From assembly GCA_963855995.1 (NCBI GenBank), contig OY979723.1, positions 4,180,501 to 4,244,500 on the forward strand: 64,000 nt of DNA. Direction: 5' to 3'. Of the stretch, positions 1 to 64,000 are shown piece by piece. Position 1 is the stretch's first letter. The number at the start of each line of letters is the position of its first letter. The stretch is from Muricea muricata. Lineage: Eukaryota > Cnidaria > Anthozoa > Malacalcyonacea > Plexauridae. Below the pieces are notes generated by a model. That model ran no database searches and had not been told where the DNA came from. It saw nothing but the letters and a program-made list of their open reading frames with translations. Made by a program: the position numbers and the translations under genes.

Positions 1-423
1 TATTATCTAAAATTGAATAAAAATAAGAATGGCAAATAGTTATGGTCGATTACTTACGAATGCAAGTATAGAATCAATGAACTTGCTGCTTGGAGAGATA
101 AAAGGTTACACCTGCTTTCATCTTTTGTTGTGTTATGCGTCGCTACAACTATAAGGCCAATTAAGCTCTGGAATCATTTATTTCCAGCGGGCGTCCAAGT
201 AAAGAGTTATTAACGCATTCGGCGTCTGAACAAAATTGTATTTTTAGGTAAAAAGGGCAATCGTTTAAAGGCAAAATATATAACAGCTATCGTTCATGTT
301 TGCAAATATTCACTCGAGTTAGCCATGAAACACAAATTAAATAGCTATTTCTCGTCCTCTTTACGTCAAACTGCAAAAATTCATTTTACGCTTTGCGTAA
401 GTGGAACACACTTAATGGGGTAA

Positions 424-507
424 AGCTGGGTTTACACGTACGATTTTTTTTTTGCGCCGGCAACGCAACGGGTCAAATTTCATCGCATTGCCGGCGCGAG
501 TGATAAC
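424..507 (+). repeat. Harbinger left terminal inverted repeat
   Basis: It starts AGCTGGGTTTACACGTACG and continues through GCCGGCAACGCAACGGGTC to GCGCGAGTGATAAC. The reverse complement of 4225-4313 matches with few differences. Confidence 0.93.
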
Positions 508-758
508 AATGCGCGTGTTTTGTGTGCTGCGCGGCAACGCAATTGTAATTTAATCTTTTCGACAACGTTGCCGAAAATTAAAATCATTTTAACTTTCGGC
601 AACGATTGCAGAAAATATCGTATTACACTTGTCAATTGCTCACATCCTCAGCCAATGAAATTCAAGTACTTAAGTAATGCAGGCTCGTTAACTGCATGAA
701 CATTAAAATTTCTTCGAGAACCGGGACGCGTGTCGCGTGTTTCTTGCGTTTTCAAAAC

Positions 759-2187
759 ATGGGGGCATCACAAGAACTGTTCGAAGTAAATACTGTTGGG
801 CACTTGACTTGAAATCTTTGATTTCATTTTACCAAAAGAATCCTGTGCTATGGAATCCATCTCATCCACAGTATAGGAACCATGCATTGAAAAACAAAGC
901 AAAAGAAGAACTGGTAAAAGCACTTGGCTTGAAATATACAATTGAGGTTCTCGAAAAGAAACTTGATAGCCTTAGGACATCCATGCGCCAAGAGGTTAAA
1001 CGAATTTTGGAAACAGAAAGCAGTGCTAATGATGAAGAACCTTCCACCAAAAAACCGAAGAGACCTTGGGTACATTATGAGGACATGTTGTTTATGAAGA
1101 AAGACATTGAGCGAGGTAATCTTTTCGTCTCTGGAGAAGCCACAATAGTAACAAATTGCAATCACATTCTCAAAATTTTTAGTAAATAAATTACGATAAC
1201 TTTAGTATTTCATTAATTTATAGATATCATGAAAGAGAAGGAAAAAGAAAAATTGGCATTCGGTGAAGAGGATAGACAGCAGCTGATAGATTATTACAAA
1301 GAGCATCCAATGCTTTGGAATTCCCAGCTGAAGATTACCGAAACAGGGATTTAAGATGAGTAAATTTGGAACGTCTTGCCAGACAGCTTGATTCTCGTTA
1401 CTCTGTTGAAAAAATCCAACAAGAATGGCACAATCTGACTACATACTTTGATCGAGAAAGAATGAGGATGGAAGGAAGCAAAAAATTAGGTGCTGGGTCT
1501 GATGAGGTTTACCAAACAAGTTGGCCATACTATACAGGCATGGAATTTTGTTCGGACAAATCAAATCCAGATGATACAGTTGCAATACTGAATCATATTG
1601 CTCCAGTCCCTAAGAAGGAGAAGACAAAAAATGACTATGAGGAGAAGAAAGCAAAATTATGGGAAGTACTTAGTGAACGCTTGTTGACAAACACCTCAAA
1701 TACTGATAGTAACACCAGGCAAATGGCATGGCAGCAAGGATTCCAAGCTGGATTTCAACAAGCTTGGAAACAGTGTTCCCAAATGTTTATGCAACAACAA
1801 ATGCCAAATTTTTTGGGAAATACATCAGTGAGATCAACACCTACAGAAAGAACAAACAACCCAATTATACAAATTCAACCTCAGTAAAATTTTCCACACC
1901 CATTCCAAACACCACCGTCACATTCTGCATCATCACGATACGGTACACCGCCATCACAACAACAATCCCTGATAACACCCCGCAGTCATTTTGAGAGAGC
2001 AAGACCAGCCAACAAGGTTAATAGATGTACTGAATGCGGACGCTCTACAAAGTACATGTGTGTTAATTGCCCAACCATAATAGGTAATGCCTGTTCAACT
2101 CCTGCAGATCCACTTGAATGCCAAAATTACAATAAAGAGGGTGAAATTAGGCGAGTAGGCTACTGCGACAACTGTCCTGAAGATTAG
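759..2187 (+). pseudogene. Harbinger accessory protein with tandem MADF domains (broken)
   Basis: Seen: a first MADF-like domain (about 800-1110) with LISFYQKNPVLWNPSHPQYRN, a likely intron from a GT donor at about 1115 to an AG near 1225, and a second MADF domain (about 1257-1530) with LIDYYKEHPMLWN and later VEKIQQEWHNL. The second domain is broken by a probable 1-base deletion near 1320-1330 and a stop near 1355. After a further in-frame stop at 1885-1887 the same frame continues to a C-terminal zinc-binding-like segment with four CxxC pairs (CTECG, CVNCP, CDNCP) and ends at 2187. Family knowledge: PIF/Harbinger elements encode a Myb/SANT or MADF-like partner that helps the transposase bind DNA. 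The ATG at 759 is the nearest plausible start, but its frame differs from the first MADF domain, so the true 5' end is unsure. Several breaks make this a pseudogene. Confidence 0.8.
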
Positions 2188-2910
2188 GTACTTGGCATGT
2201 TTTATGAATGTAAATATTTGGATTCTTAGAGTAATTACCTATCTATTTATCAATGTATTAATATCAAAACAATCATTTGCATGTTTATAATATATCTGAA
2301 AATATTTAAATCTTTTATTACTTTTCTATTTATAAATATTTTATCTATTTAGCAATAAAATGATGAAGCAAAACTCTGGGTCACATAGATTTCACTTTGG
2401 GGAAGGGTGCACATGGACAGATTTTCTGGGGGGTACTACCCTCCCCCCCAAAAAATAAACAAAAATTGCAACCCCTAAGAACTGCTTGCACCCTTCAAAA
2501 AAAGTTGGAAACTAGCTACTTCTCTGAAAAAGCAACTCCATCAGTGATGACTCTACTCTCAAAATTATTGAGAAATTCCCCTAAAAATTTCTGCTCCCAA
2601 AAATTTTTTTATTTATTGAATTATTTTCAATAAATAATTAAATTGATTAGTCGACAACCAAATGTATTTACTAATAACATATTTTCTTATTACAGTACTT
2701 AATAAATAAGTTAACCTGTCCATACATCTTAATAGGGCATCAGTAGTATTTCATGTTGAATTACCTAATTACTTAATCTTAATTATCAATATGGGCTCTT
2801 ATCCATTGCCATGAAACAGCCCCCTCCATTGCAAAGTATTCAGTGTACTCTTTCCGCATCTCTTTGACTTGAAAAGTTGCATTAGATGACCCTAGCTGCC
2901 CAAAATCGTA

Positions 2911-3790
2911 CTACGGTAATGCACCATCACTCTCATCAGGAGTAAATTCACCAGTAACAGGATCAAACTGGTCAGCTAATCCAGGTAGAATATAGATCTT
3001 GCCAATATTTGAGTTACTTCTCAAAAAATTGTGTAATGTAATTGTACCCATTGCAATCACTGTTGCTTTCTCTTGTGAAACCATAATGAGTGATCTGAAC
3101 ACACGCCATCGGTTTGCAAGAACATTGAAAGCGTTTTCTGATATCCTTCGACACCTAGAAAGGCGGTAATTAAATATTCTTTTTTTTTCTCAATCAACCC
3201 TGGGTTGGGATAAGGTTTCATCATGTATGATGTCAACGGGAAAGCATCGTCACCAACACGCACATATGGTATGGCAGTCTTCCTTCTAGGTAATGGTCTA
3301 GGCTTTGGTACTGATAGAGGGTTTTCAACATTTTTAAGAACTGTACAAAATTGATTTCTGGCCCAGTTACCACCGTCTGACATTCTTCCATTCATACCCA
3401 CATCAGCAAATATAAATTCGTACTCTGGCCCAACAACACCCATCAAGATGATGCTATCATTGCCTAAATTGAAATATCAAGAATAAAGTATATTTTACAA
3501 AGAAAAATTTACATGAGTTTATTTATGTCAAAATTTAACCCTATGACACAACCTGTGTATTCTAGAACATACTTTTATAATCATGGTAATGGGAGCCTGA
3601 ATTTTGTGGCTGTTGCAGGAGAATTCGCTTCACATCCACTGCCCCCAAGGCATTGGGAAAGTTCCACTGGACTTCAAATTTTTCTGACAACTTCGACCAC
3701 TCTTCCTGTGTCTTTGGAGTGGAAAGGTATATTGGTCACATCACTTCGTATAGTGCTTGACATACCTCTATGACGATTTTCGAAATTGTT
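2911..3790 (-). pseudogene. Harbinger DDE transposase (HARBI1-like), broken
   Basis: Read on the minus strand, exon 1 (about 3790-3573) encodes EEWSKLSEKFEVQWNFPN followed by GAVDVKRI, where the first catalytic Asp is expected. A GTATGT donor at 3567-3572 and an AG acceptor before 3463 join it in frame to exon 2, which continues NDSIILMGVVGPEYEF then FADVGMNGRMSDGG and YVRVGDDAFPL. The third acidic residue lies in RRISENAF. Two lesions are visible: an in-frame TGA at about 3736-3738 in exon 1, and a 1-base shift in a nine-A run (plus 3180-3188) just before FNYRLSRCRRISENAF. The protein ends at the stop at 2911. The catalytic pattern and neighbours fit the PIF/Harbinger family. The N-terminal start was not found. 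Confidence 0.88.
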
Positions 3791-4224
3791 ATTCTACTCA
3801 TTCGAAATTGAAATTCGAGAGAGTGAAATGATTCGCCAGTATATAGCCAAGTATCTGATCGCTAAACAACACATTTCAGCTAGCTTTATACACTCCCTCA
3901 TTACTGTGTCCTTTTTGTGAAGTATTTCCGAAAGAAGATCATGACAACAATTTTGCTAAAATGCTCGAAGTACATTCGCATGTAGCTCTCAAACGCCAAT
4001 GTATCCTGCGCAACCAACTCTGGGAGAAGCTGATGAAAACTGCCCTTGGTTTTTCTTTCCAACATCCACGATCGTACCCAACATTATTTTTTTTTGCTTT
4101 GACTCTCCTCTTCCTTTTCCAGCAAAAGCATTGCAACAACTAAAATTATGTCCTCTTCGGAGGACGCCATGTTGGAGGTTTCGTATTTAAGTCTGAAAGA
4201 AATGACACCTAATTATTTTGCACG

Positions 4225-4313
4225 TGTTACCACTTCACTCGCGCTGGCAATGCGATGAAATTTGACCCGTTGCGTTGCCGGTGCGAGAAAAAATTGTACG
4301 TATAACCCCAGCT
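4225..4313 (-). repeat. Harbinger right terminal inverted repeat
   Basis: It ends in CCCCAGCT at 4313, followed by the TAA target duplicate, and mirrors the left repeat with a few substitutions. Confidence 0.92.
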
Positions 4314-4316
4314 TAA

Positions 4317-4650
4317 GTCATACGTATTCTCAACGTTTGAGTAATTTTACGCGAATAAGTTGAGTAAATAATTGAACTCAAACGTTTGAGTTAAGAGTTT
4401 TGAGTAAATTGCATTATTTACGCAATATTTTGCGTAACTCGGTTTACTCAAACAGTTGCGTAAAATCACACTTACGCGGTGTCTGAGTAAAGTTAATGCT
4501 AAACTCAGCTGTTTGAGTAATATCAAACAATTTTACGCAAATTTTGAGTAAATGCAAGATGGGGTTAGGTAAATTTACTCAAATGATATTTAGTACGTGT
4601 AAAAGTTTACTCAAGATTTGCGCGCAATCACACATGCATACTGGCTAGTC
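4317..4650. repeat. Array of GAGTAA / TTACTC and TTGCGTAA words
   Basis: TTTGAGTAAA, TTACTCAAA, TTTTACGCAA and TTGCGTAA words recur in both orientations. A related fragment (TTTTACGCTTTGCGTAA) lies left of the Harbinger element at about 392-408, so Harbinger seems to have inserted into this repeat. Its outer ends were not resolved. The layout resembles the word arrays at 10212-10569 and 10844-15129. Confidence 0.7.
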
Positions 4651-4800
4651 TGGGTAAAGCAGATGTTGTTCTGAGCTGTTGCGTTGCCAACAACTCTTGA
4701 TGCACCAGCCGGCGCCGAATAGAAGCAAAGTGTCCTTATATTAATCATCCATTAATATGGCGTACGTTAGTACTGATCTGGTGTGCTATTATAAGAAAAA

Positions 4801-5030
4801 ACGCACTCCGAATAATAATGTCATCTTGTAAAGTCAAGATATGAGCTATTTACAGTAAATAGAACAAGACACAAATTATAGTGGTGCCATTTCGACTCTG
4901 TTTCGGGCTCATTGTTAAACCAAACTGAAACTGAAAAAGAGTCCAAATATCACCACCATAATTTGCGTCTTGCTTTTTTTAAATAGCTCATATCTTGATT
5001 TACAAGATGCCATTATTATTTGGAGCATGT
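4801..5030. mobile_element. Foldback MITE, about 230 bp
   Basis: The left arm 4801-4852 (GCACTCCGAATAATAATG then AAGATATGAGCTATTTA) is mirrored by 4981-5030, and inner arms continue the match towards the centre. Almost the whole segment can fold on itself. No clear target duplication was seen. Confidence 0.7.
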
Positions 5031-5472
5031 TTATAATTCCATTATTATTCCATTAACAGCAAGTGAAAAAGAAGAAAAATATGTCACATCTCTTCGCCAA
5101 AAAAACCTTGTGCGCGCGGCACAGGCGTGGGTTCATATTACACCACACCAGACGATTGTCTCACTTCGCTAAATACTTCGCTTGGCAATTAAACAGTAAC
5201 TTTAATAGTCACGGATTAATATAAAACTAAAAGAATATGGAAGGCATAGAAACCAAGGGAACAAGTTGTTGATAAGCCTTCTGAAAGTAAGTTGTATACG
5301 TACAATTTAATAGATGCTTTTAAAGAAGCTGTAGGATAACTTAAGATAATCCCTACAATAACGTTCGGCATATTCTTGCAATGCATATACATCAGTTTAT
5401 ATAATTGAGGACACATTCATACAATTGCTCATGTAACTATCTCTTTATATGCATGTTTATTTTAAAGACGAA

Positions 5473-5809
5473 CTTGCTGAAGTTGCCATAGAGTTTTTGC
5501 CCTTTCTGTTGCCTCAGAAAAAGAATAAGTCCAACAAGAAGAGTTTGTTCGTTTCACCTCGGTAAGAGTTTACTGATATGTTTCAAAAAGTATCACATGC
5601 ATGTCCATGTAATCTGCTTTATTGTATATGTTGCATTATACGTATTTTGTGAATCTAATGATGGTGCGCTTATGGTATTTATATATTTTATACGTATATT
5701 ATTAACTTTTAACTTATCTATCATTTAGGAAGATCAAGTTGTGGATGCTTTTGCATTAACGCTGGCGTTGCCTTTCACAGTTATTTTAGTGAAAGATGAA
5801 TTAGAATGA
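5473..5809 (+). CDS. Two exon-like open segments, unknown
   Basis: 5473-5561 reads as an open segment containing AEVAIEFLPFLLPQKKNKSN and ends at a good donor (CG|GTAAGA). 5729-5809 follows an AG acceptor, reads EDQVVDAFALTLALPF and ends in TGA. The phases of the two segments do not join, so they may not belong together or the gene may be decayed. I do not recognise the product. The rest of 4650-6076 shows no convincing gene. Confidence 0.2.
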
Positions 5810-6076
5810 ATGCTGAGTTCGAATATTGTGGCCGACTGACAAGTCCTATTCGAAGTGGAAGGCGGGATGATGGATGCAGCAATGGCGTTGTCGGCAACTT
5901 ATTACATGTTAATGTATGAATATCCAGCTTCTCTGAACAACGTCTTCGCATATTTACAGAAGTGCATCTTTCAATTTCCAGATGGACGCTAACTTTCGAC
6001 GCGTGTTGTAACGTTTGTAAATTCACTGGGCTTCAACAGAAACGCTGAAGATTTATCAACACTTAGTTGTATGCAG

Positions 6077-6300
6077 GGGCGGACCTAGGATTTTTTACAC
6101 ATCAGTCGAACGCCGAAGGCGTGAGCCATGCTAGGGGGGGGGCCCGGGGGCATGCTCCCCCGGGAAAATTTTGAAATCTAGACTCTCTGAAATGCGATTT
6201 CCAGCATTTCCCGAGCAACATTTTAAAAAGATTGTTAAACATGAATTTTATCTCGCAAAACAGCCCTTCTCCGCTCCCGGTAAACATTTATTTTCGGATT
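6077..6300 (+). mobile_element. One-ended hAT-like fragment
   Basis: It starts CAGGGGCGGACCTAGG and has a G-run and CCCGGGGGCATGCTCCCC, close in style to the CAGGGGCGTAGCCAGG hAT ends elsewhere in the window. No matching right end was seen, so it is probably truncated. Confidence 0.5.
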
Positions 6301-6359
6301 TAAGTTAATTGTACGTTTTTATGCTTTATATTGAATAACTACATTTTATAATAAAACAA

Positions 6360-8606
6360 ACTTGTCAGCTCACCTCTCTGATGAAAAAAGCTTTTATTGT
6401 TTACAGTCACTTTCTTACAACCAAACTGGATGCTATCTTCCCGGCCGCATTTGCATGCAATTTTGCGATACAATATTGCAATATTGATGTGCAAGTTGCT
6501 TGGAGCAAATTGCAATCGTTTTTCCCATCAAAAATTTACAAATTAAAATTTTCCCAAGATGTATCTAAAGAGATATATTGAGATATGTCAAAAATTACCA
6601 AGCAAAGTGTGTAAGATTTATAAAATTCATGTTACGAAAAAAAATGTAATTAATTTAACGTAAATTCAGTGGTACGGCGAAATAGACTTTGAATGCTTAA
6701 ATATACATTTATCGCCTCCTGTTGCAAATAATTCTTTTTCTAATAACCATTTTTGTTCCAATGAGCTCTGTTTTCTGTGCGCACCATTGTAACTCATAAA
6801 ACATAGGCTCCTCTGCATTTATTTATCAATCTATTATCAAAATATTGGCTATGTGCGAAAAAAACATGCCGATTTATTACAATCAAATAAGAAAGTAACA
6901 AATTAAGTTAAATGTAACAATCATTTGATTTAGCTCTAAAAAGTGTCGTGCAAAAACGCTAGCTAAACTAACTAAATAGTAATTAAATTAGTTTGGCACC
7001 ACGAGACGAATACCCAAGAAGGGGCGAGAGGGAGGGTGTTTCAGGGATACAGAGTTGACACCTGGCTGACTGACCTACAAATGGCGTGAAAGCCTCACAC
7101 TGCCATTCATACGAAGAGTTGAGTTTGCGTGTGAACATAAATCCCAATATGATGCAAAACCTCCCTTTGAAAATTAGTTCGATATCTACAGCCGCATGCT
7201 TCTGTAAAATGTGTCACGCGTTACCTAACCAAAAACACGGCAAGCGGAGGCAATGAATCTATTATTCGATGGCTCAAATAATCCCTTTATCACCTCTTAT
7301 TGCAATTAATAATCATTTTTCGAATAACAATTCACTTTCCGATAAGATGAGTTCTGTTTCCTGTGAGGATCATTGACTCATGAAACAAACATTCCTCTGG
7401 AGAAATATATTGGGTATGTGTGAAAGCACATGCCGATCTATTATTTTCAAATATAAAGTAACACATTAAAGCAAGTCTAACAATCTTTTGATTTAGCAGA
7501 GAAAAGGTTGTGTGCTAAAAACGCCACAAGTCTACTTGAAAAGGAATTACCTCACGCTCATCGGAAGAGAAGTACTGCCTTTGATATGTAAATCTGAAGA
7601 ACTCTACAGCAAGGCCAATGGTACTGGGTTCACGCGTGGTCCTAAAAACCATAATTCGAAAACTTAACTAATTAACTTGACGTAAGACTAATGACATATG
7701 ACATGAGACGTATAAATTGAGACATAAAAATGAGACGTACTGCTAACAGCTGTGTTATCAACCGGCAGCCTAGCCCCTGCATCGGGGAACAGTGTGACAG
7801 TAGAAGCTTTACTTTAGAATTTATAAGATCACTAAGCCATTAGTTCCGCTGCTCGTCGTGAACATAGCCCCTGCAGTGACTACACGATGTGCAGCGAATT
7901 AGCCAATACAACCACGTGGTGCCCAATTACGGCATTGTCTTGTAGCTGTATTTAATAAGTATTTGTGTTATGCAGTCTACCGTGATTTTTCTTGGTTATA
8001 CAGTCTTGCTTGTATTTCATTGCTAGATATTTTCACATTTACAAGATGTGAAAATGCGCTTGAGCGTCAATGTTTAAAATATTGCGAAAAACCGCTAAAA
8101 AGCAAAACGTGGTCGGCGAAACGCGGGCGCAGGGGGAGAAAAATATATCATGTTCATTTTGGCGGTAAGCAGAAGTCAATTCTATGCAATGCGGAAACAT
8201 TATATTCCGCAAGGGGCTTTCAAAACAATAATGACCCTCATCAATATTCTTTACCGGAGGACGTTGTCTGAACCAAGCAGTTGCAATGACCTGAATACCT
8301 CCGAAAGATTTAGTCACAGTATAGGGAATAGACGGTAAAGTCACTCAATTGAAGTTTGTGTGTCCACGCATATCGCATCAGGCCGCATCTCATTAACATT
8401 ATGCCAGCGAGTCAATTGCATTTTCTGGCCAATGAGCGCTGAACTGACTCGTGGCAGTCAGTAAACTGCATAATGATAGGGCGCTGTGTTGCACCGCTGA
8501 GTCATGGCCCTATTGTCCATTCCCTAGACTGTGCAGGTGGTTTAGTCTCAATTCCTCAAACCTTCTGGGTAATTAAATTGACATGAATAAATGTTCTTCG
8601 ACTTGA
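6360..8606. other. Unit A conserved non-coding segment
   Basis: This stretch is shared with 30520-32584 (unit B) and 50600-52742 (unit C) with many small indels. No open reading frame is conserved across the three copies, so I see no gene here. It ends at the PIF1 helicase relic. Confidence 0.6.
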
Positions 8607-8943
8607 CTGAGAAACTTCGTCAATAATCAACACGTTTGTTGTTTGTGATCTGTTATAACACTCCTCCCTGCAGCCTTTTATTGATTGGACTACAGCATCC
8701 ACATCCATTCTCGATGATCTTAAGCCATAAAATGAATGTAGAGTTAATGCATTATCATACTGTACAAGCAACAGGCCATCCCTGTAGTACATGTAACTGC
8801 CACACTCCTGTTGATACTAAAAAGTTTCACAAGCTTCTTAACAGTAAATGTTCTACCGGTTCCAGCAGAGCCACTAATGAAAACATTGTGACGTGAAGCA
8901 AAGGGAAGAACCTGCCTCTGTTCTGTATTTAATTCACACGATT
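8607..8943 (-). pseudogene. PIF1-like helicase fragment, unit A
   Basis: The minus strand encodes LNTEQRQVL, then a Walker A-like GSAGTGRTF (the expected Lys is Arg), VAVTCTTGMA, and the Walker B motif LIIDEVSQ. Order and spacing match the N-terminal ATPase domain of PIF1 family 5'-3' DNA helicases. An insertion/frameshift disturbs the middle, and nothing downstream of Walker B is present. Copies in units B and C are likewise fragments without the Walker Lys, so the ancestor was probably already dead. Such pieces can come from Helitrons or from a host PIF1 gene, and nothing here decides between them. Confidence 0.8.
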
Positions 8944-9100
8944 GCCTATAGACCCATTTCAGTTGATCTTCAAATGAGATCATGCATGAAATCTGCAGGA
9001 CAACTTGAAACAAACCGCTCGACAGAATGTGAATTATATCCTCCAGATTCTTTCATTATATGCAAAGTTTTGCTACGGATCAATTAGTGCAATGGGTCTA

Positions 9101-9466
9101 CAGGGTGTCCCAAAAAAGCCCAAAAACTATTGAAAATGATCTATTGTTAGAATTTCAATGCCTAGCACTAAATTGAACCCACGAGTGGATAAACTGTTGG
9201 CATAACCGTCATAATTAATAGTAATACTTAGTGTTAACCATTGTCATGCCAGACAAAAAAACTAAACCTACGAGTGCATATTAAAGATGCAATCAAATTT
9301 TATGCATGGGCTATTTTAGCCTATTCAATTTAATTTTTATCAATATTCCCATGAGCAAAACAAACGTACTTTACAAAGATATTTTAATTTTTTAACAAGT
9401 GCTAGGGCATTCAAATGTTAACAATAGGTGATTTCAATAGTTTTTGGGTTTTTTTGGGACACCCTG
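9101..9466. mobile_element. TA-flanked foldback MITE, CAGGGTGTCCC ends
   Basis: The terminal repeats are CAGGGTGTCCCAAAAAAG and its reverse complement, extending through CCCAAAAACTATTGAAA. TA flanks it at 9099-9100 and 9467-9468. It has no ORF. The ends and TA target fit a Tc1/mariner-type non-autonomous element. Confidence 0.85.
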
Positions 9467-9468
9467 TA

Positions 9469-9835
9469 CAGGGTGAGTAAAAAAAAACTGATGCTCTTTC
9501 AAATTCAAATTAGCAGCGAATTTCATACGGTGTATTCCCATGGGTATACAGAGAACAGATCGTGATTTAGTACACAGTACGTAAACCAATTCTGACAATT
9601 CTTGCATGGCTAAAATTATGCTTTTTTAACTTCCACTGGGAATTCGATTTTGTTTTAGATCAACGCAATGCTGCTATAGTTTGAATTTCAATAGTATCAG
9701 TTTTTTTACCCATCCTGTACTGTGTACTTAGTCACGACCTGTTCTCTGTATACCTATGGGAATACTTAAAGTTCCGTAATGAAATACGCGGCTAATTTGA
9801 ATTTGAAAGGGCATCAGTTTTTTTTACTCACCCTG
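9469..9835. mobile_element. TA-flanked foldback MITE, CAGGGTGAGTAAAA ends
   Basis: It starts CAGGGTGAGTAAAAAAAAAC directly after the TA shared with the previous element and ends GTTTTTTTTACTCACCCTG, followed by TA (9836-9837). The arms pair over most of their length (for example CATGGGTATACAGAGAACAG and its mirror). Confidence 0.85.
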
Positions 9836-9839
9836 TATA

Positions 9840-9896
9840 CAGGGTGAGTAAAAAAATTCATTACGGTTTATTCCCATGGGTCTACAGAGAACAGAT
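9840..9896 (+). mobile_element. Truncated third copy of the CAGGGTGAGTAA MITE
   Basis: It restarts CAGGGTGAGTAAAAAAAT two bases after the previous TA and runs to GGGTCTACAGAGAACAG, where the match ends. Unit sequence resumes near 9900. Confidence 0.75.
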
Positions 9897-10211
9897 TTTA
9901 TGACCTGAGCATTAACAGGCATGGTGACACAATTAAAGTAGGATAAACCTAAAGGCTGTGAACGTACAGCCTCAAAATTAATGCTCTCACTTGAAACTCT
10001 TTTATGGGCATCTGCCTCACAAGGACCTGGCAAATGACAAAACGAAAGAATTTTTCCGATATGAGTAGGCAATAAGGCAAATTTCCGGGATGATAAAACA
10101 GACTTACTAAGCCTCTGCTGTTGCGATGCTCGTTACTGCCGCTATAGATAATGTTGCCCCGATGATGCCAGATGATGATGGAGTTGAACTTTCAACTGAC
10201 CTAGAAGTATA

Positions 10212-10569
10212 CACAGCCAAAAACGCGCCAGTTGCAACAAGTCTGTTGACATCTTGCAACAACTTGTCTCAACAAGCCGATATCAGGATGCGTTCGCATG
10301 GCTTACGACAGCTTGATGACGACTAGTCTGTTGCAAGTTGTCCACAGGCTTGTTGCAAGTTGATTCTTAAAACTTTTTATCTACAGGCTTGCTACATTTT
10401 GTTTCAACAAGTTGCAACAAGTCTTCAAATGACAAGCTGCAACGAGCTTGATTTTAACAAGCTTGTTGCGACTTGATGAAATTGACAAATTTGTTGCAAT
10501 TTGTCAGCAAGTTGCCCCAAGCCAGTAAAATTGACAAGTTGCAAAAAGCCTGTGGCGTTTTTGGTTGTG
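10212..10569. mobile_element. TA-flanked MITE filled with TTGCAACAAG words
   Basis: The ends are CACAGCCAAAAACGC and GCGTTTTTGGTTGTG, with TA at 10210-10211 and 10570-10571. Units B and C (35240, 55385) lack this segment, confirming insertion. The interior is an array of ACTTGTTGCAAC and GTTGCAACAAG words in both orientations. Confidence 0.85.
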
Positions 10570-10843
10570 TAGTGGTAGAACTTTCTTGTGAAGTGGTCGC
10601 AGGAAGGACAGGAGCTGCATTAGGGTTACAACGTCAACGACGGGAAGCAAGTTTGAGCCCGGCGTTGAACTCGTGCAGGTGCTTGGAGATCTAGAAGGCA
10701 TTTTCTATAAAGGAATAGAAAAACAGAAGCAAAAATCAGCACTAGGAAAATATTATGAAGCTAACTCTGGTACAAAGTTAGGCATAATTGTGCAACGAAG
10801 CACAGCATTTCGAGTGCATTGATAAGCCGAGAGATAAAACATA

Positions 10844-11330
10844 CACTCTAAAAAAAGGTGTGTTAATTTAACACACCTTTTTGTCCAAATTTTAACACAC
10901 TTAAGGTGGGTCTTAAAACACGCCTTAAGGTGTGTTTAACACACCCTAAGTTGGGTTTTACAACACACCTTAAGGTGTGTTTAACACACGTTAAGGTGTG
11001 CTAAACACACCTTTAGGTGTGTTACAAAACGCACCTTAAGGTGTGTTTTCTGCCTGTCCAAATTTTAACACAACTTAAGGTGGGTTTTGTATAAAGGTGT
11101 GTTTTCTAGCACACCTTGGTGCGTTTTCTAACACACGTCGGTGTGTTTTCTAGCACACCATGGTGCGTTTTCAAACACACCTTGGTGGGTTTTGTTACAC
11201 ACCTAGAAAGTGCTTTATATCACACCTTCACAGAAGGTGCGTAATATAACACACCAATAGACATGCTTTTTTACACACCTTTTGAAAAGCACATGATTCA
11301 GTTTTACCTGAAGAAAACACACTATATATA
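10844..11330 (+). repeat. Left subterminal palindromic-word array
   Basis: More than a dozen degenerate copies of AACACACCTTAAGGTGTGTT-like words, each itself a dyad, in head and tail orientation. Variants include ACACACCTTGGTGTGTT-type and CACACCATGGTGCG forms. Confidence 0.88.
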
Positions 11331-12049
11331 GTTATATACTGTGTAGATACATGAACTTGTTGAGAATGTATTATCCTTTAACTGGTAAATTCATAAATGA
11401 CACTTTTAATTTCTATTGTATCAGACTAATAACACAAGTTACAGAATATACACAGCACATGCAGTTAGGAAATATATAATAATCACTCAGTCATCAACCT
11501 CAATAAGCATTCTCACTGCAGTTCAAAACAATTTCATAAAAAATAAACAGCACCACAATCATACTGTGTGGGTAGGACTTGGCAAAGACATATAATACTG
11601 AGATAATATCTATCAGAGTACTGACAAGGCCAGTTTTCATACAGTTAGATGCATCTGAGTTTAAGTTTATTTTTTAACAAAAAAGTAATTGGTTGAAACA
11701 GCCAAGGAATAAATGGTCCACAAAGTAAATTTTTTTGTTGTTGTTGCTCTAAATAGTTGTTTTTGGCTGTTTTAACCAACAAATTTATGAATAATTCAAC
11801 CAATTAGTTTTCTGGTTGTGTCACAGACATGTATATCAACCATTCAATGGTATTGGGTACAGTTAGTATGTTTATTACATATATCAATAGGTAATCACTA
11901 CATAATTACTAATTAGTGCAGAGTTCAAAATTTTCATTGTCACACATTTTCAAATAACATGTTCGAATGCTGTTAAACTGCTAACTGGAGTTACTGGTCT
12001 GGAATCCCATATTTTCCAAGGCTGAATCATCAGTCAAAATATCTTGCAT

Positions 12050-12184
12050 CTAATTGTTGAAGCCTTGCAACATTTGATTCAACTCTTTTAAACCAAGCCT
12101 TGCATCATTTGCTTTGACTTCACATGCAAGTTTACCCAAAGCTGTTTCCAGGCAGTTCATGCATGCAATCCAAATTTTGTAGGT
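12050..12184 (-). CDS. Possible terminal exon, unknown
   Basis: After an AG acceptor (TTATTATAG) the minus strand reads 44 codons beginning TYKIWIACMNCLETALGKLA and ending with a TAG at 12050-12052. Composition looks coding (mixed, helical, leucine-rich). No homology is recognised. If real, it would be the last exon of a gene carried by the 4.3-kb element, but upstream exons were not identified in 12185-13736. Confidence 0.3.
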   Translation of the reverse strand, partial: TYKIWIACMNCLETALGKLACEVKANDARLGLKELNQMLQGFNN

Positions 12185-13736
12185 CTATAATAAGATAAGT
12201 CATATATTAAGATAAGTATTATATCTTACATAACAAGGTATAACTTAGGCATTAAATGCAATAATACTGTACATGAGGTTATCATAAATCACCCTTCTAT
12301 GCAAAATATTCTATTATTTGATTTGACAAAAAAACAATGCATTAAAGAAGTATCAGCACTCTTCCTAGTACATTTATCAGAAATGAATAATAAAATAGCA
12401 AAGTTTATAATTTTACATTTAATTCAACAGATTTACTAGTACTAAGCACTTTTTCATTGATGAATGGAATTGTTTGGTGTCAAGCAAATTGACATTATAA
12501 AATCAAGTACTGTATATATAATGTAAGACACTAAGAGTGGAAAAAAAACATTATGGCATAAAGGTTTATTGTTCAGCACAAGATGCTCTGCCTCTGAAAG
12601 AGCAGTGAGGCTAATTCATGGTAAATTAGGGCAATTTGATATGTAATTTTAGACATTTGCATCTTCCCCCCTAAAACTGATTTAATTTCCTTTACCAACA
12701 TTTCAATGTCACACAATACTTTATCATTATCATGAATTAAACACTATTTCTTTCCTCCCAGTTATACAGCAAGTTTCATTAGAGGGGCAGGAAGTCTTTA
12801 TTCGAACGACACAAATCTAAGCAGTATGGTGTCAAACATGTTCAGTGTTAAGGATTCTTCAGTACCGGTAACAGGATGTTGACAGTAGGCCAATTATTAT
12901 CTTTGACTTTACACATCACAGTGCTTACAAGCATTTATGCTTGTAATAATAGGTGATATAAGGTTAAGGATGTAATTCTAATATTTTGTTGAGAAGCATT
13001 TTAATAGTTGGCCACATTAAAGCCAAGTCATCATTGCAACCAAAATATTTTACTGCCATTCAAAACTATAAACCCTGAGTAGACTTTCACATGACTATTA
13101 ATGTAGTTTCAACTGGATAGCCAAAAACTTTTTTACTGGAGCATATTAATGCAGCATAACAAATCTTACAATGAAACAGTTTGAGCACTAATGAAATTGT
13201 TTGAACAATGAAAGTTTTAAGTACTTATATTTTCGTAAGTAAATAAATGTTAAAAACTCAACAATGTAGAAAGTGGTTAAAGGCCATTAAATTTCCCTGC
13301 TTAGATGATCAGTCAGACATTGAGTCTGGCTTCAAGCCTTTATGACCACATCATAACATGACCCTATCAGCTAGGCAATCAAGGCAAGAGACACTATTAA
13401 AACCTTGCCAGTCCAAAAAAAAAAGGTTAACAGGATTGAGCTAAATGCTATGCATCAAGGATAAGAAAGTAAATGAATTTAAATCGATTTATTTCCAAAT
13501 ACTATCGCGCGAAATTCAAATTTTAAATGCAACACGATTCTATTAAAATTATAAACGATGGAAGGAAATATTACACGTTAAATTTGCTTTATCCATGCAA
13601 AAATCAAAACAATGTGCTTACCTGACTTTTACACCTTCCTTTGTGATGTATTGGGAGTTATTTCTTTGACAATATTGGTTAAAATACTGTTTCTTTTGCT
13701 ATAAACATCACCATTTATAATACAACGTGCAAAAAT

Positions 13737-14366
13737 CAGTGAACTCAAATAAGACGGGAACGATACCTTCAGGTAAATAGCCTGAGCTTTGGGTGAAGCC
13801 AAGATGGCGGAAATTGAAGGCTGTCTTGTAGGTATAAAACACGCGTGTTTTCTGCGTGGGCTTTGCGGGAGCTGAAAAACGACTAAAGTTTTCCGATCGA
13901 TGTTTTTCAATTTTTGCACCTAAATGCTGATTTTAACGGTAAATACCCTACCTAAAAGCTGAAAACTAAACGAAAAGGTAAGATTAATCCAACTGCAGTC
14001 CATATTATTCTGTGTTTTGTTCAAATCCCTTATAGGTGGTCGAGAAAAACAAAAGTTTGCTTGTGTTTCTCCACGGCTTTTTTCTGAACTTGAATTTCAT
14101 TCGCCAAATAACTTTGCTTTTTATGATGAGCTGTTTCTAAAATATGGTTATTCTGAAAGACCACCACGGGAAAGCCGTACTAAAGAAAAATAGTCGGCCG
14201 AAAATATGAAATTTTCACATGAGATGATGCCGATTTTTCATACGGAATTCAGTTATATTTCCGCGCAGGGGCCTGGATCATACCTACAAGACGAGCTTCA
14301 ATTTCCGCCATCTTGGCTCCAAAATTTCAGCTCCACGTAGCGTTCCAGTCTTATTTGAGTTCACTG
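13737..14366. mobile_element. hAT-type MITE nested in the 4.3-kb element
   Basis: The terminal repeats CAGTGAACTCAAATAAGACG and its mirror are flanked by a perfect 8-bp target duplication GCAAAAAT (13729-13736, 14367-14374). Inner arms also pair (AAGATGGCGGAAATTGAAG and its mirror). 8-bp duplications and CAGTG ends are hAT hallmarks. Confidence 0.93.
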
Positions 14367-14782
14367 GCAAAAATATGGAGCCAAGTGTGAAGATTCCCGG
14401 TGAGCTTTGCGCGCGTAGTACTACCACTGATCTCTAGAAACAACTGGATAAAAACCTACTTGCCCGCGGAACGAAAAATGAAATAGTTTACATTTTTATC
14501 GGGTAAGGAAAAATAAATACATAACATTCTTATCTAAGTGCTACTGGACAACCGGGCGGCATAGATTTGATGTGTTGCGAGAGATTTAATCATATTTTGG
14601 CTAATATTTTTAACACATCCAGATTTGAATATCTAAGACTAAGCTCGATATTCTGAGTCACCATGTTAGGACGGACAAACTGAAGTTAACACCATGTTAA
14701 TATGATGATGACAAGTTATATATCATTTATATTCACCATATGAAATTCTTCATACTTTTGCTTCGTAACATACCAAAAACAA

Positions 14783-15129
14783 GGCGTGCTTTCTAGCACA
14801 CCTAGCTGTGTTTCTCAAACTTGTGCATGGTGTGTTCCAAAACACACCATGGTGTGTTTTCAGCAAAAAGGCGTGTTTCCTAACACAGCTTGTATAAAAG
14901 GTGTGTAAAAATAGGGTGTGTTTTTGTACACATCTTGGTGCGTTTTCTTACACATATTGATGTGTTTTCCAGCACACCTTGGTGTGTTTTCCAACACACC
15001 ATGGTGTGTTTTCTGATTATAAGTAAAAAGGTGTGTTAAAATTACACACCTTTGTGTGCTACTGTGCACACCTTGGTGTGTACTGAAACACATCTTGGTG
15101 TGTTATTAAACACACCTGTTTTTAGAGTG
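14783..15129 (-). repeat. Right subterminal palindromic-word array
   Basis: Copies of ACACACCATGGTGTGTTTT and ACACCTTGGTGTGTT words run up to the terminal TTTTTAGAGTG. It mirrors the left array in kind but not in exact order. Confidence 0.88.
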
Positions 15130-15955
15130 TAACAGAATAGAATTGTGGGCCACATTAAAACACCGCAAGAGACATTAATTGAAGGAACACCAAATTTGAT
15201 TACTAATCATGGCATACAGCAAAGATAGCCGCACACAAATCAGTGGACAAGCAACACGCTGGCTAAACTGTCAGCAACTTGAGCACACTAGCAACAATTG
15301 ACAATAACATTTAATCCTAAAAACATCATTTAAAGATACAGTACACAACACATGTAAGACAAATGTGTGTTTATAAGGCCTACAATCATCAATAGAATAA
15401 ACGAAAATTAGGGTGAAAATAGTTTACGCGCATCAAACCAGCACATAACATCATTTCAGATAAAGCAAAAACAGGTTATTGGCATCAAACCAGCACAAAA
15501 TATCGTTTGAGTTGAAGCAAAAACACTTTATGAGTCTTACATTTTATAAATAGACAGCCTCACGTGAGGAAAGGTATATTTTGAATAATTCAAAATGCAA
15601 AAACGAAGGTAACAGCTTTATGCCATTGTCATAAATAATCTTTGGCTTGTAATCAATTGCTTTAAACAACTTGCACGAGTATTACACTATTTTCTGTTAA
15701 TCCAGTATATAATCAAAAGAGCATGGCCACTCGCTCGTCGACACACAAAGATCATATCACGTAGTACTTACTCTGCTTGTTCTCTCAATGCTTTCAATAC
15801 TGGTTATTCCGGCTGCAGCTGCGCTATCTTACGCGCGACTTCTTGTGCTCCTTAGTATGACTTTGCAGAATCCCAATCAAACATTGACCTACAGGTAAGT
15901 TTTGCTCCCTTTTCGAAGGAAATTAAACGACCCTGCTAGCTTTTAGCATAGTGGG
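15130..15955. other. Unit A non-coding segment
   Basis: Matches unit B 35664-36970 and unit C 55970-57590, but is shortened around 15630 by loss of the segment holding the ORF at 36350-36595. It includes a short tandem repeat of GCATCAAACCAGCACA units at about 15430-15530. No gene seen. Confidence 0.6.
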
Positions 15956-17943
15956 CAGGGACGTAGCCAGAACTTTTAAAGGGGGGGGGGGGGAGCCCTG
16001 CTGATACTAATAATTATGATAGGTTTGATACGCCTATCGCATTAAATACTAGGGAGGTTTAGCAAAGAGACGTGACGTCAATGCGACGTAAAATGCCGTG
16101 ATTGCCCATCTCCAGATTTGCTCACGGCATTTCCACATCGTTTTTACCTCGCTTTGGTGTTGTCAAAGGCCTTGTGTCGTCTTTGCTAAACCCATAGACA
16201 TAGTAGGTCTAGATTGCTGACTCATAGATCGGAGGCGTGACCTGTATGATAAATCCAAGATGGCGCGGGAACCGGGCAAAAAACTATAAGACTCTACAGG
16301 GAAATCCATGTTTTTCGCGATTTAAAACGTCTCGTTGCTTGGAATCGCTTCGAATCAACATTTTTTGGAAACAACTAATTATTGCGGAAGTTTTGAGCAC
16401 TATTTGCGTGATTTCTGCTGAATTCCTCGTGAAAATCTCGCTCGTGAAATGTGTTGTGAATTGGTCACTTGGTCAGTTCGAGACATTTGTGGTCCAAAAT
16501 ATGTATTTTTGACCGGCTTTGGCCTCTTGGGTGTTATTGTGACCTACAGCTATCCTAAATCAAACATTTACAAAACGATGGAGCAAGATTTTCGCGTACA
16601 AATCGATTGTTCGCTTGATTTGTGTGGTGTGTGATACCTGAACTCTAGTAATATTTACTACATAGATACGACTTCAAGCCAACGTACTGTTTTCGAACTT
16701 CAAAGACGGATAGGTTATCAAGTAAATATTGTCTGAATTATGTAATATGCATTACCAAAATATAATCGAAAACTGGTGCTACAGCTGCAAGTTTCGTTCG
16801 TGTGAATCGTGTGTGAAATGTGGGTAGAATTAACTGAACAGTCCACAGTTTAATGACCGAAATTTTTTTATTTGAATTTAAACTATATGTATACTTTAAA
16901 ATTAACATAATGGTAAACTTTGGCATACTTTTGCATACACTGTACATAGAATGCAACATGCACCTGCTTGCTAGCTTGTGCAACATTGGAGCAAAGTCTG
17001 CAAACATGCGAATATGGTAAAGCTATATTCTAATGCCCATTTGCTATATTCCAATGAACAATTAGTCGTGATTATAAAAATCTAGGCTAACCTGCCAACT
17101 GTGCTCAATATTGATAATGATAAATTGATTATGATAAATTTATTTACTGTCTGTCTGAGGGTCATCAACTAAACTGAACCCAGCCCACCTGATTAGACTC
17201 TAGAAGTTTTCTACATTTCTGCACAAAATTCTCTGGTGAAAAGGATCTTTTATGCGCAAAATAAAACTTTTCAGTCTGGGTAGTTTGCACACACTCAACA
17301 CAAATTTAACCCAATTAAGCCTAATTAAGCCTGAAAGACATTGCATGAAGTGAACACAAATACCATTAGAATAACTTTCAAATTGGCAACATCACAGTAT
17401 ACATGATTGTAAATGAAAATCACACACCACACAAATCAAGCGAATAATCGATTTGTACGCGAACATCTTGCTCCATCGTTTTGTAAATGTTTGATTTAGG
17501 ATAGCTGTAGGTCACAATAACACCCAAGAGGCCAAAGCCGGTCAAAAATACATATTTTGGACAACAAATGTCTCGAACTGACCAAGTGACCAATTCACAA
17601 CACATTTCACAAGCGAGATTTTCACGAGGAATTCAACAGAAATTATACAAATTGTGCTCAAAACTTCCGCAATAACTAGTTGTTTGGAAAAAATGTTGAT
17701 TCGAGGCGGTTCCAAGCAACGAGACGTTTTAAATCGCGAAAAACATGGATTTCCCTGTAGAGTCTTATAGTTTTTTGCCCGGTTCCCGCGCCATCTTGGA
17801 TTTATCATACAGGTCACGCCCACGCAATAGTAATTATACTATGAGTCAGCAATCTAGACCTACTATATCTATGGCTAAACCTCTCTATTAACGAAAGGGG
17901 GGGAGCTGCGGCTCCCTCGGCTCCCCCCCTGGCTACGTCCCTG
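15956..17943. mobile_element. hAT-type element with long inverted arms, 2.0 kb
   Basis: The ends are CAGGGACGTAGCCAG and CTGGCTACGTCCCTG, with a perfect 8-bp target duplication ATAGTGGG (15948-15955, 17944-17951). The unit B counterpart near 36970 lacks the insert. Arms of about 400 bp (roughly 16200-16640 and 17412-17870) are inverted copies containing CCAAGATGGCGCGGGAACC. The left arm has an extra palindromic piece (about 16060-16192) absent from the right arm. There is no transposase; parallel ORFs in the two arms are a by-product of the duplication. Confidence 0.92.
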
Positions 17944-18144
17944 ATAGTGGGTGGAGTTGCTTGGTCAAAACAGCTGTTTTGCAGGTAATATAAATATAAC
18001 CTCAATCATGCAGTTAATATTTTATATCATAATAATTCGTAGAGTTGTTTACATACATGTATGTTAAAGAAAATTTGCCTATTTATTTTTTACGATACAT
18101 TGAATTATTTATACTGGCATGAAAACCTATACAAATGAAAAAAG

Positions 18145-21100
18145 TTAGAGCATTCTTTTCTTATAGTTATAACTATTCACTGCTTGTTCACTTTTACTTG
18201 AGCGAGCCATCAAGTATTCAGCAAAGTTTACAAATGTATGTATTGGCTGTGTATCTTCACTGCTCTTAGATTTTAATTGATGGTAGCCTGTACAACACTT
18301 GGTCCTTTTCCCTTCACTTTGCAGACCTAAAAAGCAAGATTGAAAATCTTTAAACAAAGAGTTGAAAAATTTATTGATTACGTAACATTTAGTGCGTACA
18401 TCTGCACGAAGTAGCTTTATAGAATAAGTAAGTATAGCATTTTTAATTCCATTGATCGCTCATTAGCTAATAACACAGATTGAATATATTGTAATCAATC
18501 TCAAAACAAAATATTTCTTCTTGCTCTTCTGTTGGAGTTATTTACTGTTTTTTATGCTACATCACTAAAAATGTAAATATAAATTCAGCTAATCACACTT
18601 GTGGCAATTGGAGACACAATTGTGAAACTCCACTCGCAATTTCTTGGAATGTTTCTTAAATAACCAGTTGAACATAGCATATTTTTTGACATGCAATTGA
18701 AAACGTTGCAAATCTATGGATTCTGTATGGGAAAATCCAACCATTGAAGTCGGCTAAACTCATGGTGTGGGAGATGTTTGATGTTGAGCATCAAACTTTT
18801 TCTGTACGTTGCCTAATCAATATTTTAAGAGATATTTAAAACAGTGGCTGTGTTGTATAAGCTTATACAAACACGAAGCGAAGCCGAGAGCTGTATATCT
18901 GATACGATACGGACGGGCTTGCATGAAATTAAGATAACTTGTGAATTTTGTATAAAAATTTATCACGTTTGTCGACTATAACTTATCCCCGGGCCACAGC
19001 GCGGAGTGCTGTCCGGGCGAAGCCCGGGGCGAGGGTTACTAATTCTGAGATGCCAAAGTCATCCGCCATTATGTGTTGGTTTGGTATGGTTTGGACGTTC
19101 AACGTTTTAGCTGACGTGATTAAATTCTGAGGGTTTCTTAAAATAAATGTCATGAAATCTGTGGGGAAACAAATCAAAATCATTAAAAAACAATAAAAGT
19201 AAACCAAAAATACGGCAAAGATCACGAAAAAACGCGCCAACAGAAGGAAACAAGAACGGAAAAGTACATAAAAGGTAGCCATATCCAGACTATTCAGTTG
19301 TCGTAATGATTCCACAGTCATTTTATTTTCGAAGTTTACGTTTCTTTGTTTTGTAAAAGCAAGACTGTAGTTTTATCGTAGGGGAGAAAATAATTTACAG
19401 GTGAAAAATACGACTTTAATAAAAAATGCATGGCTCGAAATGTTTTGTATTGCAAAACAAAGATTTAATAGTTGATAAATATTCATCAAAACGTTTTAAT
19501 AATGAAGCGTAAAAAATTGTATTTCATACCGTACCAAAGTTCACATTATACGCATTATGACATGCGGACCACAGACAATTAAAAAACTAAGTATTTTGTC
19601 ATTAAAACTGGTAATTCTTTCATTAGTTTCACAGTTGCTTAGAAAATATAGAACACATTAAAAACTGCCGTGTTGGCGTGTTGCTATGACAACAATCCTG
19701 AGAATACTCCATGTTCCGAAAATATATTTGCATCTTTCATATATCAAGGCGAGGGGTTTTGCATGCGTGCATGTATTTCTAGTATAGTATATACTAGAAA
19801 GTGAACCTTATCACAGTCATAGATTAAGGATACGTAGATGGTCAAGTTGGGATACTTCACCTATGATTTCGCTGTCTCACGGATTATGTCATATCCACAC
19901 GCATTTCTGGGAAGTACATTTATTCGAATTTCAAAATAAATGCATCACAGAAAAAATAGGCTCTGCCGTTTTACAAGGGAGCAGGACAAGAGCATACCTT
20001 TATTTGTTGCTTGTAATATACAGGGCAACCTCTTTTTAAATATTTCTGAGAACGAAAGCAGTGTAGGGGAATTTTTTCACAAAATCGCCGTTTATTTGGC
20101 ATTTCCCTATCTAATTTCTTATAAAACCTCGAATGTGTACTTGCCAGGAATGAGCGTGCGCATGGCGTTCCCAAGCCATTCACGTAAGCAGGGGCGTAGC
20201 CAGGGCCCTGACTTTGGGGGGGGGGAGGGGCGAGCTCATTTAAGGGGTGTCGGGCGACATCCCCACCGAGGAAATTTAACATTCTATATAGGGTTTCTGA
20301 AATTCAGAAAAATAAGGGTTCCCCATTCTGGAAGTTTGGGCAAGAAGAATTTACGAGACCATCAAGTTGATAGAAAATGGAAATGACTTTTTTAGTAATT
20401 CAAAATATATAAATTAAATCAGATGTTTTTTCCTCTTTTTTTGGTAAACTGGTCTTCTTTCACTATCAGATAATCCCCCCAACAATTTTCTACCCGTATT
20501 TCAATGTTTTGAAAAAATGGTTTCTCGGATGATTGGGGGGGGGGGCGACCGCCCCCCCCCTTGCCCCCCCCCCCTTGGCTACGCCCCTGCACGTAAGACA
20601 AGAAATATCCAAGTTGCAACTCAATGTATCCTTAATCTACGTCACAGTACTATATGCACATTTTGATTAAGACATCATGCCCAGTACTTTAGAAATACAT
20701 CGATTCAAAAGTTATTTGGAATTTACGTACTATATGTCAGTGTGCATTTAGTCTGCTAATTACAGTCAAATTTAGCAAACTTTTCACTCTAATACTCCAA
20801 ACTTCGTTGCAAAGTTTAAAATTTCTTTGCCGATTCGAAAGCCAGTTTGTTGGTTCTTTGAGTTGGGGGGGGGGGGCAATCACAGCCTTTGTTTTTTAAA
20901 TCGGCTTGTAAACTTCACAACGAACTTCAGAACTTTGCTACAAATTTCGGAATATTACGATGAAAAGTTTGCTTAAATCAACTGTTATAATGTGATTGAC
21001 AGTCGATCGCAGACAAATTACATAAAGTGCATACTGTTTATAACCCACTAAAGAAGAAACATTTTTCCAGTTCGTGACATACTAGCTTGTTTCACAAAGG

Positions 21101-24100
21101 AAGGTTTTTTGTTTTCTGTAAAACCAATCAGAGCAAACGAGCTTCTGTAGTCGACTGACGTAATGTCTTCCGATGCCACCTGCGAAAGTGCTTGATACCC
21201 CTCAGGTGTCATTCTGTATGAAGCGTCATCACAAATAGCTACCAGCAGAATTTTGCTAAAAAAATACAATAAATATGATTTGAATTCCTAAATGGTCAAA
21301 CAACTTTTCAACCCAATAAACTGCGTTTAATACAGGGTGCGCAATAATAATAATTTTAATACAAGTTGCCCTTAAAGATAGCAGCAATACTAAAACAGCT
21401 AGCAAAATGAAATAGATTTTATTTTATGTAGGAAAGTGTAACTTAAAATTTGATGTGTATTGCAATGAGATTTTGACGCAATTTTTTAACTGCGATATTA
21501 AAGTTTTAAATCGAAAAGCATTTTTAAAAATGGTGAAAAATCGCATATTATTAAAATGGTCTGAATATTTCTTTCAAACGTTATTATTGAATTAAATAAA
21601 AAATACACTTATACGATATCAAAGGTACCATTTCCAGCAGGAAAAACCGTACCAAGAAAGGAATAATCGATAGTTTTCTCAGGCTTGCCTTGAAACAGCC
21701 TCGTGACGTTGACTTCTAATTCGTAAACGTCATCATGCAAGTTCCAACTTTTTTTTCTGATATTCGCAGCATTAAAAGAAATATAAACATTTTTTAATTT
21801 AACATGCGTCTTTCTATCTCAGTTATAATTGCATCAAACTCCCATTGATTGCATGTATTGTTTGATATGCATAACACCACGGAAAAACGTCTGCGCATGC
21901 GCGTGTTTTGAGCAGATTCTACGCTTAAAAATTAATGTGCTCTCAAAGGCGTCAGACGAAGACGTTTACTTGGTTTCGTGTCGATTTTGGAATGTTTAAA
22001 GCGCAAGTTTTTCAATCGGGGGAAAAGAAAAGTTTCAATTAAATCTAAAAAGGTAGGCTTGTATTCAAAACGATTTTGAATTGGTATTTAATGACGATTT
22101 TGTTCAACATTATACTTTTTATATTTACATATACTGTATTTACATACATTTTGAAATATTTGTTCATTCATTTTCAATTCAAAGAAGATCCTTCACAAAT
22201 GTGACTCAACACAAATTTAATGTGTGGCTTATTTGAGCCTTTATCCAAGCGAGGAGTTTTTTCACATTCTGCTTGGGAATCGAAACTGTCACTCTATTTA
22301 TTGTGCTGGATATTACGTTTGACAGTATAAGTACATATAGTCATTCACAATTAGAAGCTTCTGATAATAGCAGACATCACTTAGTCAGCTTGGATTTTGT
22401 ACTGAATAACATGATATAAGGTATATTATCAAACATTTTATCAGCAAAGACTCCTTGTGTGCAGATATAGTAAAAGTAGAAGTATCAAAGACAAAGCATT
22501 CTTGGTTTGGTCTGGTTGTCTTTCATACACAAGGATTTTATTATCAGAGACTTGGGAAACAAACAATTTCATCTAAGATCATGCAGGATGGGGCTCGATT
22601 CAGTCTTACCATGGTACATGAACAATCTGAAGTTTAATAATCAAGTCTGCAGCAAATAGTCACCTTGTGTTTACATTTAGGTAAGTTTTGATTGAATAGA
22701 CAATTGAAAACATAACTTGTTATGTGTAACAGAAGTTTCAAGTCTTTCCGGATTTTTTACTTTTTTCAGTATTTTTTTTTCATGTTTGTCAATTAATTGT
22801 AGTTCTTTATATTCATTGTTTAGGACTGGACCAATCAGAAAAGTTCTTTGAACCCCGATAATAGTAGCATTGGAGGATGTATTTTGTTTGTCTCAGGTGA
22901 CTGAAAACTTTAAAGAATAACAATTGGATGAATTGAAGCTGGAGAATTTACTTGTAGGGATTTTGGCTCTGTTTTGGTACAGCTGTAATTGAAATATGAG
23001 TCTTGTGGGAAAATAACTCTTATTACTGTTGCTTCAAGCCTCTGTATGTAATGGCATTCCTGCATAAAATAGTAAACTGGACTGAATAAAGTTTAGAAGC
23101 TACTGTTAATTATGATTATTTAACTTTTTGTGACTGTAGTTTTTCTTTTTTGACCTGCTACTTGATGAATATTGTTGAAACAAACATTTACCTTAAAATT
23201 TGTATCTGTTACTTTTGACACTCAAAACAAGAGCAGTGACTGATTTCAAATCTTATTGTTAATGCCATATTGTGGTCCGTCTTGCATGTATCATAAAATC
23301 TATTCTTACAGAAGATCAAGGTTTGTGCTCAGTGTGTGTTCTTATTTAATTGAACTGCTTAATGTTTTAATACTAAGCATACTTCTTATAAGAATTATCT
23401 TCATAAGGTTTGTGTTCAGTATTTGTATTCTTTTATCATTTACTAAAACATTTGACACAAGAAAAGCCTCTGCAAACATCTTATTCATTCAGTTTGTCCC
23501 CCATGTGTGGTCTTTTACGCTTTATGAATTGCTAATTGATATAAACTTTTTGACTATGCAAGTGTTTGCCTTGTGTCAGTTTTGTTAGATAACTTTTTTT
23601 GCGTAGCACGTATGAATTTTGCGTTCACCATATTCCTTCAGAAGCAATGACTTACTCTACTATTCAAGCTTATGCAAATACAAAACTCTTTGGTAGTTTT
23701 CAAAACTCTGGCGTTTGAAGTTCGGTGTTCGAGAATTTGTCAACAATTGCTCATACGCGCTTCTTGGTCAAGAACGTCAATTTAAAATTTAAATTCTGGT
23801 CTTTTTAGACTGTAATTGTTAGAAAACGTTCTATTGAGCTCCAGGCTTTCCGTCTAGTAGTCTTTTTTGTCTGTTTTACTTACTTTTGAATCGTAAAAGG
23901 TGTGTTTTCGATGCTATGCATGCGCAGACGTTTTTCCGCGGTGTTGATCTGCATATGATAATCTGTTTTAGTTTTTGCGCATATATTAAATGTGCTACAG
24001 ACTGTAGCTGTTAACTTCGTGTTTTGTTTACAAATAATGCATTTTCTGAACGTGCAATGAAACAACGAAAAATTCGATCATCAAAATACAGCGCAGAGAG

Positions 24101-26134
24101 GGATTAGAATACATAATTCGAACAATACCCCATGTAGTTTGTATCGAAATACAATAAATGTATTGCTATTTAAAGCTTCACAACAAATTTCTGAGATAAA
24201 TGTAAAAAATTACTTCTTTTTCAACATATTCACTGGCGGTAGCGAAATCTGAATGGAGTGAATAACGGCCATAACTATATATACAGGGTACAAATGAACT
24301 GAGTTGAGAATTAACTGCATGCAGTTGCAGTAATCTTACCAAATTTCCCAGTGCTTAATACTCTTTAGCTTGACTGAGCTGGAAATTGTGCTCAAATGTT
24401 TGCGTCTAGGTATTACACCCGTTTTTAAAATTACGCGACATGAGACCCGATAATAATTTTGTTTGCAAGTATAAATAGCACGTATAACGTCGCATAACGA
24501 CGAACTTGCATGAACAACTATAATAACAATAAATCGTACTTTTGTCACTAATTAGCACTAAAATTTCTTGAAAATAATTTAAAACATTTATCTATAAAGC
24601 ATATTGGAAAGCATATACATTAATATTGAACCACAAATTTCGAAACTTGAGCTCGTGATCGTGCAACATATAACTGAAATGTCAGCCTAGCTATTTTCGG
24701 CTCGCTCATATAATTTTTTCCTAGAAATAAGCCGGAACTAATTGTACTCTTATTTCCATCTTTGATAGCCTGTGAATTTGATTTACTAATAAAAAAATTG
24801 CAACTTATATGAGATTAAATGTTAACATTTTCTAATACTCGATCTTACTTTATCTTTGATGAAACTGTATTTAGAAACTTGACCATTCGTTGAGTTTCTA
24901 TATAACTTCCATGGGTATCAAAGGCAATACTGTTTTCCACGTAACCTCAAAATTAAACAAGAATGAAATGAAAAAATATTGAAGCAGTAATGGAGAGCTA
25001 AGCAAAATCTACAGAAGTGCACAAAACTTCTTTGATGGCATTTTCTGTTACAAATGTTTCAGCATTTTCTCAGAAAATATAATACATTATCAAGCATAAC
25101 GTTAGACACTGAATTGTTAATACTTCTGGCTTACATACATAAGTTAACGTTAAAAAATTGACCGATCATCTTAAACTTTTAAAAAGCATCTCTAAGGTTT
25201 CTACATCCATGATTTAATGTCTCTTTTGAATACACTTAAATAAATTAAGCTAAGATCTGGTTAAAACAAGTGTCAGATAATGTGTAAAAAATGCCGTCGA
25301 TTATTATTTCCATTCGGCGTCCATCCTAATTGGACAATCATGATACTTACCTGTTTTGCGATCAACAACGACGATGTTAAAGCCTCGTGTATTAACTGCG
25401 TAGTCTACGTCGTTTACTTTAATAATGGCTTGATATCCTCCAGGATCAAAAAAACTACGGCTTTCAACGAACACATACAACATAACTAAAACTGTAGGAA
25501 GTCAAAAAATCTTACTTCAAGCTACAATTATATCGTGTACACTAAAGTGGCTGTATCTAATTGTAAACTTACTGTAATTAGCATTGAAGAAAAATTGCCA
25601 CCCTTGGTCATCATAATTTACCACGCGATCGTTCTCGCCTGCAGATTTGCTGAGTTTGCAGTTTACTGATTCACCTTTTGTGACAGATTTGTATTTGAAC
25701 CCAGTGCATTCTTTCTCATTTACGCAGTTTAATAAACACTCAATTTGAGAATGAACATTGTGAGCGGATATAAAATCAACCGATGACATTGACGGGACTG
25801 TAAATTGTTAAAAATAATACATCGTATGAATAAATTATATAAGAATTATGTACGCAGAAGCCATTAATAAGCAAAGTGGTAACTAAGTAAACGTGTTGCA
25901 AATAAGCTTTTTTCATGAGTAAACCATTACACTTATAATTTAAGACTCATTGTATCTAATCCATTTTATAATTACAAGAATATACTGAATAAAGTATAAT
26001 ATTTATTACAGAAATTGCAACTACATACCTGTTGGCATCTTCTTGAAAATCCATTCATCCTTCTCATTTGCTATCGACATCCCAAATGCCAACAGCAGGA
26101 TGGTTGAAAACAAAAAAAGAAACGAAATTTGCAT
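18145..26134 (-). CDS. Secreted PAN + ILEI-domain protein, copy A (frame-altered C terminus)
   Basis: Minus-strand exons in order: 26134-26029 (start MQISFLFLFSTILLLAFG, a signal peptide), 25797-25573 (PAN/apple-like: CLLNCVNEKECTGFKYKS and NCKLS), 25491-25351 (ILEI start: GGYQAIIKVND, RGFNIVVVDRKTG), 24945-24849 (SIAFDTHGSY), 21255-21083 (KILLVAICDDA, SSFALIGF) and 18326 onward. All junctions are GT-AG with matching phase. The family is FAM3/ILEI-type extracellular, and PAN adds a carbohydrate/protein-binding fold; the ligand is unknown. Odd feature: four extra bases (plus 21083-21086) before the exon-5 GTATGT donor shift the last exon into another frame, giving about 55 new residues ending at 18145 (307 aa total) instead of the conserved KVKGKGPSVV tail ending at 18273. 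The start at MQIS is preferred because an upstream in-frame ATG is not conserved in copy B. This could be a decaying or a diverged gene. Confidence 0.75.
18985..19790. other. Insertion in intron 5 of copy A with a GC-rich hairpin
   Basis: Unit B (about 38490) lacks this stretch. It opens with CCCCGGGCCACAGCGCGGAG and CGGGCGAAGCCCGGGGCGAG, which can form a strong hairpin in otherwise AT-rich DNA. The rest holds no recognisable gene. Confidence 0.55.
20189..20589. mobile_element. hAT MITE, CAGGGGCGTAGCCAGG ends
   Basis: An 8-bp duplication CACGTAAG (20181-20188, 20590-20597) flanks ends CAGGGGCGTAGCCAGG and CCTTGGCTACGCCCCTG with long G and C runs. The unit B site near 38910 is empty. It lies in intron 5 of copy A. 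Confidence 0.93.
21875..23943. mobile_element. 2.07-kb element with 26-bp inverted ends in intron 4 of copy A
   Basis: CACCACGGAAAAACGTCTGC at 21875 is mirrored by GCAGACGTTTTTCCGCGGTG ending at 23943. The surrounding 21559-24840 is absent from unit B. No target duplication was seen and no transposase is recognisable; the interior is AT-rich without a convincing ORF. Confidence 0.65.
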
Positions 26135-27339
26135 CTTGAAGGCTGTCAGAATCTCTATAAAAAGTGAACAGCCTGCACTCACTGTTTTTTTTTCAAATGT
26201 TACTTGAAAGATGCATAGGCTCATTTATATTTTACAAAGTCGATAAGTTCATTTAGATGAACGTTCCGTCAATCGCGATCGCAGAATGCAAAATTTCAGT
26301 CTTCGAATTAATATGAATATATTGGATGGAAGGATCTTTGGATGGAAGGATTCGATCTTTAGAATCGGTCATAAGACAAATGGTAGCCCGGGATAGAAGA
26401 TATGTTTAATTTTGAAAACCAAATTTCATGCTGGTGAAAAAATTTCATGCTTACAAAACGTTTTTGGATAACCTATGGTACCCCATGGAATTAGGGACTC
26501 AAGTTTCAGGCAACCTTGCACCCAGGGTAATATATCCGCTCCAGCTACCCTACCGCTGCGAAAATACCCTGACAGAGGCTGGTCAGGATACACCAAAAAC
26601 TTTGCCTTGTTTTCATTTAGCGTGATAAAAACACATAGTGAGGTGTGGCAAGGGATCAATTGTCGCAATCGTCAAAGTAAGAAATTAAGAAGAAAAGTGA
26701 AAGGACGACTTTCGTCAAAGCCGAAGAGAAAATAATTCTGTAGTGTTTGGCCTACTGCTGACAATGTTTGCGGTTTGTATGCGATATACTAAAGGAGGAA
26801 TATTTAGTAATATTTGGTACAAATTTGTAAACAAATGTCAATCTTGCATCACAGCGAGCAGATAATTATCACAGTGAGAAAATAGAAGCCAATGAGGTTC
26901 ACTGAAAAGTAAGTTAAAAACTTGTCTATTTTTAACAGTACAATTTCTGAATCGTTTCAATACTACACCTGTAGTATGCACTTTGACCGTGACACAAATA
27001 AAAGGTAATTGTAGAATACATACACACATATAGACAATACAAATTATAATTTTTATACATATCCTTATCCATACAGGAAAACTGTAATAATATTCAACAT
27101 TTTTAAACGAATGATACTTAAAGACGTAGCACTTGATTATTAACGCACGATGCACCAAATAGTTCGCACCTGTTGTAGACAATATTTTTGTACTTATAAT
27201 ATAAAATTTCGTTCATATTTATTGAGACCCTGTTAGGGTATGTATGCATGTACAAAATATGCTATACGTCACGTCTTAAAATGCTGCTGTCGCAATTTAT
27301 ATAAACAAAGATTGTGAAAGCTTGATTCATGGAGACAAA
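26135..27339. other. 5' flank of PAN-ILEI copy A
   Basis: Matches unit B 41079-42205. It contains a minus-strand open stretch (26838-27182) also present in B, but without coding signs. I see no other gene. Confidence 0.5.
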
Positions 27340-27582
27340 CATAGGCGTACGAGAGGGGGGGGGGGTGGGAGAAGCTGCAGTCCCCCACCCCAATTTTTTA
27401 AAAATTTATCCATTCGGGCAAAAAGTGTCATGCCAATCGGGCATCGACGTTAGGAGTGGGCTGTGGATTAGACAAATATAAAGATCCATAAAGCGGAACA
27501 AGAGTACAGCAATTGTTCGCACGGAAACCTATGACGTCATGTCATTCGGACAAACTCCGCCCATCCTCCCGGTACGCCTATG
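27340..27582. mobile_element. hAT MITE, CATAGGCGTACG ends (unit A)
   Basis: An 8-bp duplication GAGACAAA (27332-27339, 27583-27590) flanks CATAGGCGTACGAG and CGGTACGCCTATG. The same insertion is present at the same position in unit B (42206-42713), so it predates the duplication. Confidence 0.92.
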
Positions 27583-27664
27583 GAGACAAAAATGCCTATT
27601 GATGCAACTAATGTATACGATGTAACAATGGATCATGTACAAACTTCAGCAAGATATATTATAA

Positions 27665-28094
<430 letters not shown>

Positions 28095-28107
28095 TCGTGC
28101 AGCCACT

Positions 28108-28262
28108 TTGATGTAAAAATGGGCAGCTACGATGGGGCAGAATCGTGTGAGTTGATCGGTTTATCTTTGTTACATCTAATCACAGGAAAGCACGAAAAGA
28201 ATTTGGGACTATATAATTTACAGATGACGGCTTAGGAATCGTTAAAGAATCTACACGTGAAT
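28108..28262 (+). pseudogene. PLE reverse transcriptase relic at start of unit B
   Basis: From 28118 the plus strand reads [20 protein letters not shown] then EKNLGLY and, after a small frame break, [12 protein letters not shown]. It aligns with the catalytic region of the PLE at 43792-44673 (MGSYGGPEICELVGLFILNK, GLYRDDGLA). The frame break falls inside the YxDD motif. Confidence 0.8.
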
Positions 28263-28574
28263 AAGCGCGTTAAATAAGTCTTGTAATTTTTTTAACGGTA
28301 AAAACGAAGAAACAACAACTCAATTATCAGCGCATCAAAGTGGATATCCGTCTAATTTGTGTTTCAATGTCGCAGTTTTAAATTTTGCAATCGCCATTAT
28401 GTTGTACAAATATTTGTAAGCAAATTGGTATTTAAAAATAAAAGAATGGCAAAGGTTACTTCAAAACTTACGATTATGATACGCTCGTTTCTTGGACAGA
28501 TGGAAAGCTAGACCTGCTCTTCTGTTATGTTGCGCGATACAAAGTCTAATAAGTTCTCGAATGACTTATTTCGA

Positions 28575-28931
28575 CTGGGCATCCAAGTAGCGGGTTAGTA
28601 ATGCGTTCAGCGTGTGAATGGAACTGCACTCTAATGCAAAGCGAGAAAATAGAAGTCTCATTAAAATCCAAATAATTATATGACAGCTGTCGTTCGTTTT
28701 TTCATGTCTAAAATTAACAATGTTTTAACAACATATTTGAAATTTTTTTACCAAACAAAGTGTATAAGATTTATAAATTCATGTCTCAAAACATAACAAT
28801 GGGCGTCCAAGTAACGGGTTGGTAATGCGTTCAGCGTGTGAATGGAACTGCACTCTAATGCAAAGCGACAAAATAGATGTCTCATCAAAATCCAAATAAT
28901 TATATGACAGTTGTCATTCATCTTTGTGAAC
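28575..28931. repeat. Internal duplication in unit B
   Basis: 28575-28690 and 28801-28931 are near-identical (TAATGCGTTCAGCGTGTGAA and flanks). The 110 bp between them resemble 30660-30775. Unit C has one copy only (about 45995-46130). Confidence 0.75.
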
Positions 28932-29763
28932 ATTTTGAAGTTAATCTACAACGCACGAGCTTAATAACTTAATGATCTATAGTTTAGTTTTTTAAAGACA
29001 TGCAGCACGCAACTTTCGCAGGTATTAATTTTAAGCGTACACATTCAATCGCACAGTCTTAAATTTCTGTGGTAAGGAGGAAAAATGTTGCCTTGTATTA
29101 TAAAATGTCAAACAAGTACACGTGTGAAAACTTTGAGCACATTCGCTTTAAAAATCAAAATAAACGTCCCTACGAACAATTGAGTAAATCTTGTAAATCT
29201 TGAATGCGACACATGATGTAGATAAAATAACAATTGAACCAACGAGTCTGGGATGTATACGCTTACTTTGTTTAAATTATGTCGCTTTAAATTTTATAAT
29301 CTTGATTCCGTTGCGCTGATATTCGAAAACGAACTTGATTATTTAAAATTAAATAAAAATAAGAATGAAAAAAAGTTAGTCGATTACTTACGAATACAAT
29401 CAACTTGCTGCTTGAAGAGATCAAAGGCTACATCTGCTTTCATCGTTTGCTGTGTTGGGCGTCACTACAACTATAAGGCCAATTAAGCCCTGAAATAATT
29501 TATTTCCAATGGGCGTCCATAGTAAAGAGTCATTAACGTATTTGGCGTCTGAACTAAATTGTATTTTTAGGTAAAAATGACAACTTTTTAAAAGCAAAAT
29601 GTATAACAGCTATCGTTCATGTTTGTAAATATTCACTCAAGTTAGCCTTCAAAACACAAATTAAATAACTAGTTAACTATTTGTCGTCCTTTTTACCTCA
29701 TGTAGCGCGCACATTGCGAACAAACTAATTTACAGAGCCTGTTGAGACATTATGTGAGAAAAT

Positions 29764-30480
29764 GGGTTCAATCAACGCGTCATTATCGGACAGTTATGGT
29801 CTCAGATCACACATGCGGCCATGCCAGCGGTATCAGGGACCTTACGATTTACAGAACGACAACGTGACGGTAACGTCCTAAGACAAACAGTCAATTAAAA
29901 AGAAGAGAATAATTATAGTTGTGAACAATGCATTTGAATATTTGAAAAGCGTGTCTCGTACTGTTGACGATGGCAAAGCAAATATTTTCACGTATTGTAT
30001 TAACGCAGGCGTATTGAATTTAGCTGGTGGAGTTTTAAACTCGATCTAGTTAAGAACTCTTCTCAAACATGTAGCTCATGCCTTCAACCAAAGTGTTGTA
30101 ACATGTGTTAACTCAACTTATGGGACTGATGATAAACAATTTCTATGCTTTACTAAGCCTCATCATAATTAAAGTGTTTTCTCGCCGTTGCCGTCGCGTT
30201 GCCGTCCTATATATCGTAAGGTCCCTATCACCCATGGGCGGCATCCCTTCATCGAAAAAATCCTAAAACTAGCCAACCAAGATAGAACAAGACTTGATGT
30301 GTTTAAGCAATGCTTCAATATTTGTTAACAACAAAGGACACAAAAGATCATTCTCTAAAGGAACTTACTCTGAAGCGTGTATATAATCCTCGTTGCATAT
30401 AATGGCTACAGCAGACATGATAGGGAAAAAAATTTCATTGGTTTTTAACCAAGCCAGTTTTATAAAACAAACCAAACCAG
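29764..30480 (+). pseudogene. Broken copy of the unit C ORF at 50229
   Basis: It starts at ATG with MGSINASLSDSYG like the unit C ORF, but is split by a 392-bp MITE at 29835-30226 and by stops after it (HPWAASLHRKN then stop). The product is unknown. Confidence 0.45.
29835..30226. mobile_element. MITE with AGGGACCTTACGAT ends
   Basis: AGGGACCTTACGAT and its mirror ATCGTAAGGTCCCT are flanked by ATC (29832-29834, 30227-30229). Unit C near 50300 is the empty site. Inner GACAACG/CGTTGCC words resemble the Harbinger end, and a 3-bp duplication fits a Harbinger relative, though the target is not TAA. Confidence 0.8.
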
Positions 30481-32584
30481 GAGGGTAAATTTCTGAACTG
30501 ATAAAAAAATTTCCACCTTACCACTATAATGAAAAAAAGCTTTTATTGTTTACATTTTCTTACAGCCTCGCAGGATATTGTCTTCCCGGCCACATTTTCA
30601 ATATGGTGATACAATATTGCAATATTGATGTGCAAGTTGCTTGAAGCAAATTGCAATCGTTTTTTCCTGTCTAAAATTTACAATGTTTTAACAATATTTT
30701 GCAATTTTTTTACCAAGTAAAGTGTATAAGATTTATAAAATTCATGTTTCAAAAAATAACACAATGTAATCAATTTTTGCGGTATTTTAATAAAATTTAA
30801 CGTAAATTCAGTGGAAAGCGAGATAGATTTCGAATGTTAAAATATACATTTATCGCGTCCTGTTGCAAATAATTCTTTTTCCAATAACAATTTCTGTTCA
30901 AATGAGCTCCGTTTTCTGTGCGTATCATTATAACTCCCAAAACATAGACTCTTTCGCAAAAATATTGGCTATGTACGAAAAAACATGCCGATTTTTTATA
31001 ATCAAATAGGAAAGCAATAAATTAAGTTAAATGTAACAACCATTTGATTTAGCTCTAAAAAGTGTCGTGCAAAAACGCTAGCTAAACTAACTAAATAGAA
31101 ATTAAATTAGTTTGGTACCACGAGACGAATACCCAAGAAGGGGCGAGAGGGAGGGTGTTTCAGGGATACAGAGTTGACACCTGGCTGACTAACCTAAAAA
31201 TGGCATGAAAGTCTCACACTGCCATTCATACAAGAGTTGAGTTTACACGTGTACATGACGCAAGTAAAATTTCTAAAATGATGCAAAACCTCCCTTTGGA
31301 AATTAGTTCGATATCTACTAGCGCATGCTTCTGTAAAATGTGTCACGCGCTACCCAACCAAAAACACGGCAAGCGGAGGCAATAAATCTATTATTCGATG
31401 GCACAAATAATCCCTTTATCGCCTCCTGTTGCAATTAATAATTATTTTTCGAATAACAATTCACGTTCCGATGAGATGAGTTCTGTTTCTTGTGGGGATG
31501 ATTGACTAATAAAACAAACACTCTTCTCGAGATATGTATTGGGTATGGGCGAAACCACATGGCGATATATTATTTCAAATATAGACGAATAATTTAAGGC
31601 AAATGTAACAATCATTTGATTTAGCACAGAAAAGGTTGTGTGCTAAAACCGCCACAAGTTTACTTGAAAAGGAATCACCCACACGCTTATCGGAAGAGAA
31701 ATTGCCTTTGATATGTAAATCTGAAAACTCCACATCAAGGCCAACGTTGACGCGTGGTGCTAAAGACCATAATTTGAAAACTTAACTAAATATAAACTTG
31801 ATGTGAGACAGCTGGGTTATCAACCGGCAGCCTCACCTTGCATCGGAGCACAGTGCGACAGTACATGCAATACGTAAGAATTTATAGGATCACTAAACCA
31901 TCAGCTCTGTGACTTATGGTGAGTCTAGCCCTTGCATTGGCTACACGATGTGCAGCAAATTAGCCTATAAAACCACTATATGCAGTCGACTGTGAATTTT
32001 TTTGTTATGCAATGTTGCTTGTATTTCATTGCTAGATATTTTTCCATTCATAAGATGCAAAATGAGTTTGAGCGTAATATTTAAAATATTGCGAGAAACC
32101 GCTAAAAAGCAAAGCGCTGTCGGCGAAACACGGGCGCAGAGGGAGAAAAATAAATCATGTTGATTTTGGCGGTAAACAGTAGTTAATTATATGCAATGCG
32201 GAAACATTATATTCCACAAGCGGCTTTCAAAACAATATTGATCCTCATCAATATCATTCGATACTGAAGGAAGTTGCCTGAAATCACTAATTCAATCGCC
32301 TGAATGCCTCAGAAAGGTTTAGTCACAGTATAGGGAATAGACAGTAGAACCACTCAATTGAAGCTTGCGTGTCCACGCATATCGCACCACATATTTCATT
32401 ACCATTATGGCAGCCAGTATTTTCTGGCCAATAAGAACGCTGAAATGGCTGGTGGCAGTTAGTAAACTGCATAATGACAGGGCGCTGTGGTGCACTGCTG
32501 AGTGGCCCTACGTACTGTCCATGTCTCAATTCCTCAAACCTTCAGGGCAATGAAATTGACATGAGTAAATGTTCTTCGAATTTA
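30227..32584. other. Unit B conserved non-coding segment
   Basis: Counterpart of 6360-8606 (A) and 50550-52742 (C). No gene recognised. Confidence 0.55.
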
Positions 32585-32900
32585 CTGAGAGACTTCGTAA
32601 ATAACCAACACGTTAGTTGTTTGCCATCTGTTATAACACTCCTCTCTATCTTTTATTGATTGTACTACAGCCTCCACATCCATTCTCGATGATTTTGAGC
32701 CAACAAATGAATGTACAGTTAATGCATTATCATACAAGCCACTGACCTTGCCTGTAGTACATGTAACTGCAACATTCCTGTTGATACTAAGGAGTTTCAC
32801 AAGCTTTTTAACAGTAAATGTTCTACCGCTTCCGGTAGAGCCACAAGTGACGTGAAGCAACATGAAGAACCTCCCTCTGTTCTGTATTTAAATTACACGA
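32585..32900 (-). pseudogene. PIF1-like helicase fragment, unit B
   Basis: The minus strand encodes GSTGSGRTFTVKKLVKLL, VAVTCTTGKVSGLYDNALTV, HSFVGSKSSRMD and IYEVSQ (Walker B Asp replaced by Tyr). The sequence before Walker A is shortened relative to A and C. A stop follows VSQ, at a possible old donor (GTAAAT). It cannot be an active helicase. Confidence 0.8.
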
Positions 32901-32909
32901 TTGCCTATA

Positions 32910-33224
32910 CAGAGTGAATCGAAAAAAAACTGATGCCCTTTCAAATTCAAATTAGCCACGAATTTTATTACGGTTTATTCCCTTGGGTCTACAGCGAACA
33001 GTTCTGGACTTAGTACACAGCACAGGGTGAGTAAAAAAGCTGAATACTATTGCAATTTGACAGACGTTGTTGACTAATTCCATGTGGAAATTAAGATGCA
33101 TTCATTCTATAGCGGTGCAAGATTTGTCAGAAACAAAACAAAAATACAGACACGTGGGAATAAACCGTGATGAAATTCGAAATTAACTTGAATTAGAAAG
33201 GGCATCAGTTTTTTACTCACCTTG
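32910..33224. mobile_element. TA-flanked MITE in the PIF1 relic, unit B
   Basis: The ends CAGAGTGAATCGAAAAAAAA and GTTTTTTACTCACCTTG are flanked by TA. It is a diverged relative of 9469-9835, at the same site as 53076-53385 in unit C and absent from unit A. Confidence 0.78.
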
Positions 33225-34249
33225 TAGATCGACCAGAAATAAAATTATTTTAATAACGATACAATTGAATTAAATTTCTTTACTTATTGACATTCCCCAA
33301 AATGGGCTTTACAATAACAATTTAAGGAATAGAAAACTACAGTTGTTTGTAATCTTTTATATAAATAAATAACAATTTCAAGTTCGAATCTTACATTTAT
33401 GTTAAGATTTTGTAAATATAATTAATAAGAAAGTCATTGCTTTTTAATAAATAGCAATAAAACAATTTCTTTTAGTAAGGATACCTACATTATTGAAACT
33501 CCCAACTGCTATATTTAATATTCGATCTTTCTGCACAAAGCCTCTCACTTACAAGAACATTGATGCTCCAGTAGCACAAATGGCGTAAATACACGTTCAC
33601 GAATAGTTACAAAGGTTGCACCGAACCCGAAGCGGTATACTCCGACTAGCGCATTGACCAAGCTACTTATGGAAACATTGAACATAACCAGTCACTTGAG
33701 GATTATTGTTAAATAATTACTTTTTTATAGAAACTTTGATATAATTACCATTACTTATTTACTAACAGCCAAAAAAATTTATTTCGTCCTAACAAGGGAG
33801 GATTCGGGTAAAATTTCGCAAAATAAACCTGACCCGACGCGATGCTTATCCCTTTATTTTTCTCTCTTTTTCCGCCAGCGTTTTGCTTTTTAGCGGTTCT
33901 CACAATATTTTAAATATTACACTGCAGCGCATTTTTACATCTTATAATTTGAAAGTATCTACTTATGAAATACAAGCAATACTATATAACAAAAAAATTC
34001 ACAGATATACTGGATAACACAAATATTTATTAATACTGCTAGAAGACAATGCCCTAGTCGGGCCGCCTGTGATACAACACCTTTGCTTACAGCTAGATTA
34101 TACAAATGACCGTACAAGTTAAACGAAGGCACCCGCCTTGCTACGCGTGAACATGCAACCATCAACGATTCCAAACGACTAAGAGGAGCTTAAGCTCGCT
34201 ACCCCAATGTTTGCGCGAAAAGCATTCGACTTCTAGCGACTCGTGGCGT
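33225..34249. other. Unit B/C-specific segment without genes
   Basis: AT-rich, colinear with 53386-54350 and absent from unit A. No gene seen. Confidence 0.5.
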
Positions 34250-34500
34250 CTATCTGGAAATAGGAAAACCTTTTTTTAACTGCAAAAGTAGCAGCGCCAA
34301 TACGAAACTGTTGCGTTTGTATCTCAAGGAATCCAGGTCACAACATCGAAAGACTGGGAATAAAACTTGAGTAAAGGAATTGTGCGAAACTGCTGGTATG
34401 TCGGGAGTCATGAACAATGGGCCGGTTGACAAGCCTCGCACTGATAGATGATCGAGAAAAGTCTGCACTGGGCATATGTCAGAAAGACGTAATAACGCAA
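34250..34500 (-). pseudogene. Tyrosine-recombinase relic, unit B
   Basis: The minus strand reads LRLSDICPVQTFLDHLS then RGLSTGPLFMTPD, HNSFTQVLFPVFR and RYKRNSFVLALLLLQL. This follows the C-terminal half of Crypton/DIRS-type tyrosine recombinases (CPV...L..YL, GPLF...DG, S...F...L, then HSFRIG). At the catalytic HxxR box the His and Arg are gone (NSFVLA). Only this part is recognisable; 34500-34830 upstream may hold more, in shifted frames. Confidence 0.6.
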
Positions 34501-36349
34501 GACTAGAACTTCCAGCAGTAACCTAGCGGGACAAGTAGACCAAGCTGCACAGTGCAGGCTGGCGAGAAATTTGAACAAGCATATACAGATCCACAGCTCC
34601 CAAGCAGTTTTGCCCCATGATATTCTAAGCACGTATAGAACGAAATTTCGTATTTTAGAACCGCTAATTTCCACCTCGTGCAGCTGGGACACGGAGAATT
34701 TCCCATACTTCATCAGAGAAGGGACTTCTTGTGGGAATCTACATGTATACTCCCCACAAAAATCCGAGAGGCAGACGTCCACAAGGCAATATTATATGTA
34801 TAGGACCCTAAGGAAAGAGTTCTGACAGAATTGTCATTGTGGTTAATTGCAAGTTAATAACGTGTATCACCCAATCATGGATTGATAAGGACACTAAATT
34901 CATCAAATTCATTACCCCATATTTTTGTCTTAATCTTGTGGCTGACCTGAGCATTAACGGGCATGGTGACAGAATTAAAGTTGGACACGCCTAATTATTA
35001 CTTTCACCCGAAGCCCGTTCAAGGCTGATGCAACTGACCCTTGCACATGGGCATCTGCCTCAGAGGGACCTAGTAAAGACAAGCCGAGAGAAACTTTCCG
35101 ATATGAGCAGGGAAAGGGAATACTTCCGGGATGCCAAAACAGACTAAGCCACTGCTGTTGTGATGTTCGTCACTGCTAGCTGTTGCAGATAATGTTGCCC
35201 CGATGATGCCAGATGATGATAGAGTTGAACTTTCAACTGACCTAGGAGAAGCCGTAGAGCTTTCTTGTGAAGCGGTCGTAGGAAGGACAGAAGCTGCATC
35301 ATGGTTACAAGGTCGACGACGGGAAGCTAGGTTGAGCCCGTTGTATTCGAAGATGTCGATGATGGAATGTGTCGAATAATTTGTGCAATTTCAGCACGAT
35401 AAATTTACCGCATGCGCCAGCGGGGGCGCATTTTGACAATACACATGTGCATTACAATCTGAGCATGGGACAATCTAAAACCTCCACGCCGGCGTTGAAG
35501 TCGTGATCTTGGAGATCCAGAAGGCATTTTCTTATAGGAATAGAAAAACAATGGCCAAAACCAGCACTAGGACAATATCATGAAGATAATTCTGGTACAA
35601 ATTTAGGCATAATTGTGCAACGAAGCACTGTATTTGGAGTGCATTGATAAGCCGAGAGATAAAACATAACAGCATACAATTGTGGACAACATTAAAACAC
35701 CGCAAGAGACATTAATTGAAGGAACACCAAATTTGATCATTGATCATGGCATACAGCAAAGATAGCCGCGCACAAAACCATGGACAAGCAACACGCTGGC
35801 TATCGCTGTAAACTGTCAGCAACTTGAACACTCTAGCAACAATTGACAATAACGTTTAATCCCAAAACACATCATATAAAGATACAAAGACAGTACAAGT
35901 CAAGTAAGGCAAATGTGTGGCCTACAATCATCAAATAAACAAACATTAGTGCGAAAATAGTTTCTGCGCATCAAACCAGCACATAACGTCATTTGAGATA
36001 AAGCAAAAACAGGTTAGGCGCATCAAACCAGCACAAAATATCGTTTGAGTTAAAGTAAAAACAGTTTATGAGTCTCACATTTTAAATAGACAGCCTCTCT
36101 TGAGGAAAGGTATATTTTGATAAATTCGAAATGCAAAAACGAAGGTAAAAGCTTCATATAAAGCAATAACCTGCCTGATCAACAAAAGCTAATAAACGGT
36201 AGAACGTTCAAAAATCGCTTCCCAAAGCTGTTACAGACCGGAAAAGGAAAAACTGTCAATCTCGACGTCATTAAAATTCAAATATCCCATACAATAACAC
36301 AAATGGTACAGAGCTATAAATAAAATCAAGCACATACAAGAAAACCAAG
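34501..36349. other. Unit B segment without firm genes
   Basis: Colinear with unit C 54606-57100 and partly with unit A (9900-10840, 15130-15630). At about 35662 and 35240 it preserves the empty sites of two unit A elements. No gene recognised. Confidence 0.5.
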
Positions 36350-36595
36350 CTATTTTTCATGTAGTTTGTTAAGGGCCTTTAAAGGCTCTGCAGTAGCAAC
36401 GATATAAACAATACTGTCCATGGGAGTTACAATGCGCTCCGTCGGAATACAGTAAATCGTATCACTACTAGCTACTAAAGTCCCGGTGCTCCCAGTTTCC
36501 AAACTGCATAGTGTACGAGCAGCATCAATGCTTAAGGTAAAAATAAACAACGCGTCTAGGACATCAGCTGCAACATTTGAAAAGTATTCCGACAA
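36350..36595 (-). other. Open frame of unknown status, 81 codons
   Basis: The minus strand reads FSNVAADVLDALFIF, AARTLCSLETGS and TIYCIPTERIVTP. Unit C (57093-57360) has a related but broken version. It lacks an ATG at the 5' end. I do not recognise it; it could be one exon. Confidence 0.25.
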
Positions 36596-37295
36596 TAGAC
36601 TATGTGGAAACGTTATTACTAAGTGGGTTTAAATAGAGAGGTTTTTATATGCGATTATCATAAACAATCTTTCGCTTGTAATCAATTGCTTTAAACATCT
36701 TACACGAGTATTACTAATTTCTGTTAACCCAATATAATCAGAAGAACATGGCCACTCACTCGTCGACACAGACAGATCGTATCACGTAGTATTCTGCGTG
36801 TTCTATCAATGCTTTTAATACTGGTTACTCCGGCTGCAGCTGTGCTATCTCACATGCGACTTCTTGTGCTCCTTGATATGACTTTGCAGAATCCCAATCA
36901 ACCATCGACCTGCAGGTAAGTCTTGCTCCCTTTTTGATTAAAATTGAACATCTAAACTAGCTTTTGGCATACTTTGTGATGCTGTTTGGTGAAAACAGCT
37001 GCTTTGCAGGTAATATAAGTAGTTATACTCAATCATGCAGTTAACATTATATATCATAATATTTCGTAGAATTGTTTACATACATGTATGTTGTGGAAAT
37101 TCGCGTATTTAAATTTTTTTGATATATTGAATTATTTATCACAGGAATGCAAACCTATTCAAATGAACAAAGCTAGAGCATTCTTTTTTGATAGTTATAG
37201 CTATATACGTATTCACTTTTACTTGAGCGAGCCATGAAATATTTAGCAGTTTACCATTGTATGTACTGGCTGTGTATCGTTATTTCTCTTAGATT

Positions 37296-40200
37296 TTAAT
37301 TCATGGTCCCCTGTGCAACACTTGGCCCTTTTCCCTTGACTTTGCGGACCTAAAATGCAAGATTGAAAGTCTTTAAACAATGAATTTAAAAATTTAACGA
37401 TTACGTGACATTTAAGTGTGTACATATCTGCACGAAGTAGCTTTATAGAATAAGTATAGCATTTTTAATTTGATTGAACGCTCACTATTAGCTGATAACA
37501 CAGATTGATTATATTGTAGTCAATTTCAAAACGAAATATTCCCCGTTGATCTTCTGTTGAAGTTATTTACTGTTTTTTATGCTATATCACTAAAACGTAA
37601 AATATAAATTCAGCGAATCACACCTTAGGAAATTGGACAAACATTGTGCAAATCACTTGTGAAACTCTGCACGCAATTTCTCTGGGCTTTTTATTTCCCT
37701 CTGGCACAGGTCTCGATATATAACTGCATATCAACCTTTTGACTTGTTTTTTTATGTTTCTTAAATAACGTAGACAAGTGGCTTTCAAACAGGTAGCATT
37801 CATTGACGATCACTAAATAACTTTGAATAAAGTCACATATCACGATACACGACTATTGAAATTCCACAGTATATTTGTTGCAAATATTGAAATGAATTTC
37901 GAAATTAATAGGAGCATAATAATTTTTTTTTGCCATGCAAATTGAAAACGTTGCAAATCTATGGATTCTGCATAAAAAAATATAACCATTGAATTCGGCT
38001 AATTCAGAAATTTGATGCAGAGAATCGAACTTTTTCTGTACCTTGCCTAATCAATATTTTTAAGCGATATTTATGACATAAGCGGCTGTGTTGTATGTTA
38101 GAGTTAAATACCGAGAAGGAGGGATGTATGTCATATACAACCCCCGAGGACGTGCAGCGTCCGAGGGCTGTATATGTAAATACATCCCGACTTTATCGAG
38201 GTATTTAACTAACTTAATTTATTTTTGAAGAGGTTTTCTAACAGAGTCTTTTGATTTTAAACAATTTAAGTCGAGATTTTTCCACAACTTTGATCTAATT
38301 ATTTATTCAAGATAAATAACCTATGTACAACCCGCGGCACATCAAAGAAAACCGACTCAAAAATAAATTAACAGCATATACAAACACGAAGTGAAGCTGA
38401 GAGTTGTATATCTGATACGACACAGACGCGCTTGCATGAATTTAAAATAGATTGTAAATTTTGTATAAAAATCTATCACGTTCGTAGATTATAATTCAGA
38501 TAGTATATGTTAGAAAGTGAACCTTCTCACAGTCATAGATTAAGGATACGTAGATGTGCAATTGGGGATACTTCGCCTATGACTTCGCTGTCTCGCCGAT
38601 TACATGTACGTCTTATCCACATGCATTATCTGGGAAGTACATTTATTCGAAATTCAATATAAATGCATTAGAGAAAAAAATGGTTTCTGCCGTTTTACAA
38701 GCGACCAGGAACAAAGCATAACTTTATTTGTTGCTTAAAATATACGGAGAAACTTCTTTTTATATATTTATGTGAACCAAGGCAATGTAGCAGAATTTTT
38801 TCTCAAAATCGCCGTTTCTTTGGCATTTCCCTATCTAATTTTTTATAAAATTTCGAGTGTGTTCTTGCCAACAATGAGCGTGCATGCGTATGACGTTCCC
38901 AAGCCATCATTCACTTAAGAAAAGAAATATCCGAGTTGCACATCACGTATCCTCAATCTAAGTCACAGTACTATATGTACATTTTGAATTAGACGTTATG
39001 CCTAATACTTTGGAAATGTATCGATTCAAAAGTTATTTCGTTCATTTATTGTGTTAATTACAGTCAAATTCAGAAAAATTTTCGCTGTAATACTCCGAAC
39101 TTCGCTGCAAAGTTCAAAATTCGCAAGCCAGTTAATTTGTTGGTTCTTTGAGTTCAGGGGCCAATCACAAATTTTTTTTAAATTGGCTTTTAAATTTCAC
39201 AACGAATTAACATCAGAACTTTGCCAGAAAGTTTGGAATATTACAGTGAAAAGTTTGCTTAAATCGATTGTTATAATGCGATTGGCAGTCGATTTCAGAT
39301 AAACTACATAAAGTTGCATACTGTTTATTAACCCAATAAAAAAGAAACATTTTTCCAGTTCATGACATACTTGTTTCACAAAGGAAGGTTTTTCTTTTCC
39401 TGTATAGCCAATTAGAGCAAACGAATCGCGGACGTCGAGTGACGTAATGTCTTCCGCTGCTACCAGTGAAAGTGCTTGATACCCTTCACGCGTCATTTTC
39501 ACTGAACCTTCGTCTCTAACAGCTATCAGCACAATTTTGCTAACAAAATACAATAAATATGATTCGAATTCATAAACGGTTGAACAACTTTCAATCCAAT
39601 AAACTACGTTTAATGCTGGGTGGCGCTAAAAAAGTTAAAGATAGCAGCAATACTAAAACAGCTAACAAAATTATATCGATTTTATTTAATGCAGGACAGT
39701 GTGACTTAAAGCAATTTTTTAACTACGATATTAAAGTTTTAAATCAAAAAGAATGTTTAAAAATGCTGAAAAATCGCATATTATTAAAATAGCTTACTTT
39801 GTCTTTGATGAAACTGCATTTAAAAACTCGACCATTCGTTGAGTTTCCGTATAACTTGCATAGGTATCATAGGCAGTACTGCTTTCGACGTAACCTCAAA
39901 ATTAAACAAAAATGAAATAAAAAAATATTGAAACGATAATGGACAGCCAAGCAAAATCTGCAGAAGTACACAAAACTTCTTTGATAACATTTTCTGTCAC
40001 AAATGTTTCAGCATTTTCTCAGAAAATATAGTAAAGTTGAACACTGAAAGGTTTGTACTTCTTACTTATAAAAATATGTTAACGTTAAAAAATTGACCGA
40101 CCATCTTTAACTTTAAAAAGCATCTTCAAGCTTTGTACATTAAAACGTCTCTTTTGATTACAATTGACTATAATACATTCTTGTGCTAAGGTCTGGTTAA

Positions 40201-41078
40201 AACAAGTGTCAGATAATTTGTAAAAAATGCCTTCGATTATTACTTCCATTCGGCATCCATTTTAATTGGACAACCATGATACTTACCTGTTTTTCGATCA
40301 ACGACAACGATGTTAAAGCCGCGTGTATTAACTGCGTAGTCTAAGTCGTTTACTTTAATAATGGCTTGATCTCCTCCAGGGTCGTCAAAACCACGGCTTT
40401 CAACGAACACATACAACATAGCTAAAACGGTAGGAAGTTAGAAAAACTTACTTCAAGCTACAGTTATAATCGTGTACACTAAAGTGGCTGTATCTAATTG
40501 TAAACTTACTGTAATTAGCATCGATGGAAAATTGCCAGCCTTGGTCGTCATGATTTATCACACCATCGTCCTCGCCTGCAGATTTGCTGAGTTTGCAGTT
40601 TACTGATTCACCTTTTGTGACAGATTTGTATTTGAACCCAGCGCATTCTTTCTCATTTACGCAGCTCAATAAACACTCAATTTGAGAATGAACATTGTGA
40701 GCGGATATAAAATCAACCGATGACAATGACGGGACTGTAAATTATCAAAAATAATATATATCGTATAAATAAATTATATTAATAAGAATTTGGACGCATG
40801 GAAGCCATTAATAAGCAAAGAGGTAATCAAATGACAAGTAAACGTGTTGCAAATAAGCTTTCTTTTTTCATGAGTAAAGCATTATACCTATAATCTGAGA
40901 CTCATTTTACCTAATCCATTTTATACTTACAAGAATATACTGAAAAAGTATGATTACAGAAATTACAACTACCTGTTGGCACCTTCTTGAAAATCCATCC
41001 ATCCTCCTCATTTGCTATCAACATTCCAAATGTCATCAGCAGGATAGTTGAAAACAAAAAAAGAAACGAAATTTGCAT
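37296..41078 (-). CDS. Secreted PAN + ILEI-domain protein, copy B (intact)
   Basis: Six minus-strand exons: 41078-40973, 40734-40510, 40421-40287, 39894-39798, 39539-39371 and 37349-37296, totalling 786 nt (261 aa plus stop). Residues 1-20 are a signal peptide (MQISFLFLFSTILLMTFG). A PAN domain follows at about 36-110 with CLLSCVNEKECAGFKYKS. The rest is an ILEI/FAM3-type domain: PGGDQAIIKVNDLDYAV, RGFNIVVVDRKTG, AYDTYASYTETQRMVEFL, KIVLIAVRDEGS, RDSFALIGYTGKEKPSF and the tail VRKVKGKGPSV. Junction phases all agree. One oddity: the acceptor of exon 3 has lost its AG (CTACCG versus CTACAG in copy A), and an AG six bases downstream keeps the frame with two residues fewer. A secreted, ligand-binding role is inferred from the family; no partner is known. 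Confidence 0.85.
38102..38211. repeat. Near-perfect 110-bp hairpin in intron 5 of copy B
   Basis: AGTTAAATACC, AGGGATGTAT and ATATACA are mirrored by GGTATTTAACT, ATACATCCC and TGTATAT around a core CCCGAGGACGTGCAGCGTCC. Unit A has no counterpart here. Confidence 0.85.
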
Positions 41079-42205
41079 CTTGATGTGTGTCAGAATCTCT
41101 ATAAAAAGTGAACACCCTACACTCACTGTTTTTTTTTTCAAATGTTTCTTGAAAGATGCATAGGCTCATTTATGTTTTACAAAGTCGATAAATTCATTTA
41201 GATGAATGTTCCGTCAATCGCGATCGCAGAATGCAAAATTTCAAGTCATACAATTGATATATTCAATCTTTGGATGGAAGGATTTGACTTTTAGAATCGG
41301 TCATAAGACAAATGGTAGCCCAGGATAGAAGATATGTTTAATTTTGAAAACCAAATTTCACGCTGGTGAAAAATTTCATGCTTACAAAATATTTTTGGAT
41401 AACATATGGTACCCCATGGAGTAACGGACTCAAGTTTCAGGCTGCCTCGTACCCAAGGTATTATCTCAGCTCCAGTTGCCCTACCGCTGCGAAAATACCC
41501 TGGCAGAGGCGGTCAGGCAACACAAAAAATTTTTCGGTACGTGTTTTCATTTAGCGTGATAAAAATGCGGAAGAGGAAATAATTTTGTAGTGTTTGGCTT
41601 AGTGTTGACAGTGTTTGCAGGTTGTATACGATAGGCTATATCAAAGGAGGAATATTTGGAAAAAACTAACGCAGAATTATGCGGCCAAATTTGTAAACAA
41701 ATGTCAATCTTGCATCACGGCGAGCAGATATGATCACAGTGAGGAAATACAAGCCCATGAGGTTCACTGAAAAGTAACTTAAAGACTTGTCTATTTTTAA
41801 CAGTACAATTTCTGAATTGTTTCAATACTACGCCTGTAGTATGCACTGTGACAGTGACACAGGTAAAAGGTAATTGTAGAATACATGCACACATATAGAC
41901 AATACAAATGATAATTTTTATACATATCCTTATCCATACAGGAAAACTGTAATAATATTGAACATTTTTAAACGAACGATACTTAAAGACGTAGCACTTG
42001 ATTATTAAAGCACGCTGCACCAAATAGTATGCACCTGTGTTAGACAATATTTTTGTACTTATATTATAAAATTTCTTTTCATATTTATTGAGGCCGTGTT
42101 AGGGTATGTATGCATGTACAAAGTATGCTATACGTAGCCTCTTTAAATGCTGCTGTCGCTATTTATATAAATAAAGATTGTGAAAGCTTGATTCATGGAG
42201 ACAAA

Positions 42206-42713
42206 CATAGGCGTACGAGGGTGTGGGGTGGGAGATGCTGCAGTCCCCCACCCCATTTTTTTAAGAACTTATCCATTCGGGCAAAAAGTGTCGATCATGT
42301 CATTCGGGCATCGACGTTAGGAGTGGGCTGTTGATTGGACGAATATAAAGATCCATAAGGCGGAACAAAAGTACAGCCGATTCCGTTTGACCGTGAAACA
42401 ACATGCGTTTGGAACGCATGTACTGGGCTGCTCAAAATTGACAGTTGCTAACGGTGAAACGACTTGTTTCTAACGGGCGAAGTTTACGTTGACATGCTAG
42501 AGAGAAGCCGTTTTGCTGCTTTTTGCACGTGCTTCGTTGACATTAATATTACCATTTGCGTTCAAGCTGCAAGGTTACGTTTGTTTCAGGTCTTACACAA
42601 TGGTTTGTGAAGTTAAAATGTTGCGTTAGACACTATATTACTATGATGACACAGGAAACCTATGACGTCATGTCATTCGGGCCAACTCCGCCAATCCCCG
42701 CGGTACGCCTATG
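42206..42713. mobile_element. hAT MITE, CATAGGCGTACG ends (unit B, longer)
   Basis: Same insertion as 27340-27582, but about 265 bp longer in the middle (from CCGATTCCGTTTGACC to about 42650), including the palindrome CATGCGTTTGGAACGCATG. The right duplicate has one base lost or changed (AAAACAAA). Confidence 0.85.
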
Positions 42714-42794
42714 AAAACAAAAATGCCTAATGATGCAACTAATGTATATGATGTAGCATTGGATCATGTAAACTTTTGTTTTCTTTTGGGCGAG

Positions 42795-42826
42795 CTTTCG
42801 ACTTATTCCATCAAGTCTTCGTCAGG
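42795..42826 (-). ncRNA. Hammerhead-like core 2 (PLE 3' end)
   Basis: Minus strand: CCTGACGA, then A, GACTT, loop GATGGAAT, AAGTC, GAAAG. This matches CUGANGA plus stem II plus GAAA, with one bulged A. A closing stem III and cleavage site are not convincing, so it is probably a degenerate ribozyme. Confidence 0.4.
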
Positions 42827-42883
42827 CATTCGGGATTGTTTGGGTGTAGTGTGCCTTTGTATCAGTTTTTCTGCGTAGGCGAA

Positions 42884-43103
<220 letters not shown>

Positions 43104-43127
43104 CGTAGACCTGCTGTGCTACTTCGA

Positions 43128-43154
43128 GTTTCACGCTACAAAGCCATCGTCAGG
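43128..43154 (-). ncRNA. Hammerhead-like core 1 (PLE 3' end)
   Basis: Minus strand: CCTGACGA, TGGCTTTGTAGCGT, GAAAC. CUGANGA and GAAA are present, but stem II pairs poorly, so it is likely a decayed copy. Confidence 0.3.
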
Positions 43155-43661
43155 CAACTGACAGATCTGGTGAAACTACTCTCTGTTTACAGTTTGATAC
43201 TAGGTATCGCGTTACATGTCTACACTTGGTAAATAGTTCGGTTCGTTTGTTCAATAAGCAATTATCTTTAATTTTCGTGATAGTAAGTTTTTCCTCAAGG
43301 CGTAGGTTACATCTTCTAGAACCAGCTTTGTAGACAGGAACCTTCTTAAGTAATGACCATTTGATAGTGAATGGCTTTTTTGCTGCCTTCAGTTCCATAC
43401 ATGCTTTGACAGCTCCGTTTCCGTTAAGTATTTTTTGTGAGCAAGTGACTTGACGTGGTTTCTAAATCTTGTTTTAAAGTCATCGGCGGTGACTCCAATG
43501 TACTTTACTGGCTTATTGTTGTCTGCTGTAACTTCGGCTTGATATACCACGCTTTTTGTGAGACATTTACCTTCGGCCGGGCATCTGTTGGGTTGTCTAC
43601 AGTTGCACTGTCGCGTGTTGTCTGTGTTGCTTACGTTCGTTTGTCTCGTGTGTTTGTTTAG
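43150..43661 (-). pseudogene. PLE GIY-YIG endonuclease region, frameshifted
   Basis: Minus strand reads CNCRQPNRCPAEGKC (Cys cluster), SVVYQAEV in the GIY position, YIGVTADDFKTRFRNH (YIG with the following Arg and His) and TELSKHVWN. A 1-base loss near 43395 then shifts to LKAAKKPFTIKW and SRRCNLRLEEK. The Cys cluster before VVY...YIG is typical of PLE endonucleases. It follows the RT with stops between. Confidence 0.82.
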
Positions 43662-43791
43662 TATTTTCCTGCCTGTTTATGAACGAGCTCATGTTGTCTA
43701 GACAACTCTAGCTAATTCGTACATTGTGTCGATTAAAGATTTTATGTAGTTTGTTAGAAGGGGGGAAGTGTTTGTCAATCAGCTGGAAGAA

Positions 43792-44673
43792 TCATTGTCC
43801 TATATTTGTTTTTACGTTCTTGCTGTAAGGGGGATTGTACCATATAGTGTTGCGTTGTCTGTTTCGTCTTTGCGTTCTGTTGCTGTCACTGTTTTCGTTG
43901 CTTGTAAATTGGTCGTAGGTTAAAGTTGCGTTGAAGTTGCTTTGTCTTAAAGCGTCATTGTACGTTTGGGATGAGTCATCAAATGTTTGTTTGTTGCATG
44001 AGAGTTTGTTGATACGTTTGTTGATGGATGAAGGTAGCTGCTTTACGATAGCAGGTGGGTGGTTTGAAAGACGGTTAATGTACAAGGGTTCGTCATTGGG
44101 TTTTCTGTACGGTTTGTATGTGCCGTCCGTCAAGTCAAGTGTTATGTCTAAGAAGTTTATTCGCCTCAGGTTTGCCGTAGCTGTGATTTTCAGTCCAAAT
44201 TTGCTGAAGGTTTCGATCAGCTGTTTTCTGGCCTTGTCTGCCAGTCTGCCTGATGTTGTTTTAATGGCAGCTAGGCCGTCATCACGGTACAGTCCGATGT
44301 TCTCGAAGCGATCTTCTAGCTTGTTGAGGATGAATAGGCCGACAAGTTCGCAGATTTCGGGGCCGCCGTAACTCCCCATGGTTACATCAAATGCGTCAGT
44401 AGTTTTCCTTTTTGTCCAAGTTTGGTTGTTGTGAAACAGGAGGGATTGCCTTGCGTGCTTGATAATTTTTATGTCGTGGTCAGTGATGTCGGATTGCTCA
44501 GCCCAGCTGATAGCGTCGTCTAGTAAGTGTTCAGAGATTGAAGGGTAGAATTCTGCGAGGTCGAAATTAAGAAATGCACTGTACCGTGATGACGACCTAA
44601 CCATCGCCAGAAATTTGCGACATTGAGCCCGCGGTATGTCAGCGGTGATACAAAATACGAAATATTTAAGCAA
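43792..44673 (-). pseudogene. PLE reverse transcriptase, partial
   Basis: A 293-codon open frame. Motif A FLNFDLAEFYPSI carries the first catalytic Asp. MGSYGGPEICELVGLF, then GLYRDDGLAAIKTT, holds the YxDD box (motif C). LRRINFLDITLDL, YRKPNDEPLYINRLSNHPP and IVKQLPSSINKRI follow, a pattern common to PLE proteins. RT motifs before A are missing. The frame ends at a TGA, after which FFQLIDKHFPPSNKLHKIF continues in frame, so this stop is a mutation and not the native end. Confidence 0.88.
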
Positions 44674-44699
44674 ACAAAAATACTATACTTTAGATAGGG

Positions 44700-45506
44700 T
44701 GAGTTAAAATAATATCAAATATTTTTTGAATAACGTAATTTATCAATTTTGTTTCGATAGTTTTTCATTCTACTCCAGTTTCTGCTTATAATGTTGTAAA
44801 AATAGCTTGTAAAAGTGATCACTAACTTGTTCCTCTCCAATTGCTTCTACGACACGTTTGTCCCTTGTCACCATTAAATATACTCAAAATGCGCCAAAAT
44901 GCGACAAAAGATGACCGATTACAAAAAGCGTACAATCAATTTTGACTTTGTTTCTACGCTCTCTTGACGATAAAACGTACCTTCATCCATTGTTGTATGT
45001 TTCTTGCCTGAGTTTTAGAGGAAAGTTGTTCCAAAATTCACTTCAAAATACGAACACCGCGCACTGTCCCTGAAGCAATGTCTTTGTGCGATCCGAAGCG
45101 CGCTTTGGAATTTGTAGAAAACATTTTTCAAGCTTAGACAACGATTAATATTTGACATTTGGTATCAAAATAATCGAAAAAATATGAACGTTTTGAATCT
45201 GGTGTAGTTGGAGTCAGCAGATTATTTACGCTCCAGCAAGAAGCACTTTATATAAGCTACCATGTCCTCTCCCGCTTTGAGAACGCGCGAAAATTAAAGT
45301 TGCAAATCCATTTTTGAAATTCAAATGCGTCGTTGCCGAGATGGTTGCTATAGATATTAATAAGCTGTGCAATTTTGCAAAATTACGTGACTGTTTTTCT
45401 ATTAAGCGTATTGAGGGGGGCAAATCTTTCCGACTTGGTGTTCAACATAAGTGCTTAAAAAGCTGGTATGACCTCAAAAAGGTCGCCGGATATATCGTAT
45501 GTGCAT
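44700..45506. other. Non-coding stretch between PLE and (AT)n
   Basis: Not matched to the units. One minus-strand segment (44874-44770) reads MVTRDKRVVEAIGEEQVSDH then FYKLFLQHYKQKLE and stop, which looks exon-like but is short and unrecognised. Nothing else seen. Confidence 0.3.
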
Positions 45507-45583
45507 ACATATAAATATATATATATATATATATTTACATATACATATATATATATATATATATATACATATATACATATATT

Positions 45584-45636
<53 letters not shown>
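45507..45636. repeat. (AT)n microsatellite before unit C
   Basis: Imperfect AT/ATAC dinucleotide tract. ORFs of Ile-Tyr repeats across it are artefacts. Confidence 0.95.
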
Positions 45637-45640
<4 letters not shown>

Positions 45641-45654
45641 CTTTGCACGAAAAA

Positions 45655-45733
45655 GCACGAAAAGAATTTGGAACGTCGACTATATACAGATGATGGCTTA
45701 GGAATCGTTAACGAATCTACACGTGAATAAGCG
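45655..45733 (+). pseudogene. PLE reverse transcriptase relic at start of unit C
   Basis: The plus strand reads [16 protein letters not shown] and stop, the counterpart of the relic at 28108-28262, with YTDD in the catalytic position. Only the catalytic box survives. Confidence 0.7.
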
Positions 45734-46290
45734 CGTTAAATAAGTTTTGTAATTTTTTTAACGTGGTAAAAACGAAGAAACAACAATTCAATTATCGAAC
45801 GCATCAAAGTGGATGTCGGTCTAATTTGTACACGTTTAAATTTCGCAGTTTTAAATTTTACAATCGCCATTATCTTGTACAAATATTTGTAAGCAAATTT
45901 AGTATTTAAAAATAAAAGAATGGCAAAAGTTTTTTAAAATACTTACGATTATGATACGCTCGTTTCTTGGACAGATGGATTGGCCTATTTCAACTGGGCG
46001 TCCAAGTAACGGGTTAGTAATGCGTTCAGCGTATGAATGGAACTGCACTCTAATGCAAAGCGACAAAATAGATGTCTCATCAAAATCCAAATAATTATAT
46101 GACAGCTGTCGTTCATCTTTGTGAATATTTAGAGGTTAATTTACAACGCACGAGTTTAATAACTTCATGATCTGTAGTTCAGCTTTTTAAAGACATGCCG
46201 CGCGCAACTTTCGCAGACATTAATTTTAAGCGTACACATTAATCGCACAGTCTTAAATTTCTGTGGTAAGGAGGATGTAAAATAATTATA

Positions 46291-47093
46291 CAGGGTGTAT
46301 AAAAAAAACGGAGTCCATCTTTTGTGTCAAATTATTTCTAAATTACTGAAACTTATAGCACAATTTTGGACTTGTTTTAAACCACGTTCTTTTCTCTTTC
46401 GAACAAGCCGTAATTCGTATTTTTACTCCCAGTAACGTATGTGCTATGACAAATTTACTAAAATCTATCGACTTGAGATGCCCTCTAATTATGCAAATTC
46501 ACTATGTTTTTCATGGTCACCAGTTAAATTTTTAACTTTTTCGCGTATTACATAAATGGTATTTCTGTTAAACTTAATAAAACTTGTTATAAAGCTTTAC
46601 AGAAAACAACGGACCGTTAACGTGCACTACGAACGGATAGTTCAAGCTTGTATCGACATGAATATTGACATTATGCAATTTCGACAACAATCTGCACGCG
46701 CGGATAAACCAAACGCTAATTCCGATCATTATTTTGGCATAAATACAAGGTTTTTGTTAAAGTAAACGGTCCGTTATCTTCTGTAAAGCTTTATAACAAG
46801 TTTTATTAAGTTTAACAGAAATACCATTTATGTAATAAGCGAAAAAATTAAAAATTTAACCGGCGACCATGAAAGACATAGTGAATTTGCATAATTCGAG
46901 GGCATCTCAAACCGATAGCTTTTACTAAATTTGTCATAGCACATACGTTACTGGAAGTAAAGATACGAATTACGGCTTGTTCGAAAGAGAAAAGAACGTG
47001 GTTTAAAACAAGTCCAAAATTGTACTATAAGCTTCAGTAATTTAGAAATAATTAGACTCAAAAGATGGGCTCCGTTTTTTTTGATACACCCTG
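46291..47093. mobile_element. Full-length foldback element, 803 bp, TA-flanked
   Basis: The ends CAGGGTGTATAAAAAAAACG and TTGATACACCCTG are flanked by TA (or TATA). The arms, about 330 bp each, pair almost completely. The unit B counterpart near 29080 is empty. The open frame inside is an accident of the arm. Confidence 0.88.
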
Positions 47094-47301
47094 TATAGTT
47101 TCATTTGTTTGCCTTGTATTACAAAATGTCAAACAAGTACATGTGCGAAAACTTTGAGCACATTCGCAATAGAATTCAAAATAAACGTCGCTACGAACAA
47201 TTGAGTAAATCTTGTAAATCTTGAATGCGACACATGCAGTAGATATAAAATAACAATTGAACCAACGAGTCTGGGATGTATAGCTTACTTTGTTTAAATT
47301 A

Positions 47302-48180
47302 CACCATTTGCCCTTCATTAAGCGAAAAAAGAAGGTCATTAAGATAATTTTGCACCTTCACAAACACAAATCGGAATTTCAATAAGACATTATGTGCAAG
47401 TCAATAAGCGTGAAAGGATATTCAATAGCAACAATTTCCGCTGTCATGCATAAAAACTGAAAGCTATTAATCAAAGATGGAAATTCAATAAGAATGCAAA
47501 GAACATTCAAAAACACAAAAGACGTTTTCATTTGAATACAAGCAACGTTCAATTAGAGAAAAATGTAAGTTCAATAAAAACCTACATTTACTTTATAGCC
47601 ACGCAATCATATTAACCCCCCAAAAAACAAATGCAACGTGTATTATCAAGTTTTATCAGTCTAAGTTTGTATGTGGCGTTGTCATAACTCTGCTGTGCTT
47701 GCCGCACATCCTGTCCCAAGCCTTGCTTGCTTTCTACAGTCGTACACTGTAATATTTCATTTCGTTTAGACACCTTTGTAACATTTCACGTTATTCAAAC
47801 ACTTTTAAAACAATTCAGCAAAGCCAAATCTTTGCCGGATAAAGAATATTTTTCAAATAGCCCTTTTCTTTTCTGTGAGCATGTTGGTGTTCACATGACA
47901 ACTTCATTCAGAACATACATTTTTATCTAACTGAGCGTTTCTTGTATTCCAACAAGAACTTCTTTTGTGTTTTTGAATTTCTTTGTATTCTTATTGAATT
48001 TCCATCTTTGATTAATGGCTTTCAATTTTTATGCATACTTGCGTCAATTGTTGCTATTGAATATCCCTTCACGCTTATTGACTTGCACATAATGTGTTAT
48101 TGAAATTCCGATTTGTGTTTGTGAAGGTGAAAAATTACCTTAATGACCTTCTTTTTACGCTTAATGAGGGGCAAATGGTG
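47302..48180. mobile_element. TA-flanked element with about 250-bp inverted ends
   Basis: CACCATTTGCCCTTCATTAA and its mirror TTAATGAGGGGCAAATGGTG, flanked by TA (47300-47301, 48181-48182). The unit B empty site is near 29283 (AAATTATGTCGC). No transposase. Confidence 0.9.
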
Positions 48181-48547
48181 TATGTCGCTTTAAATTTCAC
48201 AATCCTGATTCCGTTGCGCTGATATTCGAAAACGAACTTGATTATCTTAAATTAAATAAAGATAAGAATGAAAAAAAGTTAGTCGATTACTTACGAATAC
48301 AATCAACTTGCTGCTTGAAGAGATCAAACGCTACATCTGCTTTCACTTTTTTCTGTGTTGCGCGTTACTACAACTATAAGGCCAATTAAGCCCTGGAATA
48401 AATTATTTCCGTCCAAGTAAAGAGTTATTAACGTATTCAGCGTCTGAACGAAATTGTATTATATAAGGCAAAACGTATAAAAGCTATCGTTCATGTTTGT
48501 AAATATTCACTCAAGTTAGCCTACACAAAACACAAATTAAATAACTA

Positions 48548-50136
48548 CACTGCGACCCACGATATTAGTTTTATAAGACATTTATGCCGTACGTATTAAA
48601 AACAAGCATTGCTATTCATTAAAATTTAGGAACATCAAAACAAAGATGTGGGAAGATCTTTACCATGTTGATATTTGATGTTAGTCACATGACTGTAAAA
48701 TATATGGTGCTGTTCCATATTTCAGGCGGACCACACTATTTCTAAAAATATGATAACACGATAAGACGTCGTTTTTAACTTCAATTAAAATTGGAAACGA
48801 CATTCTTTAAGCAAAAACAACATAGGTAACAACAAGAGAATGTTTTAGTGAGAAAATAAACGAACTTGATGTCATAGCTGAAGGATTTTTCAAAGAATAC
48901 GTGGAACGGCGGAAAAGAGGGATTCTGGACTTCTAAAATGGATAAAAATGGGATGTATTAGGCGTTTGAAGGAGAACTTTTCGTAAATTATCATGATCAA
49001 CGTCTATCAACATTTTGAGAAAGTTTGCTTTGCCATATGTCTTCAAAACTAGCAATGATGGATTCCTGGTACGCAATAATTATTCTAAAAGTACCTCCAC
49101 TGGTTATTCCACAATAAACGTTTGGAACTGGATTGAGGCAAAAAAGTGCTCGAGAGCACAACAAGTCGAGACAGACAAGACAGACAAGTCGAGATCAACA
49201 TGATAATGCCCTAATGCTGGGAAAAGGAACTTCTGATGAAAGGTTTTAGGTACCTGCCAAAGAAGTGGTAGAACGATCATTTAGATCCGTATTATTAGCA
49301 ACCAACATGTCTTCATATGCGCCTAAACGTGCAAAAGAGACCTCTGATCCCTATTTCCGCTGTTACCAGCAGAACTCGTTTACTTTAATTACCGCTTTTT
49401 TGTTGACTCCTTAGCCTCGCCTGTCACATACCATCATTGAATATCAATAATCTAACCCATGCATGCATTTTCCAAGCTTTATTATGCTGATTTCGTCTGC
49501 CCGTCAAAAGGACAAACTTCCGTTGGGCTCTCAAGCATTTTTTTGCCCCAATCCAGTTCCAAACGTTTATTCCACGACACCAGTGGAAGTACTTTTGGAA
49601 TTACTATTGCTTACCAGGAATCCATCATTGCTAGTTTTGAAGATATATGGCAAAGCAAACTTTCTCGAAATGTTGATAGACGTTGATCATGATAATTTAC
49701 GAACAGTTCTCCTTCAAAGGCCTAATACATCCCATTCTTATCCATTTTAGAAGTCCAGAATCCCTCTTTTCCGCCGTTCCACGTAATCTTTGAAAAATCC
49801 TTCAGCTATGACACCAAGCTCGTTTATTTTCTAACTAAAACATTCTCTTGTTCTTACCTATGCTGTTTTTGTTTAAAGAATGTCGTTTCCACTTCCAATT
49901 AAGTTAAAAACTACGTCTTATCGTGTTATCATATTTTTAAAACTAATAGCGTGGTCCGCCTGAAATATGGAACAGCGCCATATATTTTCAGTCATGTGAC
50001 TAACATCAAATATCAACATCGTAAAGATCTTCTCACAACTTTGTTTTGATGTTCGTAAGTTTTAATGAATAGTAATGCTCGTTTTGAACACGTACGGCAT
50101 AAATATCTTATCAAACTAATATCTTGGGTCGCAGTG
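48548..50136. mobile_element. 1.6-kb foldback element, CACTGCGACCC ends
   Basis: The ends CACTGCGACCCACGATATTA and TAATATCTTGGGTCGCAGTG are flanked by TA (48546-48547, 50137-50138). The unit B empty site is near 29673 (AATAACTAGTTAAC). Arms of about 650-700 bp are mirrored around a loop at about 49250-49440. No recognisable protein. A transcript would form a very long hairpin. Confidence 0.92.
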
Positions 50137-50228
50137 TAGTTAACTATTGCTTGTCCTCTTTACGTCATGTAGCGCGTATATTGCGAACAAACTAATTTAC
50201 GGAGCCTGTTGAGACACTATGTGACAAA

Positions 50229-50549
50229 ATGGGTTCAATCAACGCGTCATTATCGGACAGTTATGGTCACAGATCCCACATTCAGCCATTCCAGCGGTAT
50301 TACCCATGGGCGGCAGCCCTTCATCGAAAAAATCCCCAACTAGTAGTCAATCAAGATAAAAGAAGACTTGATGCGTTTAAGCAATGCTTCAATATATTAA
50401 CAACAAAGGACACAAAAGATCATTCTCTAAAGGAACTTACTCTGAAGCGTGTAATTTTAGTATTTTGGTTGACAATCGTTGCATATAATGGCTACAGCAG
50501 ACATGATAGGGAAAAAATTCATTGGTTTTTAACCAAGCCAGTTTTATAA
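50229..50549 (+). CDS. Hypothetical 106-aa ORF
   Basis: An open frame from an ATG, beginning MGSINASLSDSYGHRS and containing RYYPWAAALHRKNPQLVV, DAFKQCFNILTTKDTKDH and LVFWLTIVAYNGYS. Unit B has the same start but is broken by a MITE and stops; unit A lacks the region. No family recognised. It may be one exon or a remnant; the hydrophobic stretch near residue 80 could be a membrane segment. Confidence 0.35.
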   Translation: MGSINASLSDSYGHRSHIQPFQRYYPWAAALHRKNPQLVVNQDKRRLDAFKQCFNILTTKDTKDHSLKELTLKRVILVFWLTIVAYNGYSRHDREKIHWFLTKPVL

Positions 50550-52742
50550 AACAAACCAAACCAGGAGAATAAATTTCTGAACTGATAAAAAAATTTTCAC
50601 CTTACCACTCTGATGAAAAAAACTTTTATTGTTAACACTTTCCTACAGCCTCACAGGATGTTGTCTTCCCGGCCACATTTTCATTATTGCGATACAATAT
50701 TGCAATACTGATGTGCAAGTTGCTCGGAGCAAATTGGAATCGTTTTTTCTGTCTAAAATTTGCCATGTTTTAACAATATATTTGCAATTTTTTACCAAAC
50801 AAAGTGTATGAGATTTATAAATCCATGTTTCAAAAAATAACAAAATGCATTTAGTTTTTGCCGTATTTTAATAAAAAATTTAACGTAAATTCAGTGGAAA
50901 GCGAGATAGACTTCGAATGCTTAAATGCACATTGATCGCGTCCTGTTGCAAATAATTCTTTTTCCAATGACAATTTCTGTAATTCCAATTAGCTCCGTTT
51001 TTTGTGCGTATCATTATAACTCCCAAAACATAGACTCCTTCGCAGAAATATTGGCTATGTACGAAAAAACATGCCGATTTATCATAATCAAATAAAAAAG
51101 CAATAAATTAAGTTAAATGTAACAATCATTTGATTTAGCACTAAAAAGTGCATTGCAAAAACGCTAGCTAAACTAACTAAATAGTAATTAAATTAGTTTG
51201 GTACCACGATCCGAATAGCCAAAAAGGGGCAAGAGGGAGGGTGTTTCAAGGATACAGAGTTGACATCTGGCTGACTAACCCACAAATGGCATGAAAGCCT
51301 CATACACACTGCCATTAATTCAAGAGTTGAGTTTGCACGAGTGCCTGACGAAAGTAAAATTTCTAAAATGATGCAAAACCTTCCTTTGAAAATTAGTTCG
51401 ATATCTACAATCGCATGCTTCAGTAATATGTGTCACGACCTACCGAACCAAAAACCCGGAGACAGAGGCAATAAATCTATCATTCAACGACACAAATAAT
51501 CCCTTTATCGCCTCCTGTTGCAATTAATAATTATTTTTCGAATAACAATTCACGTTCCGATGAGATGAGCACTGTTTCCTGTGGGAATCATTGACCCATG
51601 AAACAAACACTCTTCTCGAGAAATAATTCTAGTGGGTATGTGCGAAAGCACATAGCGATCTATTATTTTCAAATATAGATTAATAATTTAAGGCAAATGT
51701 AACAATCATTTATTTAGCACAGAAAACGTTGTGTGCTAAAGACGCCACAAGTTTACTTGAAAAGGAATCACCCCACGCTTATCGGAAGAGAAATTGCCTT
51801 TGATATGTAAATCTGAAAACTCTACAGCAAGGCCATTAACGGTATCGCGTTGACGCGTGGTCCTAAAGACCATAATTTGAAAACTTAACTCGATGTGAGA
51901 CTTATGAATGAGACGTATAAATTATTACTGCTAACAGCTGTAATATCAACCGGCAGCCTAGCCCTTGCATCGGCGCACAGTGCAACAGTACATGCTATAC
52001 TTGAGAATTTATAAGATCACTAAACCAACAGTTCCGTGACTCATCGTGAGCCTAGCTCTTGCATTGACTACACAATGTACAGGGAATTAGCCTATACAAC
52101 CACGTGGTGCCCGACTACAGCATTGTCTTCAAGCTGAATTAATAAGTATTTGTGTTATGCAGTCTACTGTGAGTTTTTTTGTTATACAGTGTTGCTTGTA
52201 TTTCATTGCTAGATATTTTCACATGAGCGTAATATTTAAATTATTGCGAGAAACTGCTAAAAAGCAAAACGTTGTCGACGACACGTTGGCGCATAGGGAG
52301 AAAATAAATCATGTTGATTTTGGCGGTAAACAGTAGTTAATTCTATTCAATGCGGAAACATTATATTCCACAAGGGACTTTCAAAACAATACTGACCCTC
52401 ATCAATATCATTCGATACTGGAGGAAGTTGCCTGAAATCACAAATTGCAATCGCCGGAATACGTCGGAAAGGTTTAGTCACAGTATAGGGAATAGACGGT
52501 AGAACCACTCAATTGAAGTTTGTGTGTCCACGCATATCGCACCACACATCTCATTACCAATATGGCAGCCAGTCAATTGCATTTTCTGGCCAATAAGAAC
52601 GCTGAATTGACTAGTGGCAGTTAGTAAACTGCATAATGATAGGGCGCTGTGTTGCATTGCTGAGTGGCCCTACTGTCCATGTCTCAATTCCTCAAACCTT
52701 CTGAGCAATAAATTGACACGATAAAATGTTCTTCGAATTTAC
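50550..52742. other. Unit C conserved non-coding segment
   Basis: Counterpart of 6360-8606 and 30520-32584. No gene recognised. Confidence 0.55.
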
Positions 52743-53066
52743 TGAGAGACTTCGTAAATAACCAACACGTTAGCTGTTTGCCATCCGTTATAACACTCCT
52801 CTCTATCTTTTATTGATCTTACTGCAACATCAACATCCATCCTCGATGATTTTGAGCCAACAAATGAATGTACAGTTAATGCATTATCATACAAGCCAGA
52901 GGCAATCCCTGTAGTACATGCAACTGCCACATTCCTGCTGATACTAAAGAGTTTCACAAGCTTTTTAACAGTAAATGTTCTACGGGCTCCAGCAGAGCCA
53001 CAAATGGAAACATTGTGACGTGAAACAGCTTCAAGAACCTCCCTCTGTTCTGTATTTAAATTACAC
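52743..53066 (-). pseudogene. PIF1-like helicase fragment, unit C
   Basis: The longest of the three copies: CNLNTEQREVLEAVSRHNVS, GSAGARRTFTVKKLVKLF (degraded Walker A), VAVACTTGIASGLYDNALTV, HSFVGSKSSRMD and VIYEVSQ (Walker B Asp lost). The frame is open, but both ATPase motifs are broken. Confidence 0.82.
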
Positions 53067-53075
53067 GATTGCCTA

Positions 53076-53385
53076 CACAGAGTGAATCGAAAAAAACTGA
53101 TGCCATTCAAATTCAAGCTAGCCGCGAATTCATTACGGTTTATTCCCATGGGTCTACAGGGAACAGTTCTGGACTTATTACACAGTTCAGGGTGATTAAA
53201 AAAACTGAATACTATTGAAATTTGACAGACATTGTTGACTAATTCCATGCGGAATTTAAGATGCATTATTCTAGCGGTGCAAGATTTGTCAGAAACAAGA
53301 CAACAATACAGACACGTGGGAATAAACCGTGATGAAATTTGAAATTAACTTGAATTAGAAAGGGCATCAGTTTTTACCCACCTTG
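53076..53385. mobile_element. TA-flanked MITE, unit C copy
   Basis: Same insertion as 32910-33224; ends CAGAGTGAATCGAAAAAA and TTTTTACCCACCTTG. Confidence 0.75.
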
Positions 53386-54350
53386 TAGATCGATCAGATA
53401 TAAAATTATTTTAAAAACAATACAATTGAATTAAATTTATTTACTTATTGACATTCCCCAAAATTTGCTTTGAAATGACAATTTGAGGAATAGAAAACTA
53501 CAGTTGTGTGTAAACTTTTGTATAAAGAAATAATAATTTTAAGGTCGAATCTTACATTTATGTTAAGATTTTGTAAATTAATAAGAAGTCATTGCTTTTT
53601 AATAAACAGCAATAAAACAATTTCTTTTAGTAAGCATACCTACATTATTGAGACTCCCAACTGCTATAATTTAATATTCGATCTTTCTGCACAAAGTTTT
53701 CGCCTACAAGGACATTGATGCTCCAGTAGCTCAAATGGCGATACGTTCACGAATAGTTACAAAGGTTGCACCGAACCCGAAGCGGTATACTCCGACTAGC
53801 GCATTGACCAAGCTACTTATGGAAACATTGAACATAACAAGTCACTTGAGGATTATTGTTAAATAATTACTTTCTTATGGAAACTTCGATACAATTACCA
53901 TTACTTATTTACTAACATCCAAAAAAATTTATTTTGTCCTAGCAAGGGAGGATTCGGGTAAAATTTTTCAAAATAACCTGTCCCGACGCGATGCTTCATC
54001 CCTTTATTTTTCTCTCTCTTTCCGCCGGCATTTTGCTTTTTAGCGGTTTCTCACAATATTTTAAATATTTTAAATACAAGCAATGCTGTATAAAAAAAAT
54101 TCACAGATATACTGCATAACACAAATATTTATTAATACTGCTAGACTGCAAAGCCGTAGTAGGGCACCCTGTGATACAACACCTTTGGTTACAGCTAGAT
54201 TATACAAATGACGTACAAGTTAAACGGCGCCACTCGCCTTGCTACGCGTGATCATGCAACCATCAACGATTCGAAACGACTAAGAGGAACTTAAGCTCGC
54301 TACTCGAATGTATGTGCGAAAAGCATCCGATTTCCAGCGACTCGTGGCTT
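53386..54350. other. Unit C segment without genes
   Basis: Counterpart of 33225-34249. Nothing recognised. Confidence 0.5.
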
Positions 54351-54605
54351 CTATCTGGACATCGGAAAACCCTTTTTTAACCGCAAAAGTTGCAGCGCCA
54401 ATACGAAACTGTTGCGTTTGTATCTCGAGGAATTAAGGCGACAACTTCGAAAGACTAGGGATAAAACTTGAGTAAAGGAATTGCGCGAAACTGCTGGTAT
54501 GTCAGGAGTTATGAACAATGGGCCGGTTGACAAGCCTAGCACTGATAGATAATCGAGAAAAGTTTGCACTGGGCATATGTCAGAAAGACGTAATAACGTA
54601 AGAAA
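54351..54605 (-). pseudogene. Tyrosine-recombinase relic, unit C
   Basis: The minus strand reads LRLSDICPVQTFLDYLS, GLSTGPLFITPD, SRNSFTQVLSLVFR and RYKRNSFVLALQLLRL. As in unit B, the HxxR catalytic box is lost. It keeps the SRxxF motif better than copy B. Confidence 0.6.
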
Positions 54606-55529
54606 ACGTTAACTTCCAGCAGTAACCTGGGGGGGGGGGGGACAAATAGACCAAGCTGCACAATGGAGGCTGGCGAGAAATTTGAACAAGCATATGGATC
54701 CACAGCTCCTAAGCAGTTGTGCCCCAAGACATTCTGAGCACGTAAAGAACGAAATTTCGTATTTTAGAACCGCTAATTTCTACCTCGTTCAGCTAGGACA
54801 CGGACAACCTCCCCATACTTCATCAGAGAGGTGACTTCCTGTAGCAATCTACATGTATACACCCCACAAAAATCCGAAAGGCAGACGTGGACAAGTCAAT
54901 ATTATGTATAGGACCCTAAGGAAAGAGTTCTGACAGAATTGTCACTGTGAGTAATTGCAAGTTAATAACGTGTATCACCCAAACTTGGATTGATAAAGAC
55001 CCTAAATTCCTCAAATTCATTAGCCCATATTTTTGTCTTAATCTTGCGGCTGATCATGATCATGATCTGAGCATTAACGGGCATGGTGACAGATTAAATG
55101 TTGGAAAAGCCTAAAGGCTGTGGACGTGAAGCCCACCTGAAGCCCATTCAAGCTGATGCAACTGACCCTTGCACTTGGGTATCTGCCTCAGGAGGGACCT
55201 GGTAAATTAAGACAAGGCAAAAGAAACTTTCCGATATGCATGAGTAGGCAATAGGGCAGAAATCTGGGATGCCAAAACAGACTAAGCCGCTGCTGTTGCG
55301 ATGTTCGTCACTGCTAGCTGTTGCAGATAATGTTGCCCCGATGATGCCAGATGATGATGGAGTTGAACTTTTAATTGACCTAGGAGAAGTCGCGGTAGAA
55401 CTTTTATGTGAAGTGGTCGTAGGAAGGACAGGAGCTGCATCATAGTTACAAGGTCGACCACGGGAAGCAAGGTTGAGCCCGGCGTTGAACTCGTGCATGT
55501 GCTTGGAGGTCTGGAAGGCATTTTCTATT
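54606..55529. other. Unit C segment without firm genes
   Basis: Counterpart of 34501-35530. The minus-strand open frame at 55148-55498 (Ser/Thr-rich) is not kept in units A or B, so I do not call it a gene. Confidence 0.45.
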
Positions 55530-55828
55530 TAACAATTAGATTACAAGATCGAGATTTCTATGCGGTGATAGTTGATGAGGGCGAAGCCCGAATCAACTAT
55601 CACCGCATAGAAATGAAGAGCGAGTAATCAAATTGTTTTAGTAGAATCAGAGGTCAAACATGGAATATTCAAGAAAAAATTTGATTTTTTAGCAATTGTT
55701 TTAAAAGAAATCTCTATTGGAAGATGATTGTTTTGCTACTCGCTATCTATCGAGGAATAGATAACGAGTAGAGTAACCAATCAAATTACAGCATTTGCAA
55801 TAGTATACTAGTATGATTCTACTAAAAA
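55530..55828. mobile_element. Palindrome-rich insertion, about 290 bp
   Basis: Absent from unit B (35533). It contains a perfect 23-bp-arm hairpin at 55554-55614 with inner stem GGGCGAAGCCC, a second hairpin at 55737-55770 (TACTCGCTATCTAT / ATAGATAACGAGTA), and outer words GTAGAATCA / TGATTCTAC. No ORF. Probably a MITE. Confidence 0.7.
55554..55614. repeat. Perfect hairpin with GGGCGAAGCCC stem
   Basis: ATTTCTATGCGGTGATAGT and GAT are mirrored exactly on the right; the centre is GAGGGCGAAGCCCGA. Confidence 0.92.
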
Positions 55829-56357
55829 GAATACAAAAACAATGGCCAAAACTAGCACTAGGAAGATATTATGAAGCTAACTCTGGTACAAAGTTAGGCA
55901 TAATTGTGCAACGAAGCACTGCATTTGAAGTGCATTGATAAGCCGAGAGATAAGACAATTTACATAACAGCATACAATTGTGGGCAATATTAAAACACCG
56001 CAAGAGACATTACTGTAATTGAAGGAACACCAAAGTTGATTACTAATCATGGCATACAACAAAGATAGCCGCACACAAATCAGTGGGTAAGCAACCCGCT
56101 GGCTATCGCTGTAAACTGTCAGCAACTTGAACACACTACCAACAATTGACAATAACGGTTTAATCCCAAACACATGATAATTATAAAGATACAAAGACAG
56201 TACACAACACATGTAAGACAAATGTGTGCTTATAAGACCTACAATCATCAAATAAACAAAATTAGGGCGAAAATAGTTTAAGCGCATCAAACAGCACAAA
56301 ACATAATTTCAGATAAAGCAAACACAGGTATGCGCATCAAACAAGCACAAAATATAA

Positions 56358-56776
56358 TAGACTCGTTACAGCTATAAATATATGTTCATGCTGAGGGTAC
56401 CTATAAGGCCTGCAGGAGAGAGAAGATGCTCAACGTGGGGTGATAATCCCCAGTGGAGTGATAATCCCCATAGAGCCATGTTAGACAGGGTGATAATCCC
56501 AACATCCAACATGTATTGCTAGATAGGGTGATAATCCCGTCTTCAAGCAATCAATCTGAACCTTTGGGTGATAATCTCCTAGGCCAGTTCCTATAAATTA
56601 ATTTACTATTTACATAAATTTAACTGAGTCTATGGGCTTGAAGGTGATTTTGGAGCACTTCATCCCCACAAATACACGTTAGTGTATACCCCATAGACGA
56701 AGTCAGACTGCACAAAAATTCATGTAATACCAACGAAAGTCGCAAAGGGTTTAGCAATTTTGGTAGTGAACTATAA
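56358..56776. other. Unit C insertion carrying a GGTGATAATCC array
   Basis: Unit B (about 36040) lacks it. It starts near ATAGACTCGTTACAG; GAGTCTAT recurs at 56626-56633. The middle is the five-copy word array, and the right part (56634-56776) shows nothing else recognisable. Confidence 0.6.
56437..56577 (+). repeat. Five-copy array of the word GGTGATAATCCC
   Basis: TGATAATC begins at 56441, 56459, 56491, 56529 and 56569, each time flanked by G-runs on the left and C-runs on the right (GGGGTGATAATCCCC, AGTGATAATCCCC, AGGGTGATAATCCC, TGGGTGATAATCTCC). Each is an imperfect small palindrome; spacers are 18-40 bp and differ. Confidence 0.85.
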
Positions 56777-57596
56777 TAAAGCAAACACAGGTTAGGCGCA
56801 TCAAACCAGCACAAAATATCGTTTGAGTTAAAGCAAAAACAGTTTATGAGTCTCACATATTATAAATAGACAGCCTCGCAAAAGGAAAGGTATATTTTAA
56901 ATAATTCGAAATGCAAAAACGAAGGTAAGAGCTTTATAAAGCAATAAACTGCGGGATCAACAAAAGCTAATAAACGGCACACCCTTCAAAAATCGCTTCC
57001 CAAAGCTGTTCATTGACCGAAATAGGAAAAACTACCAATCTTGACGTTATTAGTATTCAAATATCCCATCCAATAACACAAATGATACAGAGCTATAAAT
57101 AAAAATCAAGCGCATACAAGAAAACCAAGCTATCGTTCATGTAGTTTTTTAAGGGCCTTGAAGGGCTCAACAAAGGCTTATAAACAGTACTATCCGGGGG
57201 AGTTACAATGCACTCCGCTGGAATACAGTAAATCGTATCACTTCTAGCTACTAAAGCCATGGTGTTCCCAGTTTCCAAACTGCACAGTGTACGAGCAGCA
57301 TCAACGTCTTAGGTAAAAATAAACAACGCGTCTAAGACATCAGCTGCGACATTTGAAAAGTATTCCGACAAATCTATGGATCGTGTGGAAAGTTTATTAT
57401 TTAATAGGTTTAAATTGAGGGGTTTTATATGCCACTATCATAAACAATCTTTCGCTTGTAATCAATTGCTTTAAACATCTTACACGAGTATTACTAATTT
57501 CTGTTAACCCAATATAATCAGAAGAAAATGGCCACTCGCTCGTCGACACAGGCATATCATATCACGTAATACTTACTCTGCTTGTCCTCTATATAT

Positions 57597-59216
57597 AAAT
57601 TGTGAGGTTGTTTGGTGACACTCTACACTGCATGATTGAGGTTGTTATAGGAACAAAAAAGAGTGAAAGGTTATTTTTATTTGGAAAACGTTTACGCATA
57701 TGTACCTATACTTAATCATAGCTGAGCATTTTATTAGAAATATTCGACCATAACTTCACATATATTTATGAATATCATACTTATATATCCTCACAGTGTA
57801 TTACCTTGCAAACAGGATCGGCTAACTTGCCCTATTGACCTACACAACACCACCTTACCCTGGAGTTTCCAGGGTCGTACTAATTTTGATATTCAGTACA
57901 TATTCTACAAACGTTATTTAAATCAGATCCACTATTCTACAAACGCTGGATATATATATATATATATGATTGACTATTCTATTAACGTTGTATACAATTG
58001 TAATCACTTTCCTTTTTAACGTTTTATATAATTGAGATCGACCGTGCTTAAAACGTTGTATATAATTTAAATTGACTAATTACTAGCACATTCTTTACAA
58101 TATTATACTGACTAAATTTTCAAGAATACAGATCTTCTGGCTCATTCATCACTCAGCGTAATGTTAGTTTTCCGTCCTCGTAGCCTTCCCGTATCCTGCC
58201 TGTTGTATACAACTTGACATCCTCATTTCGCTTCGCGATTATTATATTTTGTCTATACTATTTACAACCTTGAACAAACTTAATATCTTGTAACCACATC
58301 TATGAAAGCTTACCTTACATGAAGTCTCGCAAAACTTACAACAAACGTATCCCTAACTATCATTAACTGACACCCACACTATCCCGTACCAACCCTCATA
58401 CTTTACACCACAATTACGCATGTGCACAACCCCCAAACACGCAATTTATTCAGACGCTTAAGGCCCCTTCTCCCCTTTAGCTCTCGCCTTTCGCAACGCG
58501 AACACTGTGAGGAATTCTTGGGATTTTGTAAACGAGATTTTGTTAACCTGATTTGTCATGGCCCAACATATTGGCTTGTCAAAAATCAACAACACATTTG
58601 GTATGCTTTCTTCTTATTTGATACATTATTGTTTATTTTTTGTCATTTATCTATCTTGTATTTCGTTTCTCTATCTTTCTAAACACGTGCCAGCCCCTTT
58701 TCCCCGCTGACGAGTCCACGAAGGACGAAACGCCGCGTACGGGGATATCTGCTTTACACACATGAAAATTCCTTCTTTCTTTCCTTCTACTGTCTTTTTA
58801 CATATCTCCTACTAGTTTTTTTGTATAAGAGACCAGTATATGTCTTGTCCTGTCGCATTTCGTGTTTTAAACACTGCATGAGGTCTAGCTATTTTTTTCG
58901 TTACATACTCATTGTTACTGCTGTTACAAAATTTTGCCAATTTTACTTGATACCAATACAGTTTCTATTACCTATTTAAGTATTTCCATTTCTAGATATT
59001 GTTTTTTACGCTCCCTGTCTCATATATTTACTTTTAGTCACTCTGTTCTGACCCACCCTCATGCTATATCATGTTTCATATTGCACCTACACTACCCCTT
59101 TTATGTACAAAGAGACTGTTGTCACAGAATATTTTTTATTTTGCTAGACACCAATATGGTTCCTATTACCTATTACTTAACAAAAAACAAAAAATATGGT
59201 TTATACGAGAAACTGC
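57597..59216. other. Unassigned insertion between units C and D
   Basis: Not matched to any unit except a short inverted piece (57628-57650, CTGCATGATTGAGG). Pyrimidine-rich on the plus strand. It contains a hammerhead ribozyme and a degenerate repeat of about 200 bp offset (ACCAATACAGTTTCTATTAC near 58952 and ACCAATATGGTTCCTATTAC near 59152). No convincing protein. Confidence 0.55.
58695..58752 (+). ncRNA. Type I hammerhead ribozyme
   Basis: Stem I CCCCG (58702-58706) pairs with CGGGG (58740-58744). The core CTGACGA is at 58707-58713, stem II GTCC/GGAC has loop ACGAA, then GAA (58727-58729), stem III ACG/CGT has loop CCG, and the cleavage-site nucleotide is A at 58739. An outer CAG (upstream)/CTG (downstream) pairing extends stem I across an internal loop. 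All conserved core positions are present. Self-cleavage 3' of A58739 is predicted from the known mechanism. Such type I motifs mark PLEs and retrozymes. Confidence 0.85.
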
Positions 59217-59675
59217 AACGTCAAAGGTAAACAGAAACAACACGTCTAGGACATCAGCTGCAACATTTGCAAAGCAGTCCGACAAACCTATAGACCTTGT
59301 AGAAAATGTTTCGTTTGATGGGTTAAAATGGAGAAGATATGATATTCACTCATTATTAAATACATAAATAATCTTTCGCTTGTAATCAGTTGCTCTATAT
59401 ATCCTACGTGACTTCGAAATGTGCATAGCAAAATCGAAAATTATATTATCATTACCATAATAAACGTACCCACCCATGAAGCTAATTTATTTTTTGTTGC
59501 ATGGCTGCAGTTGGGTTATTAATGATACATTAAAATTATTTATCACAGACAAACCTATATACAAATGAACAAAATTAGAATCATGCTTTTTTACTACTTA
59601 TGGTGCTCTATACTTCTGCACTTTTAGTAAATATTACGAATAATTATATGACTTGCTGTGCATCATATTGTTACT

Positions 59676-62600
59676 CTACGATTTTTTATTAATGATTCCA
59701 TGTACAACACTTGGTCCTTTCCCTTTAACGTTGTGGACCTAAAAGACAAGATTGAAAATCTTCAGACGATGAGATGAAAAATTTAGCGATTACGTGTGTA
59801 TCTGCACGAATAGCACGATTTATAGTTATGATATACAGTGGGTGGACAAAAAAAAGTGCCCCCCCCCCCATTATAATACGGTTGTTGTATATAAAGACAA
59901 AAAGTTCCAAAACAATTCAGAAATATTCACGGTGCCGTCCAGATAAATAGCAAATAACATTATGTAAGTGTCAATTTTACTACTTAGCATTCAAAAATGT
60001 ATTAATCGGTTAAATACAGAACTTGTTTCAAAGTTGTGTTTCAATGTGTGGGGGAGTTCTTCGTGGAATGGTGTTGGCGATCTGCATCGGGTAAAGGGTA
60101 TTTTGACTGGACCAGAATATCGAAAAATTTTGATTCATCATTTGGTTCCATCAGCCAATCGATTAAACCCTGAAGGCTTTATCTTCCAACAAGATAACGA
60201 CCCTAAACACACTAGTAACGTAGCTAAAAACTACCTTCAAAATAAGAAGATAGAAGTGATGAATTGGCAACCCCAATCATCGGATTTAAATCCGATTGAA
60301 AATTTATGGGGTCAACTCAATCGCTTAACTCGAGATCGCAATCCACAAAACGAAGATGAGCTTTTTGACATTCTGAAACATGCTTGGTACTCCATGCCTG
60401 ATGAATACTTACATAAACTTGTTGAACGCATCCCGAGTAGGTGCAAAGCAGTTATTAAATCTAAGGGATGGCCAACCAAATATTAACAAATGTTTTTGAC
60501 AATCTGAGAAATGCATAGACATTTTGTAGTTGGTGAAGTGTTCGTGTTATGTAAGACTTTAACACACTGTCCATAATAATTGTAAATATCATTGACTACA
60601 TTTTAAAAAAATTTGTTCAGTTTCTTTATACTTCCAATGATTGCTTTGTTGTATAATTCTCACATAAGATTAACGCTTAAATGATGTGATTTGCCACATA
60701 TCTGTTTAGTACCATGACTATTTATGAATTGTTTTTTATCCTTCATTGTTTCTTGTACATCATATATACCAATACCATATTTATGAATAGTTTGTTACCT
60801 TTATTGTTTGTTATACATCATATATACCAATAGCAGTATTAAAATTGGAGGGGGCCACTTTTTTTGTCCACCCATTGTAGCATTTCTAATAAATTTCAAT
60901 TATTTTCTCAATCTCAACACGAATATAACCCCTTGCTCTTCTGTTGAAGTTATTTATTGCTCTTTATGCTATATATACTACTAAGAATTAAATATAGGCA
61001 TATAGCTGTTGACTTGTTATGTTTCATAACCTACACAGGTACCTTTCAAATAGGCAAAATTCATTCACACACTAAATATCTTCGAATAAAGTCACAAATC
61101 ACTATACACGACTTTCGAAATTCCACAGCATGGTAGCTGTGTATATTGGAATTAGAATGGATTTTGTTTGGCTGCCATATAATAATTGAATATTTCTTTA
61201 TGCAACTTAAAACGTCGCAAATAAATGGATTCTTCATGGAAAATCCTTACTATTGAGAGACATTTGATGCTGACGATCAAACTTTTTTTGTACGTAGCCA
61301 GATTAAAAAATAGAAAACGAGACGCATGCTTTTATGGTGTGATAAAGCATGCGGGAAATGTTGGGAGAATACGAGACAAGCTTGTAAAACACGAGGCGTA
61401 GCCGAGTGCTGTACACGCTAAACAAGCCTAATCGCTGTCAATTTCGGCATTTCGGCAACTACTAAATTTGCAAGCTAAAATGTTCACCTACTCAAATCCT
61501 AGATACCTCATGTAAAATAAATAGCGCATCTGTATATCAAAAATGAAGCCAAAAATCTCAGCGGTATCCCCTCATAACAATAAACGGTGGCCATATTGGT
61601 CGTTCCTATTCATCAAAAAAAGCTACAGAAAACACTACACTTTTGTGCATGTGTGTTAAATACTTTTTAGCTACATAACACAGGACTTGTTGTCAACATT
61701 GTCCATTTTTGCAATATTAAATACACAAATTATCATGTTCCGTGTCAACTCTGTGGGAACGACCAGCGCCTGTGATCCGACTTCAATTTTCGCCTGCTTA
61801 CGTACAGTGTGGGTTGCACTATCTAGTGTATAATATTATGATATATCTATAGCTCAAATGCATAAAAATGTTTCGGCCGTTTGGCAACCGAGTTATTTTT
61901 AAGGTACTGGTAAGAAAATTGGTTTGTTATTTTGTCTATTATTTGTCACTATTATGTCGTATTCATGCCGCTGTTTGGTCTTCGAAGTCAGTCTCTTCAT
62001 TTCATATCTATGTGTTGTATAAGCATACAAACTCGAGACACAGCCAAGAGTTATATATCTGACGTGACCTGGACGCGCTTGCATGAAGTTGAAATAACTA
62101 GTAAATTATTAAAAAAAATTATCAAGTTTGTAGAATATAATTTATATTGTATGTTGGAAAGTGAACCTTCTGGCAGTACTATTTTGATTTAGATGTTATT
62201 CACAATATTTTAGAAATACATCGGTTTATGCATCAAATTATTTCAAATTTGTGTATCATATGTCCAATTAAGTCTGTTAATTAAAAATGTGATTGGCAGT
62301 CGATTAACTAATAAATTATATTATTATATATACATTGCAGTTGTTTGGTGTGATCGATGTTTGCACTGTGATTGGTCAATTGCATGCAGATCAATACGAT
62401 CGTCACGCAATTTGGATCAGCTGTTGGCTAGAAGAATAGCTGAGTTACAGTACCTGCATGTTGAGCCGACGATGCAGATTATTACAGTACGAGGTATTCG
62501 TTGGCATGGCAACAAAAGAAAACAGTAGATAATTTTTGATCTTTTCTTTTTTCATGCCATTTTGGTTACTATGCTTTTTTCCGCTTAAAGTGTATAAATA

Positions 62601-62881
62601 TAGATTATTACTCTTACCTCGCCGTTTATAATCCTACATATCACAAAAACTTCATCCAAATGCTAACTACAACCCACTTAAGAAAGAAATATTTTTCCAG
62701 TTTATGACATACTTGTTTCACAAAGGAAGGCTTTTCTTTTCCCGTAAAGCCAATTAGAGCAAACGAGTCTCGGAAGTTGAGTGACGTAATGTCTTCCGCT
62801 GCCACTTGTGAAAGTGCTTGATACCCCTTATTTGTCAATCTGTTTGAGCCTTCGTCTGCAATAGCTACCAGCACAATTTTG
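59676..62881 (-). CDS. PAN-ILEI gene copy D, last two exons only
   Basis: The exon at 62881-62713 reads KIVLVAIADEGSNRLTNKGY, LNFRDSFALIGFTGKEKPSF and VKQ, with GTATGT donor. The last exon, 59738-59676, reads VHNVKGKGPSVVHGIINKKS and stop. Both agree in phase with copy B. Exon 4 should lie about 260 bp further right, but a LINE starts at about 63133, so the gene is either interrupted with exons beyond 64000 or truncated. Intron 5 holds a Tc1 element. The tail is three residues longer than in B. Confidence 0.55.
59836..60877 (+). mobile_element. Tc1-type element, internally deleted
   Basis: The ends CAGTGGGTGGACAAAAAAAA and TTTTTTTGTCCACCCATTG are flanked by TA (59834-59835, 60878-60879). At 1.04 kb it is shorter than a full Tc1 (about 1.6 kb); the N-terminal part of the transposase is gone. 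Confidence 0.93.
60000..60486 (+). pseudogene. Tc1 transposase, C-terminal half
   Basis: Reads VWGSSSWNGVGDL, ILTGPEYRKILIHHLVP, then FIFQQDNDPKHTSNVAKNYL (catalytic Asp) and SSDLNPIENLWGQLNRLTRD (catalytic Glu), ending IPSRCKAVIKSKGWPTKY. This is the standard Tc1 C-terminal catalytic core. The DNA-binding N terminus and the first catalytic Asp are missing, apparently by deletion near 60030. Confidence 0.92.
60878..62712. other. Intron 5 of copy D, unit sequence
   Basis: Matches unit B 37470-39370 loosely, with CACGAGGCGTAGCCGAGTGC at about 61390 and GAGACACAGCCAAGAGTTAT near 62034 as relatives of the CGAAGCCGAG motifs at 18870 and 38385. No gene recognised. Confidence 0.45.
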
Positions 62882-63132
62882 CTAAAAACAAACAATTATG
62901 AACTTACAATATGATTCAAGTTCATAAACGATTATACAACGTTTCAAGTTCATAACTGTGATTAAACATAGCAGCAATACTAAACAGCTGACAGAACGAA
63001 ATATATCTCATTGTTTACAGGGCAGTCTAAGTTACAGTTTGATATGTTGCAATGTGAGTTTGATGTAATTTTAACTTATGTATTAAAGTTTTACATCAAA
63101 GAAGCATTTCAAGGAATGCTGAAAAATTGCAT

Positions 63133-64000
63133 TATTATAATTATTATTATTATTAGAAAATTTGTATGTTCCCGAAAGGGCTTTTCGACATGCAATTACA
63201 ATACACAATTTAAATTAAAACTATGCTATACTATTCAAAATCTAAGTTTTGATTGTCTATTAAAACCTTCATATATATGACACTAAGAATTTAAAAAATG
63301 TTCTTTTAGTTTTTCCTTAAAAACCATGAGTTCTGAAATCTCCTTCAGTTCATCATCAATACCGTTCCATACCTTAACTGCGCGATAATGAAACGTTCTT
63401 TGCCCTGCAGTAGTTTTATAGCTTGGAATACTTAAACAATATGTTATCTCTAGTCAGGAAATCATGAATATCAGATCGCTTTGTGAATTTATTTGCAAGA
63501 TAACTTGGCACAAGGTTGTTCAGACATTTATAAGTCCTTATCGTGTCTTTGTAAATGATCAAGTTTTCAATAGATAGCCAGTTAAGTTCCTGAAGACCTG
63601 GTGTTACATGGTCAAATTTTTTAATACTCGTGATAATTCGGCATGCGAAGTTCTGGACTGTTTGCAATTTATTTAAATTTTTCGATGACGTATTAGCCCA
63701 CACAGAAGAACAATATAACAACTTGTTAATCACCAAAGCTTCAATAAGTGATATTAAAGGTTTTTTATCAAAGCTCTCCTTTACTCGACTAATTTGACAT
63801 AATTTATTTATGCACGTTGACGACAGTTTAGAAATGTGGTCATCATAGGAGAGATGTAAATCAAGATGCATCCCCAAGTCTTTGGCAACTGAAACTGGTT
63901 GAAGAGTTTTTCTAAGAAAGTTTAGATGGATTTGTGTTGGCAAATTCTGTAACATTGATCTTGTACCTACCAAGAGGAATTTTGTCTCATAAAATGACAT
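63133..64000 (-). mobile_element. CR1/L2-type LINE, 3' end, continuing past the window
   Basis: A (TAA)n-like tail at 63133-63156, a 3' UTR containing AGCCCTTTCGGGAAC (minus strand), then the RT C-terminal region. It interrupts unit D. Confidence 0.75.
63416..64000 (-). CDS. LINE reverse transcriptase, C-terminal part (open at window end)
   Basis: The minus-strand frame is open to the window edge: KFLLVGTRSML, VSVAKDLGMHLDLHLSYDDH, LVINKLLYCSSVWANTSSKN, LNKLQTVQNFACRIIT, LQELNWLSIENLIIYK and TYKCLNNLVPSYLANKF. This pattern (KTEFLLIGT, V.NLGV..D, L.YC.S...., L..LQ.VQN.AAR, L.WL....R..YK, P.YL) is the post-catalytic RT and C-terminal region of CR1/L2/Jockey-like non-LTR retrotransposons. The catalytic YADD lies beyond 64000. 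Confidence 0.85.
   Translation of the reverse strand: MSFYETKFLLVGTRSMLQNLPTQIHLNFLRKTLQPVSVAKDLGMHLDLHLSYDDHISKLSSTCINKLCQISRVKESFDKKPLISLIEALVINKLLYCSSVWANTSSKNLNKLQTVQNFACRIITSIKKFDHVTPGLQELNWLSIENLIIYKDTIRTYKCLNNLVPSYLANKFTKRSDIHDFLTRDNILFKYSKL

Follow-up and report, generated by a model that had tools for sequence, protein, structure and literature searches.

The window, which is the whole 64-kb stretch of the Muricea muricata genome analysed here, contains a truncated copy of a dispersed Penelope-like element (PLE), in which a type I hammerhead ribozyme (HHR) motif is embedded (Table 1). The coding part of this copy is gone, leaving the 3' non-coding region or pseudo-LTR (pLTR), and the copy itself is an ordinary dead, 5'-truncated fragment. 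Elsewhere in the window, Pfam identifies pieces of other genes, namely a PIF1-like helicase at 52739-53344 (-), a DDE_3 transposase at 59968-60486 (+), a DDE_Tnp_4 transposase, just under the cut-off, at 3057-3476 (-), and MADF domains at 707-1887 (+). A 296-aa frame at 43792-44682 (-), without a Pfam match to reverse transcriptases (RT), looks like a different PLE-type RT.

Table 1. Features of the PLE copy and of its hammerhead motif, in window coordinates.
Feature	Position	Strand	Basis or details
5'-truncated Penelope-like element copy, 3' non-coding region/pLTR	57656..59197 (about)	+	alignment with 20 other loci
Short imperfect direct repeats inside the element, 34-42 bp spacing	57915..58072	+	
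Type I hammerhead ribozyme motif	58701..58745	+	RF00163, descriptor, same site in related copies
Helix I, extra pair	U58701-A58745	+	read from sequence
Helix I, 5' arm	58702..58706	+	pairs with 58740-58744, CCCCG/CGGGG
Hammerhead core CUGACGA	58707-58713	+	read from sequence
Helix II hairpin GUCC-ACGAA-GGAC	58714..58726	+	arms 58714-58717/58723-58726, loop ACGAA; sequence, Rfam
Hammerhead core GAA	58727-58729	+	read from sequence
Helix III, 3 bp ACG/CGU, loop CCG	58730..58738	+	arms 58730-58732/58736-58738; sequence, Rfam, pair count
U16.1; H17	58738; A58739	+	read from sequence
A-rich 3' tail, 3' end common to genomic copies	59179..59197	+	

Among 4227 Rfam families searched, Hammerhead_1 (RF00163) gives the sole gathering-level match in the window, with 37.8 bits for a gathering score of 34 and an E-value of 5.9e-6, and the alignment spans the full model (positions 1-45). 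The first-pass annotation of this DNA, made from the letters alone, had proposed a type I hammerhead complete in its core, with perfect GTCC/GGAC and CCCCG/CGGGG helices, and had suggested a covariance search with the Rfam model as a check. Both the search and the reading of the core, of the three helices and of the A at H17 bear this out; the motif lies inside the limits given there, 58695-58752, which are a few bases too wide. At the level of its sequence, the hammerhead motif is therefore real and confirmed. By the usual cleavage rule for hammerheads, the predicted cut separates A58739, the H17 position, from C58740. Free folding of 58695-58752 reaches -14.8 kcal/mol, with a z-score of 0.00 against shuffles, and the minimum-energy fold differs from the three-helix hammerhead, so that energy alone gives the motif no support. 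Such a result would suit a chance hammerhead-like sequence, devoid of ribozyme function, in an unrelated repeat. Against chance, a strict hammerhead descriptor matches the window once, and 400 simulated windows (order-1 Markov, 64 kb each, both strands) not at all; the conservation data that also bear on this explanation are given below.

The element belongs to a dispersed family. In what follows, L-numbers designate individual loci in the window's own 453-Mb genome, and C-numbers the contigs of that genome. Queried with 58400-59200, the genome yields at least 46 matching rows, some of them short, at 83-100% identity (40 of 354 candidates scored, which makes the copy number of the family a lower bound), and a second query yields at least 48 (40 of 306 candidates scored). 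The first-pass annotation had named the lack of any second genomic copy as a ground for rejecting its proposal, and this condition did not occur. When 20 other loci are aligned with the window copy, homology extends from about 57656 to 59187-59197. The copies share their 3' end, where the A-rich tail varies, but start at many different points, as do elements that are reverse-transcribed and truncated on the 5' side. Eleven loci align from 57656-57658, ten of which share sequence further upstream, the exception being L016; the window copy departs from the family at this point, and the 57656 limit is thus set by its own truncation. Many of the 20 loci are short, and three of them start at 58010-58018 (L011, L012, L018), as could be expected of an internally deleted, non-autonomous PLE derivative, a SINE-like passenger made of the pLTR only and moved by the full element. 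The 5' ends, however, differ between copies as truncation predicts, and ten of the eleven loci just mentioned continue upstream in common sequence, which makes such a passenger decidedly unlikely.

The ribozyme recurs across these copies. RF00163 scores above the cut-off in 10 of the 14 aligned loci covered by a gathering-level search (11 matches). Of the six remaining ones, five have a match at E up to 1, which is above the cut-off in two of them, and L024 has none. No target site duplication is seen in six simple copies, a small sample with uncertain ends from which L009, a copy that continues upstream, was left out: the longest common stretch averages 5.5, vs 5.3 in 30 swapped pairs. On the contigs of known length (C1-C4, C7-C9, C13, and C14; C11, C12, C53, C64, and C68 were left out), no listed copy comes closer than 1.1 Mb to an end, and the tail is A-rich, unlike a telomere-like 3' repeat.

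Longer copies (L027, L014, L013) extend upstream into ORF1 and into an RT ORF that overlaps it in a different frame. The RT ORF of L027 encodes 662 residues and matches RVT_1 (Pfam, E 4.1e-12). A second intact 662-aa RT ORF, 99% identical to it, is found at C3:55789515-55791500, bringing the intact frames of the family to at least two (67 of 1988 candidates scored); at both loci, a 37.8-bit RF00163 match lies ~1.5-1.6 kb downstream. The family RT aligns over its full length, with 30% identity, with that of L041, a relative located 10 kb beyond the end of the window, the RT ORF of which continues into a GIY-YIG domain (PF01541, E 9.7e-7). Since it aligns along its length with an RT fused to GIY-YIG, the L027-family RT is, by sequence comparison with L041 of the same genome rather than with reference PLEs, of the PLE type. 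A sequence search of the PDB with this RT returns weak matches only (best E 0.08).

No counterpart of the L041 endonuclease is found in the HHR-bearing family. In a three-way alignment, its RT ORF and that of a second PLE family (L040, 45% identical in this alignment) both stop where the GIY-YIG linker of L041 begins. The ORF ends with ..KLRTDNS[ST] and a stop in L027, L014, and L024, and with ..KLRTDYSS in L025. No GIY-YIG domain is present in the frames that follow the RT ORF of L027, L014, and L025, and Pfam detects none in the scanned pieces, ORF1 and the RT ORF included; the HHR-bearing PLE is without an endonuclease domain in the pieces examined. In L025, a run of CAGC repeats of more than 1 kb separates the RT ORF, which ends near 1900, from the pLTR (3432), and L014 displays a shorter version of it.

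The arrangement of the pLTRs is best seen at L038 and L039. In L038, an inverted pLTR piece (691-195) that carries an HHR precedes a direct pLTR (734-1494, HHR near 1009-1053), which runs unbroken through the A-rich tail into the 5' UTR and ORF1. This pLTR-to-5' UTR junction is found again in L031 (94.5% over 435 bp), so that in two tandem junctions the element runs on past the tail that closes the other copies. L039, which is the 3' pLTR, follows ~7.7 kb after the L038 direct pLTR has ended; both direct pLTRs are seen at this one locus only. The HHR of the L038 5' pLTR scores 25.9 bits, below the cut-off, and that of the L039 3' pLTR is decayed and has no Rfam match. In L038, ~450 nt separate the HHR from the tail, and the coding region follows the HHR at a distance of roughly 0.7-0.9 kb. 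Inverted head-to-head pieces beside direct copies also occur at C1:39.43, C8:8.36, C53:0.24, and C1:9.15 Mb, and at L017. From these loci, the order in a complete copy is a pLTR with its ribozyme, ~450 nt, the A-rich tail, the 5' UTR, ORF1, the overlapping RT ORF, and a second pLTR with its ribozyme. Two sets of candidate 5' pLTRs were rejected: the split matches in L010, L016, L020, and L028, where short overlaps flanking gaps fit nested insertions, and the minus-strand 5' piece of L024 (57781-58013), in which the pLTR jumps into coding sequence and carries no HHR.

The PLE-type RT of the longer copies, together with the direct and inverted pLTR layout, identifies the host as a PLE. The motif of the window is thus, with high confidence on sequence grounds, the pLTR hammerhead of a two-ORF PLE, the examined copies of which have no endonuclease domain. 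The terminal repeat of a retroelement had been one of the two suggestions of the first-pass annotation, and it holds in this form; its statement that the host is not a recognised PLE does not.

The other suggestion was a retrozyme-like circular-RNA element; a retrozyme would be a small non-autonomous and non-coding element, unrelated to PLEs, that spreads as an HHR-flanked circular RNA. Animal non-LTR retrozymes (PMC7229834) are described with type I HHRs that have a helix III, as is the case here with a motif above the Rfam cut-off, and the window copy lacks a coding part. They are, however, non-coding tandem repeats of 150-450 bp, whereas the copies of the present family are not such monomers: the end seen in the window measures 1.5 kb, and longer copies carry the 5' UTR and the RT ORF. 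Moreover, the retrozyme-like repeat of the same genome is a different sequence. This repeat (L042, C1:118243700-118244700) displays a pair of type I HHRs spaced by 240 bp and a third, inverted one, the best with 45.4 bits; its repeated stretch is 99.3% identical over 278 bp, its HHR sequence differs from that of the window and is closely similar to that of L043, and, judged by sequence, the repeat looks like an animal retrozyme. A retrozyme is therefore very improbable as the host of the window motif, which we continue to read as the pLTR hammerhead of a PLE. Taken as a whole, the earlier interpretation stands for the motif, the terminal repeat, and the copies, and falls for the host and the retrozyme.

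Genome-wide, at least 68 RF00163 matches were obtained, at least 50 of them above the cut-off (74 of 54994 candidates scored), and they include the HHR-bearing PLE family, a subfamily on C14, a group of loci termed family B, and the distinct L042-type repeat. In 14 control genomes, a weak match is found in one and a match above the cut-off in none.

Conservation of the ribozyme depends on the distance at which copies are compared. Among 25 close copies (two fragments, L037 and the second piece of L010, being left out), differences from the majority amount to 37 of 1125 cells in the HHR (3.3%), 51 of 1675 in the 3' flank (3.0%), and 77 of 1125 in the 5' flank, and 12 of the 25 keep an intact core, helices, and H17. 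The HHR thus varies as much as the right flank, as expected for dead copies, and constraint is unsupported by these recent copies, a point that again suits a chance resemblance. An early count made against the window sequence (HHR 2.7%, flanks 6.6-6.9%) was dropped, since changes in the window copy itself had raised the values of the flanks. L037, of the C14 subfamily, was reached through its 5' coding end, independently of the ribozyme. It is 88% identical in 58653-58743 vs 70% in 58337-58661, and nothing downstream of 58743 aligns; in this one independently found subfamily copy, the ribozyme is better conserved than the upstream flank, which argues against chance.

In family B (L045-L051 and L059, at least eight loci), a near-identical ribozyme with a compensatory helix I pair is found within strongly diverged flanks. 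Its eight loci keep 47-52 of 60 bases at 58693-58752, for 38-45 of 110 on the left and 30-33 of 70 on the right, L047 being counted although more distant than the other seven; the flanking blocks are 27-47% identical, with gaps counted as differences. This island of conservation is biased, as the loci were found through the HHR itself. Pairing was counted over 26 author-chosen rows (23 distinct), i.e., 14 of 30 A-type copies, the eight of family B, and four of C14, leaving out 16 A-type copies, the retrozyme-like L042 and L043, and L044 and L058, whose family is unassigned. In these rows, 97.0% of 298 cells are paired, above all 500 shuffles, and standard pairing is kept at each of the three positions of helix III in 20-23 of the 23 distinct rows. 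At 58705/58741, a compensatory exchange from C-G to U-A occurs in seven distinct rows, all of family B, and these probably stem from one inherited change. Even with this limit and the choice of rows, the exchange and the pairing stand against a hammerhead-like sequence arisen by chance, which, with the descriptor and L037, we regard as scarcely credible.

Other PLEs of this genome are organised in several ways. The C14 subfamily, diverged to about 69-73%, occupies eight places spaced by 214-292 kb at C14:6.12-7.82 Mb (L034, L035, L037, L052-L054), all on the same strand, with RF00163 matches near at least six of them; such an arrangement looks like either a segmental repeat of giant size in tandem or a region targeted repeatedly. 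At C1:93.70-93.96 Mb (L033, L036), same-strand PLE 5' ends form a cluster, and a histone 3' UTR stem-loop (Rfam, 34.7 bits) adjoins one of these 5' ends. On C2 (40975954-41070665), at least 19 rows of a related PLE follow each other head to tail, all on the + strand, with a spacing of ~5.2 kb; 13 of the 19 listed rows match the RT almost over its full length, with an open frame of 704-709 aa. In the unit read from this array (L040), the ends are 100% identical over 200 bp, and neither an endonuclease domain nor an HHR was found.

HHRs in the pLTRs of PLEs are already known, usually in a minimal form without helix III (PMC6155905, PMC7761336, PMC7229834). A pLTR ribozyme of a PLE is thus a known kind of object, and its presence here is expected. 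The HHR-bearing PLEs described by Cervera & De la Pena 2014 (via PMC6155905 and PMC7761336) share with the present family a type I HHR in the pLTR, a PLE-type RT, direct and inverted pLTRs, 5' truncation, and many copies, and the L038/L039 layout matches the typical Penelope structure of two direct pLTRs and one inverted pLTR (PMC3846280). In contrast with the usual minimal hammerheads, the one described here possesses a helix III of 3 bp and scores above the Rfam threshold for type I. Canonical Penelope elements possess a C-terminal GIY-YIG domain, whereas the present ORF stops short of it.

PLEs deficient in endonuclease have been described as two-ORF elements (PMC6431247) found for the most part at chromosome ends, and the direct and inverted pLTR layout is reported as absent from those of protists and fungi (PMC3846280). 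The Athena elements and Terminons (PMC6431247, PMC3846280) resemble the present family by their two ORFs, the absence of GIY-YIG after the RT, and an HHR towards the 3' end. They are largely telomeric in these accounts, whereas the copies listed here on contigs of known length are chromosome-internal, with an A-rich tail that is not telomere-like and with the pLTR layout. Read from sequence, the variant features of the M. muricata family are the helix III, the non-telomeric spread, and the lack of an endonuclease domain in the pieces found, even though the pLTR layout is kept.

The Poseidon element PAc of the lizard Anolis carolinensis (PMC11167929) offers a further comparison. In that study, an internal tail is the point from which reverse transcription begins, cleavage by the HHR requires the PLE protein, mutations of the HHR leave in vitro insertion unaffected, and no reads ended at the HHR cleavage site. 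PAc shares with the present family the pLTR-ORF-pLTR order, the HHR, and a genomic 3' "tail" that serves as the start of reverse transcription inside the RNA, and by this analogy the A-rich 3' end observed here looks equivalent to the internal tail of the lizard PLE. It differs by its GIY-YIG domain and by an HHR that overlaps the ORF start, while in L038 the HHR is upstream of the coding region.

A likely mode of propagation can be sketched from these elements. Transcripts of tandem copies would be cut by the ribozyme of each pLTR, giving a unit-length RNA that starts ~450 nt upstream of the tail and that would become circular once its ends are ligated. From the internal A-rich tail, reverse transcription would then proceed round the unit. 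The Anolis results weigh against the circular-RNA step. Synthesis of this kind would account for the 3' end common to the copies and for their 5' truncations, for the repetition of the pLTR, and for the partial inverted copies placed head to head, and, combined with unit processing, for genomic copies ending ~450 nt past the cleavage site. Without a GIY-YIG domain in its ORF, the element would have to obtain the target DNA end from breaks or from the endonuclease of another PLE. A head-to-tail array such as that of L040 might arise from a circle reverse-transcribed in a rolling manner, although its unit, as read, shows no HHR. As a whole, the model of a PLE that lost its endonuclease, spreads in the chromosome interior with full pLTRs and helix-III hammerheads, and relies on a ribozyme-made, full-length circular RNA, copied from the tail round the circle and inserted via breaks or a borrowed endonuclease, is put forward as a speculation with a minor chance of being right.

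One review calls the function of the HHR in PLEs unknown (PMC7761336), and in the one PLE studied in vitro the ribozyme was dispensable for insertion (PMC11167929). One genome here holds a PLE with a helix-III hammerhead and no endonuclease domain found, an endonuclease-containing PLE, a PLE array in which no HHR was found, and a retrozyme-like repeat. With these elements side by side, the link between ribozyme, circular RNA, and mode of insertion may be tested in a single organism.
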